64,000 nt of DNA, taken from the NCBI GenBank assembly GCA_021828865.1, contig JAJZCW010000007.1:62001-126000 (forward strand), written 5' to 3'. Source of the DNA: Bacillota bacterium (lineage in GTDB: Bacteria > Bacillota > Bacilli > Alicyclobacillales > SLC66). The position numbers and the translations under genes were made by a program. A model generated the notes under the pieces. It made no database searches and was not told where the DNA came from. It saw nothing but the letters and a program-made list of their open reading frames with translations. Of the stretch, positions 1 to 64,000 are shown piece after piece. Numbering within the stretch: the stretch's first letter is position 1; every line of letters begins with the position of its first letter.

Positions 1-812
1 TCTAGCGGGATGCCAAGGAGCGCGATGCGCGCCACCTCTTTTTCAAACGCAACTCCTGTCACCACGCGTTCACTTTCCATTGTTTTCATCTCAGTAATCA
101 CCGTTCCTTCATTTTGGCTGAACGTCGAGCGCACTACTAGCGCCACACCGTGCTTCTTTGCGGTTTCGACCGCGCGCGGATGGAGCACTTGAGAGCCTAG
201 ATTCGCCAGTTCCAGCATTTCTTCATAACTGATGCGATCCAGCCTGCGCGCCCCCTTGATAAAGCGAGGATCAGCGGTATAGACGCCCTCTACATCCGTA
301 TAGATTTCGCACAAATCTGCTTGAATGGCAGCGGCTACGGCTACTGCGGTGGTATCGGAACCACCACGACCAAGCGTGGTAATCGCCCCGTCTGCAATCC
401 CCTGAAATCCTGCGATGACAGGAATACCACCCCGCTTCATCCAATCAAGCAGCGATTCTGTGTGGATTTCACTGATCCGCGCCGCACCGTGTACTGCCTC
501 TGTCTGGATCCCTGCCTGCCACCCTGTAAAAGAAGCGGCTTTCAGTCCCCGTTTGATCAGCGCCATCGAAAGAAGCGCGATGGTCACCTGCTCCCCCGTC
601 GACAACAACACGTCCATTTCCCTGCGGTCAGGATCGCTGCTAATCGCATTTGCGAGTTCCACTAATTCGTCTGTGGTGTGTCCCATTGCGGAAACCACTA
701 CTGCAACCTGATGCCCATTTGCATATGTTTTCGCCACACGGTCTGCCACTTTTTCAATGCGTTCCGCCGAACCCACTGAAGTTCCTCCGTATTTTTGTAC
801 CATCACTGCCAT
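1..812 (-). CDS. aspartate kinase, C-terminus cut by window edge
   Basis: Aspartokinase phosphorylates L-aspartate, the first step towards lysine, threonine, methionine and diaminopimelate. Translating down from an ATG at 812 gives MAVMVQKYGGTSVGS, the N-terminal kinase signature KYGGTSVG of the family. VSAMGHTTDEL and the GRGGSDTTA motif of the amino acid kinase fold follow around residues 40 and 150. About 270 residues are visible; the C-terminal ACT regulatory domains lie left of the window. It follows the pspA gene on the same strand after a 74 bp gap, so it may be read separately. Which of the Firmicute aspartokinase classes it belongs to cannot be settled without the ACT domains. Confidence 0.93.
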   Translation of the reverse strand, partial: MAVMVQKYGGTSVGSAERIEKVADRVAKTYANGHQVAVVVSAMGHTTDELVELANAISSDPDRREMDVLLSTGEQVTIALLSMALIKRGLKAASFTGWQAGIQTEAVHGAARISEIHTESLLDWMKRGGIPVIAGFQGIADGAITTLGRGGSDTTAVAVAAAIQADLCEIYTDVEGVYTADPRFIKGARRLDRISYEEMLELANLGSQVLHPRAVETAKKHGVALVVRSTFSQNEGTVITEMKTMESERVVTGVAFEKEVARIALLGIPL

Positions 813-886
813 GAAGCCACTCCCAATCTCTGCTTAGCTGTATCGATATGCATAACATCCTATCATAAATTCCAAAATAACTTGGA

Positions 887-1513
887 TCACTGATCCTCGC
901 GCTCTTCATGCGTCCGTGCAGCTTGTTGTGCGAACGCTTCCAATTTCGCCAACTCCTCATCAATATCCGCGTGCAGGTCGACGAGTGCTTCTTTTTGCCT
1001 AGCTTCCTGCTTGAGCGCTTCAAGCGCTTCCGCTTTTGACGATTCCAGCGCGTGCTTTGCTTTTTCCAGCGCTAATCTGCCGGATGCTGATGCAAGCCGA
1101 GCCTCTGCATCCCTGCGTTCCATTTTGTAGTCGTCGATTTGCTCGCGAAGCGATTCAAGCGCCTCCTGCAGGTCCCTCAGCTTCCCTTCATAGATTGCCG
1201 ATTGTTCCTGCAGGCTTTTAGCCTTGCTCACATATCGGTTGCGTTTGACTAATCGATCACGAGCCTTCTCCTCATCGCCCTGTTCAAGCGCTTCTCCCGC
1301 CTGCTCATAGGCTTTCTCCGCCTCTTCACGGACGCGTTTTTCGTCTTCCCTGATCTCTTGCAGCGCGTATTCTAATTCACCTGCGAGGCGTTTGACTTCT
1401 CCCGCCTTCACCAGCATTTCTTTTACTATCAGTGAGGGATCATCTATTTCGGATTTCTTTGCGTCATTCACATAACTTTCTGCTATTTTCGATGCCCGCT
1501 TGAAGATTCCCAC
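887..1513 (-). CDS. pspA: PspA/IM30 family membrane-stress protein
   Basis: PspA-family proteins are peripheral membrane proteins that form helical scaffolds and protect damaged membranes. The start MGIFKRASKI is the amphipathic first helix typical of the family. Nearly all the rest (208 residues) is charged heptad-like coiled coil rich in E, K, R, A and Q, with no membrane segment, close to the usual length of about 220. It is the last gene of a tight minus-strand operon behind two YbjQ-like proteins (14 bp gap to the nearer). No pspF-type regulator or liaI-like gene adjoins it, so the trigger is unknown. The family call is secure; the physiological role is inferred from the family. Confidence 0.88.
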   Translation of the reverse strand: MGIFKRASKIAESYVNDAKKSEIDDPSLIVKEMLVKAGEVKRLAGELEYALQEIREDEKRVREEAEKAYEQAGEALEQGDEEKARDRLVKRNRYVSKAKSLQEQSAIYEGKLRDLQEALESLREQIDDYKMERRDAEARLASASGRLALEKAKHALESSKAEALEALKQEARQKEALVDLHADIDEELAKLEAFAQQAARTHEEREDQ

Positions 1514-1526
1514 TGTGCTTCGCTCC

Positions 1527-2345
1527 CTAGTCGTTCAGTGATAAAATCAATTGCGGCGTCTGAATGGTGTGATCCTGAGAAACGGAAATTACCGATGTCC
1601 CAATCGCAAAAAACTCGATAACGTGACTGCCCCAACCATGGCTTTTTTCATGCAACTGTACGCCGACAATCCCTTCTGCATGAACCGCATGCGCCTCCAT
1701 TTGCATTCTCTCCATCGCTAGTTCCCGGGCGTCATAAAGGGCCTGCGTAAAATTCGGCATCTCGACGTTTTGGCCAACGCTTCTCATAAATTGACGCAGC
1801 GACTGATGGGCCACGTGATACACGCAACTACCCATCACGAGTGATAGCGGTCGATATCCAGCCTTCAACAGCGTCCAGAAATCCTGTCCCGATAAATCAC
1901 TGGTAAACGGCATTCCGTTTTGTAAACGATAATCTTTGCTGCGATCTCTTGCCGCTACCGCAGTGCCGATCGCAATAAATTCAGCCAAATCCGCGCCCCA
2001 ATCATACCGACCGACTTCTAACCTTACTCCGACCACGCCGTGTGCACCAAGCGCTTTAGCCTCTTCTTCCATTCTCGACATGGCCAATTCCCGTGCGTGG
2101 TACATGGCTTGGCTTAACACTTTCATCTCCTCGTTATTTTTCCAATTCGCCTGCTGGTAACCGATATGATAAATGGAGCTTCCCACCACCATGCCGATCG
2201 GTTCAAACCCCGATTCGCGAACCAACAGAAATTCATTCACTGACAGGTCACTAGTAAATACGCCATCCGGATGGTTTTGGCTACGCAAACCCTCCAATCG
2301 TTCCAGTGCATGTTGAGGTAAATCGCGAAATTCAGCGTCTGACAT
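1527..2345 (-). CDS. two-domain YbjQ-like (heavy-metal-binding domain) protein
   Basis: This 272-residue protein contains two copies of the YbjQ/DUF74-type domain, at about residues 20-130 and 145-260. Each copy has a conserved strand ending in GSSIYHIGYQ or GSCVYHVAHQ, a helix of the type ARELAMSRMEEEA, then GVVGVRLE and a final EFIAIGTAV or EFFAIGTSV. The single-domain family forms pentamers and is annotated as heavy-metal binding, with no proven enzymatic role. Its start overlaps the stop of the upstream paralogue by one base (TAATG), so the two are translationally coupled. Together with PspA downstream this suggests a membrane or envelope stress unit; that part is inference. Confidence 0.8.
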   Translation of the reverse strand: MSDAEFRDLPQHALERLEGLRSQNHPDGVFTSDLSVNEFLLVRESGFEPIGMVVGSSIYHIGYQQANWKNNEEMKVLSQAMYHARELAMSRMEEEAKALGAHGVVGVRLEVGRYDWGADLAEFIAIGTAVAARDRSKDYRLQNGMPFTSDLSGQDFWTLLKAGYRPLSLVMGSCVYHVAHQSLRQFMRSVGQNVEMPNFTQALYDARELAMERMQMEAHAVHAEGIVGVQLHEKSHGWGSHVIEFFAIGTSVISVSQDHTIQTPQLILSLND

Positions 2346-3316
2346 TACCTGACCCCCTTGTCTTTTTCACGCAAATCGATTACAGATCTCACACTTCCCA
2401 GCATACTTTCATAGGATTTTTGACGGCTGACTGCTGTTCCAAACATGACAAATTCGAGGATGTGATCCTCCACTTCCTCCTGTTCACCACTGTTCGTGGG
2501 AATCGACCCCGGATGCGCTTCCACGCGAAATGTAAAATCCACACCAACCACGCCGTCTGCGCCCATTCGCACCACGTCCTCGCGAAGTCGCTTTTGGGCA
2601 TAGTGGCGAACATCGTATACGCCATTTGTAAAGTGCTGCATTTCCTGATTGTAAAAGCTGGTTTGATTCCACTTGTCAGCGTAAGTAGTAGCTAGGTAAT
2701 AATAAGAAGCCCCGACCGCGAGCCCCATGGGAAACGAACCTGCTGAAAGCAACCGCAACAGGTCTTCTCCCGTTACCGAGCAAATGAGGGGAGCTTGAAC
2801 TGGTTTAATCCCTTCCACTCGAATCGCTGTGCCCATGCAAACAAATTCCATCGTGCCCTCTACAGACTCGAATTCATTATGTAACAGTCGAACATCCACC
2901 ACTGCATTGGCGCCAAGCTGAACTGCCTCCTGGCGCATGCGTTCCATGGCAAGGCTGCGGGCATCATACAGAGCTTGTGTGGTCTCACGAATTTCAAAAG
3001 ATGATCTCATTGCGCCAAATCCGCTGTTAAATCCGTAATTAGGGTAATTGCTAAAGCTCTGGAAATTCCCGCGCTGTGTATTCACCCATCCAATGTGATA
3101 AACAGAAGACCCCATCACTTGACCGATGGGAACGAGTGATAGCTTGCGCAAAGATAACCACTCCGCAACAGACAAGGTACTTGTCCAAGGCAATTCACCA
3201 GCCGATTGGGCAGACGCAAATTCTTCTCTTGTCGACTGCTCCCTGATGGGAACACCAGTTAACCCCATCGGATCACCTTGATTGGACCGCTTGGAGCCAA
3301 AGGAAAACCTGAACAT
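2345..3316 (-). CDS. two-domain YbjQ-like protein, paralogue of its neighbour
   Basis: A second tandem-domain YbjQ-like protein of about 323 residues. The repeated elements are GSSVYHIGWV, ARSLAMERMRQEA, EFVCMGTAI in the first half and GASYYYLATT, GVVGVDFTF, EFVMFGTAV in the second. I prefer the ATG at 3316 because a GGGGGGAG ribosome site lies just ahead; an in-frame TTG at 3331 would overlap that site. The second domain carries an inserted Glu-rich loop before its final strand. The gene shares one base with the downstream copy and follows a small unknown gene, forming a four-gene operon that ends with pspA. Function is unknown beyond the family. Confidence 0.78.
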   Translation of the reverse strand: MFRFSFGSKRSNQGDPMGLTGVPIREQSTREEFASAQSAGELPWTSTLSVAEWLSLRKLSLVPIGQVMGSSVYHIGWVNTQRGNFQSFSNYPNYGFNSGFGAMRSSFEIRETTQALYDARSLAMERMRQEAVQLGANAVVDVRLLHNEFESVEGTMEFVCMGTAIRVEGIKPVQAPLICSVTGEDLLRLLSAGSFPMGLAVGASYYYLATTYADKWNQTSFYNQEMQHFTNGVYDVRHYAQKRLREDVVRMGADGVVGVDFTFRVEAHPGSIPTNSGEQEEVEDHILEFVMFGTAVSRQKSYESMLGSVRSVIDLREKDKGVR

Positions 3317-3345
3317 TCGCTCCCCCCTCAAAATACCTGCTTACG

Positions 3346-3723
3346 TCAAAGAAGAAAGTCCTCCATGGACTTTCTCATCGACTGATTGGCACGCGCCACT
3401 TCACTTAACACTTGTGAAAGATTTTCCAGCCACTCCTGCATTCCCACCGCTTTGCGGGACAGCACCACGCCGCGAACAGATTTGGCGACTCGCGGGATAA
3501 ATCTGTCGTTTTCAAACGTTAGGGTGAACGACTGGTCGTCAAGGATAACTTCCATTTCCTTAATGGCCTGTGCTTTGGAAAACCATTTGTGTTCCCTTTT
3601 AATGCGTACCAGATCAGGAATAGACTTTTCGAGCCGCTCGGCAAGCGCCTCCACATAGGCTTTTTCATCCTCATGGGAATGGCGCCATGATGCTGCACTC
3701 AGATCAAAAGAGAACTCACTCAC
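3346..3723 (-). CDS. conserved-looking hypothetical protein, first gene of the pspA operon
   Basis: I do not recognise this family. The GTG at 3723 is chosen because AGAAGGTGA lies about seven bases upstream; an earlier in-frame GTG at 3735 has no site. The product is soluble, about 125 residues, with alternating charged helices and a central beta-like segment (MEVILDDQSFTLTFEND), and no signal peptide. It sits 29 bp ahead of the first YbjQ-like gene and is probably co-transcribed. An AT-rich 57 bp gap (3736-3792) separates it from the TPR gene and probably holds the operon promoter. Confidence 0.6.
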   Translation of the reverse strand: MSEFSFDLSAASWRHSHEDEKAYVEALAERLEKSIPDLVRIKREHKWFSKAQAIKEMEVILDDQSFTLTFENDRFIPRVAKSVRGVVLSRKAVGMQEWLENLSQVLSEVARANQSMRKSMEDFLL

Positions 3724-3792
3724 TGCGCATGTCACCTTCTATAGCAATCTAACCCACTATATTCCTTATATACGATGAATGATTAAAATGGT

Positions 3793-4578
3793 TTACCATT
3801 TTTTTCTGATGGGTTGATGGGATTCTCTGTGTTGGCGGATCTTCTTCTGCGCACGCAAATAAAGAATGGCACCCTCTGTATTCTCCCAGGATTCCATGAA
3901 TACTGCTACATAACGAATGGCTTCCGATTCGGTTCCCGGCACAAAATGTTTGGGAAAGTTTCTCGGCATGATACGAAACTTCAATAGATAGTCAAGGACA
4001 TAGGGATTCCTGTTCTTGGCCTGAATAAACGCTGACCTGCTTGACGGTGAATCGCCAAAAAGGACGTAGGAGGCTAGCACTTTCGCATAAAGCATGATTG
4101 TAGACCCCTCATCCTCAAAGTCTTCAATCAATTGCAGTACTTCTTCCATTCGTTCAAGATCCAAGAGTGCTTTGAGCAAAACAAACCGCAACCCTTGCTG
4201 ATCAATTTGGTTTAACACCAGCGATTCCTTAAGAATGTCTACAGATTTTTCGTATTCCTCAAGCTCCCATAACACCTGGGCCAAACTGGATCTTACATGT
4301 AAATAAGCATGGGTTTGTTTGTGGTTCCAAAACTGGCCTTTCCACGTCTCCTTTTTATCTCCAAAAAGGCGATCTCCCGCTTCGACACCTTTTTCCAGAT
4401 AGTTTCTTGCCTCTTCATCATTGTCCGTCTGCTGAGCGAGAAACAACCATGCTTCTACGCAGTCCTCCGACAATGCAATGGCTTCTTTGGCGATGGCAAT
4501 CCGCCTTTCGTGATCCTCTTCCTGGCTGGCACTTTGCACCAAATAAATGGCTTGACTTAATTTAGACTTCTCAGTCAT
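3793..4578 (-). CDS. TPR-like helical repeat protein
   Basis: The 261-residue product is made of paired amphipathic helices that fit tetratricopeptide repeats, for example EDCVEAWLFLAQQTDN, RSSLAQVLWELEEYEKSVD and RFVLLKALLDLERMEEVLQ between residues 35 and 150. TPR proteins act as protein-binding scaffolds. No catalytic motif, signal peptide or membrane span is visible. The tail is rich in basic residues (KKIRQHRESHQPIRKKW). It stands alone between the pspA operon and a small membrane protein gene on the same strand. The fold call is fairly safe; the partner is unknown. Confidence 0.65.
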   Translation of the reverse strand: MTEKSKLSQAIYLVQSASQEEDHERRIAIAKEAIALSEDCVEAWLFLAQQTDNDEEARNYLEKGVEAGDRLFGDKKETWKGQFWNHKQTHAYLHVRSSLAQVLWELEEYEKSVDILKESLVLNQIDQQGLRFVLLKALLDLERMEEVLQLIEDFEDEGSTIMLYAKVLASYVLFGDSPSSRSAFIQAKNRNPYVLDYLLKFRIMPRNFPKHFVPGTESEAIRYVAVFMESWENTEGAILYLRAQKKIRQHRESHQPIRKKW

Positions 4579-4696
4579 TACTTATAAACACTCCTCAAAA
4601 CTGGTTCAACACGAAATCTTGATCAAAATAGTATAGGCTATACCTCTTCTCGACATCATACTCCAATTCCTGCATCATCAACCATATTTAAAAATT

Positions 4697-4987
4697 CTAC
4701 TTTTCCTTCCGATTTGCATTCGCACGAGTACCTAGAGCTAGCACATTCAAGCGAGTGTTCAACCGCTCCTTTCGGTGAACTTTTTGCTCACCCTGCACCC
4801 CAAGCGCAAACCACAAATTAGAGGCCATCACAAGGAGGGCAAAAAACAGCCAAGCAAGCTTAAACACCCCATGCCACCCAATGATGTTTTCCCTCAACTT
4901 CGGCGCGGCAAACGCCACAATGGCCACGACTACAAAAAAGTACAGAACATTTACGCTTGGACGTTTTTGTTTGACTGGACGAAACAA
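4697..4987 (-). CDS. small membrane protein, two predicted spans
   Basis: About 96 residues with two hydrophobic segments (around VLYFFVVVAIVAFAA and LAWLFFALLVMASNLWFAL), an N-terminal basic stretch and a basic C-terminal tail. I choose the TTG at 4987 because GGAGGGGG precedes it by seven bases; the longer in-frame GTG start at 5011 would place that site inside the gene. I do not recognise the family. It lies opposite the DUF3243 gene, and the shared 130 bp gap between them probably contains both promoters. Confidence 0.5.
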   Translation of the reverse strand: MFRPVKQKRPSVNVLYFFVVVAIVAFAAPKLRENIIGWHGVFKLAWLFFALLVMASNLWFALGVQGEQKVHRKERLNTRLNVLALGTRANANRKEK

Positions 4988-5123
4988 TCTATTTTCCCCC
5001 TCCATACACACTTTTTATCAATTCATATGCGCAGAAAAAAGGGACAAGAACGAATAAGCTCCGTGTTAATTGGCAGACTAACTGAGGAATAAAGGTATCT
5101 ATTGTAAAGGAGGACGATATCCA

Positions 5124-5450
5124 TTGGAAATGAATCGACAAAATGCATCGGCTGATTTAAACGACGATTCCATACATGCAGTGCTTGATGATTTCAGCGC
5201 CTGGAAAGAGTTTCTAGGCACACAGGTGGACCGGGCACAAAACGCAGGAATGAGCGACAAGCAAATTGATGATGTGGCATTTCGGATGGGGACTTTTCTG
5301 GCAGATAAAGTGGACCCTAAAAATTTTCAGCAACGCCTTCTGAAACAGATGTGGGATGTGAGTTCCAAAGAAGATCAGCGTGCGCTGGCAAGAATCCTGG
5401 TCAATCTCGTCGACAGACCGAGTACCAGTTCTGCCAATCCGGTTCACTAA
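5124..5450 (+). CDS. DUF3243 family protein (YmfJ-like)
   Basis: The product (108 residues) has the compact helical domain seen in B. subtilis YmfJ: DFSAWKEFLGTQVDRA, then KQIDDVAFRMGTFLADKVDPKN and LKQMWDVSSKEDQRALARILVNLV. The family is of unknown function and restricted largely to endospore formers. The start is TTG at 5124, ten bases after a perfect AAAGGAGG (5106-5113); the ATG at 5130 is in frame but sits sixteen bases away. A strong hairpin with T-run follows the stop. Confidence 0.8.
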   Translation: MEMNRQNASADLNDDSIHAVLDDFSAWKEFLGTQVDRAQNAGMSDKQIDDVAFRMGTFLADKVDPKNFQQRLLKQMWDVSSKEDQRALARILVNLVDRPSTSSANPVH

Positions 5451-5457
5451 CCATGAT

Positions 5458-5492
5458 AAAGGCGTGTCAACAGTAACTATTGACACGCCTTT
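5458..5492. terminator. bidirectional intrinsic terminator
   Basis: A perfect 13 bp stem (arms 5458-5470 and 5480-5492) with a nine-base loop lies between two convergent genes. The stem begins with AAA and ends with TTT, and is followed by a T-rich stretch, so it can work in both directions: for the DUF3243 gene and for the metallo-hydrolase gene. Confidence 0.85.
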
Positions 5493-5513
5493 TACTTTAT
5501 TTAATGAAAATTT

Positions 5514-6203
5514 TCAGATCGTCACTGACTCCCCTGGTTTGATCGGATACCCTTTGATGCCTGATGCCTCAAGATTCTTTACAAAGCCATCGACATCCTG
5601 GGCAATGAGAGGGAACGTATCATAGTGAATGGGCACGATGGCTTTAGCCTTCACCCACTCTGCCGCGGTCAGCGCGTCTTCAGGCCCCATCGTGAAGTTG
5701 TCCCCAATTGGCAACAACGCCAGATCGATGTTGTTCCTCTCCCCAATCACTTTCATGTCGCCAAAAAGTCCTGTATCTCCTGCGTGATACACCGTTTTGC
5801 CCTCCGCCGTAAACAGGATTCCCGCCGGATTGCCGCCATACATCAGCCCATTTTCTGTTTCGATACCTGAACCATGAAAAGCCAGCGTCAGCTTGACCTT
5901 GCCAAATTCAAATTCATGCGAACCACCAAGGTGCAAGGGATGTACCTCCACCCCTTGCGAGGAAAGCCACGCCGCCAGTTCAAAAATGGTGACAATTTTC
6001 GCGCCGGTGCGCTTTGCGATGGCTACTGCGTCCCCCACATGATCTGAATGTGCATGGGTGATCAAAATGGCATCCGCCTTCACCTCGTCCGCATTAGCCG
6101 CTGCGGTCGGGTTCCCCGTCAAAAATGGATCAATGAGAATATGGTAATCTCCTGTTTCAATGGCTGTTGCCGCATGTCCCAAGTAAGTAATTTTCAAATC
6201 CAA
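5514..6203 (-). CDS. UPF0173 metal-dependent hydrolase, metallo-beta-lactamase fold
   Basis: This 229-residue protein matches the YtkL/UPF0173 family throughout. It opens with [14 protein letters not shown], carries the metal-binding motif [11 protein letters not shown] at about residue 49, then [13 protein letters not shown] around residue 140 and IPIHYDTFP near 195, all supplying conserved His/Asp ligands of the MBL fold. The substrate is unknown for the family. It is convergent with the DUF3243 gene and divergent from transketolase; a 230 bp gap upstream separates it from the latter and contains both promoters, which I cannot place with confidence. Confidence 0.88.
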
Positions 6204-6434
6204 TCACTCCCTGTATCATTTGGTTACACTTCAAGCCCATCTGATAATGATTCCGGCAAAAGTGAGACATTCAACAACATTGTTTGGGCTGATATCTTTA
6301 TCAGTATACCTAAAGATGACCTGGACTGCCATGCACAACAAAAACCCCAACCTGAGTATTAGCGCGTTGCATAGCAATCTGTCATAATAGATAAAACTGC
6401 AATTTGCACAGCCTGACTGGAGGTTTTGAATTTC

Positions 6435-8471
6435 ATGCAAGACCATATTGCTGATTTTTCCCCCATCGACGAACTCACCGTCAACACCATTCGCACGCTT
6501 TCCATCGATGGCATTGAAGCAGCCAACTCCGGACACCCCGGATTACCGATGGGTGCCGCTCCTATGGCGTACGTTCTTTTTTCGAGGTTCATACATCATC
6601 AACCCAAAAATCCATCATGGTTTAACAGAGATCGCTTTATTTTGTCTGCCGGGCATGGTTCCATGCTCCTATACAGCTTGTTGCACCTATTTTCCTACGA
6701 CCTTCCACTTGAGGAACTGAAGCGATTTCGGCAATGGGACAGCAAAACCCCCGGTCACCCTGAATACGGCCACACTCCAGGTGTAGAAATGACCACTGGA
6801 CCGCTCGGGCAGGGGATCGCCAGTGCGGTAGGCATGGCCATGGCCGAGCAATATCTAGCCGCGCGCTATAATCGGCCTGATTTTCCTATCATCGACCACT
6901 ACACCTATACGCTTGTCGGTGATGGCGATTTGATGGAGGGTATTTCCTACGAGGCGGCATCGTTCGCAGGCCACCAACAACTGGACAAATTGATTGTGCT
7001 TTATGACTCCAATGATATTTCTCTCGATGGCCCCACCACCCGCGCCTTTACGGAAAATGTCGAACTTCGCTTCAAGGCAGCCGGATGGCACTACGAAAAA
7101 GTAGAAGACGGCAACAACCTAGAAGAGATTGCAGATGCAATTGCGCGGGCAAAGAAAGTTACCGGGCAACCGAAAATCATCGAAGTGCGGACGACGATCG
7201 GTTATGGCAGCCCTGGCAAACAAGGAACGTCGAAAGCACATGGCTCTCCGCTTGGTAAAGAGGAAGCGAGCCTTGCAAAAACCACTTACGGTTGGCAGCA
7301 TGAAGAACATTTTTACGTGCCGGAAGAAGTCAGGACTCACTTGTCTTCTATCGTAAACCAACTGACTGAAGAAGAAGCAAAATGGAACGAAATGGTCGAT
7401 CGCTACATCCACACCTTTAGCGAAGAGGGCAGAGAATTTGCCGATGTGCTGAGCGGCGCGCTCCCATCCGCATGGGATCAGGATTTGCCGCATTATCTAG
7501 AGAGCGATAAAGAACTCGCAACCAGACAGGCGTCTGGACAATCGATCAATGCGATTGCCAAGCACATCCCTAATTTTCTGGGCGGATCCGCAGACCTGGC
7601 TTCCTCAAATGAAACCACCATTCAGGGCGAAGGCATATTCGATCCTCAAAATCGCGCGGGGAAAAACCTATGGTTTGGCGTACGAGAACATGCCATGGGA
7701 GCCATGTTAAACGGCATGGCGGCGCACGGCGGCGTACATGTTTACGGTGGTACCTTTATGGTATTCTCCGATTATCTAAGACCATCCATCCGGTTGGCTT
7801 CCTTGATGAAACTCCCTGTGGTGTATGTATTGACACATGACAGCATCGGCGTAGGAGAAGACGGTCCGACTCATCAACCGGTGGAGCATTTGGCCGCACT
7901 TCGTGCCATTCCCAATTTGGTCACGATTCGTCCTGCTGATGCCAACGAAACCGCTGCTGCATGGCACTATGCCATGTCCCACCGCGACCGTCCCGTTGCG
8001 TTAGCACTGACTAGGCAAAAACTCCCGATACTTCCTGCCACCGACTCAACCGCTATGGATGGCGTTAGAAAAGGTGGTTACATCCTGGCGAAAGAAGCGA
8101 AGGATCATATTGATGCCATCCTGGTCGCCACTGGTTCTGAAGTGTCGCTCGCGCTTGACGCTAAGCGTCAGCTTGAAGAAGAAGGCTATTCCATTCGGCT
8201 TGTCAGCATTCCCTCGTTTCGCCTGTTTGACGAACAGGATGAATCCTACCAATCGCTTGTGCTTCCAAAAGCCGTCAAAGCAAGGGTGGGCGTGGAAATG
8301 GCGGTCTCATATGGCTGGCACCACTACATCGGCGATCATGGCATCATGGTGGGGATCGACCATTTCGGCGCATCAGCACCTGCAGGCGATCTAATGAAGC
8401 AGTTTGGCTTTACGACGACACACGTTGTCGAGACAGTGAAAAAAAGTATGGAAAGGAGCGCACAGGCGTGA
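6435..8471 (+). CDS. tkt: transketolase
   Basis: Transketolase moves two-carbon ketol units between sugar phosphates in the non-oxidative pentose phosphate pathway, using thiamine diphosphate. Visible signatures are [15 protein letters not shown] near the N-terminus, the TPP-binding GDGDLMEG at about residue 163, the HGSP loop, [30 protein letters not shown] and the [11 protein letters not shown]-terminal domain. The size (about 678 residues) is normal. I take the ATG at 6435, eleven bases after GGAGG (6419-6423); the in-frame TTG at 6426 is too close to that site. Its stop overlaps the transaldolase start by four bases, so the two enzymes of the same pathway are coupled. Confidence 0.97.
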
Positions 8472-9562
8472 CTAAGCTAAAAGACCTAGCAGCACTCGGG
8501 CAAAGCCCGTGGCTGGATTACATTCGCAGAGATCTTCTGCAAACAGGTGAACTAGCGGAACTTGTGGACAAAGGCATCCGCGGCGTCACCTCGAACCCCA
8601 CGATCTTTGAGAACGCGATTGGCAAGAGCGACCTCTACCAGGAAGACATCAAGCACCTTGCCCATCAGGGAAGTGACAAGTTGCAAATATACGAAGAACT
8701 AGCGGTGGAAGACATCAAGCGCGCAGCAGATATCCTTCGTTCGGTGTATGTGCAATCTGATGAGACAGACGGCTTTGTCAGCCTCGAAGTTCCTCCTGAC
8801 CTATGTGACGACTATGAGAACACCGTGCTTGAAGCAAAGCGGCTTTGGGCAAAAATAGAACAGCCCAATTTGATGATAAAAGTCCCTGCAACGGAAGCGG
8901 GAATCAAAGCCATTACGGATCTGATCGCGGATGGCATCTCCGTCAACGCGACACTTATGTTTACTAGGCAGGATTACCTAGATGTGGCGGAAGCGTACAT
9001 CAAAGGACTTGAATTACGCCATGAAAAAAAATTACCCCTTGATACAGTGGCTTCAGTGGCCAGTATCTTTGTCAGCCGCATGGACAGCGCTGTAGAATCG
9101 ATGCTGGAAGGCGATGCAAAAGAGTCACTACTTGGTAAGGTGGCGGTCGCCAATGCCAGGCAGATCTACAGGGAATATCTGAATCTGTTTCAAAGTGGAC
9201 GGTTTCTGCGCTTGAAAGAAGCAGGCGCACGCCCGCAACGACCGCTGTTTGCCTCTACTGGCACCAAAAATCCGCAACTTTCCGATGTTTTGTACGTAGA
9301 CCAACTAATTGGACCCGATACGGTGAACACGATGCCACCTGCGACAATGAATGCCTTTATGGATCATGGCACTGCGAAACGCACTGTCGACCAGTTTTCC
9401 CGGGAAGACGATCAGGTCATGCGAGCGTGCATGGATGCGGGACTCGATATAGAGGAAATCGGTGCGGATTTAAAACAAAAAGGGTTACAGCAATTCATCG
9501 ACTCATTCACCAGCTTGTTAAACACAGTCGAGAAAAGACGGCTTGAGGCACTCGGTATGTAG
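8468..9562 (+). CDS. tal: transaldolase
   Basis: Transaldolase transfers a dihydroxyacetone unit between sugar phosphates through a Schiff base. The 364-residue protein begins with GTG inside the transketolase stop (GTGA overlap). It shows [13 protein letters not shown] near residue 40, the Schiff-base lysine in [11 protein letters not shown] at about residue 138, [13 protein letters not shown], and a C-terminal [13 protein letters not shown] motif. The length and motifs match the longer actinobacterial/cyanobacterial type rather than the short MipB/TalC type. Pairing with transketolase points to a complete non-oxidative pentose phosphate branch. A terminator follows. Confidence 0.95.
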
Positions 9563-9582
9563 GTTGACTGAAAAGCTTACCG

Positions 9583-9612
9583 GCAGGTGCCGATTGCGGC
9601 ACCTGCTTTTTT
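9583..9612 (+). terminator. intrinsic terminator after tkt-tal
   Basis: A perfect 10 bp GC-rich stem (9583-9592 with 9597-9606) with a four-base loop is followed by six T residues, 20 bp after the transaldolase stop. Confidence 0.92.
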
Positions 9613-9676
9613 CATGTAACGATTCCTCGCTTTGTTTCGTCTAAATTTGTGAAGACAAAAAAGGAAGATTATAAAA

Positions 9677-10942
9677 ATGACCCATAGACGAACTGGCGTG
9701 ATAGCCTCCCTGTTGCTGATCTCATCGCTTGTCACTAGTCAAGCCACTGCTTCAGCCTCTACTGCCATCCCTAAACTGCAGCTACAACCGCAGCAATTTA
9801 AGGGACTCGGTGATATTGCACTGCTCATTGGCAACGATGGCATCAGTGGAAGCAACTTGTTTACATTACTCAATTTCCATCAATCTACTCGCTCTTATTT
9901 TGTGCAAAGCCACGTCATTGCGGCGTCTTTTTCAGGGGATGGACTATGGATGTCCACTTCGGTCATCCAAAACAACCAAATCCAAAACTTTTTGGTCAGC
10001 TCCAATGGTAAAGCGAAAACCAACCTGGGATCCGCGCTATACGCAGGGACGTTTGTTCCCCATGGACATACTTACTATTACAGTACAATGAGAGGAAAGT
10101 TCTACCAAGTCACTCCTCCTGCCAATCCGGTAGAAATTCCGATCAAGTTACCGCCAAATAGTCGAATCACAGGGATTTCCTTCTTTAACCAACAACAGGC
10201 GCTGCTATCCCTCACCTTAAACGACAACCATTACACTGAGGACTATGATCAAATCGCCATCTGGAATGTTGGTTCAACTTCCCTATCGCCCCTCATCAAA
10301 AGCACCCCACCTAATGGACTGATACTGGGGCCTTGGCTTAACCAAACGGCATTTTTTTATTGGTATGATCCATACCATTCTGCCTCGATTGCAGCCGATG
10401 GTTTGCCTCTTTATGTTTACCAAAATGGCAAATCCACGCTGGTCTCCCACACATATGCCAGTGCGAATTCCGTCTTACCTGTGAACGGGAAAAGTGCTAT
10501 TATTTGGCAAAACTACAGTCGCTCTTATTTCCTAGGCGATCAAGAATCACTCATTTTTTGGCCCCATCGCTCGATGAAGGTACCAACCCCAAAATTAGCA
10601 ATGTTTCCAGCGCTAAACCCGAGTCACACCCAAATGGCGGTTGTTCTTGGCAAAAAGCAACCTGTCAATCAACTCGCAAGCGGAACCGCCATCAATCGTT
10701 GGTTTTCCAGTCTGCAATTGGGCACTATTTCTTTACCTAGCCATTCACTGAACATATTAAAAAATGCAGGGACCGGAGTGATGAGTCCTGCATTTGATGC
10801 TTCTGGCAAACGAATCGTTTACGCTCTGACCAATCAGGCAGCCTGGATTAACGCGAACGGTCAAGGGACTAAACACGTCTTCGCCAGTGTCATCCCCTCC
10901 TCAGCACAAAACGAACTGCAAATTGTCTCCTATTTGCCATAG
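9677..10942 (+). CDS. secreted hypothetical protein, possible beta-propeller
   Basis: The 421-residue product has a Sec signal peptide: basic MTHRRTG, a hydrophobic core VIASLLLISSLVTS and an Ala-rich cleavage region around residues 24-29. The mature part has no cysteine-rich or catalytic motif. It contains many short segments of alternating beta pattern (GDIALLIGNDG, SFSGDGLWMS, NPSHTQMAVVLG, FDASGKRIVYAL) that resemble the blades of WD40/TolB-like propellers. No lipobox is present, so it is probably released or wall-associated. It is a single-gene unit ended by a bidirectional terminator. Function unknown. Confidence 0.6.
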   Translation: MTHRRTGVIASLLLISSLVTSQATASASTAIPKLQLQPQQFKGLGDIALLIGNDGISGSNLFTLLNFHQSTRSYFVQSHVIAASFSGDGLWMSTSVIQNNQIQNFLVSSNGKAKTNLGSALYAGTFVPHGHTYYYSTMRGKFYQVTPPANPVEIPIKLPPNSRITGISFFNQQQALLSLTLNDNHYTEDYDQIAIWNVGSTSLSPLIKSTPPNGLILGPWLNQTAFFYWYDPYHSASIAADGLPLYVYQNGKSTLVSHTYASANSVLPVNGKSAIIWQNYSRSYFLGDQESLIFWPHRSMKVPTPKLAMFPALNPSHTQMAVVLGKKQPVNQLASGTAINRWFSSLQLGTISLPSHSLNILKNAGTGVMSPAFDASGKRIVYALTNQAAWINANGQGTKHVFASVIPSSAQNELQIVSYLP

Positions 10943-10944
10943 AA

Positions 10945-10989
10945 AAAACCCCCGCAAGGCAAGACTAAATTCCTGCGTGCGGGGGTTTT
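10945..10989. terminator. bidirectional intrinsic terminator
   Basis: A 12 bp perfect stem (10945-10956 and 10978-10989) with A-rich and T-rich flanks lies between two convergent genes, the secreted protein and the NCS1 permease. Confidence 0.85.
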
Positions 10990-11000
10990 GTTGTGGATGG

Positions 11001-12410
11001 TTAAGCCGCTTTGCTATTCTTTTGAACCGCTGAATTGTTACCGAAACGGCTGAAAATCGCATAGAGGATCATCGCGACCACAAAACTCACATAGTAGGAA
11101 ATATCGCCAATTTGTGGATAGGCTTTTGCGATGGGCCCGATCAAAAGTGACTGGTTAAAGAATGGATAAGAAGCAATGATCGCAATAATAAACGCGTATA
11201 CCCCCGCTTTTACTTTACCGCTACCTTCATAGAACTGATCCACTTCATCCCGCCGGCGCCTGTACATCATGTAGTCAGTAACAACGATTGCGAGCCACGG
11301 GCTGATCCAATACGCAAGAAGCAACAAGAAGTTGCTGTAATTTTCATAGTAACCGCTGGTTCCTCCAAGGTAGGAGAGGATTCCACCGAGCACGCCGATG
11401 ATGAGCGCAGCAATCCACCGTTTAGGCGCAATTGCCCGCATCCACTTGACGTCAATCGCTAGCAGCGACAATGAACCGGAATAGATGTTGAGTACATTGG
11501 CAGTAACCGTACCGAGCATGATCGCAATCATGGTCACCACCACAATCGGATGGGGCATGAGACCCGATACTAAATCGGTAGGTTTGCTGATGTTGGGGTT
11601 GACTGTGGCGAGTCCTGCGCCGAGCAGTTCCAGCCAAACTGCAGGGATAAAGTTACCAAAGAAGGCAAAGCTGAACGCTTTTTTGTTCGGAGTATCTTTT
11701 GGCAAGTAACGACTGTAATCCGAACTGAAGGTCAGCCATCCCATCATATAGGACAAGGTGGTACCAATGGTCAGGATAATGGAACCTGCCGTGCCACTGA
11801 ATAAAAATGCTTTAGTATTTTCAACGACATCAAAGTGAATATGGCTCAGGGCATAGAGCGTTGTGATAATAAAAATGACAGCTAAGAAGATTGCCGCAAT
11901 CTTTTCAACAAAGTGAATCAAATTGTGTCCATAAATGCTGACCACAGCCTGGATGGCCACCATGATGATCAAATCAGGCACAAAACCAATGGGAAGAAGC
12001 CATTGTAGCGCATAAACTCCTAGGACCGTATTGACCGCATACCAGCCGACACCGGCAATGAAGTTGAATAGAGATGGAATAAAATTCCCGTAAAATCCGA
12101 ACGCTGCGCGAGATTGAATGAGTTGCGGAATCCCCCAGCGATAGCCAAATGTAGTTAAGAGGCCAATAAAAAATGCACCCAGTGCAGTTCCGATGATAAT
12201 CGAGATGGCTGCTTGAGTCATATTTAAACCAAACAGTCCCACGGATAAGACGCCAAGCGTGAGTGTTGCAAATTCCAGGTTGGCGCTGAACCAGAGCGTG
12301 AAAATGTTCCGCGGTTTACCGTGTCTTTCTTTTACGGAGATCGGGTCAATGCCGTGAGGTTCAACGTGCAGTACCTCATCACCATAAAATTCAGTCGATT
12401 GCGCCTCCAT
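11001..12410 (-). CDS. NCS1 family nucleobase:cation symporter (cytosine/purine permease)
   Basis: A 469-residue inner-membrane transporter with about twelve hydrophobic segments. The N-terminal region WFSANLEFATLTLGVLS and the following GTALGAFFIGLLTTFGYRWG, SRAAFGFYGN and NFIAGVGWYAVNTVLG are typical of nucleobase-cation-symport-1 proteins such as cytosine permease and allantoin permease. Later segments include GWLTFSSDYSRYLP, a family signature in helix six. The substrate cannot be read from sequence alone. A PurR-like operator pair upstream (12476-12519) argues for purine or a related base. It is a single gene, reading towards a shared terminator. Confidence 0.88.
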   Translation of the reverse strand: MEAQSTEFYGDEVLHVEPHGIDPISVKERHGKPRNIFTLWFSANLEFATLTLGVLSVGLFGLNMTQAAISIIIGTALGAFFIGLLTTFGYRWGIPQLIQSRAAFGFYGNFIPSLFNFIAGVGWYAVNTVLGVYALQWLLPIGFVPDLIIMVAIQAVVSIYGHNLIHFVEKIAAIFLAVIFIITTLYALSHIHFDVVENTKAFLFSGTAGSIILTIGTTLSYMMGWLTFSSDYSRYLPKDTPNKKAFSFAFFGNFIPAVWLELLGAGLATVNPNISKPTDLVSGLMPHPIVVVTMIAIMLGTVTANVLNIYSGSLSLLAIDVKWMRAIAPKRWIAALIIGVLGGILSYLGGTSGYYENYSNFLLLLAYWISPWLAIVVTDYMMYRRRRDEVDQFYEGSGKVKAGVYAFIIAIIASYPFFNQSLLIGPIAKAYPQIGDISYYVSFVVAMILYAIFSRFGNNSAVQKNSKAA

Positions 12411-12442
12411 AGTAACCTCCCTGTCACAGTAGAATTACTATT

Positions 12443-12471
12443 ACTATGCCCGATGTCCGCTATAGAGTCAA
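12443..12471 (-). promoter_or_regulatory. candidate sigma-A promoter of the NCS1 permease
   Basis: On the minus strand TTGACT (12471-12466) is followed after 17 bp by CATAGT (12448-12443), four of six matches to the -10 consensus. The start codon is 33 bp further on, with GGGAGG as ribosome site. The PurBox pair lies immediately upstream of the -35. Confidence 0.5.
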
Positions 12472-12475
12472 GATA

Positions 12476-12519
12476 AATTACGAACGTTTTAATATATTAT
12501 TGTATAAATGTTCGGTTTT
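12476..12519 (-). promoter_or_regulatory. PurR-type operator (two inverted PurBoxes)
   Basis: The Bacillus PurBox consensus is AWWWCCGAACWWT. The minus strand at 12519-12507 reads AAAACCGAACATT, a perfect match. An inverted partner, AACGTTCGTAATT (12488-12476), matches 11 of 13 positions; the two are 18 bp apart, near the 16-17 bp usual for PurR. The site overlaps the 3' edge of the ccm operon region and precedes the NCS1 promoter. This suggests purine-responsive repression of the permease. Confidence 0.65.
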
Positions 12520-12523
12520 TTGG

Positions 12524-12664
12524 CTATTCTTTGATTTCATCCAGCATTCGCTTCACATCTTCAAGTTCTAGGCGCAATCTGCGTTGGCGTTGCAACAATA
12601 TCACCACATAGACAAACGTCCCGATCCACACCACCGCTGCTGCGGAAAACAGATAACCCAACAT
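12524..12664 (-). CDS. ccmD: CcmD-like small membrane protein
   Basis: A 46-residue protein begins two bases after the ccmC stop. It has one N-terminal membrane span (MLGYLFSAAAVVWIGTFVYV) followed by a charged helix RQRRLRLELEDVKRMLDE. That is the plan of CcmD, the small protein that stabilises CcmC/CcmE and helps release haem-loaded CcmE. Position directly after ccmABC supports the call. It is the last gene of the eight-gene operon. Confidence 0.78.
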   Translation of the reverse strand: MLGYLFSAAAVVWIGTFVYVVILLQRQRRLRLELEDVKRMLDEIKE

Positions 12665-12666
12665 GA

Positions 12667-13371
12667 TCAAGATCCTACCCTTTCGTCATACTTTGCCAGC
12701 GCATTTCTTGCCAGCTCACGAAGATCGCTCAATTCATCCCGGTCTTTCGCCATCATCGTACTGATCCAAAGGATGACCGAATAAAGGCCAAGAAATACCA
12801 GGAAACTGAACAGCAGCGTGAACACCATAATGGGAGGCATGTTGAATCCCTGCGCGGTGATCACGTTAGGATGAATGCCCCGCCACCACGTCACCGACTG
12901 ATGAATGATGGGAATGTCAATAGCTGCGATAAATCCATAGACAGAAGCCACTTTCGCTGCCCGTTCACGATCTGCAATGGAGGCACGAAGCAAAATGTAC
13001 GCAAGGTACAAGAACCACAAGATCAGCGTGGTGGTAAGTGTAGGATCCCACGTCCACCAGGTATTCCATACCGCATCTCCCCAAATCGAGCCGGAAATCA
13101 GCACAAAGGTAGTGTACACGACCCCAATCTCCGCAGAGACGCGCGCCAATTGATCCCAAATCCACTTTTTTCTCACCAAATAAATCAGACCGAGTAGCGC
13201 TGTGACACCAAATGCAGTAAAGGCCACGACCGCACTCGCCACATGAAAATACATGATGCGAACGACATTGCCCATCTGCGCCTCAGGAGGCGAAGCGATG
13301 AAATCCATATACTGGCTAATAATCATGCCTATGCCAAGAAGCGCGACCAGTGTCCATTGCCATTTTTTCAT
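12667..13371 (-). CDS. ccmC: CcmC haem-handling protein
   Basis: CcmC is a six-span membrane protein that attaches haem to CcmE. The 234-residue product has about six spans and the tryptophan-rich WWD motif WNTWWTWDPTLT near residue 105 that binds haem at the outer face. Histidines in YFHVASA (about residue 45) and PIIHQSVTWWRGIH (about residue 170) fit the two conserved axial ligands. It lies between ccmB and ccmD with gaps of 2-3 bp. Confidence 0.92.
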   Translation of the reverse strand: MKKWQWTLVALLGIGMIISQYMDFIASPPEAQMGNVVRIMYFHVASAVVAFTAFGVTALLGLIYLVRKKWIWDQLARVSAEIGVVYTTFVLISGSIWGDAVWNTWWTWDPTLTTTLILWFLYLAYILLRASIADRERAAKVASVYGFIAAIDIPIIHQSVTWWRGIHPNVITAQGFNMPPIMVFTLLFSFLVFLGLYSVILWISTMMAKDRDELSDLRELARNALAKYDERVGS

Positions 13372-13374
13372 TCC

Positions 13375-14046
13375 TTACACCTCCGCAATGAAATCATACA
13401 ATAAACCAGGCAACACAAGAAACAATATGTCATACGCAGCAATCACTGCCCACCAGACGCCTTTGCCCCAATTGCCCTGAAGCATCGAAGAAGTCACTTC
13501 AACGACGCCAAGCAATAGCGGCACGCTGAGTGGGAAAATCATGATGGGCACAAGTATTTCCCGCAAGCTGCTTGTCAAGGCAAGGCTCGTCAGTAATGCT
13601 CCTACCGCCACAAACCCAAGCGTCCCCATCAGCAGCACGAGAATGATGGGCCCCCACGCCAACTGGATCGAAGTACCGAGCACCACGCTGTATAGTGGCA
13701 CCAGCACCACTTCCATGACCACTACGAAGAGCAGGTGGCTCATCACACGGGCATAAAAAAGGACGCTCCTGTCCGTTGGCACCATGGTCGCACCGTAAAT
13801 GGCGCCGTCCCATCGCTCTTTATCATCCTGCCGATTCAAGCTGAAAAGTCCTGCCATCATAATTAGCAGCCACAAAAGCCCTGCATCGGCAAAATGCGTC
13901 ATGTTACTGCTCCCATAGAGTACGAGCCCCATCAGAAACACTAGTAACAACGCAAATGACAACGAAGAGATGAAAAGCTGTTTGGTGCGCCATTCGATTC
14001 GCAGGTCTTTGCCCACCATCGACCATAACACTCGCCAAAAAATCAC
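13375..14046 (-). CDS. ccmB: CcmB haem exporter permease subunit
   Basis: The 223-residue membrane protein has six hydrophobic segments and the CcmB-type N-terminus WSMVGKDLRIEWRTKQLFISSLSFALL. With CcmA it forms the ABC unit that releases haem-loaded CcmE from CcmC/D. The conserved FSLNRQDDKERWDGAIYGA segment at about residues 73-91 is typical of CcmB. Its start overlaps the ccmA stop by four bases. Confidence 0.9.
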   Translation of the reverse strand: MIFWRVLWSMVGKDLRIEWRTKQLFISSLSFALLLVFLMGLVLYGSSNMTHFADAGLLWLLIMMAGLFSLNRQDDKERWDGAIYGATMVPTDRSVLFYARVMSHLLFVVVMEVVLVPLYSVVLGTSIQLAWGPIILVLLMGTLGFVAVGALLTSLALTSSLREILVPIMIFPLSVPLLLGVVEVTSSMLQGNWGKGVWWAVIAAYDILFLVLPGLLYDFIAEV

Positions 14047-14687
14047 TGTGAATCTCCTTCAATCAGCCTTCCTTGAGCTAATTTCACCGTTCTAACCGGC
14101 AATTCCCGAAATGCGTTCGCCTCATGGCTCACGAGCAGAATCCCTGCTCCTGCCTTTTGCAAGTTCTCGAGCCAAAAAGTCAAGAGTTGGCTACTCGCCG
14201 CATCGAGTCCATCATAAGGCTCGTCCAAAAACAGTACCTCCGGCTGATGTAAAAAAGTCCGCGCAATCGCCAACCGTTGTTTCATGCCTTTTGAAAACGC
14301 TTTAACGAGGACATGCTTGTCGCGATGCAACCTGACTTGTTCGAGCCCATCATGCACTTGCTTGCGTGCGTCTTTCAGTCCATAGATTTTTGCATAGTAA
14401 AGTAGGTTTTCCTCAGCCGTTAGTTCTCCATATAAAAAAGATTCATCAAGCAAGACACCAATTCGGGAGCGAAGCCTTGAACTGGGTCGGTTACCAAACC
14501 AAAGTACCGTCCCCTTACCAGGAGTGCTCATGCCAGCCGCCACCTTGATGAGCGTGGTCTTGCCGCTGCCGTTTCGCCCCACCATCCAAACAATTTCGCC
14601 TGCATCGATGGTCAAATCGGCCCCGTTCAACACGGACCGATGGCCTAAACTTTTTTGTACTCCAACCAGTTCTAACAGATGGTTCAT
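14043..14687 (-). CDS. ccmA: CcmA ABC-transporter ATPase subunit
   Basis: A 214-residue ABC ATPase. Walker A is GRNGSGKTT near residue 37; the signature region reads FSKGMKQRLAIARTFL and Walker B VLFLDEPYDGLD. The signature has FSKGM in place of the usual LSGGQ, a variation common in exporter-type and Ccm ATPases. It overlaps both neighbours by four bases, so stoichiometric translation with ccmB is expected. It powers release of holo-CcmE. Confidence 0.92.
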   Translation of the reverse strand: MNHLLELVGVQKSLGHRSVLNGADLTIDAGEIVWMVGRNGSGKTTLIKVAAGMSTPGKGTVLWFGNRPSSRLRSRIGVLLDESFLYGELTAEENLLYYAKIYGLKDARKQVHDGLEQVRLHRDKHVLVKAFSKGMKQRLAIARTFLHQPEVLFLDEPYDGLDAASSQLLTFWLENLQKAGAGILLVSHEANAFRELPVRTVKLAQGRLIEGDSQ

Positions 14688-15589
14688 GGTTGTTGCTCAT
14701 TTCTCATTATCGATTCCACCTGAATAACGCGTTGTTTCAGTCGTTCACGCCGATGCTTATAATCCTGTTCCTGAAGTTCACCACTCGCATAGGCCATCTC
14801 CAGATCTGCCCAGTGTTCCATTAATTCAGACTTTTGTTTGCCAAGTGCTGAGGCTGAAAACTGCTTGCGTCTCCCACCTTGTCTGATTGAAATGATGCCG
14901 ATGATCAGAACCAGTGCTACCAACAGCAAATTGCCAATAGCCTCCAAGTCCGCTACGCGTGGCCCGTACGAATTTAGCACGGGAATATTCGGAAGTGGAG
15001 GCGCCTGTCTGCCATTCGCGGTGGGAAGGAGCGCCACCGAGACAGTCCAAGAGGAATTAGCGGGAATCGCCAACCGGGCAAACTGACGGAACGCCTGGTT
15101 CCCTGACATGATCGATTGCGAGTCCGTCTGAAATCCTCCTTGCGAGGATACCGTAAGCGCCCCCTCCGGGATGACGAAAAATAGTTGTCTTACAGGCATT
15201 GGTTCCTTCCACGTCAGTTCCGTCCCATTTTGATTGAGCGGCGCGCCAAATTCCACGGCAAGCGTAGTTACACCATTCGCCTTGGCAGTAAATCGAAGTG
15301 CGCCCGATTTTGCGAGGCTGATCTGCTTCACTGAGCCAGCCACCACATGCGGATTTTGCGCACCTGTCGGCAACTGATACAAGGTGGGATACGCATGTCC
15401 ATTATTCTGGACCGTGACGGTCGCAAGCACCTGCAAGGTGCCACCGCTTTTTGAGGGTACTGCCAACACCTGTTCATTTGATATATAAAGGGCATTGCCA
15501 TTCTCTGTCTGTGCTAGCGCAGGAGTTGCCAATAAGATCACTGGCAACAAAGTGACGAAAAGCATGGCCCACTGTTTCCACTTTTTCAT
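14684..15589 (-). CDS. signal-anchored protein of unknown function in the ccm operon
   Basis: The 301-residue product has a Sec signal peptide (MKKWKQWAMLFVTLLPVILL, Ala-X-Ala cleavage near residue 27), an exterior domain of about 190 residues with beta-rich pattern, one membrane span near residue 215 (GNLLLVALVLIIGIISI), and a cytoplasmic charged helix ending LMEHWADLEMAYASGELQEQ. That last helix resembles the C-terminal tail of the adjacent CcmF. Its place between ccmF and ccmA with four-base overlaps implies a part in System I. It could stand in for the haem-lyase partner CcmI or CcmH; that is a guess. Confidence 0.6.
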   Translation of the reverse strand: MKKWKQWAMLFVTLLPVILLATPALAQTENGNALYISNEQVLAVPSKSGGTLQVLATVTVQNNGHAYPTLYQLPTGAQNPHVVAGSVKQISLAKSGALRFTAKANGVTTLAVEFGAPLNQNGTELTWKEPMPVRQLFFVIPEGALTVSSQGGFQTDSQSIMSGNQAFRQFARLAIPANSSWTVSVALLPTANGRQAPPLPNIPVLNSYGPRVADLEAIGNLLLVALVLIIGIISIRQGGRRKQFSASALGKQKSELMEHWADLEMAYASGELQEQDYKHRRERLKQRVIQVESIMRNEQQP

Positions 15590-17802
15590 GGTGTAGCCTC
15601 ACGCCTCCTTGCCAGAATCCCTTGTAATTCAATTTCGACTGCCTGCTCCAGGTCATGACCGGATAGACTGGTATCCTGCAGCTTTTTAACGGTTACTAAT
15701 TTTTCACTGCGAAGCGCCCTGTACTCCGCTTCAGTGATTTTTCCCATGTGCCAGTCATACTCCAGATCGCGTAAATCTTTATAGAGCAAATCCTTCTCTT
15801 CTTCACTCACGTCTTCGCTCTCAGTCAGTCGACGTCTTCGCTCAGGCCATAATCCGATGAGTGTTCCCACGATGTAAAGATAGCCACCGTACCAGATAAA
15901 ACTGACAAGTGGATTGATATGGATTTCAAACAAAGCCTGTCCAGTATTGTAATCCGCACCGTCTAACACCGCATATAAATCAGTAAAAGAAGTACTATAC
16001 AGACCAATATTAGTGGAAGGGGAATCTCCATTTTCAAAAAAGGATACACTTGGTTGAAGCACGCCAAATAAATGTCCAGTACGGGCATTCGTGACAAGAA
16101 GTGATCCGATCAGCAGCACCTGTCCAGGTTGATGGGAGGTATTGAGTCCGTGATACTCGAAATCGTAATTGCCAAGCCTCACAGTTTGACCCGGCTTCAG
16201 ACTGATCGTCTGCTGCTTGGCATAACCGCCTGAACCTGCAAAGCCAATCACCATGACGAGCACCGCAATGTGAACAATGTACCCGCCGTAACGCCTGCGA
16301 TTTTTTGCGACGAGCCGCCAAAGGGAAATGCCAAACCCTTCTTTAGTAATCTCACTTCGTGCCTGTACCCCTGCCAAAAACTCTTGCAAAATGACGACGA
16401 GCACAAAAAATGCAACGACCAGCGTGAAATAGGACAGCGCCCCTTGGTAGGCAAAAATCCGCAAAATCACACCTAAAATCAAGGCTGCAAGCGCCGGCAA
16501 ACGCAGCAGTTTCAATGTTTTTGAAAGGCTGGCCTTGCGCCAGGCAAGCACTGGCCCAACCCCCATCCAGAGGATCAAGACTACACTGATCGGGAGCACC
16601 ACCGCATTGTAAAATGATCCGCTCACCATCATGGAATTACCGGTAACCGCCTCCGAAACAAGCGGAAATACCGTGCCCCAAAACACCGCAAACAAGATAC
16701 CGATAAATAACACATTGTTGAATAAAAAACCGCTTTCCTTTGAAACGGCCGACTCGAATCTGGTACTGCTGCGAAGCACCGGGGCATGCCAAGTGATCAA
16801 CCCTACGGCCAGCACGAACATGATACCGACAAAGGTGAGAAAAACCGTCCCCATTTCCCCATTTGCAAAAGCGTGAATCGACCATAGCAGCCCGCCTCGG
16901 GTAAGCGCGGTGCCAAAGAGGGTCAACAGGTACGTCAGGCTAATCAATATGACATTCCAGAACTTGAACATATTTTTACGCTCTTGAATGATCGCAGAGT
17001 GCAAAAAGGCGGTGGCCGCCAGCCACGGCATCAGCGCCGCGTTTTCAATCGGATCCCACGACCAGTATCCGCCCCACCCCAGTTCCTCATACGACCAATG
17101 TGCACCGTAAATAATGCCACAACTGAGAAACAGCCATGAGATCAGCGTCCATTTGCGAGTAGCACGAAGCCATGCGGCATCGGATTTTTTTAGGATGAGC
17201 GCCGCCATTCCATAAGCAAAAGGAACGAGGAACCCGACATAACCAAGATACAGGTTGACCGGATGAACGGTCATTCCGGGATTTTGCAAAAGTGCATTAA
17301 GCCCATTTCCGTTGATTGGTGGATGAGGAAGTGTCACAAAGGGACTTGCAAAGAAATTCAGAACGATGACAAAAAAGAAAATGACAAATGACATGATGGC
17401 AGAAACAACGGGCAACAACTTTTCGCTGCCTTCATGACGGGTAAATCGCACTACCAGCGCATAAAGGCTGGTGATGAGCAGCCAAAAAAGAAGTGATCCT
17501 GCATTGCCTCCCCAGAACGCGGCAATCCGATAAACCAGTTCCAACCCTCTACTCGTATAGTCTGCTACATAGGCATAATGAAAATTCAATGTGATGAGCA
17601 GTGTCAGCAAACACAAAGAAGCGACGAGCGTCAGCACAAATTGAAGCACGGTGCCGAGTTTCGCCAGCACGCTTAATTTCAAATTGTCATGCCTACGCGC
17701 AGACAGGATGGAGGCGATAAAAGCGTAGGGAACCACAACAAGCAGCAGGTACAACGCGCCCTGCCCAAGCGTACCGATCAAAGTCACCCCTCCTGCAATC
17801 AT
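15586..17802 (-). CDS. ccmF: CcmF haem lyase subunit
   Basis: CcmF takes haem from CcmE and attaches it to apocytochrome c. The 738-residue protein has more than twelve spans. The WWD motif WGGYWSWDPIENAALMPW is at about residue 242, and the flanking conserved histidines are in NPGMTVHPVNLYLGY and TAFLHSAII. After the last span there is an extra cytoplasmic tail of about 90 residues, with LLYKDLRDLEYDWHMGKITE, of the kind found in bacterial proteins annotated with CcmH/CcmI-like ends. The start ATG is at 17802, 24 bp after ccmE. Confidence 0.93.
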   Translation of the reverse strand: MIAGGVTLIGTLGQGALYLLLVVVPYAFIASILSARRHDNLKLSVLAKLGTVLQFVLTLVASLCLLTLLITLNFHYAYVADYTSRGLELVYRIAAFWGGNAGSLLFWLLITSLYALVVRFTRHEGSEKLLPVVSAIMSFVIFFFVIVLNFFASPFVTLPHPPINGNGLNALLQNPGMTVHPVNLYLGYVGFLVPFAYGMAALILKKSDAAWLRATRKWTLISWLFLSCGIIYGAHWSYEELGWGGYWSWDPIENAALMPWLAATAFLHSAIIQERKNMFKFWNVILISLTYLLTLFGTALTRGGLLWSIHAFANGEMGTVFLTFVGIMFVLAVGLITWHAPVLRSSTRFESAVSKESGFLFNNVLFIGILFAVFWGTVFPLVSEAVTGNSMMVSGSFYNAVVLPISVVLILWMGVGPVLAWRKASLSKTLKLLRLPALAALILGVILRIFAYQGALSYFTLVVAFFVLVVILQEFLAGVQARSEITKEGFGISLWRLVAKNRRRYGGYIVHIAVLVMVIGFAGSGGYAKQQTISLKPGQTVRLGNYDFEYHGLNTSHQPGQVLLIGSLLVTNARTGHLFGVLQPSVSFFENGDSPSTNIGLYSTSFTDLYAVLDGADYNTGQALFEIHINPLVSFIWYGGYLYIVGTLIGLWPERRRRLTESEDVSEEEKDLLYKDLRDLEYDWHMGKITEAEYRALRSEKLVTVKKLQDTSLSGHDLEQAVEIELQGILARRREATP

Positions 17803-17826
17803 TTCTATATGAGAAGACCCCAGTTA

Positions 17827-18222
17827 TTAGTTTTTCGCCGTATATTTGGATGGACATTTAATCAGGAGATTCGTTGCTTTTAGCATCCCGTTTGGTTCCA
17901 TGGTACCAGTTACAATTACTGGCCAGCCATTCGCAAAATCACTTGGTCGCAGTCCATGATAGGCTACGGTTAGCGATGGCGCCCCTGTTTGATCCTGGAT
18001 GGCAAATTGCAGGTATTGCGTGGATGAATTCCATACCACGCTGTTCGGGGTGATTTTACCGCTCACGGTCAGCGCTTTCCCGGACTTGGGGTGTCCCTGC
18101 AACGTCTGATTGACAGTCAGGTAATAGCTCGATGCCTTCGCCACTCCCATCACCACTAACCCAACGATTACCAGTGCCACCAGCACAAAGGCAGACCACA
18201 GTTTGACACGAGTACTCAACAC
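17827..18222 (-). CDS. ccmE: CcmE haem chaperone, cysteine (CxxxY) type
   Basis: CcmE carries haem covalently on the outside of the membrane. The 131-residue protein has an N-terminal anchor and an OB-fold (LTVSGKITPNSVVWN, LTVAYHGLRPSDFANGWPVIVTGTM). In most bacteria the haem-binding motif is HxxxY; here the tail reads LLIKCPSKYTAKN, so the covalent ligand position is Cys and the motif is CxxxY. This form is known from archaea and some sulfate reducers with non-standard Ccm systems. The neighbouring CcmH-like protein also lacks its own cysteines. Confidence 0.88.
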   Translation of the reverse strand: MLSTRVKLWSAFVLVALVIVGLVVMGVAKASSYYLTVNQTLQGHPKSGKALTVSGKITPNSVVWNSSTQYLQFAIQDQTGAPSLTVAYHGLRPSDFANGWPVIVTGTMEPNGMLKATNLLIKCPSKYTAKN

Positions 18223-18253
18223 TGATCACCACTTTTCGTCAAATAATCAACAC

Positions 18254-18757
18254 TCACAGATACTGACGCCACTCTTTTTCTTCAAGCAGGGAAGAATCCT
18301 CTTCTTCCACATCCTCAATCCCTTGAATAAGTGGCCGATGAAGACTTTTTTGATAGGCAAAAAGACCACCAAGTCCAATTGCAAGTATCGCCCCAAGAAT
18401 CGGCAGCACCCATGCCCATGCACCAAATCCTTTTGCCGGTGGATTGGCAAGCACCGTGGGACCATAATCTGTTTCGAGTTGAGAAAGAATCTGTTGGTTG
18501 CTTAATCCTTTATTCAGCATCACTGCAATCTGACGTTTGATCGTCCATGCTGCGGGAACGTTTGAGCTCGCCACTGTCTGGGTGGTCGTATCTCCTGGCG
18601 CATGAAGTTGCGATTCGATCGCAATCAACCGCTCTTCGGGCGAGCTGCTTTGATTCGCACCTACCATACCGGAAAAATGCAAAACCAGCACCACGATCAC
18701 CAGGATCAGGCCGGCAATTAGTACCGTCAGCCAGACATTTTTACGCTCACTATACAA
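18254..18757 (-). CDS. CcmH-like protein without the LRCxxC motif
   Basis: The 167-residue product has a TM anchor at about residues 10-30, then a region matching the CcmH helix: SSNVPAAWTIKRQIAVMLNKG, LSNQQILSQLETDYGPTVLANPP and a second span near residue 115. In CcmH this domain starts with LRCxxCQ, the redox pair that reduces the apocytochrome. Here the equivalent stretch reads APGDTTTQTVAS and no cysteine occurs anywhere in the protein. It is the first gene of the ccm operon. It probably keeps a structural role with CcmF but cannot do thiol chemistry. Confidence 0.75.
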   Translation of the reverse strand: MYSERKNVWLTVLIAGLILVIVVLVLHFSGMVGANQSSSPEERLIAIESQLHAPGDTTTQTVASSNVPAAWTIKRQIAVMLNKGLSNQQILSQLETDYGPTVLANPPAKGFGAWAWVLPILGAILAIGLGGLFAYQKSLHRPLIQGIEDVEEEDSSLLEEKEWRQYL

Positions 18758-18853
18758 CCTGACACCTCCCCCAAGATACGTCAGTATCGAATATTATACC
18801 TCATCCGGGTTGTTGCGCATGTGACTGTTTGGAGACAATCAAGCAAAATTCGA

Positions 18854-18859
18854 TATAAT
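18854..18859 (+). promoter_or_regulatory. candidate -10 box of the FAD oxidase gene
   Basis: A perfect TATAAT lies 47 bp ahead of the preferred start. A weak -35 (TTGGAG) is 19 bp upstream. A transcript starting about 18866 would leave only about 11 bp before the ATG at 18877, which supports the downstream start at 18901. Confidence 0.45.
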
Positions 18860-18900
18860 AGAACATAGATCTGGTAATGAAAGGAGTGACCTTCTTCACG

Positions 18901-20259
18901 ATGTACCAGGGTTTAACATCCATACTGTCAGAAGACCAGCTCACTATCAATGCTTCCGTTCGTGAACAGCACAGCCATGATGAATCGTATCACACGCCCC
19001 ATCTTCCCGATGTCGTGGTCTTTCCACAATCGAAGGAAGAAGTTGCTAAAATTTTGCAATATGCTTCAACCCACAAGCTACCGGTAGTACCTTTTGCAGT
19101 GGGAAGCAGTTTGGAAGGTCACGCTATCCCGATTCGCGGCGGCATCAGCTTGGATATGATGAGAATGAACCGAATACTTGAAATTCGCCCGGACGATTTT
19201 TTAGTGCATGTAGAGCCTGGTGTCACCAGGGAAGAATTAAACGAAGCGTTAAAAAAATACGGCCTGTTTTTCCCCGTGGATCCAGGTGCCAACGCATCGA
19301 TCGGCGGAATGGTGGCGACCAATGCCAGCGGCACCACCACCGTCAAGTATGGCGCGATGAAAGAACAGGTGCGTAAACTCGAAGTGGTCCTTGCAAACGG
19401 AGAGATCATCGATACCGGGAGTCTTGCGATCAAATCCTCCTCAGGCTACCACCTGACCGAACTTTTTATCGGTTCAGAAGGGACGCTTGGCGTCATCACA
19501 GGAATTTGGCTGCGCGTGTACGGCATTCCGGAATCCATGGTTGCGGCGAGAGCCACGTTCCCTACCATCGAGCAGTGCGTGGCAACGACCACCGCCATCA
19601 TGGGAGCAGGCATCCCTGTGGCGAGAATGGAACTCGTCGACCCCGCTGCCATGCGGGGAGTCAATTTTTATAAGAAAACTTCCTATCCTGAGGTTCCCAC
19701 CGTCTTTTTTGAATTTCACGGCAGCAAGGAGAGCCTGGAGCAGGACATGGAACGAGTGAAAGAAATTGCAAACGATGAAGGTTGCAGCACGTTTGATGTG
19801 GAAAAAAGCGAAGAAGAGAGGCGCCGTCTCTGGGACGCAAGGCACGTGGCCGCGACCGCTTTTTTATCTCAGTATCCAGGCAAAAAGCAGATCGTGACGG
19901 ACGTTTGCCTGCCTCTTTCCGAGCTCCCAGGAGCCGTCAAAAAAGCGCACGAGTGGCTCGAAGAATTGGATCTCCCCGGTGGCATCGTGGGCCATGTAGG
20001 TGATGGGAATTTTCACACGATCCTGGCGATTGACCCGGACAACCAGGAAGACATGCAAAAAGCAGAAGATTTCAACGAAAAACTGGTTGGGGATGCCCTT
20101 AAGCGCGGCGGCACCTGCACCGGAGAGCACGGCGTGGGGCTCGGCAAGATGAAGTACCAGGCAGAGGAACATGGAAGCGCCTTATTGATCATGAGAGCCA
20201 TCAAGACGTTACTTGATCCCTACGATATCATGAACCCCGGCAAACTGATCGACCAATAA
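18901..20259 (+). CDS. FAD-linked oxidase, glycolate oxidase GlcD / D-lactate dehydrogenase type
   Basis: These flavoproteins oxidise D-2-hydroxy acids such as D-lactate or glycolate. The 452-residue protein has the FAD_binding_4 domain with VVPFAVGSSLEGHAIP, DPGANASIGGMVATNASGTTTVKYG and GSEGTLGVITGIWLRVYG, and the C-terminal FAD-oxidase domain ending GEHGVGLGKMKY and the DPYDIMNPGK motif. An ATG at 18877 is in frame, but AAAGGAG (18880-18886) falls inside it; I prefer 18901, although its spacing of 14 bp is long. It is a single gene; no glcE/F partners adjoin, so a one-subunit D-lactate dehydrogenase is more likely. Confidence 0.88.
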   Translation: MYQGLTSILSEDQLTINASVREQHSHDESYHTPHLPDVVVFPQSKEEVAKILQYASTHKLPVVPFAVGSSLEGHAIPIRGGISLDMMRMNRILEIRPDDFLVHVEPGVTREELNEALKKYGLFFPVDPGANASIGGMVATNASGTTTVKYGAMKEQVRKLEVVLANGEIIDTGSLAIKSSSGYHLTELFIGSEGTLGVITGIWLRVYGIPESMVAARATFPTIEQCVATTTAIMGAGIPVARMELVDPAAMRGVNFYKKTSYPEVPTVFFEFHGSKESLEQDMERVKEIANDEGCSTFDVEKSEEERRRLWDARHVAATAFLSQYPGKKQIVTDVCLPLSELPGAVKKAHEWLEELDLPGGIVGHVGDGNFHTILAIDPDNQEDMQKAEDFNEKLVGDALKRGGTCTGEHGVGLGKMKYQAEEHGSALLIMRAIKTLLDPYDIMNPGKLIDQ

Positions 20260-20323
20260 TACAGAACATGCCAGCATAGAGGCACCCTCATTGGTTCAGC
20301 TTATGAACAGGAGGTGCATGCGA

Positions 20324-20497
20324 ATGCCTGGCGCTGTCAAATGCAACGTCGAAGAGTGTGTGTACAATGAGTCTCTTCACTGTTCAGCCGATTCGATATT
20401 GATCAAAAGCATCGGCAACGATGTGGTCGGAACTACACGCGGCACCATCTGTGACACCTTCTCCTATCGCGCACCCGGAGAAGGTCAGAAACCTTAG
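20324..20497 (+). CDS. DUF1540 cysteine-containing small protein
   Basis: A 57-residue protein, MPGAVKCNVEECVYN..., with four cysteines in the spacing C-x4-C-x7-C-x21-C of the DUF1540 family, which probably bind a metal. The start is the ATG at 20324, nine bases after GGAGG (20310-20314). The function of the family is unknown; it is common in endospore formers. It is followed by a GC-rich hairpin and then by the convergent end of spoVR. Confidence 0.8.
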   Translation: MPGAVKCNVEECVYNESLHCSADSILIKSIGNDVVGTTRGTICDTFSYRAPGEGQKP

Positions 20498-20514
20498 TGC
20501 TATTACTGGTTATC

Positions 20515-20538
20515 GCCCCGCCGACAATCCGGCGGGGC
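20515..20538. terminator. GC-rich hairpin between convergent genes
   Basis: A 9 bp perfect stem with a six-base loop lies between the DUF1540 gene and spoVR. There is no T-run on either side, so termination would be weak or depend on other factors. Confidence 0.4.
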
Positions 20539-20545
20539 CAATACC

Positions 20546-21127
20546 TTACGTCAAAAAGCGGCGATTCACTTTTTTCCCATCACAAGTAAAAAGCACTGGT
20601 CGACCTTCAAGTACTGTTTCGAGGTGAACGTTTCTCCCCCACAGCTTTTGCACATGTGGCAGGGTTTTTTCCGTATATTTCGTATCAAGTTCAATGCCTT
20701 CAAATGCGTGCCAAAGGTATAATTCCCCGGAAAGTTGATCCTGATCCGTTTTCACGTAGATCACGGGATAACCGCCGTTCGTGCGCGATTGCCAGAGAAG
20801 GTCGCGTATTTTTTCGTGATCCTTTTCGACAACCCGCCACTCGTTCCCCACTTTTTGATACAAATACAGATCCAGTTCTTCGACAAGTTCTTTGGTCAGG
20901 TAGTTGCGTAAAAATGAAGAGTCAGATTCGCTCGCTCGCACATCAAAAATCTTGTCGACACCAAACCGCCGCTCAAGGTCCTCCCATATTTTTAATCCCA
21001 CGTAATACGGATTGATCGTCGTCTTTGAGGGTAAAACGACTCCTGCGTGCATGCTGGCAAAGTCGAGATATTCCTCATCTGCGAGTTCTACTTCCCGCAT
21101 GATTCGCAGGTGCCAGTATGTTGCCCA
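20546..21127 (-). CDS. spoVR: spoVR, 3' segment (segment 3 of 3)
   Basis: SpoVR is a mother-cell sporulation protein involved in spore cortex formation. This segment encodes the C-terminal part: in frame from 21127 it reads WATYWHLRIMREVELADEEY, then VVLPSKTTINPYYVGLKIWEDLERR to the normal end. An ATG at 21100 opens a 184-residue reading frame, but no ribosome site precedes it and about nine conserved residues lie upstream, so independent translation is unlikely. The sequence matches the family without internal stops. Its 5' partner ends at 32227, across element E1. Joining at the shared TGG codon gives MNEGW-ATYWH, the conserved family sequence. Confidence 0.9.
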   Translation of the reverse strand, partial: WATYWHLRIMREVELADEEYLDFASMHAGVVLPSKTTINPYYVGLKIWEDLERRFGVDKIFDVRASESDSSFLRNYLTKELVEELDLYLYQKVGNEWRVVEKDHEKIRDLLWQSRTNGGYPVIYVKTDQDQLSGELYLWHAFEGIELDTKYTEKTLPHVQKLWGRNVHLETVLEGRPVLFTCDGKKVNRRFLT

Positions 21128-21150
21128 GCCATCGTTCGCCTACTGACAGG
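21105..21150 (+). other. left attachment site of element E1
   Basis: The core CCA at 21125-21127 (TGG on the coding strand) separates spoVR sequence on the left from element sequence on the right. The element arm GCCATCGTTCGCCTACTG (21128-21145) is the inverted counterpart of the arm CAGTAGCCAAACGATGG at the other end (32210-32226). Confidence 0.85.
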
Positions 21151-21198
21151 TGGGCCAAGCGTGTTATGCTAAGCAAAAATGGGTAAGGAAGTGAAGTC

Positions 21199-21966
21199 AT
21201 GCGCTTTGCAAATGACGTGGTGATCGTGACAGGCGGCGCGCAGGGCATCGGCCTTGCGATCAGTACCGCTTTCCTTGGCGAGGGTGCGCGAGTGGTGGTA
21301 GCGGACATCGATGAGGCAGCCGGGCAAGAGGCATTAGCCTATCTGAAAACGATCAGTCCTCAGGTGACCTATGTTCATACGGATGTGGCAAAAGAGGAGG
21401 AAGTGAGGTCGCTGGTAGACTTTACGCTCAAAAACTTCGATCGCATCGATGTGCTCATCAACAACGCGGGAATCGGCGACAACCGCTCCCTTTTTGACCG
21501 ACCGATGGAAGCCTGGGACCGGGTGATGGCCGTCAACTTGCGCGGCTCCTACATGATGGTAAAGTACGCTGGTCAAGCACTAATCGAGAGCGGCCACGGT
21601 GCCATTATTTCCCTTGCTTCTACTAGGGCACTCATGTCTGAGGCAGACACAGAACCCTACTCCGCCTCAAAAGGTGGTATTCTGGCACTCACTCATTCGC
21701 TCGCGGTAAGCCTTGGTCCCGCCGTTCGCGTGAACGCCATCAGTCCGGGATGGATTGAAGTGGGCGATTACCAGAAAGCCGCGAAAAAAGTATCGCCTCA
21801 ACATCGCCCGGAAGACTTGAGTCAGCACCCAGTGGGGCGAGTGGGAACACCGGAAGACATCGCGAATGCCTGCTTGTTTCTCGCCTCCAAAGAAGCAGGG
21901 TTTATCACCGGCCAAAATGTGGTCATTGATGGTGGCATGACGATCAAGATGATCTACGAGCCTTGA
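21199..21966 (+). CDS. short-chain dehydrogenase/reductase
   Basis: The 255-residue protein has the classical SDR layout: TGGAQGIGLAIS (cofactor-binding TGxxxGxG) near residue 12, acidic DIDEAA after beta-2 suggesting NAD(H), NNAGIG, catalytic Ser in ISLASTRAL, YSASK (Tyr-xxx-Lys) at about residue 155, and NAISPGWIE. The substrate is unknown. It is carried inside E1, just inside the left attachment site, and its 3' end overlaps the recombinase gene tail to tail by 13 bp. The start is ATG after AAGGAAGTGAAGTC. Confidence 0.88.
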   Translation: MRFANDVVIVTGGAQGIGLAISTAFLGEGARVVVADIDEAAGQEALAYLKTISPQVTYVHTDVAKEEEVRSLVDFTLKNFDRIDVLINNAGIGDNRSLFDRPMEAWDRVMAVNLRGSYMMVKYAGQALIESGHGAIISLASTRALMSEADTEPYSASKGGILALTHSLAVSLGPAVRVNAISPGWIEVGDYQKAAKKVSPQHRPEDLSQHPVGRVGTPEDIANACLFLASKEAGFITGQNVVIDGGMTIKMIYEP

Positions 21967-23387
21967 ATTGACGAATTTTTTAGCTTGATCCGAAGCTTGT
22001 CTCCCTCTTGCGTCACACTTTCAATAAAATGGTGGAGCCATTCGCGAAGGACAGGTACAGGTAATGCGGCAAGCGACGAGGTGACGTCTTTAGCCGCTAC
22101 CTGCGCCAAAGCCGTAGCAGCATCGCGACCTTCGGTAAACTTCCGCCATGCAGCTTGCTCCTCTTGCCACTTCTCTTTTTTAGCCTGAATCATTCTTCGC
22201 GCCGCTTGCCACTCTTCATTGCCTAGTGCACCAGACAAAAAGGCGTCCGTCAGCCGCGCTTCTTGCATAGCTAGCGCTTGGAAGCGCTGTTTTTGTTTTT
22301 TGGGCTGTGATTCGGTGCGCTGCTTCCACGTCACCTTTGCCTTTTTTGTCTCCCAGTTGTCAAATAGCTCAACGATGGCACTTAAAAAAGCAGCTTCCAG
22401 TGTGTCCGCAGGGATTGCTGCACTCTTGCAATTTCCTTTCGTTCTCGCGCCTGCGCAGCGGTAGACGCGTTGACGGTTGCGTCCGCCGGAATACCCTGCG
22501 TACATGCGGTGGCTACAAACCGGACAATGAAGGAATCCGGAGAGCAGGTGCCTGTTTTGTGCGGTGATTTTGATGGAACGAGGTGGCGAGGATTGCTTCT
22601 GCGCCTGTTCAAATACCGTACGCTCGATCAGCGCCGGATGAGCATTTGTTGCGATGATCGGAGAACTCCCTTTGCGGTTCCAGATAGCCGTGCCGATGTA
22701 GGCAGGATTCATAAGGATTTTTTTGATCATGTTACTCGACCAACCCTTTTTTTCCCTCGATGCCACCCCTTCTTCATTTAACTGTTTCGCAATTTGAAAA
22801 AAACCCAATTGATCTTCTGTGTATAAGGAAAAAATGCGCCGCACCACCTCCGCCTCCTGCGGCAATTCCACGAGTGCCTTCTCTGCCAACTGGTAGCCAT
22901 AAGGTGGTTTTGCCAGCCATTTCCCTGATTTTGCGGCATGCGTCATGTTATCGACCACGCGCTCCCGTATGCGCTCTCGTTCAAATTCCGCCACGGCGCC
23001 GAGCACCTGAAGCGTCAGCCTTCCAGAAGGGGTGGCGGTATCAAAAGCTTCGCTCGTCGACACCAGCGACACCCCGCGCCGCTCCAATAGATCGATCAGG
23101 GAGAGCAGGTCGAGGAGGCGCCGACTCAAGCGATCGAGTTTAGTGACAAGCAATCGGGAAAATGACAATCGCTCCAAATCCATCAAGAAGCGTTCAAGTG
23201 CAGGCCGGTGCAGGTTTTTCCCTGAGTATCCGTCATCTATGTAAAGATGCACCCCTTCTTGATCCCACCCTTGCGAGGCGCAATAAGAGGTGAGTCGGAC
23301 CTGTTGTTCTTCGAGCGATATACCTTCATGCGCCTGCTCATCCGTCGATACCCGGCAATAGAGTGCGATACTTTTTGTCTCCATCAT
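21954..23387 (-). CDS. large serine recombinase of element E1 (SpoIVCA-like)
   Basis: The 477-residue protein has an N-terminal resolvase domain with the nucleophilic serine in YCRVSTDEQ (about residue 14), DDGYSGKNLHRPALER, TKLDRLSRRLLDLL and EFERERIRERV. Next comes the recombinase domain with AEVVRRIFSLYTED and GWSSNMIKKILMNPAYIG. A zinc ribbon follows, CPVCSHRM...YRCAGARTKGNC, and then a C-terminal coiled coil. This is the plan of SpoIVCA, which excises skin from sigK. It lies about 0.8 kb inside the left end of E1. It is the obvious candidate to excise E1 and restore spoVR. Confidence 0.93.
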   Translation of the reverse strand: MMETKSIALYCRVSTDEQAHEGISLEEQQVRLTSYCASQGWDQEGVHLYIDDGYSGKNLHRPALERFLMDLERLSFSRLLVTKLDRLSRRLLDLLSLIDLLERRGVSLVSTSEAFDTATPSGRLTLQVLGAVAEFERERIRERVVDNMTHAAKSGKWLAKPPYGYQLAEKALVELPQEAEVVRRIFSLYTEDQLGFFQIAKQLNEEGVASREKKGWSSNMIKKILMNPAYIGTAIWNRKGSSPIIATNAHPALIERTVFEQAQKQSSPPRSIKITAQNRHLLSGFLHCPVCSHRMYAGYSGGRNRQRVYRCAGARTKGNCKSAAIPADTLEAAFLSAIVELFDNWETKKAKVTWKQRTESQPKKQKQRFQALAMQEARLTDAFLSGALGNEEWQAARRMIQAKKEKWQEEQAAWRKFTEGRDAATALAQVAAKDVTSSLAALPVPVLREWLHHFIESVTQEGDKLRIKLKNSSIQGS

Positions 23388-23445
23388 GATAAAGAGATAT
23401 GTTCGTCGCGCGATTCATAGAATGCAAGAAAAAGGGGGGGACGAC

Positions 23446-23652
23446 TTGGAGGTCGAGTGGGTGGTAGAACGAGGTGGAAATCCCTTGATATTTAGTACGC
23501 TTGATCAATTGCCGATCACGATGCAGGATGCCATCAAGGAGTCACTCACGGTACAAAAGCAGCAACTGCAGGAACTGGCGGTCAGGCAACTGCTCCGCAC
23601 TCAAGTAGGAGAAGAGATCAGTGCACAGGCCATCGTCACATTTGATTTTTGA
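23446..23652 (+). CDS. small protein divergent from the E1 recombinase
   Basis: An open frame runs from 23386, but a strong AAAGGGGGG site (23432-23440) points to the in-frame TTG at 23446, giving 68 residues (LEVEWVVERGGNPLIF...QAIVTFDF). I do not recognise it. It is acidic with one central helix rich in Gln and Leu (KESLTVQKQQLQELAVRQLL). It lies next to the recombinase in opposite orientation. A recombination directionality factor is possible by position and size, but there is no sequence support. The following 245 bp (23653-23897) are AT-rich and hold no gene. Confidence 0.4.
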   Translation: MEVEWVVERGGNPLIFSTLDQLPITMQDAIKESLTVQKQQLQELAVRQLLRTQVGEEISAQAIVTFDF

Positions 23653-23897
23653 TCCATCAGTTACTTTCCATGTTTCAATTCATTTGTGTAGCCAAACCTG
23701 AAATCCGATGCCATTATTTTTCCCTGTGATCACTGAATGTGATGTTTACTATGCACCTTCTTCGCCACGCTTTTTAAATCCGGTCATTGGAACCGATTAT
23801 TAAACTTTAACTAACAAATGATATTCCCGATAAAATCTGAATAAATACATTTAAATACATATAAGTTTAAGTGGATTTATGGTGCGGATTATCAATG

Positions 23898-25574
23898 TCA
23901 TAATCTACGCATTCTATTATACAAAGTAGCTCTTGATATTCCCAGATATTTAGCGGCTTTAGATTTGTTTCCATTAAACATGGCGATCGCTTCAAAAAGT
24001 CGAGAGGATTCAGAACTATGGGGTTGATGGCCTGATAATGATAGGACAGGTATCTGAGGAACGTTTGTAACTGTATTTGATGGCTTTAATTTGAGGTAAT
24101 CTGGTAGATTTTCAGCTGTAATTTCTCCGTTGATTGAAAGAGCTATCATTCGTTCAATAATATTTCTTAGTTCACGAATGTTTCCCGGAAAATCATACTG
24201 TAGCAATGTATCGATCATACCTGAATCCATCCCTCGAATTGGCTTCTTATAAGTATCTGAGAACTCCTTTAAAAAAGCATAAACCAAGTCAGGGATATCC
24301 TCTTTCCTCTCACGTAGAGGAGGTAAAGTGATGTCAATAATATTCAATCGATAAAACAAATCAGTTCGAAAACGCCCTTCTATTATCATATTTTCTAACG
24401 GTTGATTGGTGGCTGCAATTATGCGAACATCGACTTTACGGAGTTTTGAGCTTCCCACGCGATAAAATGTATGTTCTTGTAACAATCTGAGTATTTTAGC
24501 TTGCATATCCATCGGCAAGTCACCAATTTCATCGAGAAAAAGCGTGCCACCTGTAGCCATTTCAATTTTCCCGATAGTCCCGCCTTTTCTCGCTCCAGTA
24601 AAAGCTCCTTCTTCATATCCAAAAAACTCACTTTCAAATAATGCTTCAGGTATTGCAGCGCAATTCACTGCTACAAATGGCTTATTTTTCCGATGACTAG
24701 CCTGGTGAATAGATAATGCGAATAATTCTTTCCCTGTTCCTGTTTCCCCTCTTAAAAGTACGGTGGCATCAGAGCTGGCGATGTGATTGGCAGTTTCTAT
24801 AATGTGAAACATTTTATCACTATGGGTAATAATGTTCGCAAACGGGTCTTCTTCTTGAACATTCTCAAGCTCTTTCATTCGGTTTGAAAGTTCCATCCAT
24901 TTTTTATTTGCTTGAACAAGACTGGTAATGTCAGCGTCTGCAGATATTGCGCCTATAATTTTACCATTTTCGTACACAGGTTTTGCATTGATAACAATAA
25001 ATTTAGCCGGCAAAGGTTCGTGTTGTAATCCAACCGCCTCGTAACTTTGCAAAGCCCGCAAACACCATAAGTCATTTGTATGAAAAAAAGAAGATAATTG
25101 ATGGCCAATCGTTTCGGTATTGGATAATCCGTAGATGTTTTCCGCTGCTGAATTCCAACTAATAACAGTTCCTTTATCGTTGACAATGCTGATTCCCTCA
25201 TCAACAACATCAAGCATTGTATGAAAAATAACATGAAGTTTTTCAAATAACATTCGATAAAAGTCATTAACTCTATATAAATAAGCGGGTTGATTATGAT
25301 CTAATGTCAATACGTAGGGCGTGTTACATTCTGGAATTGCGCGTTGTACCGCCAATCCTAAAATATCGTCGTGTATTGTATTGATATTGATAAAATTTTT
25401 ACGCAAATCGGCCTCATTCAAAAATATATCGCTTAAATCTTCTCGCTCTGCCAATTTCCAAGATCTAATTGTTTCATCATATACAATAACGAATCTTGCA
25501 GTGCTTCTGGGTATCTCAATTTGTAAGGTTTCTGATGTGAAATTGGGTAATTGCACAAAACTCATTTCTTTCAT
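23898..25574 (-). CDS. sigma-54-dependent transcriptional activator (PAS-AAA-Fis)
   Basis: Enhancer-binding protein of 558 residues. An N-terminal sensor of about 110 residues is followed by a PAS domain (VDEGISIVNDKGTVISWN, about residues 120-230). The AAA+ domain follows, with Walker A GETGTGKELF, the sigma-54 contact loop GAFTGARK, and Walker B GGTLFLDEIGDLP. A Fis-type HTH ends the protein (NKSKAAKYLGISRATLYNRM). This is the RocR/PrdR type of architecture. The ATG at 25574 has GGGGG eight bases ahead, better than the GTG at 25583. It is divergent from the ABC cluster, whose promoter is a textbook -24/-12 element, so it almost certainly activates it. Confidence 0.92.
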   Translation of the reverse strand: MKEMSFVQLPNFTSETLQIEIPRSTARFVIVYDETIRSWKLAEREDLSDIFLNEADLRKNFININTIHDDILGLAVQRAIPECNTPYVLTLDHNQPAYLYRVNDFYRMLFEKLHVIFHTMLDVVDEGISIVNDKGTVISWNSAAENIYGLSNTETIGHQLSSFFHTNDLWCLRALQSYEAVGLQHEPLPAKFIVINAKPVYENGKIIGAISADADITSLVQANKKWMELSNRMKELENVQEEDPFANIITHSDKMFHIIETANHIASSDATVLLRGETGTGKELFALSIHQASHRKNKPFVAVNCAAIPEALFESEFFGYEEGAFTGARKGGTIGKIEMATGGTLFLDEIGDLPMDMQAKILRLLQEHTFYRVGSSKLRKVDVRIIAATNQPLENMIIEGRFRTDLFYRLNIIDITLPPLRERKEDIPDLVYAFLKEFSDTYKKPIRGMDSGMIDTLLQYDFPGNIRELRNIIERMIALSINGEITAENLPDYLKLKPSNTVTNVPQIPVLSLSGHQPHSSESSRLFEAIAMFNGNKSKAAKYLGISRATLYNRMRRL

Positions 25575-25602
25575 GCTTAACACCCCCGCTGTTTAAATAA
25601 AA

Positions 25603-25615
25603 TAGACACTGTCTA
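25603..25615. promoter_or_regulatory. candidate upstream activator site (dyad)
   Basis: TAGACACTGTCTA is a perfect 6-1-6 inverted repeat about 130 bp upstream of the -24/-12 promoter. A related degenerate copy, TTGTCTATACAGA, lies closer, at about 25713. Paired dyads at this distance are typical enhancer sites for sigma-54 activators. Confidence 0.5.
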
Positions 25616-25743
25616 AACACATTGTAAAGCAAATTATACATTATTCAGATAGTTACGAAATCATTTTTTTGCGACTGGTTTCATTTTTGTTAAAATCAAT
25701 TCAATAAGATTTTGTCTATACAGAATTTTCGAAAAAAATACTA

Positions 25744-25759
25744 TGGCATGCTTCTTGCT
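25744..25759 (+). promoter_or_regulatory. sigma-54 (-24/-12) promoter
   Basis: TGGCATG-CTTC-TTGCT matches the sigma-54 consensus with the invariant GG (25745-25746) and GC (25757-25758) exactly 10 bp apart. It lies 44 bp before the ABC ATPase start and downstream of the dyad at 25603, with the activator gene divergent. Confidence 0.88.
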
Positions 25760-25802
25760 TAAAATATAGATAAGCAATGATTCCATAGGTGAGGAGGATG
25801 AG

Positions 25803-26885
25803 ATGAAAGACGCATTTTTATCAATTCAAAATGTAACGAAGCGATTTGGTTCTTTTGAGGCAATTAGTAATTTTAATTTAAACATACAAGAAGGGGAATT
25901 CCTTACCATACTTGGTCCTAGCGGTTCAGGTAAAACCACTCTTCTCAAACTGATCGTCGGATTTGAATATCCGGATCAGGGGCAAATTCACATTGCAAAC
26001 GACGATATCACATTTAAGCCGACTCACAAACGAAACATTGGCATGGTATTTCAGAATTATGCGCTATTTCCACATATGACAGCTTTTGAGAATATTGCTT
26101 TTCCGTTAAGAAGACGAAAGTATTCAAGAGATGAGATTCGGAAAAAAGTACTTGATATCTTGGAACTCGTTCGATTAAGCGGTTTTGAAAATCGACGTCC
26201 CAATCAATTATCCGGCGGGCAACGCCAAAGAATTGCATTAGCAAGGGCACTAGTCTTTGAGCCTAGAATTCTATTGCTTGATGAACCATTAGGTGCATTA
26301 GATAAAAACCTTCGGATTCAAATGCAATTAGAGATTAAGCGCTTACAAAGAGAGCTTGGCATTACGACGATTAATGTCACACATGACCAAGAAGAAGCGC
26401 TAAACATGTCAACAAGGGTTTGCTTATTAAAAGATGGAAAAATTGAACAGGTGGGAGACCCCAAAGAAATGTATATTCACCCATCCAATTTGTTTGTTGC
26501 AACGTTTATCGGGGAGACAAATGTTCTCGACGGCACCGTGGAGGAAATTCATAATAATGGGAATGTTAGCATTCGTACATCTACGGGTGAAACGTTGGTT
26601 GGCATCATGGAAAATCCTCTTGTTGTCGGCGATAAAGTAAATATTTGCATTAGACCTGAAAACTTTGTTCAAGAAGAGAAAGAACCAAACGTATTAAGAT
26701 TTACCATTTCTGAACTTCTTTACAAAGGGAATACCACATTAGCGAAAGTCATCTCCGAAAGAGGGTTGGAATTGCAGATTCAGCTTTCGAGTAAGCATTC
26801 TGAACGACATGACTTAAATCATGAAATCAGTGTTTCTATAGCTCCAAACGATCTAAACATATTTAAAAAGGGGGAAATATCATGA
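25803..26885 (+). CDS. ABC transporter ATPase, PotA-like
   Basis: The 360-residue protein has Walker A GPSGSGKTT, signature LSGGQRQRIALARAL, Walker B ILLLDEPLGALD, the H-loop VTHDQEEAL, and a C-terminal TOBE domain from about residue 240. These belong to the spermidine/putrescine, Fe and aminophosphonate importer class. It is the first gene of a five-gene operon under the sigma-54 promoter and overlaps the binding-protein start by four bases. A strong AGGAGG precedes the ATG. Confidence 0.92.
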   Translation: MKDAFLSIQNVTKRFGSFEAISNFNLNIQEGEFLTILGPSGSGKTTLLKLIVGFEYPDQGQIHIANDDITFKPTHKRNIGMVFQNYALFPHMTAFENIAFPLRRRKYSRDEIRKKVLDILELVRLSGFENRRPNQLSGGQRQRIALARALVFEPRILLLDEPLGALDKNLRIQMQLEIKRLQRELGITTINVTHDQEEALNMSTRVCLLKDGKIEQVGDPKEMYIHPSNLFVATFIGETNVLDGTVEEIHNNGNVSIRTSTGETLVGIMENPLVVGDKVNICIRPENFVQEEKEPNVLRFTISELLYKGNTTLAKVISERGLELQIQLSSKHSERHDLNHEISVSIAPNDLNIFKKGEIS

Positions 26886-27940
26886 AAAAGATAACAAAAG
26901 GGAGCATTACAGCAGTTGGCCTCGCAGGACTTTTGATAGTAACAGGATTTGGGGCATTACCTACAAAAGCTAGCGCTCAAAAGGCAAGCAAAAATCTTGT
27001 GGTTGTAAGTTGGGGAGGTACGTTCCAAGATACGCAGCAACAGGCATTTTTCACACCATTTCAAAAATCGACAGGAATTAATGTACAGGTTGAGAACCCA
27101 GTTAACTTAGCAAAACTTAAAAGCATGGAAATGAATGGCCATGTGCAATGGGATGTATTGGATTTATTAGGGACGGATGTTCCGGTTGCAGCTTCTCAAG
27201 GACTGCTTGCACCAATTAATTATAATATCGTGAAAAAGAACCAATTTTTAAAAGGTGCAGCTGGAAAGTATGGAGTTGTAGAAGATTATTATTCAACCGT
27301 ATTAGGCTGGAATCCCTCGAGTATTAAAGGAACACCAAAATCATGGGCTGACTTTTTCAATCTCAAAAAATTCCCTGGAGAAAGAGGGCTTGAGCAGTCC
27401 CCTGTGGGAACTTTGGAAATAGCATTACTTGCTGATGGAGTAAAACCGAAGAACCTGTATCCTTTAAATGTGAATCGAGCTTTGAAAAAATTAAGCACAC
27501 TTAAAGGCAATATTCAGTGGTGGTCTCAAGGCGCTCAACCAGTACAAGATCTCATTAGTGGTCAAGTGGTGATGTCTTCTGTCTGGAATGGTCGCATTGC
27601 TGCAGCGATTAACGAAGGCGGTACACTTAAATACACATACAATCAAGGGCTCTTAAATAATGAAGATTGGGTAGTTGCAAAAAATGCGCCAGATATCCAA
27701 AATGCAATGAAATTTATTCAGTTTGCATCAAATGCACAACCATTGTCTGTGCTGGCAAAAGGGACTCAATATGGGCCCGCGAACATTAAAGCCTTAGATT
27801 TATTAAGCCCAAGTTTTGCAAAAACCTTACCCACTAGTAAGATGAACTATTCCAAACAAGTAGTGATCAATGTGAACTGGTGGGCGAAAAACTTTAATAG
27901 GGTGAATGCTCAGTTTCAGGCTTGGCTATTAAAACAGTAA
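26882..27940 (+). CDS. extracellular solute-binding protein, PotD-like family 1
   Basis: The 352-residue protein has a Sec signal peptide (MKKITKGS, hydrophobic core, cleavage near Ala-Ser-Ala-Gln at about residue 33). The mature start LVVVSWGGTFQDTQQ is typical of the PotD/aminophosphonate/thiamine-like binding proteins. No lipobox Cys is visible, unusual for a Gram-positive binding protein; anchoring may rely on an uncleaved signal or on the transporter. The ligand is unknown. The linked racemase suggests an amino-acid-derived or betaine-like compound. Confidence 0.85.
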   Translation: MKKITKGSITAVGLAGLLIVTGFGALPTKASAQKASKNLVVVSWGGTFQDTQQQAFFTPFQKSTGINVQVENPVNLAKLKSMEMNGHVQWDVLDLLGTDVPVAASQGLLAPINYNIVKKNQFLKGAAGKYGVVEDYYSTVLGWNPSSIKGTPKSWADFFNLKKFPGERGLEQSPVGTLEIALLADGVKPKNLYPLNVNRALKKLSTLKGNIQWWSQGAQPVQDLISGQVVMSSVWNGRIAAAINEGGTLKYTYNQGLLNNEDWVVAKNAPDIQNAMKFIQFASNAQPLSVLAKGTQYGPANIKALDLLSPSFAKTLPTSKMNYSKQVVINVNWWAKNFNRVNAQFQAWLLKQ

Positions 27941-27969
27941 TTATTCACTTATTAATTCCTCATTAAGAC

Positions 27970-28007
27970 TAGCTGCCAATGAAAGAGTTTAGATTCATTG
28001 GCAGCTA
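27970..28007 (+). terminator. intra-operon hairpin (attenuating terminator or mRNA stabiliser)
   Basis: A perfect 14 bp stem with a ten-base loop lies in the 100 bp between the binding-protein gene and the first permease gene. The run after it is T-rich but broken (GGATTCTAATTTATCC). Such hairpins commonly raise the ratio of binding protein to permease. Confidence 0.7.
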
Positions 28008-28040
28008 GGATTCTAATTTATCCTTTTGAGGTGATGGTGC

Positions 28041-28937
28041 TTGGAGTCTACCGTAAGGCAACCTAACTTAAAAGTCTCTAGAAGAATAAGGTCGGATTTC
28101 AATAGAAAAAAAAGGAACTTTCTAAATTACCTTCTGATATTGCCGATATTTTTGTACATGGTTATCTTATTTGTGATCCCTCTGATAATTATCTTGGCTG
28201 TTAGTTTTTTCGATCCAACATTTACATTGAAGAACTATGCTGCATTTTTTTCCGTGCCAGCTTATTTAATTATATTGAAGAACACGTTTGTGGTCTCTAT
28301 TGAAGTGACGATTTTGTGTCTTATCTTGGCATACCCCGTATCGTATGTGCTAGCTTCAGTGAAAGGAAATCTTCGTTCTATTTTATTGTTGTTTGTCTTA
28401 GTTCCGTTTTGGATGAGTTTTATTATTCGGTCCTTTACCTGGATAGTGATTTTGCAAAGACAAGGTGTTGTGAATTCGATATTGATGGGACTTCACATTA
28501 TACAGTCACCACTGCAATTGGTCGGCAATCAAATTGGCGTCATCATTGGCATGGTTCATGTATTACTTCCATTTATGATTTTACCGCTCTTTAATAGTAT
28601 AGCCTCTATCGATCCTGATCTTACCAAAGCAGCTCAGAGTTTAGGATGTCGTTCATTTACCAACTTTTTAAAAATTATGTTGCCGCTCTCTATTCCCGGT
28701 ATCGTCACGGGTTCATTACTGGTGTTCATTATTGCGCTTGGATATTACATTACCCCTCAGTTGCTTGGTGGAAGTTCGAGCACCATGATTTCCCAACTTA
28801 TTGTGACAGAAATTGGCCAACAGTTAAATTGGGGATTTGGTTCTGCCATTGCCGTTGTTCTATTAGTTTGTGTCTCGATTGTGTTGGTTGTTTTCAATCG
28901 GTTTTTATCTGCAGATAAAGTAACTTTCACTATATAA
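28041..28937 (+). CDS. ABC transporter permease, PotB-like
   Basis: A 298-residue membrane protein with about six spans and the permease signature LTKAAQSLGCRSFTNFLKIMLPLSIPGI (EAA loop) at about residue 195. The TTG at 28041 is used, nine bases after GAGGTG; the ATG a few bases upstream is out of frame and stops at once. It forms the import channel with the next gene. Confidence 0.88.
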   Translation: MESTVRQPNLKVSRRIRSDFNRKKRNFLNYLLILPIFLYMVILFVIPLIIILAVSFFDPTFTLKNYAAFFSVPAYLIILKNTFVVSIEVTILCLILAYPVSYVLASVKGNLRSILLLFVLVPFWMSFIIRSFTWIVILQRQGVVNSILMGLHIIQSPLQLVGNQIGVIIGMVHVLLPFMILPLFNSIASIDPDLTKAAQSLGCRSFTNFLKIMLPLSIPGIVTGSLLVFIIALGYYITPQLLGGSSSTMISQLIVTEIGQQLNWGFGSAIAVVLLVCVSIVLVVFNRFLSADKVTFTI

Positions 28938-28950
28938 AAGAGGGGTTCAG

Positions 28951-29745
28951 ATGAAGTATATCGTCTATGTTGTGGCTGGAATCATTTTGCTCTACTTAGT
29001 CTTTCCCATCTTTATCATCATTCCAATGGCCTTTAATTCTAGCCCATTTCTAATTTTTCCACCGCATGGATTTAGTACTCAGTGGTTTACTCAAGTGATA
29101 CAGGATCCTAATTGGGTCAATGGTTTTAAGAATAGCGTCATTGTGGCAGTTTCTACCACTATCATCTCCGTTATACTTGGAACCAGCGCAGCATTTGGGC
29201 TCATCAATGTTAACCCCAAAATACGGGGTATGGTGTTTGGGTTTTTAATGCTTCCCATTGTGGTTCCGCTGGTGATTATTGCAATTGCTTTGTATAACGT
29301 GTTTAGTGATCTGGGTTTAGTGGGAACTTATGCTGCATTAATTATGTCACATACCATCATTGCAGTGCCCTATGTGATATCAACAACGCTCAGTTCGTTG
29401 CGGAGCTTTGATATCAATTTAGAAAATGCCGCATTGAGTCTTGGGGCTAATCGTTTTCAATCTTTTTTTCGGATTACTTTTCCGATCATCTTTCCAGGGG
29501 TTCTTTCTGGTGCCATTTTTGCATTCATGACTTCTTTTGATGAAATAGTGATTGCGCAATTCATTGCGGGAGTAAACACGCAAACTCTGCCCATCGTGAT
29601 GTGGAATAACATTCAAATGGAGATTACACCCAATATCGCAGCGGTTGCTGCCATTATCATCGTTTTTACCACTGCTATTTTACTTTCCATTACGGCCTAT
29701 CAATTCTTTAAAAATCGCTTATTTAAAGGAGATTTAGTTCAATGA
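28951..29745 (+). CDS. ABC transporter permease, PotC-like
   Basis: A 264-residue membrane protein with six spans and the EAA-type loop LENAALSLGANRFQSFFRITFPIIFPG at about residue 157. It follows the first permease after 13 bp with an AGAGGGG ribosome site. It overlaps the racemase start by four bases (ATGA), which ties the transporter to that enzyme. Confidence 0.88.
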   Translation: MKYIVYVVAGIILLYLVFPIFIIIPMAFNSSPFLIFPPHGFSTQWFTQVIQDPNWVNGFKNSVIVAVSTTIISVILGTSAAFGLINVNPKIRGMVFGFLMLPIVVPLVIIAIALYNVFSDLGLVGTYAALIMSHTIIAVPYVISTTLSSLRSFDINLENAALSLGANRFQSFFRITFPIIFPGVLSGAIFAFMTSFDEIVIAQFIAGVNTQTLPIVMWNNIQMEITPNIAAVAAIIIVFTTAILLSITAYQFFKNRLFKGDLVQ

Positions 29746-30719
29746 ACTCTAACATTTACAGTGTGGTCGATATGCATACCATGGGAGAGCCCACTCGTAT
29801 TGTGACATCAGGTCTCCCATATATTCCTGGAAATACGATGATAGAAAAAAGGGATTACATGCAGAATCATTATGATCATGTGCGTAAGCTGTTAATGAAT
29901 GAACCTCGTGGGCATGAAAACATGTTTGGCGCAGTACTTGTTGCTCCGACAAACCAAAATGCAGATTATGGTGTTATATTTATGGACCATGGAAGTTATT
30001 TGGCCATGTGCATACACGGCAGTATAGGTGTTGCGACTGCTGCTGCAAAGTTGGGTTGGTCATCAAAAGATACTATTTTATTAGATACACCTGCTGGACT
30101 TGTAACTTGTAAAGTGACGAAGGATTCTAGTGGTAATGTTAAAAAAGTTTACCTCAATAATGTGCCTTCATTTTTCGTAAAAACTGGCTCCATCACGTTA
30201 GAGGATAAGATCATATCTTACAAAATTGCGTTTGGCGGTAATTTTTTTGCTTTAATAGACATTCACTCTTTAGGGATAGAATTGGATAAGAAAAATGCTA
30301 CTCAATTATCGAAATTAGGTGTGAAAATTCGAGATCTGATCAACCGCCAAGATTTGGTGGTTCATCCTGAATTGCCGAATATTCGAGGAGTTGATCTAGT
30401 TGAATTTTACGACATTTCCAATCATGCAAACGTAGTGGTATTTGGAAATGGGCAAATTGACCGCTCACCTTGTGGTACCGGAACCAGTGCACAACTTTCT
30501 GCTCTTTTTAAGGAAGGGGCAATTAAAATAGAAGAAGAATTTCCTTATAGAAGTATAATAGGTACGGAATTTGTAGGGAAAATACTTTCAACGACAACAG
30601 TAGGTGAATACAACGCGATCATACCGCAAATCGGAGGCGAAGCCTGGGTGACCTCGCTGAGCCAAATGGTTTTGGAATACAACGATCCATTGGAAACTGG
30701 GTTCAGTCTGCCTTCATAG
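29742..30719 (+). CDS. proline racemase / hydroxyproline epimerase family enzyme
   Basis: Members isomerise or dehydrate proline and hydroxyproline with two cysteines acting as acid and base. The 325-residue protein has DMHTMGEPTRIV near the start, the first Cys in AMCIHGSIGVAT (about residue 90; most relatives read MCGH) and the second in DRSPCGTGTSAQL (about residue 250). Having both cysteines favours a racemase or epimerase over a dehydratase, which replaces one by Thr. The altered first motif (Cys-Ile-His) suggests a different substrate. It is the last gene of the sigma-54-driven transport operon, so the transported compound is probably its substrate. Confidence 0.85.
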   Translation: MNSNIYSVVDMHTMGEPTRIVTSGLPYIPGNTMIEKRDYMQNHYDHVRKLLMNEPRGHENMFGAVLVAPTNQNADYGVIFMDHGSYLAMCIHGSIGVATAAAKLGWSSKDTILLDTPAGLVTCKVTKDSSGNVKKVYLNNVPSFFVKTGSITLEDKIISYKIAFGGNFFALIDIHSLGIELDKKNATQLSKLGVKIRDLINRQDLVVHPELPNIRGVDLVEFYDISNHANVVVFGNGQIDRSPCGTGTSAQLSALFKEGAIKIEEEFPYRSIIGTEFVGKILSTTTVGEYNAIIPQIGGEAWVTSLSQMVLEYNDPLETGFSLPS

Positions 30720-30720
30720 A

Positions 30721-30880
30721 CAAAATCGAGTGAGAGGGGGTGACTAGCCCCCGACCTCTCGCACCACCGTACGTTCGGTTCAAATTCTTCGCCATCATGT
30801 CCACGAACCCATTCGATTGTACCAGTGCCTTTACCGTGCATCGATTTTTCTTCTCTGCAAGCCGGAAATACGCTCCACCC
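30721..30880 (-). mobile_element. remnant of a group II intron 3' end
   Basis: On the minus strand the tail reads CGTACGGTGGTGCGAGAGG, then a GGGGG/CCCCC hairpin with TAGT in the loop, ending CTCACTCGAT. This resembles domains V-VI and the 3' end of bacterial (class C-like) group II introns, which end in YACTCGAT-like sequence. Nothing like an intron reverse transcriptase remains. It sits two bases after the racemase gene, at the right edge of the AT-rich cargo block. The remaining sequence up to 30989 shows no gene. Confidence 0.5.
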
Positions 30881-30989
30881 CATCAAATATGTAATAAATT
30901 ATCTGTTGGTAGTTTTATATTCGGAAATCTATTACGTACTCGGTGGCTTGTTTTCATCATCGTATTCTTATAAATCCTAATCACTAACA

Positions 30990-32168
30990 TCAATTCAAAT
31001 GCGAAGAAGAAGTATTTTTTCTAAATAGCCACTCGATCCCGCTTGCCCCCACCATGATAAGCGCGGCAAAAAGCGCTGCATACCCGAGTCCGATCCAGGA
31101 TTTGAGCCACAAGAAAAGCGGTGCGCCAATCGCAAAACCCAAGATAAATGATGCATTAAAAAGCGCATTGACCACACCCCTAACCTCTTCCGGCGCTTCT
31201 TCTGCTATCACCCAGGTAAAAATCGTCTCTAGCACGCCCGAGCCAAGCCCCCATAGCAGCGATACGAGTAGCAATGAGATAAGATCGCGGGCAAAGGCAA
31301 GCCAAAGCGTGGCGACCGCAAGAATCAACGCCGCAAATACCGCATAGTAGAGCGCGTGGTGAGTGCCTGCTCGACGGACCAACCAGGCGTTGATCAGCAC
31401 CCAGCTTACGCCGAGCGGCAAAAACAACAGTCCGCCCCAAAATCCTCCTGTGTGATGAGTGAGCGCAAGTGGAAGCAGCGCCGACACGCCAAAGTACACC
31501 ATCGCAAAAAGCACGTTGGAGATGAGTGTGGCAAAGAGCAATCGGTGCCTTAAGATCTCCGCCAATCCGCGCGCATAGTCCTTCATTTCGATGCGAGTGT
31601 TTGCACTTTGTTTGGGTTCGATCCAAAAGGCCGCAAACGAGGCGACAAAGCCGACTGCATAGAGCATGAACACGCCAATCCAGGAGATACTGTCGACGAC
31701 CCCACTAAAAAACGGCAATATGGCCTCCGCCACAGCAATCGCAGTGCTAATCCATGTCAGCGCCATGCGCCTTTTGTCCCCAACCGTATATTCATCGCCA
31801 ATGATACTTAAGACAGTCGGCATGATGCCAGCACTCCCCATCCCCATCAGCGCACGTCCTACTAGAATGACGCCTTGCGAGTGAGTGACTAGCGGAAAAA
31901 TGCCACCGATGGAAAAAAGGCTTAACCCCACGACGAGTATCCATTTTCTACCTAAGCGATCAGAAATGACTCCAAGTATTGGTGTCACGACGAGATAAGC
32001 GATGGAATACACGGAAATCATGAGTCCGATAAACGAGAGGGGAACATGAAGGTGGTGCGAAATATCTTTTGCGGCAGGAAATAATACAGAGTTGGGCAAC
32101 ATCGCGACGATCGCCGCAAAAATGAGGACGCGAAGCAACCCTTTTTCACGCAGTGCCAAATGATTCAC
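30990..32168 (-). CDS. MFS drug/metabolite transporter
   Basis: The 392-residue protein has twelve hydrophobic segments. The MFS motif A-like loop GVISDRLGRKWILVVG lies between helices 2 and 3, and LVGRALMGMGSAGIMPTVLSIIGDEY matches the motif in helices 4-5 of drug:H+ antiporters of the 12-TM type. The substrate is unknown. It is the last gene of E1, 58 bp from the right attachment site, and returns to the higher-GC composition of the core genome. Confidence 0.88.
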   Translation of the reverse strand: MNHLALREKGLLRVLIFAAIVAMLPNSVLFPAAKDISHHLHVPLSFIGLMISVYSIAYLVVTPILGVISDRLGRKWILVVGLSLFSIGGIFPLVTHSQGVILVGRALMGMGSAGIMPTVLSIIGDEYTVGDKRRMALTWISTAIAVAEAILPFFSGVVDSISWIGVFMLYAVGFVASFAAFWIEPKQSANTRIEMKDYARGLAEILRHRLLFATLISNVLFAMVYFGVSALLPLALTHHTGGFWGGLLFLPLGVSWVLINAWLVRRAGTHHALYYAVFAALILAVATLWLAFARDLISLLLVSLLWGLGSGVLETIFTWVIAEEAPEEVRGVVNALFNASFILGFAIGAPLFLWLKSWIGLGYAALFAALIMVGASGIEWLFRKNTSSSHLN

Positions 32169-32209
32169 CTCAGACTATGATCATAGCATATTTCCTCTCA
32201 TAGAGTCTT

Positions 32210-32245
32210 CAGTAGCCAAACGATGGCCACCCTTCGTTCATGATT
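32210..32245 (+). other. right attachment site of element E1
   Basis: The core CCA (32227-32229) is preceded by the element arm CAGTAGCCAAACGATGG (32210-32226) and followed by spoVR coding sequence (minus strand AACGAAGGG-TGG). The read-through frame of spoVR stops ten bases inside the element, giving the artificial end WPSFGY. Confidence 0.85.
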
Positions 32246-32862
32246 TTGGTCTCGAGTTGCGGCCAAAAATAAAGCATTTCCTCGCGAATGACTGTGAGAA
32301 CATCACGTTGCCAATCTGTTAATACCGGACTGTGATGGATGAGGTAAAAAAGCAGGTCTTTCTCCCACGCTTCTTTTTGGGGGAAGCGGGAAGAGGCGTG
32401 GCCACTTCCCTTTTCTTGGTGCAAATATTTGTCTAGCGCGAACAGATCGTCGAAGCGTCCCTCCGACTTTGCTGACTGTTTCTCTTGGTGCTCTTTGTCT
32501 TTTTCTTTTATGGCGCGTTTCCGACTCGCGGTGAGCGATGCATCCACATGCTCCTGGATGGCCAGTGCCGCATCGAGAAAGCCCTCCACCTCTTCTTTGC
32601 CGTATTGCATTTCGTATTCATGAAAACGTTCGCTGCTCGCCGACATGCGATTGACGACATCGCGCGGAGTCGCCGCAAATAGGGCATTGTTTTTGAAAAA
32701 ATCACAATGGGCGAGAACATGAGCAGAGACCATCAGGTTTTGCACAAACGTATTGCTGTCGAGCAAAAACGCGTAACAAGGGTCTGCGTTGATCACCAGT
32801 TCGTAAATTTTGCTCAGCCCGAGATCGTAATCCATTTTCATCCGATAGTACGCTTTAGCGAA
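32227..32862 (-). CDS. spoVR: spoVR, middle segment (segment 2 of 3)
   Basis: This segment supplies about residues 60-270 of SpoVR: FAKAYYRMKMDYDLGLSKIYELVINADPCYAFLL at the start (in frame from about 32862), HVLAHCDFFKNN, YGKEEVEGFLDAALAIQEHVD, and the end EEMLYFWPQLETKIMNEGW. All are conserved family blocks with no stop between them. An in-frame ATG at 32841 exists, but no ribosome site precedes it. The upstream partner ends at 42303 (SFGK), the downstream one starts at 21127. The three parts total about 462 residues, matching intact SpoVR proteins of about 468. Confidence 0.9.
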
Positions 32863-32885
32863 CCCTCACGAAAGTGAAAACGATG
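32845..32885 (+). other. left attachment site of element E2
   Basis: spoVR sequence (minus strand TTC GCT AAA GCG TAC) meets element sequence here. The shared stretch with the other end is TT-A-N-CGAA. An imperfect inverted repeat, with outer boxes TTTTCAC and GTGAAAA symmetrical about the TT at 32855-32856/42303-42304, marks the presumed crossover. Confidence 0.7.
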
Positions 32886-33008
32886 CTTGTCCAAGGATGT
32901 AACCATTATTCAATCGGCTGTTCAGTATGTACCTGCCCCGTACTGGAAAAATTGTTCGTACGAGACAGCTGTGGTACCAGGTTAATTAGATCGCGTTCAT
33001 TTCTAGCG

Positions 33009-33140
33009 TCAATGATGATGGTGATGGTGTTTGTGGTGGTGATTGCAATGGTGATGATGATGTTTGCTATCGGCAATCACGATCAATTTTTGCCCCGGTT
33101 TCAATATGATGGTCACAGGGCGATGATGGTGTTTTTTCAT
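33009..33140 (-). CDS. histidine-rich miniprotein (43 aa)
   Basis: A small gene starts at ATG 33140 with AAAAGGTC ahead. The product is 43 residues: MKKHHHRPVTIILKPGQKLI, VIADSK, then a tail with runs of five, three and six histidines. Seventeen of 43 residues are His. The non-His part looks like a short beta hairpin. Such tails bind Ni, Zn or Cu and are also common in spore coat proteins. No homologue is recalled. It lies just inside the left end of E2. Confidence 0.6.
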   Translation of the reverse strand: MKKHHHRPVTIILKPGQKLIVIADSKHHHHHCNHHHKHHHHHH

Positions 33141-33226
33141 GACCTTTTCACCCCCATCCGTTGAATCCTGCCATATCTTATGTTGGAAAAATCGGAGAGC
33201 AACGGACGGATGATGGATATGGCGGC

Positions 33227-33835
33227 CTATGCTGGAAAGTGATCCGAAAACGATACCTTGAATCCAGTTGGATCTCCAAGCGGTGAGGTATACTCTACAA
33301 ATTCCAGACGGAAATTGGCGAGATCGTCAGGTACTGGCGGCACCACGACGAATTGATACGTTTGGTGATCCTGGCTTCCGCCACCTCCATTGTTCCTGGT
33401 GTCATACCCATCCATCTTCAACTCCAAAAACCGATGGTGCCTATGCGGTTGGTGCTCCTCCCATCCCAGCGGTTGATAGTCTACATTCAGGTAAATGACA
33501 CTTGCGTTGTCATATTGCCGGATAAAAGTTACCGTGTACATGTCGCCGTCTCTCTCCACCGCCTTCAACACAGGCACCTGTTTAAGAAAAACAGAAGGTT
33601 CCACGCGCGGACGATAAAATTCCTCATTTCTAAGTTGGCCGAATAGCGACTTCAAAAAGTCTTCGTACAATACAAATTTGGCAGCCCAATCAGAGATTTT
33701 TTCAAATGGAGGATAGCCGGGATTATTCAGGGAGAGATCTTTTCGCGCTTTGATTAGCGAGCAAAGTTGTTCGTCAATTTCGACAATGCGCTCATCATAA
33801 TGATCAGTCGGGCGGGTATAAGGCATTCTTTTCAC
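33227..33835 (-). CDS. hypothetical protein
   Basis: The 202-residue product starts MKRMPYTRPTDHYDERIVEIDEQLCSLIKARK: an N-terminal helix of the chorismate-mutase-like or HTH-like kind, followed by a longer beta-rich domain (VTFIRQYDNASVIYLNVDYQPLG, YQFVVVPPVPDDLANFRLEFVEY). I do not recognise the family, and no catalytic motif or signal peptide is visible. It lies in E2 between the His-rich miniprotein and the recombinase. Codon usage and composition fit the surrounding genome. Confidence 0.55.
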   Translation of the reverse strand: MKRMPYTRPTDHYDERIVEIDEQLCSLIKARKDLSLNNPGYPPFEKISDWAAKFVLYEDFLKSLFGQLRNEEFYRPRVEPSVFLKQVPVLKAVERDGDMYTVTFIRQYDNASVIYLNVDYQPLGWEEHQPHRHHRFLELKMDGYDTRNNGGGGSQDHQTYQFVVVPPVPDDLANFRLEFVEYTSPLGDPTGFKVSFSDHFPA

Positions 33836-33937
33836 AAAATATCCCTCGCTTCACTCTTTACTTTGTCCAGTCTTCAAGGCGTGCTTGATCATACCCCATT
33901 CATTTCAGCCATACAGATAGGATGACGAGCGTACAAC

Positions 33938-34087
33938 TCATTCATGGCTCGCCATATTTTCCCTTTCCATTCCTATTTTAGCACTAATCTCACTCTTTTG
34001 CAGATTGTCATCTTTATGAAGTATCGCTAACAGGCATTGCCGGATGATTTCGCGAAACGCATGCTCATCGAGTTTTTCGGCTTCCAC
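33938..34087 (-). CDS. small protein divergent from the E2 recombinase
   Basis: A 49-residue frame starts at GTG 34087, six bases after GAGGTGA (34094-34100). It encodes MEAEKLDEHAFREIIRQCLL followed by an acidic/polar tail ending ENMASHE. I do not recognise it. The position is comparable to the small divergent frame beside the E1 recombinase, but the sequences are not alike. A directionality factor is a positional guess only. Confidence 0.4.
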   Translation of the reverse strand: MEAEKLDEHAFREIIRQCLLAILHKDDNLQKSEISAKIGMERENMASHE

Positions 34088-34162
34088 TTTTCATCACCTC
34101 ACTTGGAAGCACCCTATGCCTATTAGTGCTTGTCCTAACACCGCAAAAAAGAGGTAATGCCC

Positions 34163-35578
34163 ATGTGGACCGCCCTTTATGCCCGCGTGTCAACGGATGA
34201 GCAGGCGCAGCAAGGGTATTCTATTGAGAGCCAAAAAGAGCGCCTGAAAGCCTACTGCCTTTCCCAAGGCTACACGCAATACGAGTTTTATATTGATGAT
34301 GGGTATACTGGCACAAAACTGGACCGTCCCGCCATGAATCGTCTGCTTGCCGACATTCAAGCACACCTAGTCCACTCCGTGGTGGTTTACCGGCTTGATC
34401 GTTTAGGTCGAAGACAAAAAGACGTACTCTACCTGCTTGAAGACGTGTTCGAACCATTTGGCGTCACCTTCAAGAGTGCCACGGAGCCATTTGACACCTC
34501 CACTCCTTTTGGCAGGGCTATGCTTGGCGTACTCGCGGTTTTCGCGCAACTCGAGCGGGACACCATCGTCGAGCGCACCAGTTTAGGCCGGCAACAGCGA
34601 ATTCGCGCCGGCAAGTGGCCGGGAGGACGCGTCCCTTTTGGCTATACTTGGTTAGCAGATAGTGAGTCCTTGCAACCGCGGCCGGATCAGGCTGTAATCA
34701 TTCAAGAGATCTATGCGAAATTTTTACAAGGGCAAACACTGTCCGAGATCAGCCGTTGGGTGAGTCACCGCAGCGCAGACCGCAAGTGGACCCATTCGGC
34801 CATTCGCGACCTCTTAATGCGACCGCTTTACGCGGGATTCGTCGCCACCCAGGAGGGCAACGTCAAAGGCCTTCACGAAGCGATCATCGAGCCACGCCTA
34901 TGGGAACTGGCACAATTAGAATTTTCCCGGCGAAAAAAAGGGACTGCCGCTCGCGGCGCTTATCTGCTGAGTGGCCTTCTGGAATGCGGAATCTGCGGCG
35001 GTCCGGTGATTCATTTTCCCTATCGCATCCGGCAAAATGGGCATGTCTACACGTACGAATACTACGGTTGCCAGGCCCAACACAGTCGTGAGAAAGGACA
35101 GCATTCATCTTGTACACTCGGATTCCGACGACAAGAAGCACTCGAAGCACAGGTGATCGAGCAACTTTTGCAGCTGACATTCCCTGATGTAGCAATCCAG
35201 CGCGAATTGGAATCACTAATATGGCCAAGAGCTTCAAGGGAACTCGTTATACAAATAACTAGCCGCTTACAAGCCGTAAAAGCTAAGCGCTCGCGCTGGT
35301 TTTCGGCATTTGAAGAAGGCATCATCAGCGCAGGCCAACTCGCTACTTACCTCAGCCCTCTTGAAACAGAACAAAAAGCACTAGAACAGCAACTTTCCGA
35401 TCAAGAGACGCCTGATCGAACACACCGTCCAGTGCCGATTTTACCCTCACATCTGATTCAAGCCGCCTGGCCTCACATGAATCCTGCAGAAAAGCGAACC
35501 ATTCTGCACCTTGCCATCAAAAAAATCATCCTATACAAGGGATCCGATTTACATATTGATTGGAACGTTACTGACTAA
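34163..35578 (+). CDS. large serine recombinase of element E2 (SpoIVCA-like)
   Basis: The 471-residue protein has the catalytic Ser in YARVSTDEQ (about residue 10), DDGYTGTKLDRPAMNRL, YRLDRLGRRQKDVLYLL and FAQLERDTIVERT. The recombinase domain includes WTHSAIRDLLMRPLYAGF, and the zinc ribbon starts LECGICGGPV. The ATG at 34163 is chosen because GAGG (34151-34154) is eight bases ahead; the ATG at 34157 is too close. It resembles the E1 enzyme in the N-terminal domain (VSTDEQA) more than the E3 and E4 enzymes. Its stop overlaps the convergent E2-subunit gene by four bases. Confidence 0.93.
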   Translation: MWTALYARVSTDEQAQQGYSIESQKERLKAYCLSQGYTQYEFYIDDGYTGTKLDRPAMNRLLADIQAHLVHSVVVYRLDRLGRRQKDVLYLLEDVFEPFGVTFKSATEPFDTSTPFGRAMLGVLAVFAQLERDTIVERTSLGRQQRIRAGKWPGGRVPFGYTWLADSESLQPRPDQAVIIQEIYAKFLQGQTLSEISRWVSHRSADRKWTHSAIRDLLMRPLYAGFVATQEGNVKGLHEAIIEPRLWELAQLEFSRRKKGTAARGAYLLSGLLECGICGGPVIHFPYRIRQNGHVYTYEYYGCQAQHSREKGQHSSCTLGFRRQEALEAQVIEQLLQLTFPDVAIQRELESLIWPRASRELVIQITSRLQAVKAKRSRWFSAFEEGIISAGQLATYLSPLETEQKALEQQLSDQETPDRTHRPVPILPSHLIQAAWPHMNPAEKRTILHLAIKKIILYKGSDLHIDWNVTD

Positions 35579-36906
35579 AGTGCCAAGAGCAGTTCCGGGT
35601 GCTCGATGATCTCTTTGAACCTGCGCATAAAATACCCCACAGGCTCACCATCAATCACCCGGTGGTCAAAACTTAGAGAAAAGCCCATCAGATGCCGGAT
35701 CACCACTTGGTCGTCCTCCAGCACCACCGGCTTTTTGGCGATGCGGTGCACGCCGAGAATCGCCACTTCCGGATAGTTGACAATGGGTGTGGCAAACCAT
35801 GCGCCGCTTCCCCCGGTGCTGCTGATCGTAAACGTGCCGTGGCTCATCTGCTCCATCGTCAGTTTGCGCTCGCGTGCGAGTACTGCCAGTTGCTCCATTT
35901 CGCGTGCGATGTCAAACACGGACTTTTGATCCGCATGATGGATGACCGGAACCAGTAACCCATCAGGCGTAGCGGTGGCAATGCCCACGTTGATCGACTT
36001 CTTGAAGATGATTTCCATCGCCTCGTCATCGACAGACGCATTGAAAATCGGGTGTTCGCGCAGCACATGCGTCACCGCCTTCACGATAAAAGGCAGATAG
36101 GTCAGCTTGAAACCCTGTGCGCTTGCAAACGGCATCAGCCGTTCCCTTACTTCCACGAGGCGCGTGGCATCGAGCTCGTCCATCGCCGTGGCTTGAGGTG
36201 CCGTGTACATCGAGCGCACCATGTTTTCATAGATGCGGCGACGAAGCCCTCGAATCGGCTGTCGTGGCTCTTCTTGATCCGCAAATTGCGGATGCGCTGC
36301 CACATCAGCAACCGGCCTTGTCGCTGTGCTTCTTGCCACTTGACCTTGCTCATGACTGATAGTAGTAACCGCTGGTGCGGTGGTACTTCTGGGTGTTGGT
36401 GACAAATGCTGCACTTGATCGTTACGAGCAGCGTTTTTCGCGTAGGCTTCCACATCGGCCCTAGAAATGTGCCCGCGCGGATCACTCGGCGTCACCTTTT
36501 CCAGATCCACATGTAATTCTCTCGCTAACTTGCGCACTGCAGGAGCCGCAAGGACTTTTTTCCCTGATGCGACAGGCGCCTGCGGTTGCTGATCGCTAGT
36601 CACCTGCCGGTTGTCCACTAAAGGCATCACCGAATCCTTCGCCGCTTCAATCGACGAACTAGTTTCAGCCGATGTTTCTAGCTTAATCAGCACGTCTCCC
36701 ACTTTGATCATCGCACCGATGTCGCCGCCAAGCGCCAGCACCTTTCCACCAACTGGTGTGGATAATTCAGCAGCCGCCTTGTCTGTCTGCACCTCTACAA
36801 TAGGCTGGTCCTGCGTGATCTCGTCTCCTACTGCCACCAACCACTGCAGGATCTCTGCCTCGTGTAGCCCTTCCCCAATGTCAGGAAGCCGAAATTCATA
36901 AGCCAA
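35575..36906 (-). CDS. dihydrolipoamide acyltransferase (E2) of a pyruvate/branched-chain 2-oxo acid dehydrogenase
   Basis: The 443-residue E2 has an N-terminal lipoyl domain (VEVQTDKAAAELSTPVGG, lipoylated Lys in TDKA at about residue 45), a peripheral-subunit-binding domain (VRKLARELHVDLEKVTPSDPRGHI, about residues 122-150) and the catalytic core ending SFDHRVIDGEPVGYF with the active-site HRxxDG. It transfers the acyl group to CoA. The E1 genes precede it with a short gap. No E3 (lipoamide dehydrogenase) follows; the recombinase gene stands there tail to tail. Pyruvate versus branched-chain substrate cannot be decided. Confidence 0.92.
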   Translation of the reverse strand: MAYEFRLPDIGEGLHEAEILQWLVAVGDEITQDQPIVEVQTDKAAAELSTPVGGKVLALGGDIGAMIKVGDVLIKLETSAETSSSIEAAKDSVMPLVDNRQVTSDQQPQAPVASGKKVLAAPAVRKLARELHVDLEKVTPSDPRGHISRADVEAYAKNAARNDQVQHLSPTPRSTTAPAVTTISHEQGQVARSTATRPVADVAAHPQFADQEEPRQPIRGLRRRIYENMVRSMYTAPQATAMDELDATRLVEVRERLMPFASAQGFKLTYLPFIVKAVTHVLREHPIFNASVDDEAMEIIFKKSINVGIATATPDGLLVPVIHHADQKSVFDIAREMEQLAVLARERKLTMEQMSHGTFTISSTGGSGAWFATPIVNYPEVAILGVHRIAKKPVVLEDDQVVIRHLMGFSLSFDHRVIDGEPVGYFMRRFKEIIEHPELLLAL

Positions 36907-36920
36907 TGACCATTTCCCCC

Positions 36921-37904
36921 TTACCGATAAGAAAGCATTTCCTGAATCGCTGCCGTAATGCGTGTGGCGTTCGGTAGCCAGTCGTCTTCCACCGAAAATG
37001 CCGGATAAGGCGTATCAAAACCCGTCACTCGAAGAATCGGCGCTAGCAGCGAAAACATGCATTTTTCACTGATGATCGCCGCCACTTCCGCTCCTGCGCC
37101 ACCAGATTTGACCGCTTCGTGTACGATCATCGCGCGACCCGTTTTTTCCACCGACTTCACGATGGCCTCTTCATCCATCGGCACGATCGTCCGCAAGTCG
37201 ATGACCTCGATCGATCCTCCGTGCTTGTCCTGCCACGCTTTTGCAGCCGCCGTTGCGACAGGTGCAGCCGCCCCCCAGGTGATGAGCGTCAGGTCTTCGC
37301 CCTCCTGCACCACCTTGGCCTTGCCAATCTCCACCGTATACGAATCTTCTGGCACTTCTTCCTTAAACGCCCGGTAGAGCTTCATCGGCTCCAAAAACAA
37401 CACCGGATCCGGATCGCGAATCGCCGCGATCAAAAGCCCTTTGGCATCGTAGGGAGAACTTGGCATCACCACTTTGATCCCCGGCGAATGGAGAAAAAGC
37501 CCCTCCAGACTATCCGAATGCAGTTCTGGCGTCCTCACTCCGCCGCCATAAGGCGAACGCACGACCATCGGCAAATGGATCCTTCCAGCCGTACGCAGAC
37601 GCATCCGCGCCGCCTGGGAAGCGAGTTGATCCATTGTTTCATAGATAAATCCCAAAAATTGAATCTCCGCGACAGGACGCAATCCGCGCGCCGCAAGCCC
37701 TACCGATGCGCCAATAATCGCCGACTCCGCAAGTGGCGTATCGATCACCCGACGTTCGCCAAACCTCGCCTGCAACCCGTCCGTTGCGCGAAATACGCCT
37801 CCCGCGTGACCCACGTCCTCACCAAGAATCAGCACGCGCTCATCATGCTCCAATTCCCCGGCGAGTGCCTGATTGATTGCTTCGATCATGTTGATCACCG
37901 CCAC
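36921..37904 (-). CDS. 2-oxo acid dehydrogenase E1 beta subunit
   Basis: The 327-residue protein shows LGEDVGHAGGVFRATDGLQARFG, DTPLAESAIIGASVGLAARG and EIQFLGFIYETMDQLASQAARMR, all typical of E1 beta subunits of thiamine-dependent pyruvate and branched-chain dehydrogenases, and the C-terminal transketolase-like domain with ITWGAAAPVA. It directly follows the alpha gene without a gap and precedes E2 by 14 bp, forming the usual alpha-beta-E2 operon. Confidence 0.93.
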   Translation of the reverse strand: MAVINMIEAINQALAGELEHDERVLILGEDVGHAGGVFRATDGLQARFGERRVIDTPLAESAIIGASVGLAARGLRPVAEIQFLGFIYETMDQLASQAARMRLRTAGRIHLPMVVRSPYGGGVRTPELHSDSLEGLFLHSPGIKVVMPSSPYDAKGLLIAAIRDPDPVLFLEPMKLYRAFKEEVPEDSYTVEIGKAKVVQEGEDLTLITWGAAAPVATAAAKAWQDKHGGSIEVIDLRTIVPMDEEAIVKSVEKTGRAMIVHEAVKSGGAGAEVAAIISEKCMFSLLAPILRVTGFDTPYPAFSVEDDWLPNATRITAAIQEMLSYR

Positions 37905-38972
37905 TCAGCGCACCTCCTTTTTCGCCACTGCCGCTTTTTGTTCACGCAGGCGAGGGGTGAGTGACTCGTACACGTAGTCAAACGATTCTTCCAGCGTCCC
38001 TTTCGGCTTCCCTTCCGCCGCTTTTACCACTTGCTCGATCTGTTCCGCCGCCTCTTGTAATAGCGCTGCTTCTTTCCCATCGTCCCATAACTTTTCATTC
38101 AGCAAATACCGCTTGAACCGCACAATGGGGTCTTTTTGCTTCCAGTCTTCCAGTTCTTGCGCCGACCTGTAACGAGTCGGATCATCTGACGTCGTATGCG
38201 GTCCCATCCGAAACGTCACCGCCTCGATGATCGAAGGCCCCTCGCCCGCTCTTGCCCGCGCCACGGCCTCTTGCGTCACCTGGTATACAGCAAGGACATC
38301 ATTGCCATCCACCTGAATACCAGGGATTCCGTAAGCCAGCCCCTTTTGCGCGAGTGTCTGACTTCCTGATTGGCGGGTTCGCGGCATGCTGATCGCCCAT
38401 TGATTGTTTTGAATCAAATAGATCGCCGGAAGCTTCCACACCGATGCAAAATTCAGCGATTCGTGGAAGTCTCCCTGCGAAGTGGCCCCATCGCCCAAAT
38501 AACAAAGACTGACGAGCTTATCCCCCAAATAGTGCGAGGCCAGCGCACTGCCCATGGCCTGCGTGGTTTGCCCGGCGATGATGATTTGCACAGGAAATGC
38601 ATTCACGCCTTCAGGCAACCTCGCCCCGTGAACGTGCCCCATGGTATATAAAAGGCTGTTCTCAAGCGGAATTCCGTGCACCCAAAGTGCAGGTACCTCG
38701 CGATAACTGGGGAACACCCAGTCGCTTTTTTCGAGGGCAAAAGCGCTACCCACCTGCGCCGCCTCCTGCCCGCTAAATGGAGCATACGTCCCCACACGCC
38801 CCTGGCGCTGCAGCCTTACCACCCGCTCATCGTAGGCTCGTGCAATCACCATATACCGATACATGTCAATTAATTGCGCCGATGTCAGGTTTGGCGCTTC
38901 ACCGACCAAATCGCCTGCTTCATTTAGTATCTGCACCTGTGAAACGGTCAGATCCTCTGGTTTGATCCACAT
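37905..38972 (-). CDS. 2-oxo acid dehydrogenase E1 alpha subunit
   Basis: The 355-residue protein has QGRVGTYAPFSGQEAAQVGSA, the thiamine diphosphate motif LGDGATSQGDFHESLNFASVW...NNQWAIS (about residues 165-200) and the phosphorylation-loop region FRMGPHTTSDDPTRYR. The ATG at 38972 is taken since AAGGAG lies nine bases ahead; the listed TTG at 38978 falls closer. It is the first gene of the operon; 190 bp upstream separate it from the TetR gene and hold no other gene. Confidence 0.93.
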   Translation of the reverse strand: MWIKPEDLTVSQVQILNEAGDLVGEAPNLTSAQLIDMYRYMVIARAYDERVVRLQRQGRVGTYAPFSGQEAAQVGSAFALEKSDWVFPSYREVPALWVHGIPLENSLLYTMGHVHGARLPEGVNAFPVQIIIAGQTTQAMGSALASHYLGDKLVSLCYLGDGATSQGDFHESLNFASVWKLPAIYLIQNNQWAISMPRTRQSGSQTLAQKGLAYGIPGIQVDGNDVLAVYQVTQEAVARARAGEGPSIIEAVTFRMGPHTTSDDPTRYRSAQELEDWKQKDPIVRFKRYLLNEKLWDDGKEAALLQEAAEQIEQVVKAAEGKPKGTLEESFDYVYESLTPRLREQKAAVAKKEVR

Positions 38973-39167
38973 TGCCAAACTCTCCTTATGTAATAAGAAA
39001 ATTCAACATAACGATACTTTTTCGACAACTCCGTCAGGAATCCTGTTCTGCAAACAAGCAGAGAACGCTTAACAGCCTTTTTTAAGAAAAAATGTGGCCT
39101 ATTTTCTCGTTCGTGCGCAGCTAGCGCCGCCACTGCCCGATTCATTGTGGAGCCTATGCCCGCCCCA

Positions 39168-39737
39168 TTAATCATCCTTTACGATACCACGGAGCACCAT
39201 TTTCATAAATGCTTCCGCTACATCTCTATCATTCATTGCTCCATCCGGGCGAAACCACTGGTAACTCCAGTTCGTCATGCCAAGAAGGCCGAATGCGACG
39301 ATTTTTACATTCAAATCAGACTGAAACTCTCCTGCTTCCACGCCTTTTTGGAGCAACCTCTCGAGATTTTCGCGAAACAGCGTGCGCTTCGGAATAATTT
39401 CCGCCAAACGCTCCTCACTGAGGTGCCTGATTTCCCTGAAAAACACCCTCGCGCTCGCGCCAAGCTGTTCAATGACATGAACTTGCATGTATACCATGTC
39501 AAAAAGTTTCTGGCGATAGTGGCTCGTAGAGTCTTCCAGAATCTCCGTCTGTCTTTGTAGCATGTCGTCGATATAGCGTTTATGAATGTCCATCAGCATT
39601 TCTTCTTTGCTGGTGAAGTAATAGTAAAACGTGCCTTTCGTCACGCCAATTGCATCGCAGATGTCCTGTATTGACGTCTCGCTGAACCCTTTTTTCTCAA
39701 AAAGCTGAATGCTTACGGCCGTTAGTTTTTCCTTCAT
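39168..39737 (-). CDS. TetR/AcrR family transcriptional regulator
   Basis: The 189-residue regulator begins MKEKLTAVSIQLFEKKGFSETSIQDICDAIGVTKGTFYYYFTSKE, a full TetR HTH, with a helical ligand domain behind. I use the ATG at 39737, preceded by GGGAG. It follows the acyl-CoA ligase gene in the same operon. By context it is probably a FadR/PsrA-like repressor sensing fatty acyl-CoA. The palindrome at 42201-42218 ahead of the operon is a plausible operator. Confidence 0.88.
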   Translation of the reverse strand: MKEKLTAVSIQLFEKKGFSETSIQDICDAIGVTKGTFYYYFTSKEEMLMDIHKRYIDDMLQRQTEILEDSTSHYRQKLFDMVYMQVHVIEQLGASARVFFREIRHLSEERLAEIIPKRTLFRENLERLLQKGVEAGEFQSDLNVKIVAFGLLGMTNWSYQWFRPDGAMNDRDVAEAFMKMVLRGIVKDD

Positions 39738-39751
39738 CGCTACTCCCTGCA

Positions 39752-41368
39752 TCACACGTCTTGATTGGCTTGTTCGCGAAGTGCCCTGCGCAGCACTTTC
39801 CCCACACTAGTCTTTGGTAATTCCTCACGAAACTCTACTAATTTCGGCACCTTGTATGGCGCCAAGTTCTTTTTACAAAAAGCAATGATATCTTCCTCCG
39901 TGGCAGTCACCCCATCTTTTAAGACAATGTAGGCCTTCACCGTTTCACCGCGATACTCATCACGAACGCCGATGACCGCCGCCTCTTTCACTGCAGGGTG
40001 ATCATACATCACTTCTTCTATTTCCCGCGGATAAATATTATAACCGCCAGCAATGATCATGTCTTTTTTGCGATCCACGATATAGACATACCCGTCCTCG
40101 TCCATCTGCGCAATGTCGCCAGTATAAAGCCAACCGTCACGAAGTGTACGAGACGTCTCTTCCGGCAGATTCCAATAACCTTTCATCACCTGTGGCCCGC
40201 GAATGATCAGTTCTCCACGTTCGCCGACTGGCATTTCGCGCTCTCCTGTCAATTCATCGACAATCCGGTACGAGGTAGAAGGAAGGCCAATCCCCACACT
40301 CCCTGGCTTTCGCTCTGCAAAAGGCGGATTGCAGTGAGTGGTGGGAGACGCTTCGGATAACCCATAGCCTTCAAGCAACATGGCGCCAGTTTTTTGCTCG
40401 AACACTTTCAATAGATTCACAGGCATCGGCGCGCTACCACTATTACATATGCGGATCGAATCGACACCATAAGATTCCACATTTGGAAAGTGACTGAGAG
40501 CTACATAAATCGTGGGTACACCGGGGAATATCGTCGGCTTTTCACGCTGAATGGTCTGCAGCACTTCCTGAATATCAAAACGCGGCAATAAAATCAGTGA
40601 GCCACCAGTGTAAATGCTCAAATTCATGCAGGAGGTCATGCCAAACACATGAAATAGCGGAATAACCGCAAGCGTCCTCTCTTCTCCAAGCCTGGTTTCT
40701 TCCTTAAAAAATTCATAACTTTGTAGGATGTTGGCCAATAGATTGTAATGAGTCAACATCGCGCCCTTTGAGCGCCCCGTAGTACCTCCCGTATACTGGA
40801 GAACCGCCACTTCTTCCTTAGGATCGATCAAAACCGGTCGAGGAGACTTCAGCATCCCTTTTTGCAAGAAAGCATCAAAAGAGAGGGCGGAAGTACCAGT
40901 TTCCACACTGGGTAGTAACGATACCGTGATGATGAGCCGCACAGCGCTATCTGATTGTATGGCTTTCACCCTATCGTGAATAGCATCCAGCACAATGATG
41001 CCTTTTGCACCTGAGTCTTTCAGAATAAATAAGAGTTCTCGTTCGACGAGCATCGGGTTGATCTGTGTTACAATGCCTCCAGCCATCAGGATTCCATAAT
41101 AGGCAATGACAAATTGAGGGCAATTCGGCAACATGATGGCAAAGCGGTCGCCTTGTTTCAATCCGTTAGCCTGAAGGGCAGAGGCAAATGCGCGCACCGC
41201 ACCAAAGAGTTGCCGATAAGACATGGTTCGCCCGTAAAAAGTGAGTGCCACGTGTTCCGGATACGTTCTGACAGCCAACTCCAGCATTTCCGGAAGTGTC
41301 TGACTTTGCACTACCACTTCCTTTACGATGTGTTCTGGATAGTTGATAAATCCATTGCTGATTCCCAC
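39752..41368 (-). CDS. long-chain acyl-CoA synthetase (AMP-forming)
   Basis: The enzyme activates fatty acids to acyl-CoA via acyl-adenylate. Visible motifs are the AMP-binding TGGTTGRSKGAMLTH at about residue 170, GYGLSEASPTTHCNP near 330, YTGDIAQMDEDGYVYIVDRKKDMIIAGGYNIYP near 415, and the catalytic C-terminal Lys in PKTSVGKVLRR. The GTG at 41368 has GGGGGGCG six bases ahead and avoids a 23 bp overlap with the preceding SDR gene. About 538 residues, normal for FadD/LcfA. Operon with SDR and TetR. Confidence 0.9.
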   Translation of the reverse strand: MGISNGFINYPEHIVKEVVVQSQTLPEMLELAVRTYPEHVALTFYGRTMSYRQLFGAVRAFASALQANGLKQGDRFAIMLPNCPQFVIAYYGILMAGGIVTQINPMLVERELLFILKDSGAKGIIVLDAIHDRVKAIQSDSAVRLIITVSLLPSVETGTSALSFDAFLQKGMLKSPRPVLIDPKEEVAVLQYTGGTTGRSKGAMLTHYNLLANILQSYEFFKEETRLGEERTLAVIPLFHVFGMTSCMNLSIYTGGSLILLPRFDIQEVLQTIQREKPTIFPGVPTIYVALSHFPNVESYGVDSIRICNSGSAPMPVNLLKVFEQKTGAMLLEGYGLSEASPTTHCNPPFAERKPGSVGIGLPSTSYRIVDELTGEREMPVGERGELIIRGPQVMKGYWNLPEETSRTLRDGWLYTGDIAQMDEDGYVYIVDRKKDMIIAGGYNIYPREIEEVMYDHPAVKEAAVIGVRDEYRGETVKAYIVLKDGVTATEEDIIAFCKKNLAPYKVPKLVEFREELPKTSVGKVLRRALREQANQDV

Positions 41369-41393
41369 TTTTTTCGCCCCCCAGATCCTTTTG

Positions 41394-42170
41394 TCACATA
41401 GCGGAACTCCCGCCATCCACAGTCAACACCGTTCCCGTCACATAATCCGAAGCCTTTGACGCCAAAAACACCGCTGCCCCTTTAAGGTCATCCATCGTTC
41501 CAAATCTTCCGAGCGGCGTCGAAGCAAGTAGCATCTCTTTATTCCTTTCCATCAGTGCGATTGCCATTTTGGTCGGGAAAAATCCTGGCGCAATCGCGTT
41601 CACATTAATTCCATAACGCCCCCATTTGACTGCCAGATCCTTAGTAAATGTAATCACTGCGCCTTTGCTGGTATTGTAGCCAATGGCATCCATCGCACGC
41701 GGGTCCACTCCACCAAACCCTGCAATCGAGGCGATGTTGATGATTTTCCCGCCTTTACCCTGCTCGATCATGACTCTACCCACCGCCTGGCTCATCAAAA
41801 AAGTGCCCGTGACATTCACATCGATCACCTTTTTCCATGCTTCGAGCGGCATCTCAGCAGCCGGTGCCCCCCAGGTGGCACCGCTGTTATTAACGAGGAT
41901 GTCAATACCCCCGAACTCCTCCAAAGCGGCATTGACCACCTGGGATACATCGTCTGAATTCGAAATGTCACAGGCAAGCGCAAGGGCCTTGATGCCAAGT
42001 CCGGATAGCCTCCTCGCTACTTCATTACATGCCGCCAGATTGCGCGAGCAAATCACCAAATTGGCACCCGCTTCTGCATAAGCGGTAACAATCTGTTCAC
42101 CAAGTCCCCGTCCGCCACCTGTGACGATGGCAGTTTTCCCTGAAAGATCAAATAATTCCTTTATGTGCAT
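41394..42170 (-). CDS. short-chain dehydrogenase/reductase (FabG-like)
   Basis: The 258-residue SDR has TGGGRGLGEQIVTAYAEAG near residue 17, NNSGATWG, the catalytic Ser in NIASIAGFGG, YNTSKGAV (Tyr-xxx-Lys) at about residue 160 and NAIAPGFFPTKM. It resembles gluconate 5-dehydrogenase and 3-oxoacyl-reductase subfamilies. Linked to acyl-CoA ligase and a TetR repressor, it may act in fatty acid oxidation. Its start lies inside the artificial 3' extension of the first spoVR segment. Confidence 0.87.
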   Translation of the reverse strand: MHIKELFDLSGKTAIVTGGGRGLGEQIVTAYAEAGANLVICSRNLAACNEVARRLSGLGIKALALACDISNSDDVSQVVNAALEEFGGIDILVNNSGATWGAPAAEMPLEAWKKVIDVNVTGTFLMSQAVGRVMIEQGKGGKIINIASIAGFGGVDPRAMDAIGYNTSKGAVITFTKDLAVKWGRYGINVNAIAPGFFPTKMAIALMERNKEMLLASTPLGRFGTMDDLKGAAVFLASKASDYVTGTVLTVDGGSSAM

Positions 42171-42200
42171 GCAATGCTCCCACCAAACTGTCTCTTCATT

Positions 42201-42218
42201 ATACTAACCGGTTGGTAT
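42201..42218. promoter_or_regulatory. TetR-type palindromic operator
   Basis: ATACTAACCGGTTGGTAT is an 18 bp palindrome with one mismatch pair, of the ATACNNACCGGTNNGTAT kind bound by many TetR-family regulators. It lies about 30 bp ahead of the SDR start, a position suited to repression of the SDR-ligase-TetR operon. Confidence 0.7.
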
Positions 42219-42284
42219 GTCGTTGCCCCAATTATAGAGTACAGTTCCGCACTACGCAACGATAATTGTCGAGTCATTTTTTCA

Positions 42285-42315
42285 CTAAAATGATGCTTCT
42301 CCTTACCGAATGACC
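42285..42315 (+). other. right attachment site of element E2
   Basis: On the coding strand spoVR reads TCA TTC GGT AAG and then passes into element DNA (GAGAAGCATCAT...). The element arm contains TTTTTTCACTAAAATG, the counterpart of the TTTTCAC box at the other end. The presumed crossover is TT at 42303-42304. Confidence 0.7.
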
Positions 42316-42481
42316 AGTGTGAAAAACGTGTGGGCATCCCCTGATAAGCACCAAACGTATAAAGAATATCCGCAGGAACGAGTTCAAACCTCATTTCAAA
42401 AAAATCCAGTCCATAGGACTGGGCCATTTGCATCACATTTTCCAACGACTGCTCAAATTTCTCTAATTCACCTTTTTGCAT
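42303..42481 (-). CDS. spoVR: spoVR, 5' segment (segment 1 of 3)
   Basis: The true start of spoVR: ATG at 42481 overlaps the yhbH stop by one base (TGATG), as in the intact operon. It encodes the conserved N-terminus with YGLDFFEMRFELVPADILYTFGAY, GMPTRFSHWSFGK, about 60 residues, before running into E2. Translation would continue 46 foreign codons to a stop at 42161. No degeneration is visible in the conserved part. The next segment begins at 32862. Confidence 0.9.
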
Positions 42482-42633
42482 CACTCCACCCCCACTCGAA
42501 ATTCTCCATTTTTTGAAAAAAATAATCGAAGTGCCGAGTAAACATCGCTTTTTTCCCGGATCACAGTCTGTCGAAAGCGTGGGTGATGCAAATGGCGAAA
42601 TGTGCTCATGAGTGTGGAGGTTCGGTTATACTG
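42481..42633 (-). CDS. yhbH: yhbH, 3' segment (segment 2 of 2)
   Basis: In frame from the CAGTAT core (42633-42628) this reads QYNRTSTLMSTFRHLHHPRF, then VIREKSDVYSALRLFFSKNGEF and a stop at 42481-42483. This is the C-terminus of YhbH/DUF444 proteins (B. subtilis: NQYNRHSTLMSAYKNI...). The rest of yhbH is 5 kb away at 47673-48683, across E3. The stop overlaps the spoVR start, preserving the ancestral coupling. Confidence 0.9.
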   Translation of the reverse strand, partial: QYNRTSTLMSTFRHLHHPRFRQTVIREKSDVYSALRLFFSKNGEFRVGVE

Positions 42634-43997
42634 GTATCGCTGTTTACTATCTGCAAATCCCTCGTCGACACCTGATAATATTGCAAGGCTTCTGCCACGA
42701 GCGATTGGGTACCAGCGACGATCACTAATCCGGCATCTCCTGCCGAGACTTCTGCGGCACGAAGCGCATCTGCAAGGTCCCCACACACATTCGTTGGCAC
42801 CAGTTCGTGAGCCGCATTCTCCAGTTCCCGTAAATCAAAGACGAGGTGCGGATTTTGCGCCTGTGTCACCCATATTTCCTCAACTTCAGGAGCCATTTCG
42901 CAAATGACACCAAATCCATCCTTATCTACCGGAACACCTACCACCAACACTTTTTTTATAAAAGGAAAAAGCTTCACTACCTCTCGCAAATACGCGGCGC
43001 TATCGCGGTTGATCGCGCCGTCAATGATCACCTGTGGAGTACGCTTCAAGTGCTGCAGTCTGCCAGGCCATGTCATACACTTGAATGCAGACTTCACCAA
43101 CCGTTCATCGAGTGCTTGTCCCATCCATTCCTCTACTGCCACAATTGCCACACTTGCGTTTTCCGCCTGATTCCTTCCTAAAAGCGGCACCTCTATCTGG
43201 CGATAACGAGCTCGTTTGGTCATCAAGTCCAAGAGAGTGCCGTCAAGCCGCACTTCCACTTTCCCCAGGGAAAAATCACGTTCTAGCGCGTATAGTCTCA
43301 CCGCTTGACGTTCCGCTTCCTTTTCTAGTTCAGCAAGTGCGATCTCCCCCTGCTTGGCCGTCACCGCCGCCTTCATCCCGGATTCGATGATCGCCGCTTT
43401 ATTCCATGCGATGTCTTTAAGTTCCGGTCCAAGCAGTTCCCGGTGCTCCAGTTGAATCGGGGTAATGACGGCAAATTCCCCTGCTAGCTGATTCACGTCA
43501 TCAAAGCGAGCGCCGCGACCCAGCTCAAACACGTTCACATCCGTTCCCTGATCCTTAAAATAAAGAGCCGCCACGCATGCCACGAGACCCACGGGACCAA
43601 AATATTCACGAGGATTCATTGCGCCTTGAATCGATTCGATCCAAGGATACAGGTAGACTTGCCACTTCAGCCATTCATCTTCAGCAATTGCCGCACCGTT
43701 AATTCTGATCCGCTCCGTAAAGTCCACTAGATGAGGACTAGTAAAAAGGCCCACCTTCAAACCTTGCGCTTCAAGCAACCTCGCAATCAATCGAGAGGTG
43801 GATCCTTTCCCTTTGCTTCCCGTCACTTTGATGTTGTGTTGGTCCCGATCAGGTGCTCCCACACTATCCAATAATTTTCTCGTAAATTGTGGCGTACGCG
43901 TCTCTTTGTCATAATGCCCAAGGCGATAGGGTTGCGCCTGATTGTAGCTTTGAAACAAATAGCCGATCGCATCGTGAAACGATTCAAACAAACTCAC
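42606..43997 (-). CDS. folC: FolC-type Mur ligase (folylpolyglutamate/dihydrofolate synthase family)
   Basis: FolC enzymes join dihydropteroate to glutamate and/or add glutamates to folates. The 463-residue protein has GHYDKETRTPQFTRKLLD, the ATP loop VTGSKGKGSTSRLIARLL (about residue 58), FTSPHLVDFTERIRING and the domain-linking LLGRNQAENASVA. In place of the usual ELGLGGRLDATN it reads ELGRGARFDDVNQ, an unusual substitution. Its last nine codons and stop lie beyond the E3 core, in yhbH sequence, so the element borrowed a stop codon from the host gene. It is cargo of E3. Confidence 0.8.
   Translation of the reverse strand: MSLFESFHDAIGYLFQSYNQAQPYRLGHYDKETRTPQFTRKLLDSVGAPDRDQHNIKVTGSKGKGSTSRLIARLLEAQGLKVGLFTSPHLVDFTERIRINGAAIAEDEWLKWQVYLYPWIESIQGAMNPREYFGPVGLVACVAALYFKDQGTDVNVFELGRGARFDDVNQLAGEFAVITPIQLEHRELLGPELKDIAWNKAAIIESGMKAAVTAKQGEIALAELEKEAERQAVRLYALERDFSLGKVEVRLDGTLLDLMTKRARYRQIEVPLLGRNQAENASVAIVAVEEWMGQALDERLVKSAFKCMTWPGRLQHLKRTPQVIIDGAINRDSAAYLREVVKLFPFIKKVLVVGVPVDKDGFGVICEMAPEVEEIWVTQAQNPHLVFDLRELENAAHELVPTNVCGDLADALRAAEVSAGDAGLVIVAGTQSLVAEALQYYQVSTRDLQIVNSDTSITEPPHS
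42618..42650 (+). other. left attachment site of element E3
   Basis: The core ATACTG (42628-42633; CAGTAT on the coding strand) is shared exactly with the other end. The element arm GTATCGCTGT (42634-42643) is the perfect inverted counterpart of ACAGCGATAC (47667-47676), with TG between them after circularisation. Confidence 0.9.
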
Positions 43998-44005
43998 TTA
44001 CCCCT

Positions 44006-45928
44006 TTATCCATGTTTCTTCATATTTTTCGTGGTGAACTTACTGGAGGGGTTGGTGAGCGGATGATCGGGTTTAGCAAAATAAGCATCAATCACCTGTT
44101 GCGCCATCGGCGCCGCTGCACGAAATCCTTCCCCGGTGACATTCGGAATCACCGCTGCTACGGCAATTTCCGGATGATTGTAAGGAGCATATCCCACGAA
44201 CACCGAGTTGTTCCGCCCCGGATTTCCTGATTCTGCCGTACCTGTTTTCCCTGCCACATTTACTTTATCATTACCAAAATAATAGGTGGCTGTGCCAAGC
44301 GTTCCGTGTGTGGCTAGTTCCAATGACTGTTGAATGATCTTTAGGTAATTTTCCGGCACAGGCACCTTATCGACTAGGTGAGGCTTGTAGATTTTGACCA
44401 CTTTACCTTGTGACGTCGTGACCTCATGCACCAGTTGTGGCTGGTAGCGATAGCCACCGTTGGCGATCGCTGCAATGTAAGTAGCAAGGCCGATCGTCGA
44501 GTATGCCTCTTCCTGTCCAATCGCCGCAGCAGGCAGATCATATAGTGTAGGCGGATTGGCGTAAGTAACATACCCTGGCATTTCCCCCGGTAAATCCACC
44601 CCTGTTAAGGAGGTGAGACCAAATTTTTTCCCTAAATCATTGATCTGATTAAGCGCTTGCACGCGTCCCCCGGTCAACCAGGCGCTGATGTTGCTGGGCG
44701 GATTATTAGTATTGAAGTGACCCATATTCAATCCTACCTGATAAAAATACGTGTCGTCAGAGACCTCAATCGCTTCTTTTAAGCCCACCCATCCGAATCC
44801 CCCAAGGTTCCAGTTATGCATGAAATACGTCCCAATTTGCAGACCGCCTCGGTCAAGCACTTGCAAATTTGGCGTCATCTCATGATGGATAAGTGCAGCC
44901 ATCGCCGTCAACATTTTCTCTGTGGATCCCGGCATATAAAGCCCGGAAATAGCGCGGTTAAATCCTGCGTTGTTTGTCAGGTACTGCTGGTAATGTTGAT
45001 TGGAAATCCCGCCAATCCACCACTCGGGATTATACGTGGGATAACTTGCCATGGCGAGCACGGCTCCTGTATGCACATTCAGGACGACGATCGTGCCAGA
45101 ATGCACATTGGTTTCCCCTACACCACGCAAAAAATTGATCCGTTGCACCAGCGCTTGCTCCGCCACTTTTTGGAGTGGCCCGTCAAGATTCAGGACCAGG
45201 TTGTTGCCCGCTTTGGCTGGCACACTCACAATTCCTTGATTTAACGGTATTCCCGCAGGAGAAACGGGTATTTTTTCTTCCCCATATTGCCCTCTTAGCA
45301 CACTTTGATAAGACTGTTCCAAACCCGACAGCCCGACGAGCGCATCTTTGGGATACCCCTGCGCCTGATACTGATTCCATTCACTCGCGGGTATCGGCCC
45401 AATAAAGCCGATTTCATGCGCCCCCAATTCACCAAGTGGATAGACCCGTTGCGGCACGGTCATCATCAATACTCCGGGCAAATTATCCCGATGCTCCGCA
45501 ATGAACGCCATCTCCCTGGGAGTAGCTTGGTTCACCAACGTCACCGTGGGCTGCATTTGGTTTTGGTTTAGCATCATGTTTTCTAAAGTTTTTGCTTTCA
45601 TTCCAAGGACAGGAGCTAGTTCCCGCGCTACTTTCGGCGCAGAATAAGAGTCGTTGGGATATCTGATATAGAGTATTTGATAGACGGGAACATCAGCGGC
45701 AAGCACATCCCCCTCCCGGTCAAAAATCCAACCGCGGGATCCTGGGATCGGCAACGAGCTGAAGTTTTGTACGGCCACATCTGACTGAAACTGCTGCGCT
45801 TCCGTAATTTGCAAATAACCTAGCCGCACGATCAGGGACGATGTCGCCAGGGCAGCGGCAAAAAAAAGCAGCTGTATGCGCTTGACTGTTTTAGGCTGCA
45901 GTTTGCCGCGTGGATTTATTTCTTTCAT
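44006..45928 (-). CDS. penicillin-binding protein 2-type transpeptidase (class B PBP)
   Basis: Cross-links peptidoglycan during elongation or sporulation. The 640-residue protein has one N-terminal membrane span, a dimerisation domain with IPGSRGWIFDREGDVLA, and the transpeptidase domain: SxxK as STEK in MPGSTEKMLTA (about residue 336), SxN-like SDD in EVSDDTYFYQVG (about 392), and KTGTAESG (about 555). The SDD form is like the SxD of E. coli PBP2 and relatives, so MrdA/PbpA type is favoured over SpoVD. It is upstream of folC in the same orientation, carried on E3. The ATG follows a weak site. Confidence 0.9.
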   Translation of the reverse strand: MKEINPRGKLQPKTVKRIQLLFFAAALATSSLIVRLGYLQITEAQQFQSDVAVQNFSSLPIPGSRGWIFDREGDVLAADVPVYQILYIRYPNDSYSAPKVARELAPVLGMKAKTLENMMLNQNQMQPTVTLVNQATPREMAFIAEHRDNLPGVLMMTVPQRVYPLGELGAHEIGFIGPIPASEWNQYQAQGYPKDALVGLSGLEQSYQSVLRGQYGEEKIPVSPAGIPLNQGIVSVPAKAGNNLVLNLDGPLQKVAEQALVQRINFLRGVGETNVHSGTIVVLNVHTGAVLAMASYPTYNPEWWIGGISNQHYQQYLTNNAGFNRAISGLYMPGSTEKMLTAMAALIHHEMTPNLQVLDRGGLQIGTYFMHNWNLGGFGWVGLKEAIEVSDDTYFYQVGLNMGHFNTNNPPSNISAWLTGGRVQALNQINDLGKKFGLTSLTGVDLPGEMPGYVTYANPPTLYDLPAAAIGQEEAYSTIGLATYIAAIANGGYRYQPQLVHEVTTSQGKVVKIYKPHLVDKVPVPENYLKIIQQSLELATHGTLGTATYYFGNDKVNVAGKTGTAESGNPGRNNSVFVGYAPYNHPEIAVAAVIPNVTGEGFRAAAPMAQQVIDAYFAKPDHPLTNPSSKFTTKNMKKHG

Positions 45929-46236
45929 TTTTTATACACCACTCTACAAATCAATTCGAAGTCTATTTTAACGGATGAACCTGAAGTCGTCATGATTTTT
46001 TATTGAGGATACATTTAGCGCCAAAAGGAACGCGCTCACCCGCTCGTCCTGGGATTTATCTCCATTGTGTAGCCAGGTTCTACGCTCATCCTCGCTCCAT
46101 AATAGCAAATCCGAATGCACACGTAAGTCAATTTTTAAATTTTTCCTTTTCGTCAACCCAATCTCCCCTAATGTTGAATGAACTTGTCACGCTTCCCATA
46201 CACATAGAGTGCAAAACTGCCAAGGAGGAAAACCTT

Positions 46237-47487
46237 TTGCCAAATCCGCTCAAAGCCGCCATTTATCTACGAAAATCCCGTGCTGATATGGAGGCGGAGG
46301 CCCGCGGTGAGGGAGAAACGCTTTCCCGCCACAAACGGGTGTTACTTCAATTGGCCAGTGATTATCATTATCTTGTATGTGAAATCTATCAAGAAATAGT
46401 ATCCGGCGATCAACTCGCCCAGCGCCCTCAGGCGCAACTGATGCTGCAGGCGGTCTCGGAGGGCAGTTTTCATGCGGTACTCTGCATGGATCTTGATCGT
46501 CTCGGAAGGGGCAATCTGATTGATCAAGGCATCATTCAACAAGTGTTCAAGTCATCCGGCACGCTCGTGGTAACGCCTCGCAAAATCTATAACCTGCGTG
46601 ACGAATGGGATGAAGAATGGTCGGAATTTGAAGCTTTTTTTGCTCGCAGGGAACTAAAAATGATCACCAGGCGCTTGCAACGTGGACGACGTTACAGCGC
46701 AGCAGAAGGCAAAAGCATCAGTCAGCGCCCACCTTATGGTTACTTTCGTAACGAACACCTAAAACTGGAGCCTAATCCGACCACTGCACCCATCGTAAAG
46801 CAAATTTTTGAATGGGCGAATTGCGGAATCAGCCTAAGAGAAATCGCCCGGAGGCTAAACGCAAATGCCATCCCCTCCCCAAAAGGAGGAGCGTGGGGCG
46901 CCTCGACCATCGCCTTTATCTTGCAGAACCATGCATATACAGGCACCATTGTCTGGGGAAAAAATCGATATCTGAAAAGAGGCGCCAAGTATCTCAAGGA
47001 ACATGTGCCTGAAGAGTTATGGATCAAAAAAGAGCATGCGCACCCTGCACTAATCGCGAAAGAAGATTTTACAGCATTTACGCCAAGTCCGACTTCGGAT
47101 GTGCCTATATTCCAAAACACCCACCATGAGCTTGCTTCGCTGATCCTTTGTTATCACTGCCATCGACCGATGCAATTCAGAAAATCTTACGGAAAAAGAC
47201 AGGATCGCTTGCTCTGCACCACCCCTCTTTGCCCTTGCAAAAGCATCGCCTATCCGTTACTGCAACAAAAACTGTATGAGACCATCCTTCACTTATATGA
47301 GTTTGCGAAAGATGACCCCCTCATTGCGGGCGCTGATCTTACTCTTTTTACTGCGCTAACCATGTCCTCACCGCCATCTTGGCAACGACAAGCATTGATA
47401 CAAGTGGTGGATCGCATCACTTATCGTAGGGACCGGGATTGGCCAGATGATCATCCGGTACAGTTAGAAATTTGGTTGAAATTTTAA
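46237..47487 (+). CDS. large serine recombinase of element E3 (SprA-like)
   Basis: The start is TTG 46237, eight bases after AAGGAGG; upstream in-frame codons are not protein-like. The 416-residue enzyme has IYLRKSRADMEAEARGEGET with catalytic Ser 14, CMDLDRLGRGNLIDQG, RRELKMITRRLQRGR, PPYGYFRNEHLKLEPNPTTAPIVKQIF, then a zinc ribbon LCYHCHRPM...LCTTPLCPC. The N-terminal pattern YLRKSRxDMExE is that of SprA, the SP-beta recombinase which excises from spsM during sporulation. It ends 185 bp from the right attachment site of E3. Confidence 0.93.
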   Translation: MPNPLKAAIYLRKSRADMEAEARGEGETLSRHKRVLLQLASDYHYLVCEIYQEIVSGDQLAQRPQAQLMLQAVSEGSFHAVLCMDLDRLGRGNLIDQGIIQQVFKSSGTLVVTPRKIYNLRDEWDEEWSEFEAFFARRELKMITRRLQRGRRYSAAEGKSISQRPPYGYFRNEHLKLEPNPTTAPIVKQIFEWANCGISLREIARRLNANAIPSPKGGAWGASTIAFILQNHAYTGTIVWGKNRYLKRGAKYLKEHVPEELWIKKEHAHPALIAKEDFTAFTPSPTSDVPIFQNTHHELASLILCYHCHRPMQFRKSYGKRQDRLLCTTPLCPCKSIAYPLLQQKLYETILHLYEFAKDDPLIAGADLTLFTALTMSSPPSWQRQALIQVVDRITYRRDRDWPDDHPVQLEIWLKF

Positions 47488-47659
47488 CGCATTTTATTCA
47501 AAATATTCGCTTGTGAAATGATTGACAATCTTTTTGCTTATGATAGTATTTCCGTAATGATAGTTTTGTAATAAGCACTTATCGTTACGCGGCGGGCACC
47601 TTTATGATAAAGGCGTTTGTCGCGTTTTTCACGCGCCAATTTATGGATATTTTTTGTGG

Positions 47660-47690
47660 GTGCTGTACAGCGATACTGATTGATCTCTCC
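47660..47690 (+). other. right attachment site of element E3
   Basis: Element arm ACAGCGATAC (47667-47676) overlaps the core ATACTG (47673-47678); beyond it yhbH coding sequence begins (minus strand GAGATCAATCAGTAT). In the uncut genome yhbH reads on into the element for 44 artificial codons, ending at 47538. Confidence 0.9.
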
Positions 47691-48683
47691 ATACCCAAAG
47701 ACATTGCACTCCTCCATTAACTCATTCACCAGTTGTACGCATCGTTCATTATCAGAGGTGAGATTGTCACCGTCTGAAAAGTGAAAAGGATACACATTGT
47801 AGCGATCCGGTGGATATTCAGTGTGCACCAGATCGAGCGCCATCTGATAGGCGGATGAACAGATCGTTCCACCGCTCTCCCCTTTGCTGAAAAATTCGGC
47901 TTCGCTGACCCTTTTGGCTTCCGTATGATGAGCAATGAATTCCATCTTCACATTCTGGTACTTGCTGCGCAGGAACCGTACCATCCAAAAGAAAAAAGTC
48001 CGGGCAATATACTTCTCAAACGTCCCCATTGAACCGGAGGTATCCATCATCGCGATCACCACAGCCTGTGACTCTGGTTTTACCATGTCTTCCCACGTTT
48101 TGTAGCGCAAATCATCCAAGTGAATGGAAGTGTTTGTGGGTTTCCCGGAAAGCGCGTTGCGTTTCATCGCCTCCAGCAATGTTCGTTTTTTTTCGATATT
48201 GCCTTGTAACCCGGTCTTTCGCACATCCTTAAAATCGACAGCAGGCGAGGTGACAAGATCCGGCGATTTTTCTTCCAGATTCGGCAATTCAAAATCGGCA
48301 AACATCACTTCGGCGATTTCATCAATCGACACGCCAACTTCATAATAGTCGATTCCCGGTCTATCCCCGGCGCCACTTGCGGCATCAGCCTGATTGCCCT
48401 TGTCTTTGCCAAGAACGTCACCTACCTTGGAATTCCCCTGTCCCTGGCCCGCGTGATCACTTTTATCAAAGTGATAGCGAAAATGGTATTCCTCTAACGA
48501 TCGGATCGGAATTTTCATGATGTTTTTCCCATCCGTCATGATGAGCCCTTCTTCACTGATGATGTCCGGCAGGTTTTGCCTGATGGCTTCTCTCACTTTT
48601 TCCTGGTGCCTTGCCTGATCCTGCTGACCCTTACGATGAAGCGACCAATCATCCTGGCTGAGTGAAAAGCGAGGCGTTGCCAC
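47673..48683 (-). CDS. yhbH: yhbH, 5' segment (segment 1 of 2)
   Basis: YhbH (DUF444, VWA-like) is a mother-cell sporulation protein of unknown biochemical role, normally encoded between prkA and spoVR. This segment encodes about 337 residues: [29 protein letters not shown] at the start, [20 protein letters not shown]-like central block, the MIDAS-type [23 protein letters not shown] and [19 protein letters not shown], ending GYGEINQY at the E3 core. The missing C-terminal 48 residues are at 42481-42633. The two parts total about 385 residues, matching intact YhbH (about 390). It begins 14 bp after prkA. Confidence 0.93.
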
Positions 48684-48697
48684 GTTGCTCCCCTCCT

Positions 48698-49084
48698 TTA
48701 GCGGTTCAGCAAACTGCCTGTATATTGCAAAAGTTCATTTGCGCAAACGGCACAATAACCATGCTCATCCATCAACCGTTTGCTCACTTCATTGAGTTTT
48801 TTCAATTGATTTTGATCCGGAGTCTTGGTAGAAGTCGTAATCTTGACGACATCCTTGAGATCAGCAAACAGTTTTTTCTCGATCGCTTCTTTCAGACGTT
48901 CGTGGGATTGATAATCAAACCGCTTTCCGCGCCTGGCATAGGTGGAGATGCGAATCAATATTTCCTCGCGAAATGCCCGTTTGGCGTTTTCCGAGATGCC
49001 GATCTGCTCTTCAATGGAACGCATCAGTCTTTCATCCGGATCGATTTCATCCCCTGTGATAGGATCTTTGAGTTTATTCCAGTT
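48698..49084 (-). CDS. prkA: prkA, 3' segment
   Basis: PrkA is a large AAA-type serine protein kinase/protease-like protein needed for efficient sporulation. In frame from the core (49084-49079, AACTGG) this reads [58 protein letters not shown] to [11 protein letters not shown] at the normal end. These blocks are nearly invariant in the family. A GTG at 49096 opens the frame artificially with MGKR from element DNA, without a ribosome site. The upstream part ends at 51917 across E4. Confidence 0.92.
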
Positions 49085-49100
49085 TCTCTTTCCCACTCAC
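49070..49100 (+). other. left attachment site of element E4
   Basis: Core CCAGTT at 49079-49084 (AACTGG on the coding strand), shared exactly with 51917-51922. The element arm continues TCTCTTTCCCACTCAC. The stop codon of the element's YlqH-like gene lies on the host side of the core. Confidence 0.85.
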
Positions 49101-49340
49101 CCGGTAGACAAACGCAAGCACCTCTGCCACCACCGCATAGAGTTCCCTCGGAATCACATGATCCACTTCCAACTTCATTAAGGCATCCGCCAGTTCCTGA
49201 TTTTCGTATACGCTCACCTGGGACTCCTTGGCGATGCGGATGATCGCGTCTGCCACTGCTCCGGCGCCTTTTGCTACTACGCGCGGCGCCAGGTCGCTTT
49301 GTTTCTCATACTGAAGCGCCACCGCTTTTTTGGACTCCAT
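49074..49340 (-). CDS. FlhB-related cytoplasmic domain protein (YlqH-like)
   Basis: The 88-residue protein corresponds to the cytoplasmic C-terminal domain of FlhB without its membrane part, as in B. subtilis YlqH: AVALQYEKQSDLAPRVVAKGAG, ADAIIRIAKESQVSVYENQELADAL, and DHVIPRELYAVVAEVLAFVY. The autocleavage NPTH motif of true FlhB is absent. Its final codons KLE and TAA are formed by the E4 core and prkA sequence. It follows the YlqG-like gene by one base. It is cargo of E4. Confidence 0.85.
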   Translation of the reverse strand: MESKKAVALQYEKQSDLAPRVVAKGAGAVADAIIRIAKESQVSVYENQELADALMKLEVDHVIPRELYAVVAEVLAFVYRVSGKEKLE

Positions 49341-49341
49341 T

Positions 49342-50238
49342 TCACAATTCTCCTTTCGTCTCCGTCAATTTCCCAACTGAAAATTGGCTCATGTCCCACC
49401 CCAACAACTGAAGAGAGGTTTTGGCGACTAACTGATACGCCGATAAGTCCTCGCGCAACTGTTCATCATCCGTTCGAATATGCAGGGATAATGCGGCCGA
49501 CGAAAAAATAAAGTGCAGCTCCATTGGTTTTTCATCTAGCTTAATTTTGATAAGTAAGTGTTGAGCATGCTGTCCATCGGCACTCATTACGTGTTGGCGT
49601 TCCGCTTCAAAGTAAACAGCCTGACGCCTTTCCTCAAACACCTGTATTGGCGGATAAAAAAGGCCGCCTCCCACTATCGGCAATGATGGGCTTTGTACAG
49701 CCACTTGCAACTTTTCCGCTATCGCCATGCGTTTCACCTTTTCCGGCACTTTGGGGTCATTAACATGCTGCTCCTCTAGATAGGAGAGCGGCAATAACAT
49801 TCCAGGGGTCATCCAATTGGCTACCGGTATCTCCTGCCCTTGTAGCGCAGACTCTTGAAGTAACGGTTGAAGTGTTTGCCACAACGTTTGCACCATTTTT
49901 TGAGTGAGTTCTCCATTGCCATTTGCCGCAGTTGTCTCTTGTTGCTGCATGCCTTGCGCTACTGTCGATTGCTCTTCATTCAAAGTTTGCACAATAAACC
50001 TGCGCCATCCCCATTCTGTCTGCATTTTTTGCGGACTAGAGGAAAATTCAAGTGGCACCTGCGCCCCGAACTGTTCAAGGGTTGATCCATCCCGTGATAC
50101 AGGGGTGGCGGGTTTCGCCCGTTCAGCGCCTTTCGTCAGATTTTGCCTGTCTGCGGCTCGACGACTGTTCGCATCATTTAAGCGTTCAACAGCCTTCGGA
50201 TCGGATACCCCGGAAACCGGCCTGATCTCCTTATTCAC
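49342..50238 (-). CDS. YlqG-like hypothetical protein
   Basis: The 298-residue protein has a polar, low-complexity N-terminal half (residues 1-110) rich in Q, E, T and R, and a more ordered C-terminal half, with AVYFEAERQHVMSADGQHAQ and LIKIKLDEKPMELHFIFSSAALSLHIRTDDEQLREDL. The latter resembles the end of FliK-like hook-length proteins and of YlqG, which stands beside ylqH in Bacillus. Position directly ahead of the YlqH-like gene supports the call. The function is unknown, perhaps flagellar export. Confidence 0.6.
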   Translation of the reverse strand: MNKEIRPVSGVSDPKAVERLNDANSRRAADRQNLTKGAERAKPATPVSRDGSTLEQFGAQVPLEFSSSPQKMQTEWGWRRFIVQTLNEEQSTVAQGMQQQETTAANGNGELTQKMVQTLWQTLQPLLQESALQGQEIPVANWMTPGMLLPLSYLEEQHVNDPKVPEKVKRMAIAEKLQVAVQSPSLPIVGGGLFYPPIQVFEERRQAVYFEAERQHVMSADGQHAQHLLIKIKLDEKPMELHFIFSSAALSLHIRTDDEQLREDLSAYQLVAKTSLQLLGWDMSQFSVGKLTETKGEL

Positions 50239-50467
50239 GCCTTCGTCTTCCCTTCTTTTTTGTTAATTGTTTTTCTTCTAGTAAAAAGGATTCCTGCATG
50301 ATCTGCAAGATCACTCGCTGCAACCGTTCCCTCAATGCAGAAGAGGCGGCAGATGAATTCACCCACTCGTTTTGCAATTCATCTTCATTTAATTGAAACC
50401 ATTCTCCGTTCAAGATCACTTCCGCTTGTTCCGGTCTCTCCGACTGGTCCTTATTTTGCGTTGACAA
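50231..50467 (-). CDS. small charged protein ahead of the YlqG-like gene
   Basis: A 78-residue protein, highly charged, with a central helix (SSALRERLQRVILQIMQESFLLEEK) and a strongly basic tail KKKGRRRRE. It overlaps the YlqG-like gene by eight bases. I do not recognise the family. It is divergent from the E4 recombinase gene, as are small genes in E1 and E2. Confidence 0.5.
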   Translation of the reverse strand: MSTQNKDQSERPEQAEVILNGEWFQLNEDELQNEWVNSSAASSALRERLQRVILQIMQESFLLEEKQLTKKKGRRRRE

Positions 50468-50566
50468 TTTTGCTTCCCCCTATCCATTCTGCTTTCATGC
50501 ATATTCCCGAAGTCTTTTCGTTATGGATGATAGGAGTGACCTATCTGATTCGAAGGGGGAGTGGAG

Positions 50567-51880
50567 ATGCCAAATGTCATGCAAATCGCCATTTATTTGC
50601 GCAAGTCAAGAAAAGATGTGGAAGCAGAACGAGAAGCGGCAAGGCGAGGAGACGAGTACGATACACTCGCCAAACACCGAACGGAACTCCTGGCATATGC
50701 GAAGCGAGAAGGACACTTGGTGAAAGACATTTTTGAAGAGGTGGTCTCAGGTGAATTTATCCAGGAGAGGCCTGCTATGCAAACCCTTTTGCAACATGTA
50801 AAAGACCTCACTTACGATGCAGTGCTCGTGGCTGACTTGGATCGGCTGGGCAGAGGAGACAAACGCGATCAGGGGTGGATTGAGAAAATTTTCAAAGACT
50901 CCTATACCCTCATTTTGACGCCATTTGAATCGCACGACCTGAACCAAGAACTGGGCGAATTTACAGTGGAGGTAAAAAGCTTTCTCGCGCGAATGGAGTA
51001 CAAGCAAATCAAAAAACGCCTACAGGCTGGCCGCAGACGATCCGTTCTTGAAGGGAAGGAGTTGAGTCAAAAACCGCCATTTGGCTATGTAAAAGACGCC
51101 TCCCTTCATTTATTAATAGATCCCCAACAGGCACAGGTCGTTCAGCAGATTTTTGACTGGTATCTGGCAGGTCTTGGGCATGCGCGCATTGCCGAGAAAC
51201 TGACCGCATCGGGAATTCCCTCTCCCTCAGGTAAATCCGTATGGTCGCGTGTCACCATTGGCAAGATACTCGCGAACCCGAAATACAAAGGCGATCAAGT
51301 GTTTCGAAGGACTCGCTGGATCAAGCAGGAAGACGGGACCTATAGAACCCGAAAAGCGCGTGCCACCGAAGAAGTCTATGAAAAAAAAGCGGCTCACGAC
51401 CCCATCATTGCTATTGAAAAGTGGGATCTCGCGCAACAATTGCTGGCATCAAGAAGACCCCTCCGCACCACCAGTCGCAGACACTTGATCAATCCGTTTG
51501 CAGGGCTTCTTATCTGCCGAATCTGCGGCAAAGCGCTGCAAGCCAATTTGCCCAAAAACAGACCCGGTCCTTACTTGTCCTGCCCCACTCCGAAATGTCC
51601 GCAGCGCATGATTGCCTTGCACAAGGTGGAGAGCGCCGTAAACCCGCACATTCAAAGGATTTTGACCTCCTTCCCCATTAACAAAGTGATCGGCGATCGC
51701 TTTACGCTTCGATCCGATATCCCAGTGAACACCGCGTGGGACTTATTTGAACGCTCCACGATAGCGCAAAAAAACCGCATATTGAAAACTTTCATCCAAA
51801 AAATCTCGTATCTTCGTCCAATGGAACGGAAAGGAGAGAGGAGGTTTTTACTCGATATCACCTTGCAAAATGGAGGTTAA
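50567..51880 (+). CDS. large serine recombinase of element E4 (SprA-like)
   Basis: The 437-residue enzyme starts at ATG 50567 behind AAGGGGGAG. Its N-terminus QIAIYLRKSRKDVEAEREAAR has catalytic Ser 14; VADLDRLGRGDKRDQGWIEK, RMEYKQIKKRLQAGRR, PPFGYVKDASLHLLIDPQQAQVVQQIF and the zinc ribbon LICRICGKAL...LSCPTPKCP follow. It is clearly the closest relative of the E3 enzyme in this window and of the SprA type. It ends 36 bp from the right core of E4. Confidence 0.93.
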   Translation: MPNVMQIAIYLRKSRKDVEAEREAARRGDEYDTLAKHRTELLAYAKREGHLVKDIFEEVVSGEFIQERPAMQTLLQHVKDLTYDAVLVADLDRLGRGDKRDQGWIEKIFKDSYTLILTPFESHDLNQELGEFTVEVKSFLARMEYKQIKKRLQAGRRRSVLEGKELSQKPPFGYVKDASLHLLIDPQQAQVVQQIFDWYLAGLGHARIAEKLTASGIPSPSGKSVWSRVTIGKILANPKYKGDQVFRRTRWIKQEDGTYRTRKARATEEVYEKKAAHDPIIAIEKWDLAQQLLASRRPLRTTSRRHLINPFAGLLICRICGKALQANLPKNRPGPYLSCPTPKCPQRMIALHKVESAVNPHIQRILTSFPINKVIGDRFTLRSDIPVNTAWDLFERSTIAQKNRILKTFIQKISYLRPMERKGERRFLLDITLQNGG

Positions 51881-51904
51881 TTTCAAAAGTACGGGTTTGC
51901 GTCA

Positions 51905-51935
51905 CTGACACTTTTGCCAGTTACAATAGGCTTCC
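51905..51935 (+). other. right attachment site of element E4
   Basis: The core CCAGTT at 51917-51922 is preceded by the element arm (GTCACTGACACTTTTG) and followed by prkA coding sequence (minus strand GAAGCCTATTGTAACTGG). Confidence 0.88.
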
Positions 51936-53019
51936 ACATGGTCAAGGTAATTTTCAAGCAAGGTCTTTGCAGATTCTTCGTAGGCGTATACAAATGCCTT
52001 TTGCACTTCTTTTTTGGCGAGTTCATCGTATTCCTTGCGGGCGGCGGCAACGAAATTCAACAGCCGCTCCCGGTCCTCCATGCTGATGGAGGCGTGCTGA
52101 TCTAGTCCGTCTTTAATCGCCCGCAACACGTCGAGCGCATTGATGCAGGTGGTGTCCTGGCGGATAAGGGCGCTCGAAATCCGGTTGATCACGTAGCGCG
52201 GATCGATCCCGGACATCCCTTCATCTGGTGCTTCTGTCCGAAGTTCCCGGATGTCCTTGTCCTTAAACCCTTCCACAGTGCGGCCATCATAGAGGAAGAG
52301 CTTTTTCATGAGATCCATGCCCTGCTTTTTGCTATCCTTCAATCTGGTCAACACGGAAAAAACAGCGGCGGTCCACAAGGCGTGCGGCGCGATATGCACA
52401 TCGGAGATGTCAGACTGCCCGATCAGCTTTTGGTATATTTTCACTTCTTCGGATACTTTCAAGTTGTACGGCACCGGCATCACAATCATGCGCGACTGCA
52501 GCGCTTCGTTACGCTTGTTGCTGACAAAGTTGCGGTACTCAGTCTCGTTCGTGTGCGCGATAATCATTTCATCGGCAGAAATCAAGGCGAACCGCCCTGC
52601 CTTGAAGTTCCCTTCTTGAGTGAGTGAGAGTAGGTGCCAAAGAAACTTCTCATCGCACTTCAACATCTCCTGAAACTCCATGAGTCCGCGATTGGCCTTG
52701 TTGAGTTCGCCATCGAATCGATAGGCCCGCGGGTCGCTCTCTGAGCCGTATTCCGAAATGGTGGAAAAGTCAATGCTCCCTGTCAGATCGGCAATGTCCT
52801 GCGACTTCGGATCAGACGGGCTGAACGTGCCGATGCCGACCCGTTCATTTTCGGAAAGCAGCACCCGTTCCACGACGACCTTCTCTATTTTCCCGTCATA
52901 CTCCGTTTGTAGGCGCATGCGGCAACTAGGGCAGAGGTTCCCTTCGATGCGTATCCCCAGAGATTCCTCTACCTCCGCACGTAGTTCTTGAGGAATCAGG
53001 TGAAGCGGTTCCCCATGCA
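51917..53019 (-). CDS. prkA: prkA, middle segment
   Basis: From about 53019 the frame reads HGEPLHLIPQELRAEVEESLGIRIEGNLCPSCRMRLQTEYDGKIEKVVVER, then GIGTFSPSDPKSQDIADLTGSIDFSTI, DPRAYRFDGELNKANRGLMEFQEMLKC and SLTQEGNFKAGRFALISADEMIIAHTNE, all PrkA hallmarks. It ends EAYCNW at the E4 core. The first about 140 residues of PrkA, including the P-loop, are missing: before HGEPLHLIP stand about 25 unrelated residues with a start at 53083. A fifth insertion therefore begins here. CPSC in this segment is a putative zinc knuckle seen in a subset of PrkA proteins. Confidence 0.92.
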
Positions 53020-53045
53020 CTATGTGATTACACTCTTTTAGGATA
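53005..53045 (+). other. left boundary of fifth insertion E5
   Basis: PrkA family sequence (normally KGCPMHEEPLHLIP) is intact only from the His codon at about 53019. The coding strand reads GTGCATGGGGAACCG, so the core may be within TGCATG (53014-53019). The other end is outside the window, so the core cannot be confirmed. Confidence 0.6.
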
Positions 53046-53329
53046 CTTTCATTTTGGCGCGAATTGCATATCTTTAGCTTCATACCACCTACTTGTAAGT
53101 TCGATCAGAGATAATTCATGTACCTCATTATCCCCGAAAATAAGGTATTTTATCTCCTTTCTTTCTATTAAATTTCTATCAACCCCGATCGAAATTGTAG
53201 CTTTGTTGTAGCTGACTATTCACCTATCATTTATTGTCCGCTATTGTTCAAATATTCCATAAAATACACTATTATTAATGTCATAAATTACGGTATATTT
53301 AGTATGCATATTCCGAAAAACGAGGTGTA

Positions 53330-53536
53330 ATGATGAACCGATGTGCGAAGTGCAACCTGCCTGAAATAGCAGCCACGACTTACGGACAATTTGTTAGTTT
53401 CCTTTATGACTTGTACATGGCCGTTAAAACGAGTAAAGGAACTGAAGACGCAACTGAACTTTTCCTCGCGGAAATCGAGATTGAATTTCTCTTGAAAGAA
53501 ATTATGGATATGGACCGTTTAGATGATGCGACATAA
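53330..53536 (+). CDS. small hypothetical protein with CxxC
   Basis: The 68-residue product begins MMNRCAKCNLPEIAATTYGQF and continues with acidic helices (ATELFLAEIEIEFLLKEIMDMD). The N-terminal CAKC could bind metal. GAGGTG precedes the start. I do not recognise it. The 245 bp upstream (53084-53329) are AT-rich and hold no gene that I can see. Confidence 0.5.
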   Translation: MMNRCAKCNLPEIAATTYGQFVSFLYDLYMAVKTSKGTEDATELFLAEIEIEFLLKEIMDMDRLDDAT

Positions 53537-53540
53537 TTCA

Positions 53541-53693
53541 ATGGTTAACTTTCATTCGATTATGGCTGCAATAATAAACAGAATGGAGCAAGTAATAAAG
53601 AATGCACCTGCGATGATTCGGATCATCTGTGTAGAAGATCCAGACTTATTAGTTTCAGTGACATTCAATCGAATCATCCCAAGTCTACGCTAA
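53541..53693 (+). CDS. possible 50-residue ORF
   Basis: MVNFHSIMAAIINRMEQVIK... to a TAA at 53691. It follows the CxxC gene by four bases but has no clear ribosome site. The rest of the gap to 53784 holds nothing recognisable. Confidence 0.2.
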   Translation: MVNFHSIMAAIINRMEQVIKNAPAMIRIICVEDPDLLVSVTFNRIIPSLR

Positions 53694-53784
53694 CGTTGAA
53701 AGGTATTGCTCATCTTTAGGGTATGTGACACGCAGCAGATACGCATAAACGAATCACCGCTATTCGAATGGCATGTAGGCTCTT

Positions 53785-54190
53785 TTACCCCTTCCCTGCC
53801 GTATACTCCTGATGGTCATTCCATATCTGATTGAACTCCGCTTCCCACGCTTTCGCCATGGTGGGATCTCGCAGCACCAGGAGCACTTCGTCATTTCGCG
53901 TGCTGGCCGACTCACTGTAATTGTACGATCCAGTCGTGACGATCTGATTGTCGATGATACTCACTTTCATGTGCATGAGCCCACTATGTGTGTTCTCCAT
54001 AATCGGAATATGATACTTGGCGAGGTACGCCAGCTCCCGCTGCGTCAACGATACCGTAGTCGGTCAGCGAGTAAATCGCGATGTCGAGTGTGTGCTTGGC
54101 TTGTGCGTAGGTGGTTTCGAGCAACTGATCTGGATGCTGGCCAGCCCGGGTGAATGCCCACTGTGTGGTGATCTGGGAGTAGGTTGAGAA
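53785..54190 (-). pseudogene. broken phospholipase D-like nuclease
   Basis: The C-terminal part has the HKD motif of PLD nucleases: HMKVSIIDNQIVTTGSYNYS, with His, Lys and Asp in correct spacing. The N-terminal half, FTRAGQHPDQLLETTYAQAK and LDIAIYSLTDYGIVDA, lies upstream in another frame. The segment that should link the two (about 15 residues between IVDA and TQRELAYLAKYHIPI) is missing, and the frame shifts there at about 54050. So this is an internally deleted gene. Such nucleases often accompany mobile DNA. Confidence 0.65.
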
Positions 54191-54296
54191 GGTTAGGAAG
54201 AGATCTGTTAAGAAGAGACTCAGATCGTAGATCTTTCCTAAAAAATAAAAAAAACACGCGACAATTGTATCGCGCCTAATTGGGTTGCTATTTTAA

Positions 54297-54782
54297 TCAT
54301 CTAGTTAAAAGCACTAAACGAGAAACATGATTACCAACTGAATTCGTTGTTTGTCTAAAGTCGCTATAAACTCGGTGGAGATCATTATTCGTTATTTTAA
54401 CGTACCTCATTGAAACCACTTGTTGAGTTTCCGTAGATGCACTTGATTTTAGCTTGAAATCACCCAAGGCTTTCCAAATGGTTTCATTAGACAATTCAGC
54501 AAAATTGCCGATCAGAGAGATATAGCCTAAAGGAATTGCTATGATAGATATTAAAAATTTAAAAATCCACCTAAAATCAGCAAATTCTTTCGCTTTGAAA
54601 ACGAAGACAGGTAGCATTAAAGGTATGAGTATTAGGGACAAAAAAAAGACCGGGAATAATATTAATGCCAACACCCACATTTCAAACGTAAATCCTTCTT
54701 GGATGCACCGAATTAAATAACCAACCAAATTGCCCACTGCGATTATTATTAACATCGCAATAATAGCATTGTGGATTGTCAT
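54297..54782 (-). CDS. hypothetical membrane protein
   Basis: A 161-residue protein with about three hydrophobic segments in the first 110 residues (IIAMLIIIAVGNLVGYLI, ALILFPVFFLSLILIPLMLP, FKFLISIIAIPLGYISLI) and a soluble tail. Family not recognised. It is four bases from the next membrane-protein gene and probably in an operon with it. Confidence 0.5.
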   Translation of the reverse strand: MTIHNAIIAMLIIIAVGNLVGYLIRCIQEGFTFEMWVLALILFPVFFLSLILIPLMLPVFVFKAKEFADFRWIFKFLISIIAIPLGYISLIGNFAELSNETIWKALGDFKLKSSASTETQQVVSMRYVKITNNDLHRVYSDFRQTTNSVGNHVSRLVLLTR

Positions 54783-54785
54783 AAT

Positions 54786-55262
54786 TTAGGCACCTCCGTC
54801 AGAAGTCGTAGCGTTTGCAACAAATAATTTGGCAAGATACGCTTCGATAATAATCGTAAAAGGAAAAACAATCATTGGAATAATGAATAGAGCATAGTCC
54901 CATTTTAAATTATTGATAAATGGAATTCGAACTTGATTTGCAAACCCCATTTTAAGATTATGTAAATTCAAAGTTATAATACCGAACGCGCCAGCAATTG
55001 CGGATAAAAGATAAACTATCGAAAAGATAGTGCCAACAATACCAAGAGTCGCCCTCGGACCATCTTCTGAATCTAAATACAGAACTGCGTATTCGTAAAC
55101 TGATGTCAAAGATGCGATCGCCAAAGTTTCATAAAAGCCCCTTAAATCATATGGTCTTAATGCCACTATAAACCATGTTACAAATACAATACCTGTACGA
55201 AAAAACGATCTAAGAGTTCGATGCTTCGGGGGTGGATTACTTTTGTCAGATACCATATACAA
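54786..55262 (-). CDS. hypothetical membrane protein
   Basis: A 158-residue protein with four hydrophobic segments (FFRTGIVFVTWFIVAL, SLTSVYEYAVLYL, GIVGTIFSIVYLLSAIAGAFGII and ALFIIPMIVFPFTIIIEAYLAKLF). Family not recognised. Together with the preceding small membrane protein it could form an effector pair, but nothing in the sequence shows this. Confidence 0.5.
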   Translation of the reverse strand: MYMVSDKSNPPPKHRTLRSFFRTGIVFVTWFIVALRPYDLRGFYETLAIASLTSVYEYAVLYLDSEDGPRATLGIVGTIFSIVYLLSAIAGAFGIITLNLHNLKMGFANQVRIPFINNLKWDYALFIIPMIVFPFTIIIEAYLAKLFVANATTSDGGA

Positions 55263-55406
55263 TACCTCTTTTTAATGAATATATCCATTACTTTCATTCG
55301 TATATATTCCACATATATCGGTATTTTTGAGGTTTATTATACAATATTTAGCTCCAAAAATGCAAAATCAGGTAAAATAGCAGAATTAAATGTTGTAAAT
55401 GTTTAT

Positions 55407-55677
55407 TCACCAATCATCCTCCTCATCTGGCACCGTTCTCATCCCCTCCTCCGTCTCCAGCATCAACCGACCGTTCGCGATCACCGGTACGCCCTTGACC
55501 CCCGTATCCACACGCTCTCCGAACAACGTGATCCGGACTCGTTGCCGTTGCTCAATCGCTTCGCAGATGATTTAACATATCTCATCCGTACTCAGTTAGT
55601 TCGGACTACTTCCGCGGTGAGCCTAAGTCGCCAAGGCGATCCATTAGGTGCCGGTGCTCTGGCAAGATCAGTCTCAT
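55407..55677 (-). pseudogene. YolD-like family remnant
   Basis: From an ATG at 55677 the frame reads MRLILPEHRHLMDRLGDLGS and then stops at a TAG. In a shifted frame the sequence resumes with EAIEQRQRVRITLFGERVDT and ends EDDW-stop at 55407. Start and middle resemble YolD-like proteins, which often accompany Y-family polymerases on phages and plasmids. At least two stops lie between, so the gene is dead. Confidence 0.4.
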
Positions 55678-55710
55678 GGCCTAGAAAATGTTCCCTAAAC
55701 GTATGTTCGA

Positions 55711-55917
55711 TTAATCTACTTGATTTGACGCAAGTTGATTGAAATCTATATCCAGAGCCTTTAATAGCCGTACAGCTGTAAAGTTGTACTTAAGCTGTTT
55801 TTTACCAGACTCCACAGCATAAATGTAACTAAATGAAACCTGGGATATCTTTGATAATTCCTTTACCGACATTTGCTTATGCAAGCGTTGCGACCGAACC
55901 AACTCATTCAGGCTCAA
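55711..55917 (-). CDS. XRE-family HTH regulator
   Basis: A small Cro/CI-type DNA-binding protein: SLNELVRSQRLHKQMSVKELSKISQVSFSYIYAVESGKKQL, a complete helix-turn-helix, followed by a short helix. I prefer the TTG at 55917, seven bases after GGAGG, to the ATG at 55938, although either is possible. Typical regulator of a mobile element. Confidence 0.75.
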   Translation of the reverse strand: MSLNELVRSQRLHKQMSVKELSKISQVSFSYIYAVESGKKQLKYNFTAVRLLKALDIDFNQLASNQVD

Positions 55918-56001
55918 ACTCAGCACCTCCATACGCATTATGAACAGTAGCTTAGTGAGTTGTCGATAACGGATAGGAGAGTTTTAGACTATCTGCTGAT
56001 T

Positions 56002-56196
56002 TTACTTTTTTGGCACGGGCATAACTCGTTCAGCCCCAACTGCTAAATAGTAAGAAGTAACAATACGTTCAATTTTCGCAATGTTTTCTATGCCTTTGGG
56101 ATCCATATGCGAAGTTAAATTATTCTTTATCTTAGATAGAGTGTCTACCACACTGTGGAACTCTGTCTGTATATTTTGATCAATCGCCATATACAT
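56002..56196 (-). CDS. small hypothetical protein
   Basis: A 64-residue protein with two predicted helices (TEFHSVVDTLSKIKNNLTS and IENIAKIERIVTSYYLAV), preceded by GGGGGGAAATG. Not recognised. Upstream, 56197-56563 (367 bp) contains no convincing gene, only the terminator described next. Confidence 0.45.
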   Translation of the reverse strand: MYMAIDQNIQTEFHSVVDTLSKIKNNLTSHMDPKGIENIAKIERIVTSYYLAVGAERVMPVPKK

Positions 56197-56385
56197 TCAT
56201 TTCCCCCCATTAAATATTTAACAGATAACCATCCTTATTATTTACGATTTTTAACTCTGTTGTAAATTGTGCACTTGAGTATAATAACATGGCTATTAGC
56301 CGAGCCTCATAATATGAACCTTGACGTATAATATTTGGACAATAAATCATACTATTTCTAATTGCTCTTTATTATCGATCCGAAC

Positions 56386-56423
56386 GAAAAAAAGCCCCCA
56401 CCCCGTGATGGAGTGAGGGCTTT
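56386..56423 (-). terminator. intrinsic terminator, minus direction
   Basis: An imperfect GC-rich hairpin (56391-56423) is followed on the minus strand by seven T residues. The gene it once served, to the right on the minus strand, is no longer recognisable; a short reading frame remnant rich in Pro and Ser ends just before it. Confidence 0.6.
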
Positions 56424-56563
56424 CGTTTATCTATGGCTTACGCTTGTGGCGATGCCGATTGTGCTGGCTCAGGGGATGGTGTTAGTGCTAATGGCGAGAG
56501 GGATAGAAGCGATGGCTTTACTTGGCTTCTGATTCGCCACCGCTTGCTCGATCATGCTGCTGA

Positions 56564-56872
56564 TCAGCGCATCGACATCACCAAAAGTCCAATCTTACTA
56601 TTCCTGTCGAAAGAGGATTACATCCCACTCAGAAGCCAGTTACGCTTTTTGAGTATCTCATTAAGACATATACACAAGAAGGTGAGATCGTCCTGGATAA
56701 TTGCATGGGATCCGGAACCACAGCTGTCGCAGCGACAATGAGTAATCGGCACTGGATCGGGTTTGAAACATCGCCGAAATATTTTGAAGTGGCAAACAAA
56801 CGGCTGGAATTCATCCAGCTGGGCTATGATTTGACCGATTATCAGTTGAACAAGTCAAGTCGTCACTTGTAG
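56564..56872 (+). pseudogene. C-terminal remnant of a DNA methyltransferase
   Basis: The frame from 56564 has no start codon but reads TIPVERGLHPTQKPVTLFEY, then GEIVLDNCMGSGTTAVAATM and SNRHWIGFETSPKYFEVANKRL. HPTQKP and the SAM-binding DxxMGSGTT are hallmarks of beta-class N4-cytosine/N6-adenine DNA methylases. The catalytic DPPY half is absent. It is therefore a truncated relic, probably of a phage or restriction-modification gene. Confidence 0.75.
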
Positions 56873-56922
56873 TTGGTCAAACCTGATTTGAGTCACCCCC
56901 CCTAACGAGTGCTCGCGAACGG

Positions 56923-57132
56923 TTAAAGATTAACTCTTTTACTTTCGAATTTACCTTCTATAACAACAGACCGAACTTCGAAATCCTCAACGAGATAGAC
57001 AACATCGGTTACCCTATAATATCCCGGCTCTCCGGATATCTGGATACATTCATTGATGCCAGGCACATTATCCGTTATGAAATCGGTTCTAACATCAATT
57101 CCATCGCGTTTTCCGTTCAAGATAACTTTCAT
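56923..57132 (-). CDS. small hypothetical protein
   Basis: A 69-residue protein with a beta-rich pattern (MKVILNGKRDGIDVRTDFI, YYRVTDVVYLVEDFEVRSVVI) and AGGAGAAGT ahead of its start. Not recognised. The 220 bp between it and the PD-(D/E)XK-like gene are AT-rich and show no gene. Confidence 0.45.
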   Translation of the reverse strand: MKVILNGKRDGIDVRTDFITDNVPGINECIQISGEPGYYRVTDVVYLVEDFEVRSVVIEGKFESKRVNL

Positions 57133-57354
57133 ATCATACTTCTCCTTTTAAAATTGTTTTATGAAAGGAAACATTTTCGTTCGCAAGAATAAACATCTTC
57201 AATTTAAGACAAATACTGAGCCGTATTAAATATGCAATTAATGCTAAGAATTTCACCAACATTCTACCAAAAAACACCTTGACAAGACCAAATCCATCGG
57301 CGATTGAAATAAAAGTGCTATAAATCTTAAACAATAGAGAATATGTGTTACACC

Positions 57355-58653
57355 TTAGTCTAATTTGCTTTCTAACTCCCGAAGTCGTTCTAAGAAGGCG
57401 GCCATTCCATCCTTTTCGCTCAAATCCCATTCGAGATAGTAGATCCGCTGTTCGCTTTCGTATATGTCGTACAGGCCCTGCTTTAGTTCCTTGTGTTCGT
57501 CATAATCCGGGTCGCCCACTCGCCCATAGACTTCCACTATCACAGGCCGATCCAATCCAATTAATACAAAATCGGGGCGCAATCCACCTAAATCTTCCAT
57601 TATGCGTAGTGGTTTTTGAACTTCAAAACGGGTTTTTGATAAAACGGCATATGCTCTCATTTCAATCTCTGATTCCACCCACATAGCATCCGGATCAGTC
57701 AATAACACCACAAATGGTTTATGCGTTAAGCGCCAATCCTCATTTCTCCATTGCGCTCGTACGCTGATTAACCTGTTTACCGTTTTCGAGTCAATTTTTT
57801 TGGCAAGTTCAGGAGGGGCCGATACGGACCATATCGTGTTTATCCCGCGTATATTAATCTGCATTTCACCAAATGCTGTCGTGTCAACACCTTCAAAGAG
57901 CCCAACAAGAATCTTTCTGTCACCATCTCTGTGCTGAGTTATGGATTTATGTGGAACGAATGAAATGTTTTTGATGCTTTGCTCGTTAGCTAGAACCCGA
58001 TCATTTAACATCTCGCGCCACATTCCATGGATAATATCACGCCTGTTAATGTGCGTTTGACCGTTTTTGCGATTAGAAAGAGCAAACTCTCTACCGATTA
58101 GATACCATTCGCGAATCAATCCTCCGAATTCAGCTTTTGCTCTACGCGAATGACTTGCCGACATTTCATCAGATTCCTCGTAGATTTTTCGTCCAGGCTT
58201 AGTCTGCTCTACGTCTGATGAAACCGTATCTATTGGTTCGCCGTTCTGCTCTCGAATACCACCGGCAAACGGGTTTATCGAGACATCAACTACCGATTCT
58301 CCTGCAGAGTTTAAACGAAATTGTACCGCGCTCTTGGTGTAAACTGCCTTGGCCTTCTTAAATGGGTCATCCAACACGTGTTTTGGACAATCCGGAGAAT
58401 GCTTTCCCGAACTTTTCGGATTCGTTGCTAAATAATATCGATGAGACCCAATAGGTTTTTCAACAATATGCATATTAACTTCTTGATTGTCATTCCGGCA
58501 GCAACAAACTATATGAACAGGTCTTTGCGGTTCAGCATATTTCACCAGCGCCTCCTTATTCCATACCTTTTTTCCACGTGCTCCGAAAGCAGTTAATTCG
58601 TCATAATCACCTTTTAGCGTCTCGTTATCATATTCGTAACGGATTAAAACCAT
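57355..58653 (-). CDS. putative PD-(D/E)XK nuclease-like protein with cysteine cluster
   Basis: A 432-residue protein, third gene of the ATPase-protease unit. The N-terminal third has PVHIVCCCRN and KHSPDCPKHV, a candidate zinc site. The C-terminal part has LRPDFVLIGLDRPVIVEVYG near residue 375, matching the PD-(D/E)XK pattern with Asp and Glu present but Gly/Arg where Lys is usual. The ATG at 58653 is eight bases after GGGGG. It lies 21 bp downstream of the protease. I infer a nuclease or nucleic-acid-binding effector; the family name is not known to me. Confidence 0.55.
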   Translation of the reverse strand: MVLIRYEYDNETLKGDYDELTAFGARGKKVWNKEALVKYAEPQRPVHIVCCCRNDNQEVNMHIVEKPIGSHRYYLATNPKSSGKHSPDCPKHVLDDPFKKAKAVYTKSAVQFRLNSAGESVVDVSINPFAGGIREQNGEPIDTVSSDVEQTKPGRKIYEESDEMSASHSRRAKAEFGGLIREWYLIGREFALSNRKNGQTHINRRDIIHGMWREMLNDRVLANEQSIKNISFVPHKSITQHRDGDRKILVGLFEGVDTTAFGEMQINIRGINTIWSVSAPPELAKKIDSKTVNRLISVRAQWRNEDWRLTHKPFVVLLTDPDAMWVESEIEMRAYAVLSKTRFEVQKPLRIMEDLGGLRPDFVLIGLDRPVIVEVYGRVGDPDYDEHKELKQGLYDIYESEQRIYYLEWDLSEKDGMAAFLERLRELESKLD

Positions 58654-58683
58654 TTTAAACACCCCCGTCCTAACCGCGTATTA

Positions 58684-60978
58684 TCATGATACAGAAACCA
58701 TAATTTCGTTTACATTACGCACGCGAATAGGCTGAAGCTTTGCATATTGTCGGAGAACATCTCTATAAAGGTTCCCCTGGTATTTTGCGATTTCAATTGT
58801 AATAGCTACTGCATACTCAAGAGGGGCATCTTTTGTGGTATTTCGGTTCATTGCGTGCAATGTTAAAAATGGATTATGCAGAGATTTCAATTCTTTAGTA
58901 ATTGTCTTCTTCACCACAGTGTCCCATTTTAGGAACTGTGATCTCAATTCGGATTCGGACGGCTTCTTTGCACTATCGGTCTTTGGCAGGGATGATTGAG
59001 TCCACCCAGAAGCGACCAAGTTTGCAACCTTTTCGGGTTCATTGCGAATGTTCAGTGAAACTGTTTTTTCTTTACCATCTACTTTTTTGGTAAATTCATA
59101 TTTTTCGTCATGTGGATAAAAAACGTCGTCAACACAGGACAATGTGTATTCATCGGTGTTTAACGAGTTGACATCAGTCAGTAAAGCGATTGTCCACGTA
59201 ATGCGGGCGCGAGCATTGTAATTTGATACAATTGGTACGGGAATTGGTAATTTTGCGAAATGTTTCGGATGCAGGGTACTACGGAACAGAACAGTCACTT
59301 GGTGCTCGTTGGATGATTTAAGTACGTCGTCCAATGATTCCGTAAACATTCCGTACCCAAATTCGGCATCTCTGGTCCCGGCTGGGTGTTGGGCGGTATG
59401 AATCAAAAGACAACGCGCTAGTAATGGATTCATGTCGTCACATCGACCGAGCAATTCAGCGGCTTTTCCAGCAACAAGCGGAGAAGAAAAGCTTGTCCCC
59501 ATAGTAAGTGCCTTTTGTCCAGAATCGCCAATCACATGGAAAGGTCTCTGCGAATCTCCGCCGAACGCCACAATATCAGGTTTCACTTTACATCCTTCTC
59601 GCCCTATTCCAATAGATGAGTATTCTGCCCTAACGGGACGCGAGGAACTGTCATAGCTAAAGGAACCTACCCCCAACCCATTCACTAGATCAGATGGTGC
59701 TTGGACGCGGTTCAAAGGGGTAGGCAAATCTCCGTCATTCCCAACAGCCACATTGAACAATACCTTTTCGGACTTAGCCAACTTATCTAAAGCAAATGTA
59801 AATCGCGATACATGGTCATCTAAGATGGGCCCTCTGGGGCCAAAAGATATGTTATAAACTTTAATTTCGGGTTTTGTAGGAACGGTCTCTTCAATGAGAT
59901 CAATTGATTCGTATAAATCATAGTCCATTGAATCTGATGGTGGTAACGCTCGGAAGCTTTCTACAGTTACTGTCGGTATAGGAAGAGAGTCCTTTTCAGA
60001 ATAGTCATTTAGTTTCCCGTATAGCAATACACCAGCTACAGCGGTACCATGTTCGACAAGATCCTTTAACTCAGGCGTTGGCAAACTGACACTTTGGCTA
60101 GCGACGCCTTTCAGCAGTTCATGATCAATATTTATGCCACCATCAAACATCCCTACAATAACTTTAGATTTAGAAGAAAGTCGTGGAGCCGATGGCGCTT
60201 TGATATTACCGATGTTTCTTATTCTAGGAAATTCATTGAATTGCAAAGGATGAGCCGTGCGAAGCGGGTTGAATTGTGCCACTTCCGATAGAATTGATCT
60301 TTCCACCTTAACGCTAATGAATGTCGGACCGTCGGCATAAGATTTGGCATTTATAGTTTCGGGGTTAACTCCACATCTATTCAATAGGTTTTTTAGTTTT
60401 CGAATGGATTCCGATGTATATTCGGCAAATGGGTGTAAAACGAGTTCCACTCTGCCCTCGATCCAATCATCACTAAATCCAAGGATCAATTCATTCGAAT
60501 CGAGGAACGTAAGAGAATCGATTTGCCGAACATCTTCAATCCACGCCTTAGAGACCTTAGATTCCGGAGCATCTAGGCGCGCCTCTAAGCCATTTAAGCC
60601 TTCATTTGTGGCCCTTAAGAAAATCAATTTCGAAATTGCCTGAATATCCCCTTTCCCCTTCTTATCGGGTTTCATTGTATTCCAGCTGCGTGAACCAATA
60701 TCCTTTAACCCGGAAAGATTTGTGATGGTTTGCGGATAGTAAGATTTAGCTAAAAATTCAGGAAGGATGCGCAAACATAAAACAAGTTCATTCATTCTAT
60801 AGTCAGGAGATATATTTCGTGCAGTTTCTTTGATTGTGCGAATATCCGTTTTTAGTTTTAGGCGTACTTGTTCGTATGTAAATCTATAATCTTTATTATT
60901 TGGCCCACCTGACTTTTCAACAGGCTCAATGTATTCCTCGCCATTGCCGAGTATCCAATAGGATTCCTTTTCGTTCAT
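58684..60978 (-). CDS. subtilisin-like serine protease (S8), probable defence protease
   Basis: A 764-residue protein with a complete S8 triad: Asp in IVGMFDGGINIDHELL, His in LVEHGTAVAGVLLYG, and Ser in ALTMGTSFSSPLVAGKAAELL, within about residues 280-540; NVAVGNDGD supplies the oxyanion Asn. There is no signal peptide, so it acts inside the cell. The start ATG at 60978 has GGGGGA ahead and overlaps the ATPase stop (ATGA). Intracellular S8 proteases paired with an AAA ATPase are found in anti-phage islands; I recall the names IteA/IteS for such a pair, unverified here. Confidence 0.85.
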   Translation of the reverse strand: MNEKESYWILGNGEEYIEPVEKSGGPNNKDYRFTYEQVRLKLKTDIRTIKETARNISPDYRMNELVLCLRILPEFLAKSYYPQTITNLSGLKDIGSRSWNTMKPDKKGKGDIQAISKLIFLRATNEGLNGLEARLDAPESKVSKAWIEDVRQIDSLTFLDSNELILGFSDDWIEGRVELVLHPFAEYTSESIRKLKNLLNRCGVNPETINAKSYADGPTFISVKVERSILSEVAQFNPLRTAHPLQFNEFPRIRNIGNIKAPSAPRLSSKSKVIVGMFDGGINIDHELLKGVASQSVSLPTPELKDLVEHGTAVAGVLLYGKLNDYSEKDSLPIPTVTVESFRALPPSDSMDYDLYESIDLIEETVPTKPEIKVYNISFGPRGPILDDHVSRFTFALDKLAKSEKVLFNVAVGNDGDLPTPLNRVQAPSDLVNGLGVGSFSYDSSSRPVRAEYSSIGIGREGCKVKPDIVAFGGDSQRPFHVIGDSGQKALTMGTSFSSPLVAGKAAELLGRCDDMNPLLARCLLIHTAQHPAGTRDAEFGYGMFTESLDDVLKSSNEHQVTVLFRSTLHPKHFAKLPIPVPIVSNYNARARITWTIALLTDVNSLNTDEYTLSCVDDVFYPHDEKYEFTKKVDGKEKTVSLNIRNEPEKVANLVASGWTQSSLPKTDSAKKPSESELRSQFLKWDTVVKKTITKELKSLHNPFLTLHAMNRNTTKDAPLEYAVAITIEIAKYQGNLYRDVLRQYAKLQPIRVRNVNEIMVSVS

Positions 60979-62069
60979 ACCGATTCCCCCTTCATGTGGT
61001 GGCTGACTGTAGCCGGAGTTATCCCTAACCAATCAGCCAAGTCTTTTTGCGTGATCTTTTTCCCTAGAGTTCTTTTAGCAGACCTAATGAATATCCCATT
61101 AAATTTATGTGCATCAGGCAATGAGGACTTTAGTTCCACAATGGAAGCTTGGACGATATTCTCAGAATCGATAATGACTCTTCGAGCGATCCGATCACAC
61201 AATGAAGTCAAATCCGCTCCGCTTAAGTTCTCGGTGACTTCAGCCATCACGCTCAAAATATCTTCATCAATCAACTCTCCGATAGCACGTCTCAATATAT
61301 TTAGCCTAGCAGATGAATCGGGAAACCCAATCTCTAAAACATGATCAAATCTTCTCCAAATCGCCTTGTCAAGAAGTTCTGGATGATTTGTTGCGGCAAT
61401 CACCAAAGAATCTACAGGCCAATTTTCAAGTTCTTTTAAAAGTACGTTGACAATCCTCTTGAGTTCTCCTAGATCAGATTCGTCGTCCCTGCGTTTTGCA
61501 ACGGCATCAAATTCATCAAGCAAAAGGACTGCTTTATTACTACGCACATATTCGAACACTCTTTTAATATTTTGCCCCGTTTTGCCTAAATAGCTGGATA
61601 CCACAGAGGCCAAGTCCAACGTCACCAAAGGAAGATGAAGGCGACAGGATATATATTGTGATAAGTATGTTTTTCCAACGCCAGGAGGTCCAACCAACAA
61701 TAGATTTGTTGATGGCCTTAATCCGTGCGCAATCAGATCCTCCATTTTTGAACGCTCTCGAAAAAAACGCTCGATTTGTTCGTGTAAGTTTTGCCCAAAA
61801 ATCGGCGGATGCATATCCTCATCAAATTCTTCAATATTGACTAACTCTAGTCGAGATTCATTATCCAGTGGGGCTGAATCTAGTCCTGCAGACCGCGCCA
61901 CGGAAGCGCCTACTCCATCATAGGCGAGGATTTTTGCTAGTTCATCGGCAACAGACGGATTAGAAACCTTCAATTGCCTAATTATCGTTAACGTTGCTGA
62001 TTGAATAATTCTCGCGTTACCAGACAATGCACCCCGCAGGAGTTTAGGCAACGAGTTTTCAACACCCAA
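60975..62069 (-). CDS. AAA+ ATPase with C-terminal HTH, partner of the S8 protease
   Basis: The 364-residue protein has an N-terminal helical domain, then the AAA core: Walker A LLVGPPGVGKTYLSQ (about residue 125), Walker B AVLLLDEFDAVAKRR, sensor 1 VIAATNHPELL and arginine finger region RRFDHVLEIGFPD, resembling the SpoVK/FtsH class. The last 30 residues, KKITQKDLADWLGITPATVSHHMKG, form an XRE-like HTH, so the ATPase may regulate its own operon. The start is TTG 62069 after GAAGGTG. It is the first gene of the operon. Confidence 0.85.
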   Translation of the reverse strand: MGVENSLPKLLRGALSGNARIIQSATLTIIRQLKVSNPSVADELAKILAYDGVGASVARSAGLDSAPLDNESRLELVNIEEFDEDMHPPIFGQNLHEQIERFFRERSKMEDLIAHGLRPSTNLLLVGPPGVGKTYLSQYISCRLHLPLVTLDLASVVSSYLGKTGQNIKRVFEYVRSNKAVLLLDEFDAVAKRRDDESDLGELKRIVNVLLKELENWPVDSLVIAATNHPELLDKAIWRRFDHVLEIGFPDSSARLNILRRAIGELIDEDILSVMAEVTENLSGADLTSLCDRIARRVIIDSENIVQASIVELKSSLPDAHKFNGIFIRSAKRTLGKKITQKDLADWLGITPATVSHHMKGESV

Positions 62070-62139
62070 TTAGAACACCTTCCATATGAGATAAATAATC
62101 TAACTTCGTTTATTATATTAAATTCAGCAAAATTTATCA

Positions 62140-62183
62140 ATAAATTAGATAACCTCACTATTCAATTCATTTATCTAATTTAT
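62140..62183. promoter_or_regulatory. inverted-repeat operator upstream of the ATPase-protease operon
   Basis: ATAAATTAGATAA (62140-62152) and TTATCTAATTTAT (62171-62183) are perfect 13 bp inverted repeats 18 bp apart, in the 145 bp leader of the AAA gene. A related half-site, GATAAATAATCTAAC, is near 62090. The HTH at the end of the AAA protein is the natural candidate to bind it. Confidence 0.55.
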
Positions 62184-62213
62184 TTCGATGCTGACAATAC
62201 CATTCCGCGCATT

Positions 62214-62792
62214 TTAAGCATTGTGCATAGCCCGATACAAAGAAGATCTGCTGATCTTTGTGATTTCGCAGATTTCATCAACTGTCATTTTGGTCTGTCC
62301 TCTACTTTCAAATAGCTTTAGGGCATGCTGCAATCCTTTATGACTCGCACCGTACGTTTTAGGTCTTCCCTTGTAAATACCGCGTTCCTTCGCGGCCGCT
62401 ATTCCTTCAAGCTGTCGCTCCTTAATCATGTCGGCCTCGAACTCCGCGATCCCGGCTAAAACCGTGATCATTAACTTGCCAATCGGGGTCGATGTGTTAA
62501 CTACGTCTCCCCCCATATTGAGCACAACCAGGGAGACACCCTTTTTGTTCAAAGTATCAATCGTTGAAAGGGCATCTTTCGTGCTACGTGCGAATCGATC
62601 GAGTTTGGTCACCACAATAGCGTCATCCCTCATGACGGTTTCCAATAGTTTTTGGAATTGATGGCGCTGTAAAGTGCGACCGCTCACCTTTTCTCGAAAG
62701 ATTTTCTCGCAGCCGTACTCTTTCAACGCCTGCACTTGCGTGTCGAGCGGCTGACTGGCGGAGCTGACACGACTGTACCCATAAATCACCAT
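62214..62792 (-). CDS. small serine recombinase (resolvase/invertase family)
   Basis: A 192-residue protein of the Tn3 resolvase/Hin invertase type: YGYSRVSSASQPLDTQVQAL with catalytic Ser near residue 9, KLDRFARSTKDALSTIDTL, GIAEFEADMIKERQLEGIAAA and a C-terminal HTH (TVDEICEITKISRSSLYRAM). It lacks the large C-terminal recombinase and zinc-ribbon domains of the E1-E4 enzymes. I take the inner ATG at 62792; the upstream start at 62837 adds 15 residues unlike the family. It may belong to a transposon or plasmid-like part of E5. Confidence 0.88.
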   Translation of the reverse strand: MVIYGYSRVSSASQPLDTQVQALKEYGCEKIFREKVSGRTLQRHQFQKLLETVMRDDAIVVTKLDRFARSTKDALSTIDTLNKKGVSLVVLNMGGDVVNTSTPIGKLMITVLAGIAEFEADMIKERQLEGIAAAKERGIYKGRPKTYGASHKGLQHALKLFESRGQTKMTVDEICEITKISRSSLYRAMHNA

Positions 62793-62925
62793 AACCACCC
62801 CAACTCCAGCATTGTTTTTGAACCATGTATATGACACGTAAGGAAGCCTTGAAAAATCAGCCTTTTAAAATTGCGCCAAGAGGGTAAACCCTATTGAGAC
62901 AAACAAAACCAAATTGTTTTATCCT

Positions 62926-62960
62926 CACTATAACACGTATTATTTATACGTGTTATAGTG
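62926..62960. promoter_or_regulatory. palindromic operator/promoter of hicAB
   Basis: CACTATAACACGTAT (62926-62940) and ATACGTGTTATAGTG (62946-62960) are perfect 15 bp inverted repeats with a five-base spacer, just ahead of the hicA ribosome site. Antitoxin HicB with its ribbon-helix-helix end would be expected to bind such a site. Confidence 0.75.
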
Positions 62961-62981
62961 TTGTTGTCGGGAGGCGATCAT

Positions 62982-63176
62982 GTGAATCGATATACGTCAA
63001 AGTAGATCATAAAACTCCTCGAACAAGACGGCTGGCAATTGGTCAGCCAAAAGGGAAGTCACAAACAATTCCGTCACCCGACAAAACTCGGAAAGGTCCA
63101 AGTGCCCGATCATGGGACACAAACCTTAGAACCAAAGACAGCAAGTTCTATCCTAAAACAAGCAGGACCAAAATGA
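62982..63176 (+). pseudogene. hicA: hicA toxin with nonsense codon
   Basis: From GTG 62982 (GGGAGGCG ahead) the frame reads MNRYTSK, then TAG at 63003-63005, then IIKLLEQDGWQLVSQKGSHKQFRHP...VQVPDHGTQTLEPKTASSILKQAGPK. The second part is a full HicA double-stranded-RNA-binding-like toxin with its active-site His in GSHKQF. Relatives have Glu at the interrupted position (SKEIIKLLE), one base away (GAG to TAG). The toxin is therefore inactivated unless the amber codon is read through or a downstream start is used. The antitoxin gene follows intact. Confidence 0.85.
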
Positions 63177-63198
63177 GTCCATAGAAAGGAGCAGGGTG

Positions 63199-63657
63199 AT
63201 GGATAAATATATTTTTCCCTCTTTGTTTGATCCAGCGGAGGACGGAAATACCGGATATACTGTCACATTTCCCGATTTGCCTGGATGCATTACTGAAGGG
63301 GACACAGTTGAATCATCCATGTCAATGGCGCGCGAAGCCTTAGAGCTTTGGTTGTGGGATGCTGAACAACATGGCGAATCAATCCCTGCCCCGTCTTTAC
63401 CTCAGAACATCGACGTTCCAAAAGGTACGTTTATTGTGTTCATCACAGCGTGGATGGATGACGTCCGGGATGAGATGGCGAATAAGGCTATCAAAAAAAC
63501 GCTCACAATTCCGAAGTGGTTAAACGACGAAGCAGAACGTCACCACATGAATTTCTCTCAAGTGCTTCAAATCGCCTTAAAAGAACGATTGGGGATTGCG
63601 GTTGGCGACAAATTCGATCAGTCGACAGACAACGAAATACACAAAAATTCAAACTAA
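63199..63657 (+). CDS. hicB: HicB family antitoxin
   Basis: The 152-residue protein has the HicB fold at the N-terminus (YTVTFPDLPGCITEGDTVESSMSMAREALELWL) and a ribbon-helix-helix C-terminus (KKTLTIPKWLNDEAERHHMNFSQVLQIALKERL). It neutralises HicA and autoregulates the operon. AAAGGAG stands ahead of the ATG at 63199. It lies 22 bp behind the broken hicA. Confidence 0.9.
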   Translation: MDKYIFPSLFDPAEDGNTGYTVTFPDLPGCITEGDTVESSMSMAREALELWLWDAEQHGESIPAPSLPQNIDVPKGTFIVFITAWMDDVRDEMANKAIKKTLTIPKWLNDEAERHHMNFSQVLQIALKERLGIAVGDKFDQSTDNEIHKNSN

Positions 63658-63730
63658 ACTTACTCTTCAAGTCGGGCAGCAATAAGCTTCTTCAAAATAA
63701 AGGTTCTTCGGATTTTAGGGTTGAATACCA

Positions 63731-64000
63731 CTAAATTTCACCCAACTCCAACATGTGGGTCAAGGTTGAAATATCGACACCCAGCAAGATTGGTTTGTCG
63801 TCACTTTCGAAAGTCCATCCAGCATTCACACGCATAATCGAGTCGTAAAGCACTTCGCTATCAAGGAATTTGCGCTTTGGATAGGCAGGCTTTTTCGTTT
63901 TTGCCACGCCTTCCGTGAACAAAATCTTTGCTCGTAGCGCCTCGAAAGAATATCCTCTTCCCAATCGATACATCGCACGGATTAGGCCGTTTAACGCCTC
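63731..64000 (-). CDS. C-terminal part of an unrecognised protein, start outside window
   Basis: The minus-strand frame is open from the window edge: ALNGLIRAMYRLGRGYSFEA, LRAKILFTEGVAKTKKPAYP, KRKFLDSEVLYDSIMRVNAG and the end LTHMLELGEI. About 89 residues are visible. The basic helix-rich character suggests a nucleic-acid-related accessory protein, but I do not recognise it. Confidence 0.45.
   Translation of the reverse strand, partial: EALNGLIRAMYRLGRGYSFEALRAKILFTEGVAKTKKPAYPKRKFLDSEVLYDSIMRVNAGWTFESDDKPILLGVDISTLTHMLELGEI

Follow-up and report, generated by a model that had tools for sequence, protein, structure and literature searches.

A cysteine-free, CcmH-derived protein in a probable System I*-type cytochrome c maturation operon of Alicyclobacillales

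Described maturation systems and the operon in the window

The locus analyzed here can be compared with System I*, a form of cytochrome c maturation reportedly described by Allen 2006 and Goddard 2010. In System I*, CcmE carries a CxxxY motif (mostly CPSKY), the operon lacks ccmG, and CcmH is either missing or kept; a 2011 review records CxxxY CcmE in Firmicutes and the retention of CcmH in about a third of the CxxxY systems (PMC3601427). The present locus shares the CcmE type and the absence of ccmG from the operon, but its CcmH-like gene is present without the cysteines, and ResA/CcmG-like proteins are encoded beside CcdA, away from the operon. Unlike genomes with System II (ResB/ResC), this genome yields no match to ResB (PF05140). 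There is a long-standing debate over whether CcmH serves mainly as a reductase or mainly as the component of the haem lyase that binds apocytochrome (PMC3884852, PMC3601427, PMC10746174). In known CcmH, the first cysteine of the active site is buried and the second, exposed one attacks the substrate (PMC3884852); the cysteines of E. coli CcmH can be dispensed with under some conditions (PMC3420020), no maturation takes place once its N-terminal domain is lost (PMC3601427), and a part for CcmH in positioning CXXCH for CcmF has been proposed (PMC10746174). Known CcmH binds a CXXCH peptide with an affinity in the low micromolar range (PMC3884852). The CcmH-like proteins of Geoglobus and Ferroglobus resemble the one described below in lacking LRCxxC, in adjoining CcmF and in coming from organisms with a CxxxY CcmE; however, they are cysteine-rich, with displaced cysteines in an LX[S,N]C[E,D,H]C motif (PMC4600277), whereas the CcmH described here lacks both catalytic cysteines.

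The window, that is, the whole 64,000-nucleotide stretch of contig JAJZCW010000007.1 (assembly GCA_021828865.1) that was analyzed, contains a complete ccmH-E-F-orfX-A-B-C-D operon on the minus strand. The operon is tightly packed, with most genes overlapping or separated by a few bases. Pfam and NCBIfam profiles assign CcmC, CcmB, CcmF, CcmE, CcmH and CcmD, and an ABC ATPase occupies the place of CcmA; no ccmG is found within the operon.

18254-18757, minus strand: ccmH-like gene, 167 aa, N- and C-terminal TM helices, no cysteine (PF03918, model fold, dN/dS)
18590-18607, minus strand: LHAPGD, the equivalent of LRCPKC (C25 to Ala, C28 to Asp), from the profile alignment to 2hl7 and 2kw0
17827-18222, minus strand: ccmE, 131 aa, CxxxY type (PF03100, 83 bits)
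17842-17859, minus strand: KCPSKY haem-binding motif, C-terminal in CcmE, read from the sequence and invariant in the order
15586-17802, minus strand: ccmF, 738 aa, WWD motif WGGYWSWDPIEN intact (PF16327, PF01578; solved CcmF 6zmq, E 8.6e-99)
15586-15828, minus strand: CcmI-like C-terminal extension of CcmF (weak TIGR03142 match, E 0.0086, residues 641-700)
14684-15589, minus strand: orfX, 301 aa; signal/TM segment, exoplasmic beta domain, TM segment, CcmI-like helical hairpin
14043-14687, minus strand: ccmA-like ABC ATPase (PF00005; TIGR01189, 123.7 bits, below the cut-off of 131.6)
13375-14046, minus strand: ccmB (PF03379, 86.7 bits)
12667-13371, minus strand: ccmC (PF01578, 98.8 bits)
12524-12670, minus strand: ccmD, 48 aa, TTG start, overlapping ccmC (TIGR04391 CcmD_alt_fam, 42.7 bits, cut-off 24)

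The orfX product is an uncharacterized, conserved operon member whose beta domain resembles ribophorin I and M1-aminopeptidase N-domains; a tail similar to its CcmI-like hairpin is also present on CcmF, and the window CcmF in turn shows a match to a small CcmI-like ORF that stands alone in locus L117. An earlier note on this DNA had missed ccmD and orfX, along with CcdA and two adjoining ResA/CcmG-like WCPPC thioredoxins that are encoded on another contig of the same genome. Its statement that ccmG is lacking thus holds for the operon but not beyond it, and the search that it proposed for further CxxC-bearing CcmH or CcmG proteins recovers these two thioredoxins and no other CcmH.

Identity and conservation of the cysteine-free CcmH

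The protein of the window matches the CcmH family profile PF03918 well above the curated cut-off (54.6 bits against 25). The profile built from CcmH of the order matches two solved CcmH domains, 2hl7 from P. aeruginosa at E 1.6e-10 and 2kw0 from E. coli at E 2.3e-10; in these alignments, LRCPKC lies opposite L[RH]APGD. An AlphaFold model of moderate confidence (pLDDT 75, pTM 0.48) contains a three-helix bundle for which the top Foldseek matches are the same two structures, with a probability of 1.00 each and TM-scores by target of 0.70 (2hl7, E 1.3e-3) and 0.66 (2kw0, E 1.0e-2); this search returned nothing at E 0.001 and no credible match beyond these two. Given the agreement of the profile and fold matches, descent from CcmH is well supported. 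Along with the three-helix domain, the TM anchor and the ccmE/ccmF neighborhood are shared with the solved proteins, but the protein of the window has an additional N-terminal TM helix, and in the order the C-terminal tail mostly ends in (W/L)R-x-(Y/F)L. As the earlier note had read, LHAPGD stands at the site of LRCxxC and there is no cysteine in the entire protein, so that the CcmH skeleton has outlasted its thiols and thiol oxidoreductase activity by its own side chains is chemically excluded. Because the defining thiol pair is absent, the protein is best labeled as CcmH-derived and cysteine-free. The best NCBIfam match is NrfF (TIGR03147), but the score of 43.8 bits is far below the cut-off of 159.2, and the gene belongs to a full ccm operon.

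The order, here called Alicyclobacillales after its named relatives, is a presumably acid-loving group of bacteria and is represented by 59 searched genomes (G000-G058), among which CcmH is found in 20 and CcmE in 25. Both catalytic cysteines are missing from all 22 CcmH proteins encoded in these 20 genomes, and all share the motif L[HR]-[AVI]-P-[GSD]-[DE]. The position of the buried cysteine is taken by Ala (17 proteins), Val (4) or Ile (1), and that of the exposed cysteine by Asp (17) or Glu (5); with hydrophobic residues at the buried position and acidic ones at the exposed position, the substitutions fit a retained fold rather than random decay. Three of these proteins (L002, L004 and L005) contain one unpaired cysteine each, in helix 1. 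The CcmE proteins encoded next to ccmH carry (K)CPSKY in 20 cases out of 20; hence, the alignment across relatives that had been suggested on the basis of the single locus extends both of its readings, the KCPSKY motif (positions 17842-17859 in the 83-bit PF03100 match) and the missing thiols, to the order as a whole. Comparison of the window with its nearest relative gives a dN/dS of 0.083 for ccmH, within the range of 0.04-0.10 seen for its operon neighbors, which indicates purifying selection. This value and the shared substitution in 22 of 22 proteins rule out a sequencing error, chance or a pseudogene. The gene is kept in 20 of the 25 genomes that encode CcmE; the remaining five have the operon without ccmH, so CcmH is dispensable in some members of the order. 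One genome (G049) additionally encodes, at L023, a second, divergent cysteine-free CcmH (DLRAPDDPSTVAESS) that is directly followed by its own CcmF; no CcmE was detected between these two genes.

CcmE and CcmH types across Bacillota

With a single exception, all CcmE proteins of Bacillota that were read are of the CxxxY type. The exception is a CcmE-like protein encoded at L146:8628-9047 (minus strand), in which the haem-binding region reads WTASSKQDHYE, that is, neither CxxxY nor HxxxY. Thus, the earlier note overstated the unusual character of the CxxxY CcmE, which is the norm in Bacillota and had already been listed for Firmicutes (PMC3601427), and about a third of the CxxxY systems are recorded as retaining CcmH (PMC3601427). 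The type of CcmE does not dictate that of CcmH either, because CPSKY CcmE is also encoded beside cysteine-bearing CcmH (L127, L137, L145, L157 and L192).

The systematic survey of CcmH loops covers Bacillota. Some lineages have LRCxxC-type pairs (e.g., L121, L122 and L124), many CcmH proteins have CxxxC with a third cysteine (LMCTDGCGM..CDN), and other Bacilli have HPPGC..C, TPGGC..C or a single cysteine. Accordingly, LRCxxC, which had been taken as the local starting point, is not the form found in most Bacillota relatives; these have CxxxC and a third cysteine, or GC...C. Such relatives share the operon type and the CPSKY CcmE with the order but keep one to three cysteines. Outside the order, G482 alone among the Bacillota CcmH read lacks any cysteine (YPPGTTDNMTADYAP). 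In the CcmF tree, the order forms one clade (support 100/99) next to the family with GC..C (G512, G487 and G500), and G482 branches before both; given this placement, the final cysteines disappeared on two separate occasions, barring a regain of GC..C. Within the order, ccmH is missing in A. contaminans and, separately, in the group of A. herbarius, A. shizuokensis, A. kakegawensis and G039, where the operon starts at ccmE; whole-genome searches found no CcmH in any of these genomes. G039 had a long branch in the first CcmF tree and was excluded from the second one. Taken together, this distribution suggests a stepwise dismantling, from CxxxC..C through GC..C to no cysteine, in the order and separately in G482, followed by two deletions of ccmH inside the order. 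Several other Bacillota loci (L128, L130, L131, L134 and L153-L156) encode CcmH paralogs with [AS]PD[FRW]CGK/M..C motifs, and no ccm gene was detected in their vicinity.

Of the two parts of the observation, the CxxxY CcmE is already known and the cysteine-free CcmH is the real finding, with priority not proven and Bacillota as the group scanned. No description of a natural cysteine-free CcmH was found in the open literature searched; the nearest are the Geoglobus CcmH-like proteins (PMC4600277). Annotation that relies on LRCxxC will miss CcmH in Bacilli.

A proposed structural role for CcmH and its alternatives

The genome of the window encodes one CcmE and one CcmH; no second copy of either, and accordingly neither a standard CcmH nor an HxxxY CcmE, was found in the assembly, which is 94% complete, and here the earlier note holds. 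Its view of System I as uncommon is accurate for Bacilli, where PF03918 is matched in only 30 of 399 genomes, but not for the order: no ResB match is present in any of the 59 genomes and CcmE is present in 25, which makes System I the normal system of this group. A cytochrome c domain with CXXCH is present in three of the proteins encoded in the genome of the window. Of the 59 genomes of the order, 24 have both CcmE and cytochrome c, 32 have neither and 3 have only one of them (Fisher 4e-13, uncorrected for relatedness). As the sole detected system, and in view of this co-occurrence, the operon likely matures the CXXCH cytochromes of its own genome. Live-cell spectra of Alicyclobacillus ferrooxydans, in which a-type cytochromes are dominant (PMC5143472), weigh against haem attachment driven by the operon.

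We favor, as rather more probable than the alternatives below, the explanation that CcmH of the order is a thiol-free, structural component of a System I*-type Ccm that is the only detected cytochrome c maturation system of the order. The observations behind it are the sequence, the fold similarity, the conservation, the purifying selection, the genomic exclusivity and the co-occurrence with cytochromes. CcmE and CcmF are expected to act as in System I* (PMC3601427): CcmABCD would load haem onto the cysteine of CcmE (CPSKY), from which CcmF would attach it to the CXXCH motifs of apocytochromes. CcmH, which keeps the three-helix exoplasmic domain and the membrane anchors, is predicted to bind CcmF and the apocytochrome. 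Incapable of thiol-disulfide exchange, with L[HR]-[AVI]-P-[GSD]-[DE] in place of the former active-site loop, it would presumably be redox-inactive in vivo. Because the shape is kept and the two working sulfur atoms are lost, CcmH probably holds or positions the substrate rather than reducing it. Reduction of the apocytochrome may be left to CcdA and the ResA-like thioredoxins, or might rarely be needed if the substrate is mostly reduced. Neither DsbB nor VKOR was found when looked for in this genome, so the organism may catalyze extracellular disulfide formation only weakly. Among the genomes of the order, DsbB is present in 4 of the 20 with cysteine-free CcmH and in all 5 that encode CcmE and lack ccmH (Fisher p 0.002, uncorrected for relatedness); the genome of the window and its family f1 are without DsbB. 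The absence of DsbB is ruled out as a simple cause of the cysteine loss by the four genomes in which DsbB and cysteine-free CcmH coexist.

The main rival to the structural role is that CcmH is vestigial and in the course of being lost: once the pair of CxxxY CcmE and CcmF stopped needing CcmH, first the thiols and later the gene itself would have disappeared, and the protein still present in most species would be slowly decaying. The two separate losses of ccmH nested in the cysteine-free clade are what this scenario predicts, and a Ccm system from Desulfovibrio that has no CcmH is functional in E. coli (PMC3601427); nevertheless, strong purifying selection on ccmH, the new motif conserved across two families and the retention of the gene in most CcmE-bearing genomes make slow decay rather unlikely. 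If the new loop were instead catalytic or ligand-binding, the acidic residue that replaces the nucleophilic cysteine could provide acid-base or binding chemistry in surroundings assumed to be very acidic, where thiolates are scarce. All 22 proteins indeed have D or E at the second position, equivalent to the exposed attacking cysteine of known CcmH (PMC3884852), but the independently cysteine-free G482 has PPGTTD, without an acid at the exact position, and such a function appears improbable. Least probable of all is the reading implied by the earlier note, that the Cys form of CcmE directly caused the thiol loss because haem carried by a thioether needs no CcmH thiols: the two features occur together in the order, but most Bacillota with CPSKY CcmE retain a cysteine-bearing CcmH.

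The structural role can be taken a step further, although only tentatively: a wholly thiol-free CcmH with the loop remade from CPxC to [AVI]P[GSD][DE], reached by stepwise loss of cysteines in at least two lineages of Bacilli and followed in some by deletion of the gene, might be direct natural evidence that CcmH serves System I at its core by holding or positioning the apocytochrome rather than by reducing it. A whole order that keeps CcmH under selection without thiols amounts to a natural experiment in which the reductase role and the binding role are uncoupled, with a comparison set of close relatives that have one, two or three CcmH cysteines and of others that lack the gene; culturable species such as Alicyclobacillus pomorum and A. 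ferrooxydans are available.

A separate observation concerns contig C9 of the genome that contains the window, where L082:6015-8162 (minus strand) encodes a methyl-accepting chemotaxis protein of 716 aa, with a C-terminal TM helix and a cytochrome c domain (CSGCH), possibly a haem-bearing chemoreceptor. In G002, a genome of the same genus, a frame of 728 aa that matches cytochrome c may be similar to this protein.
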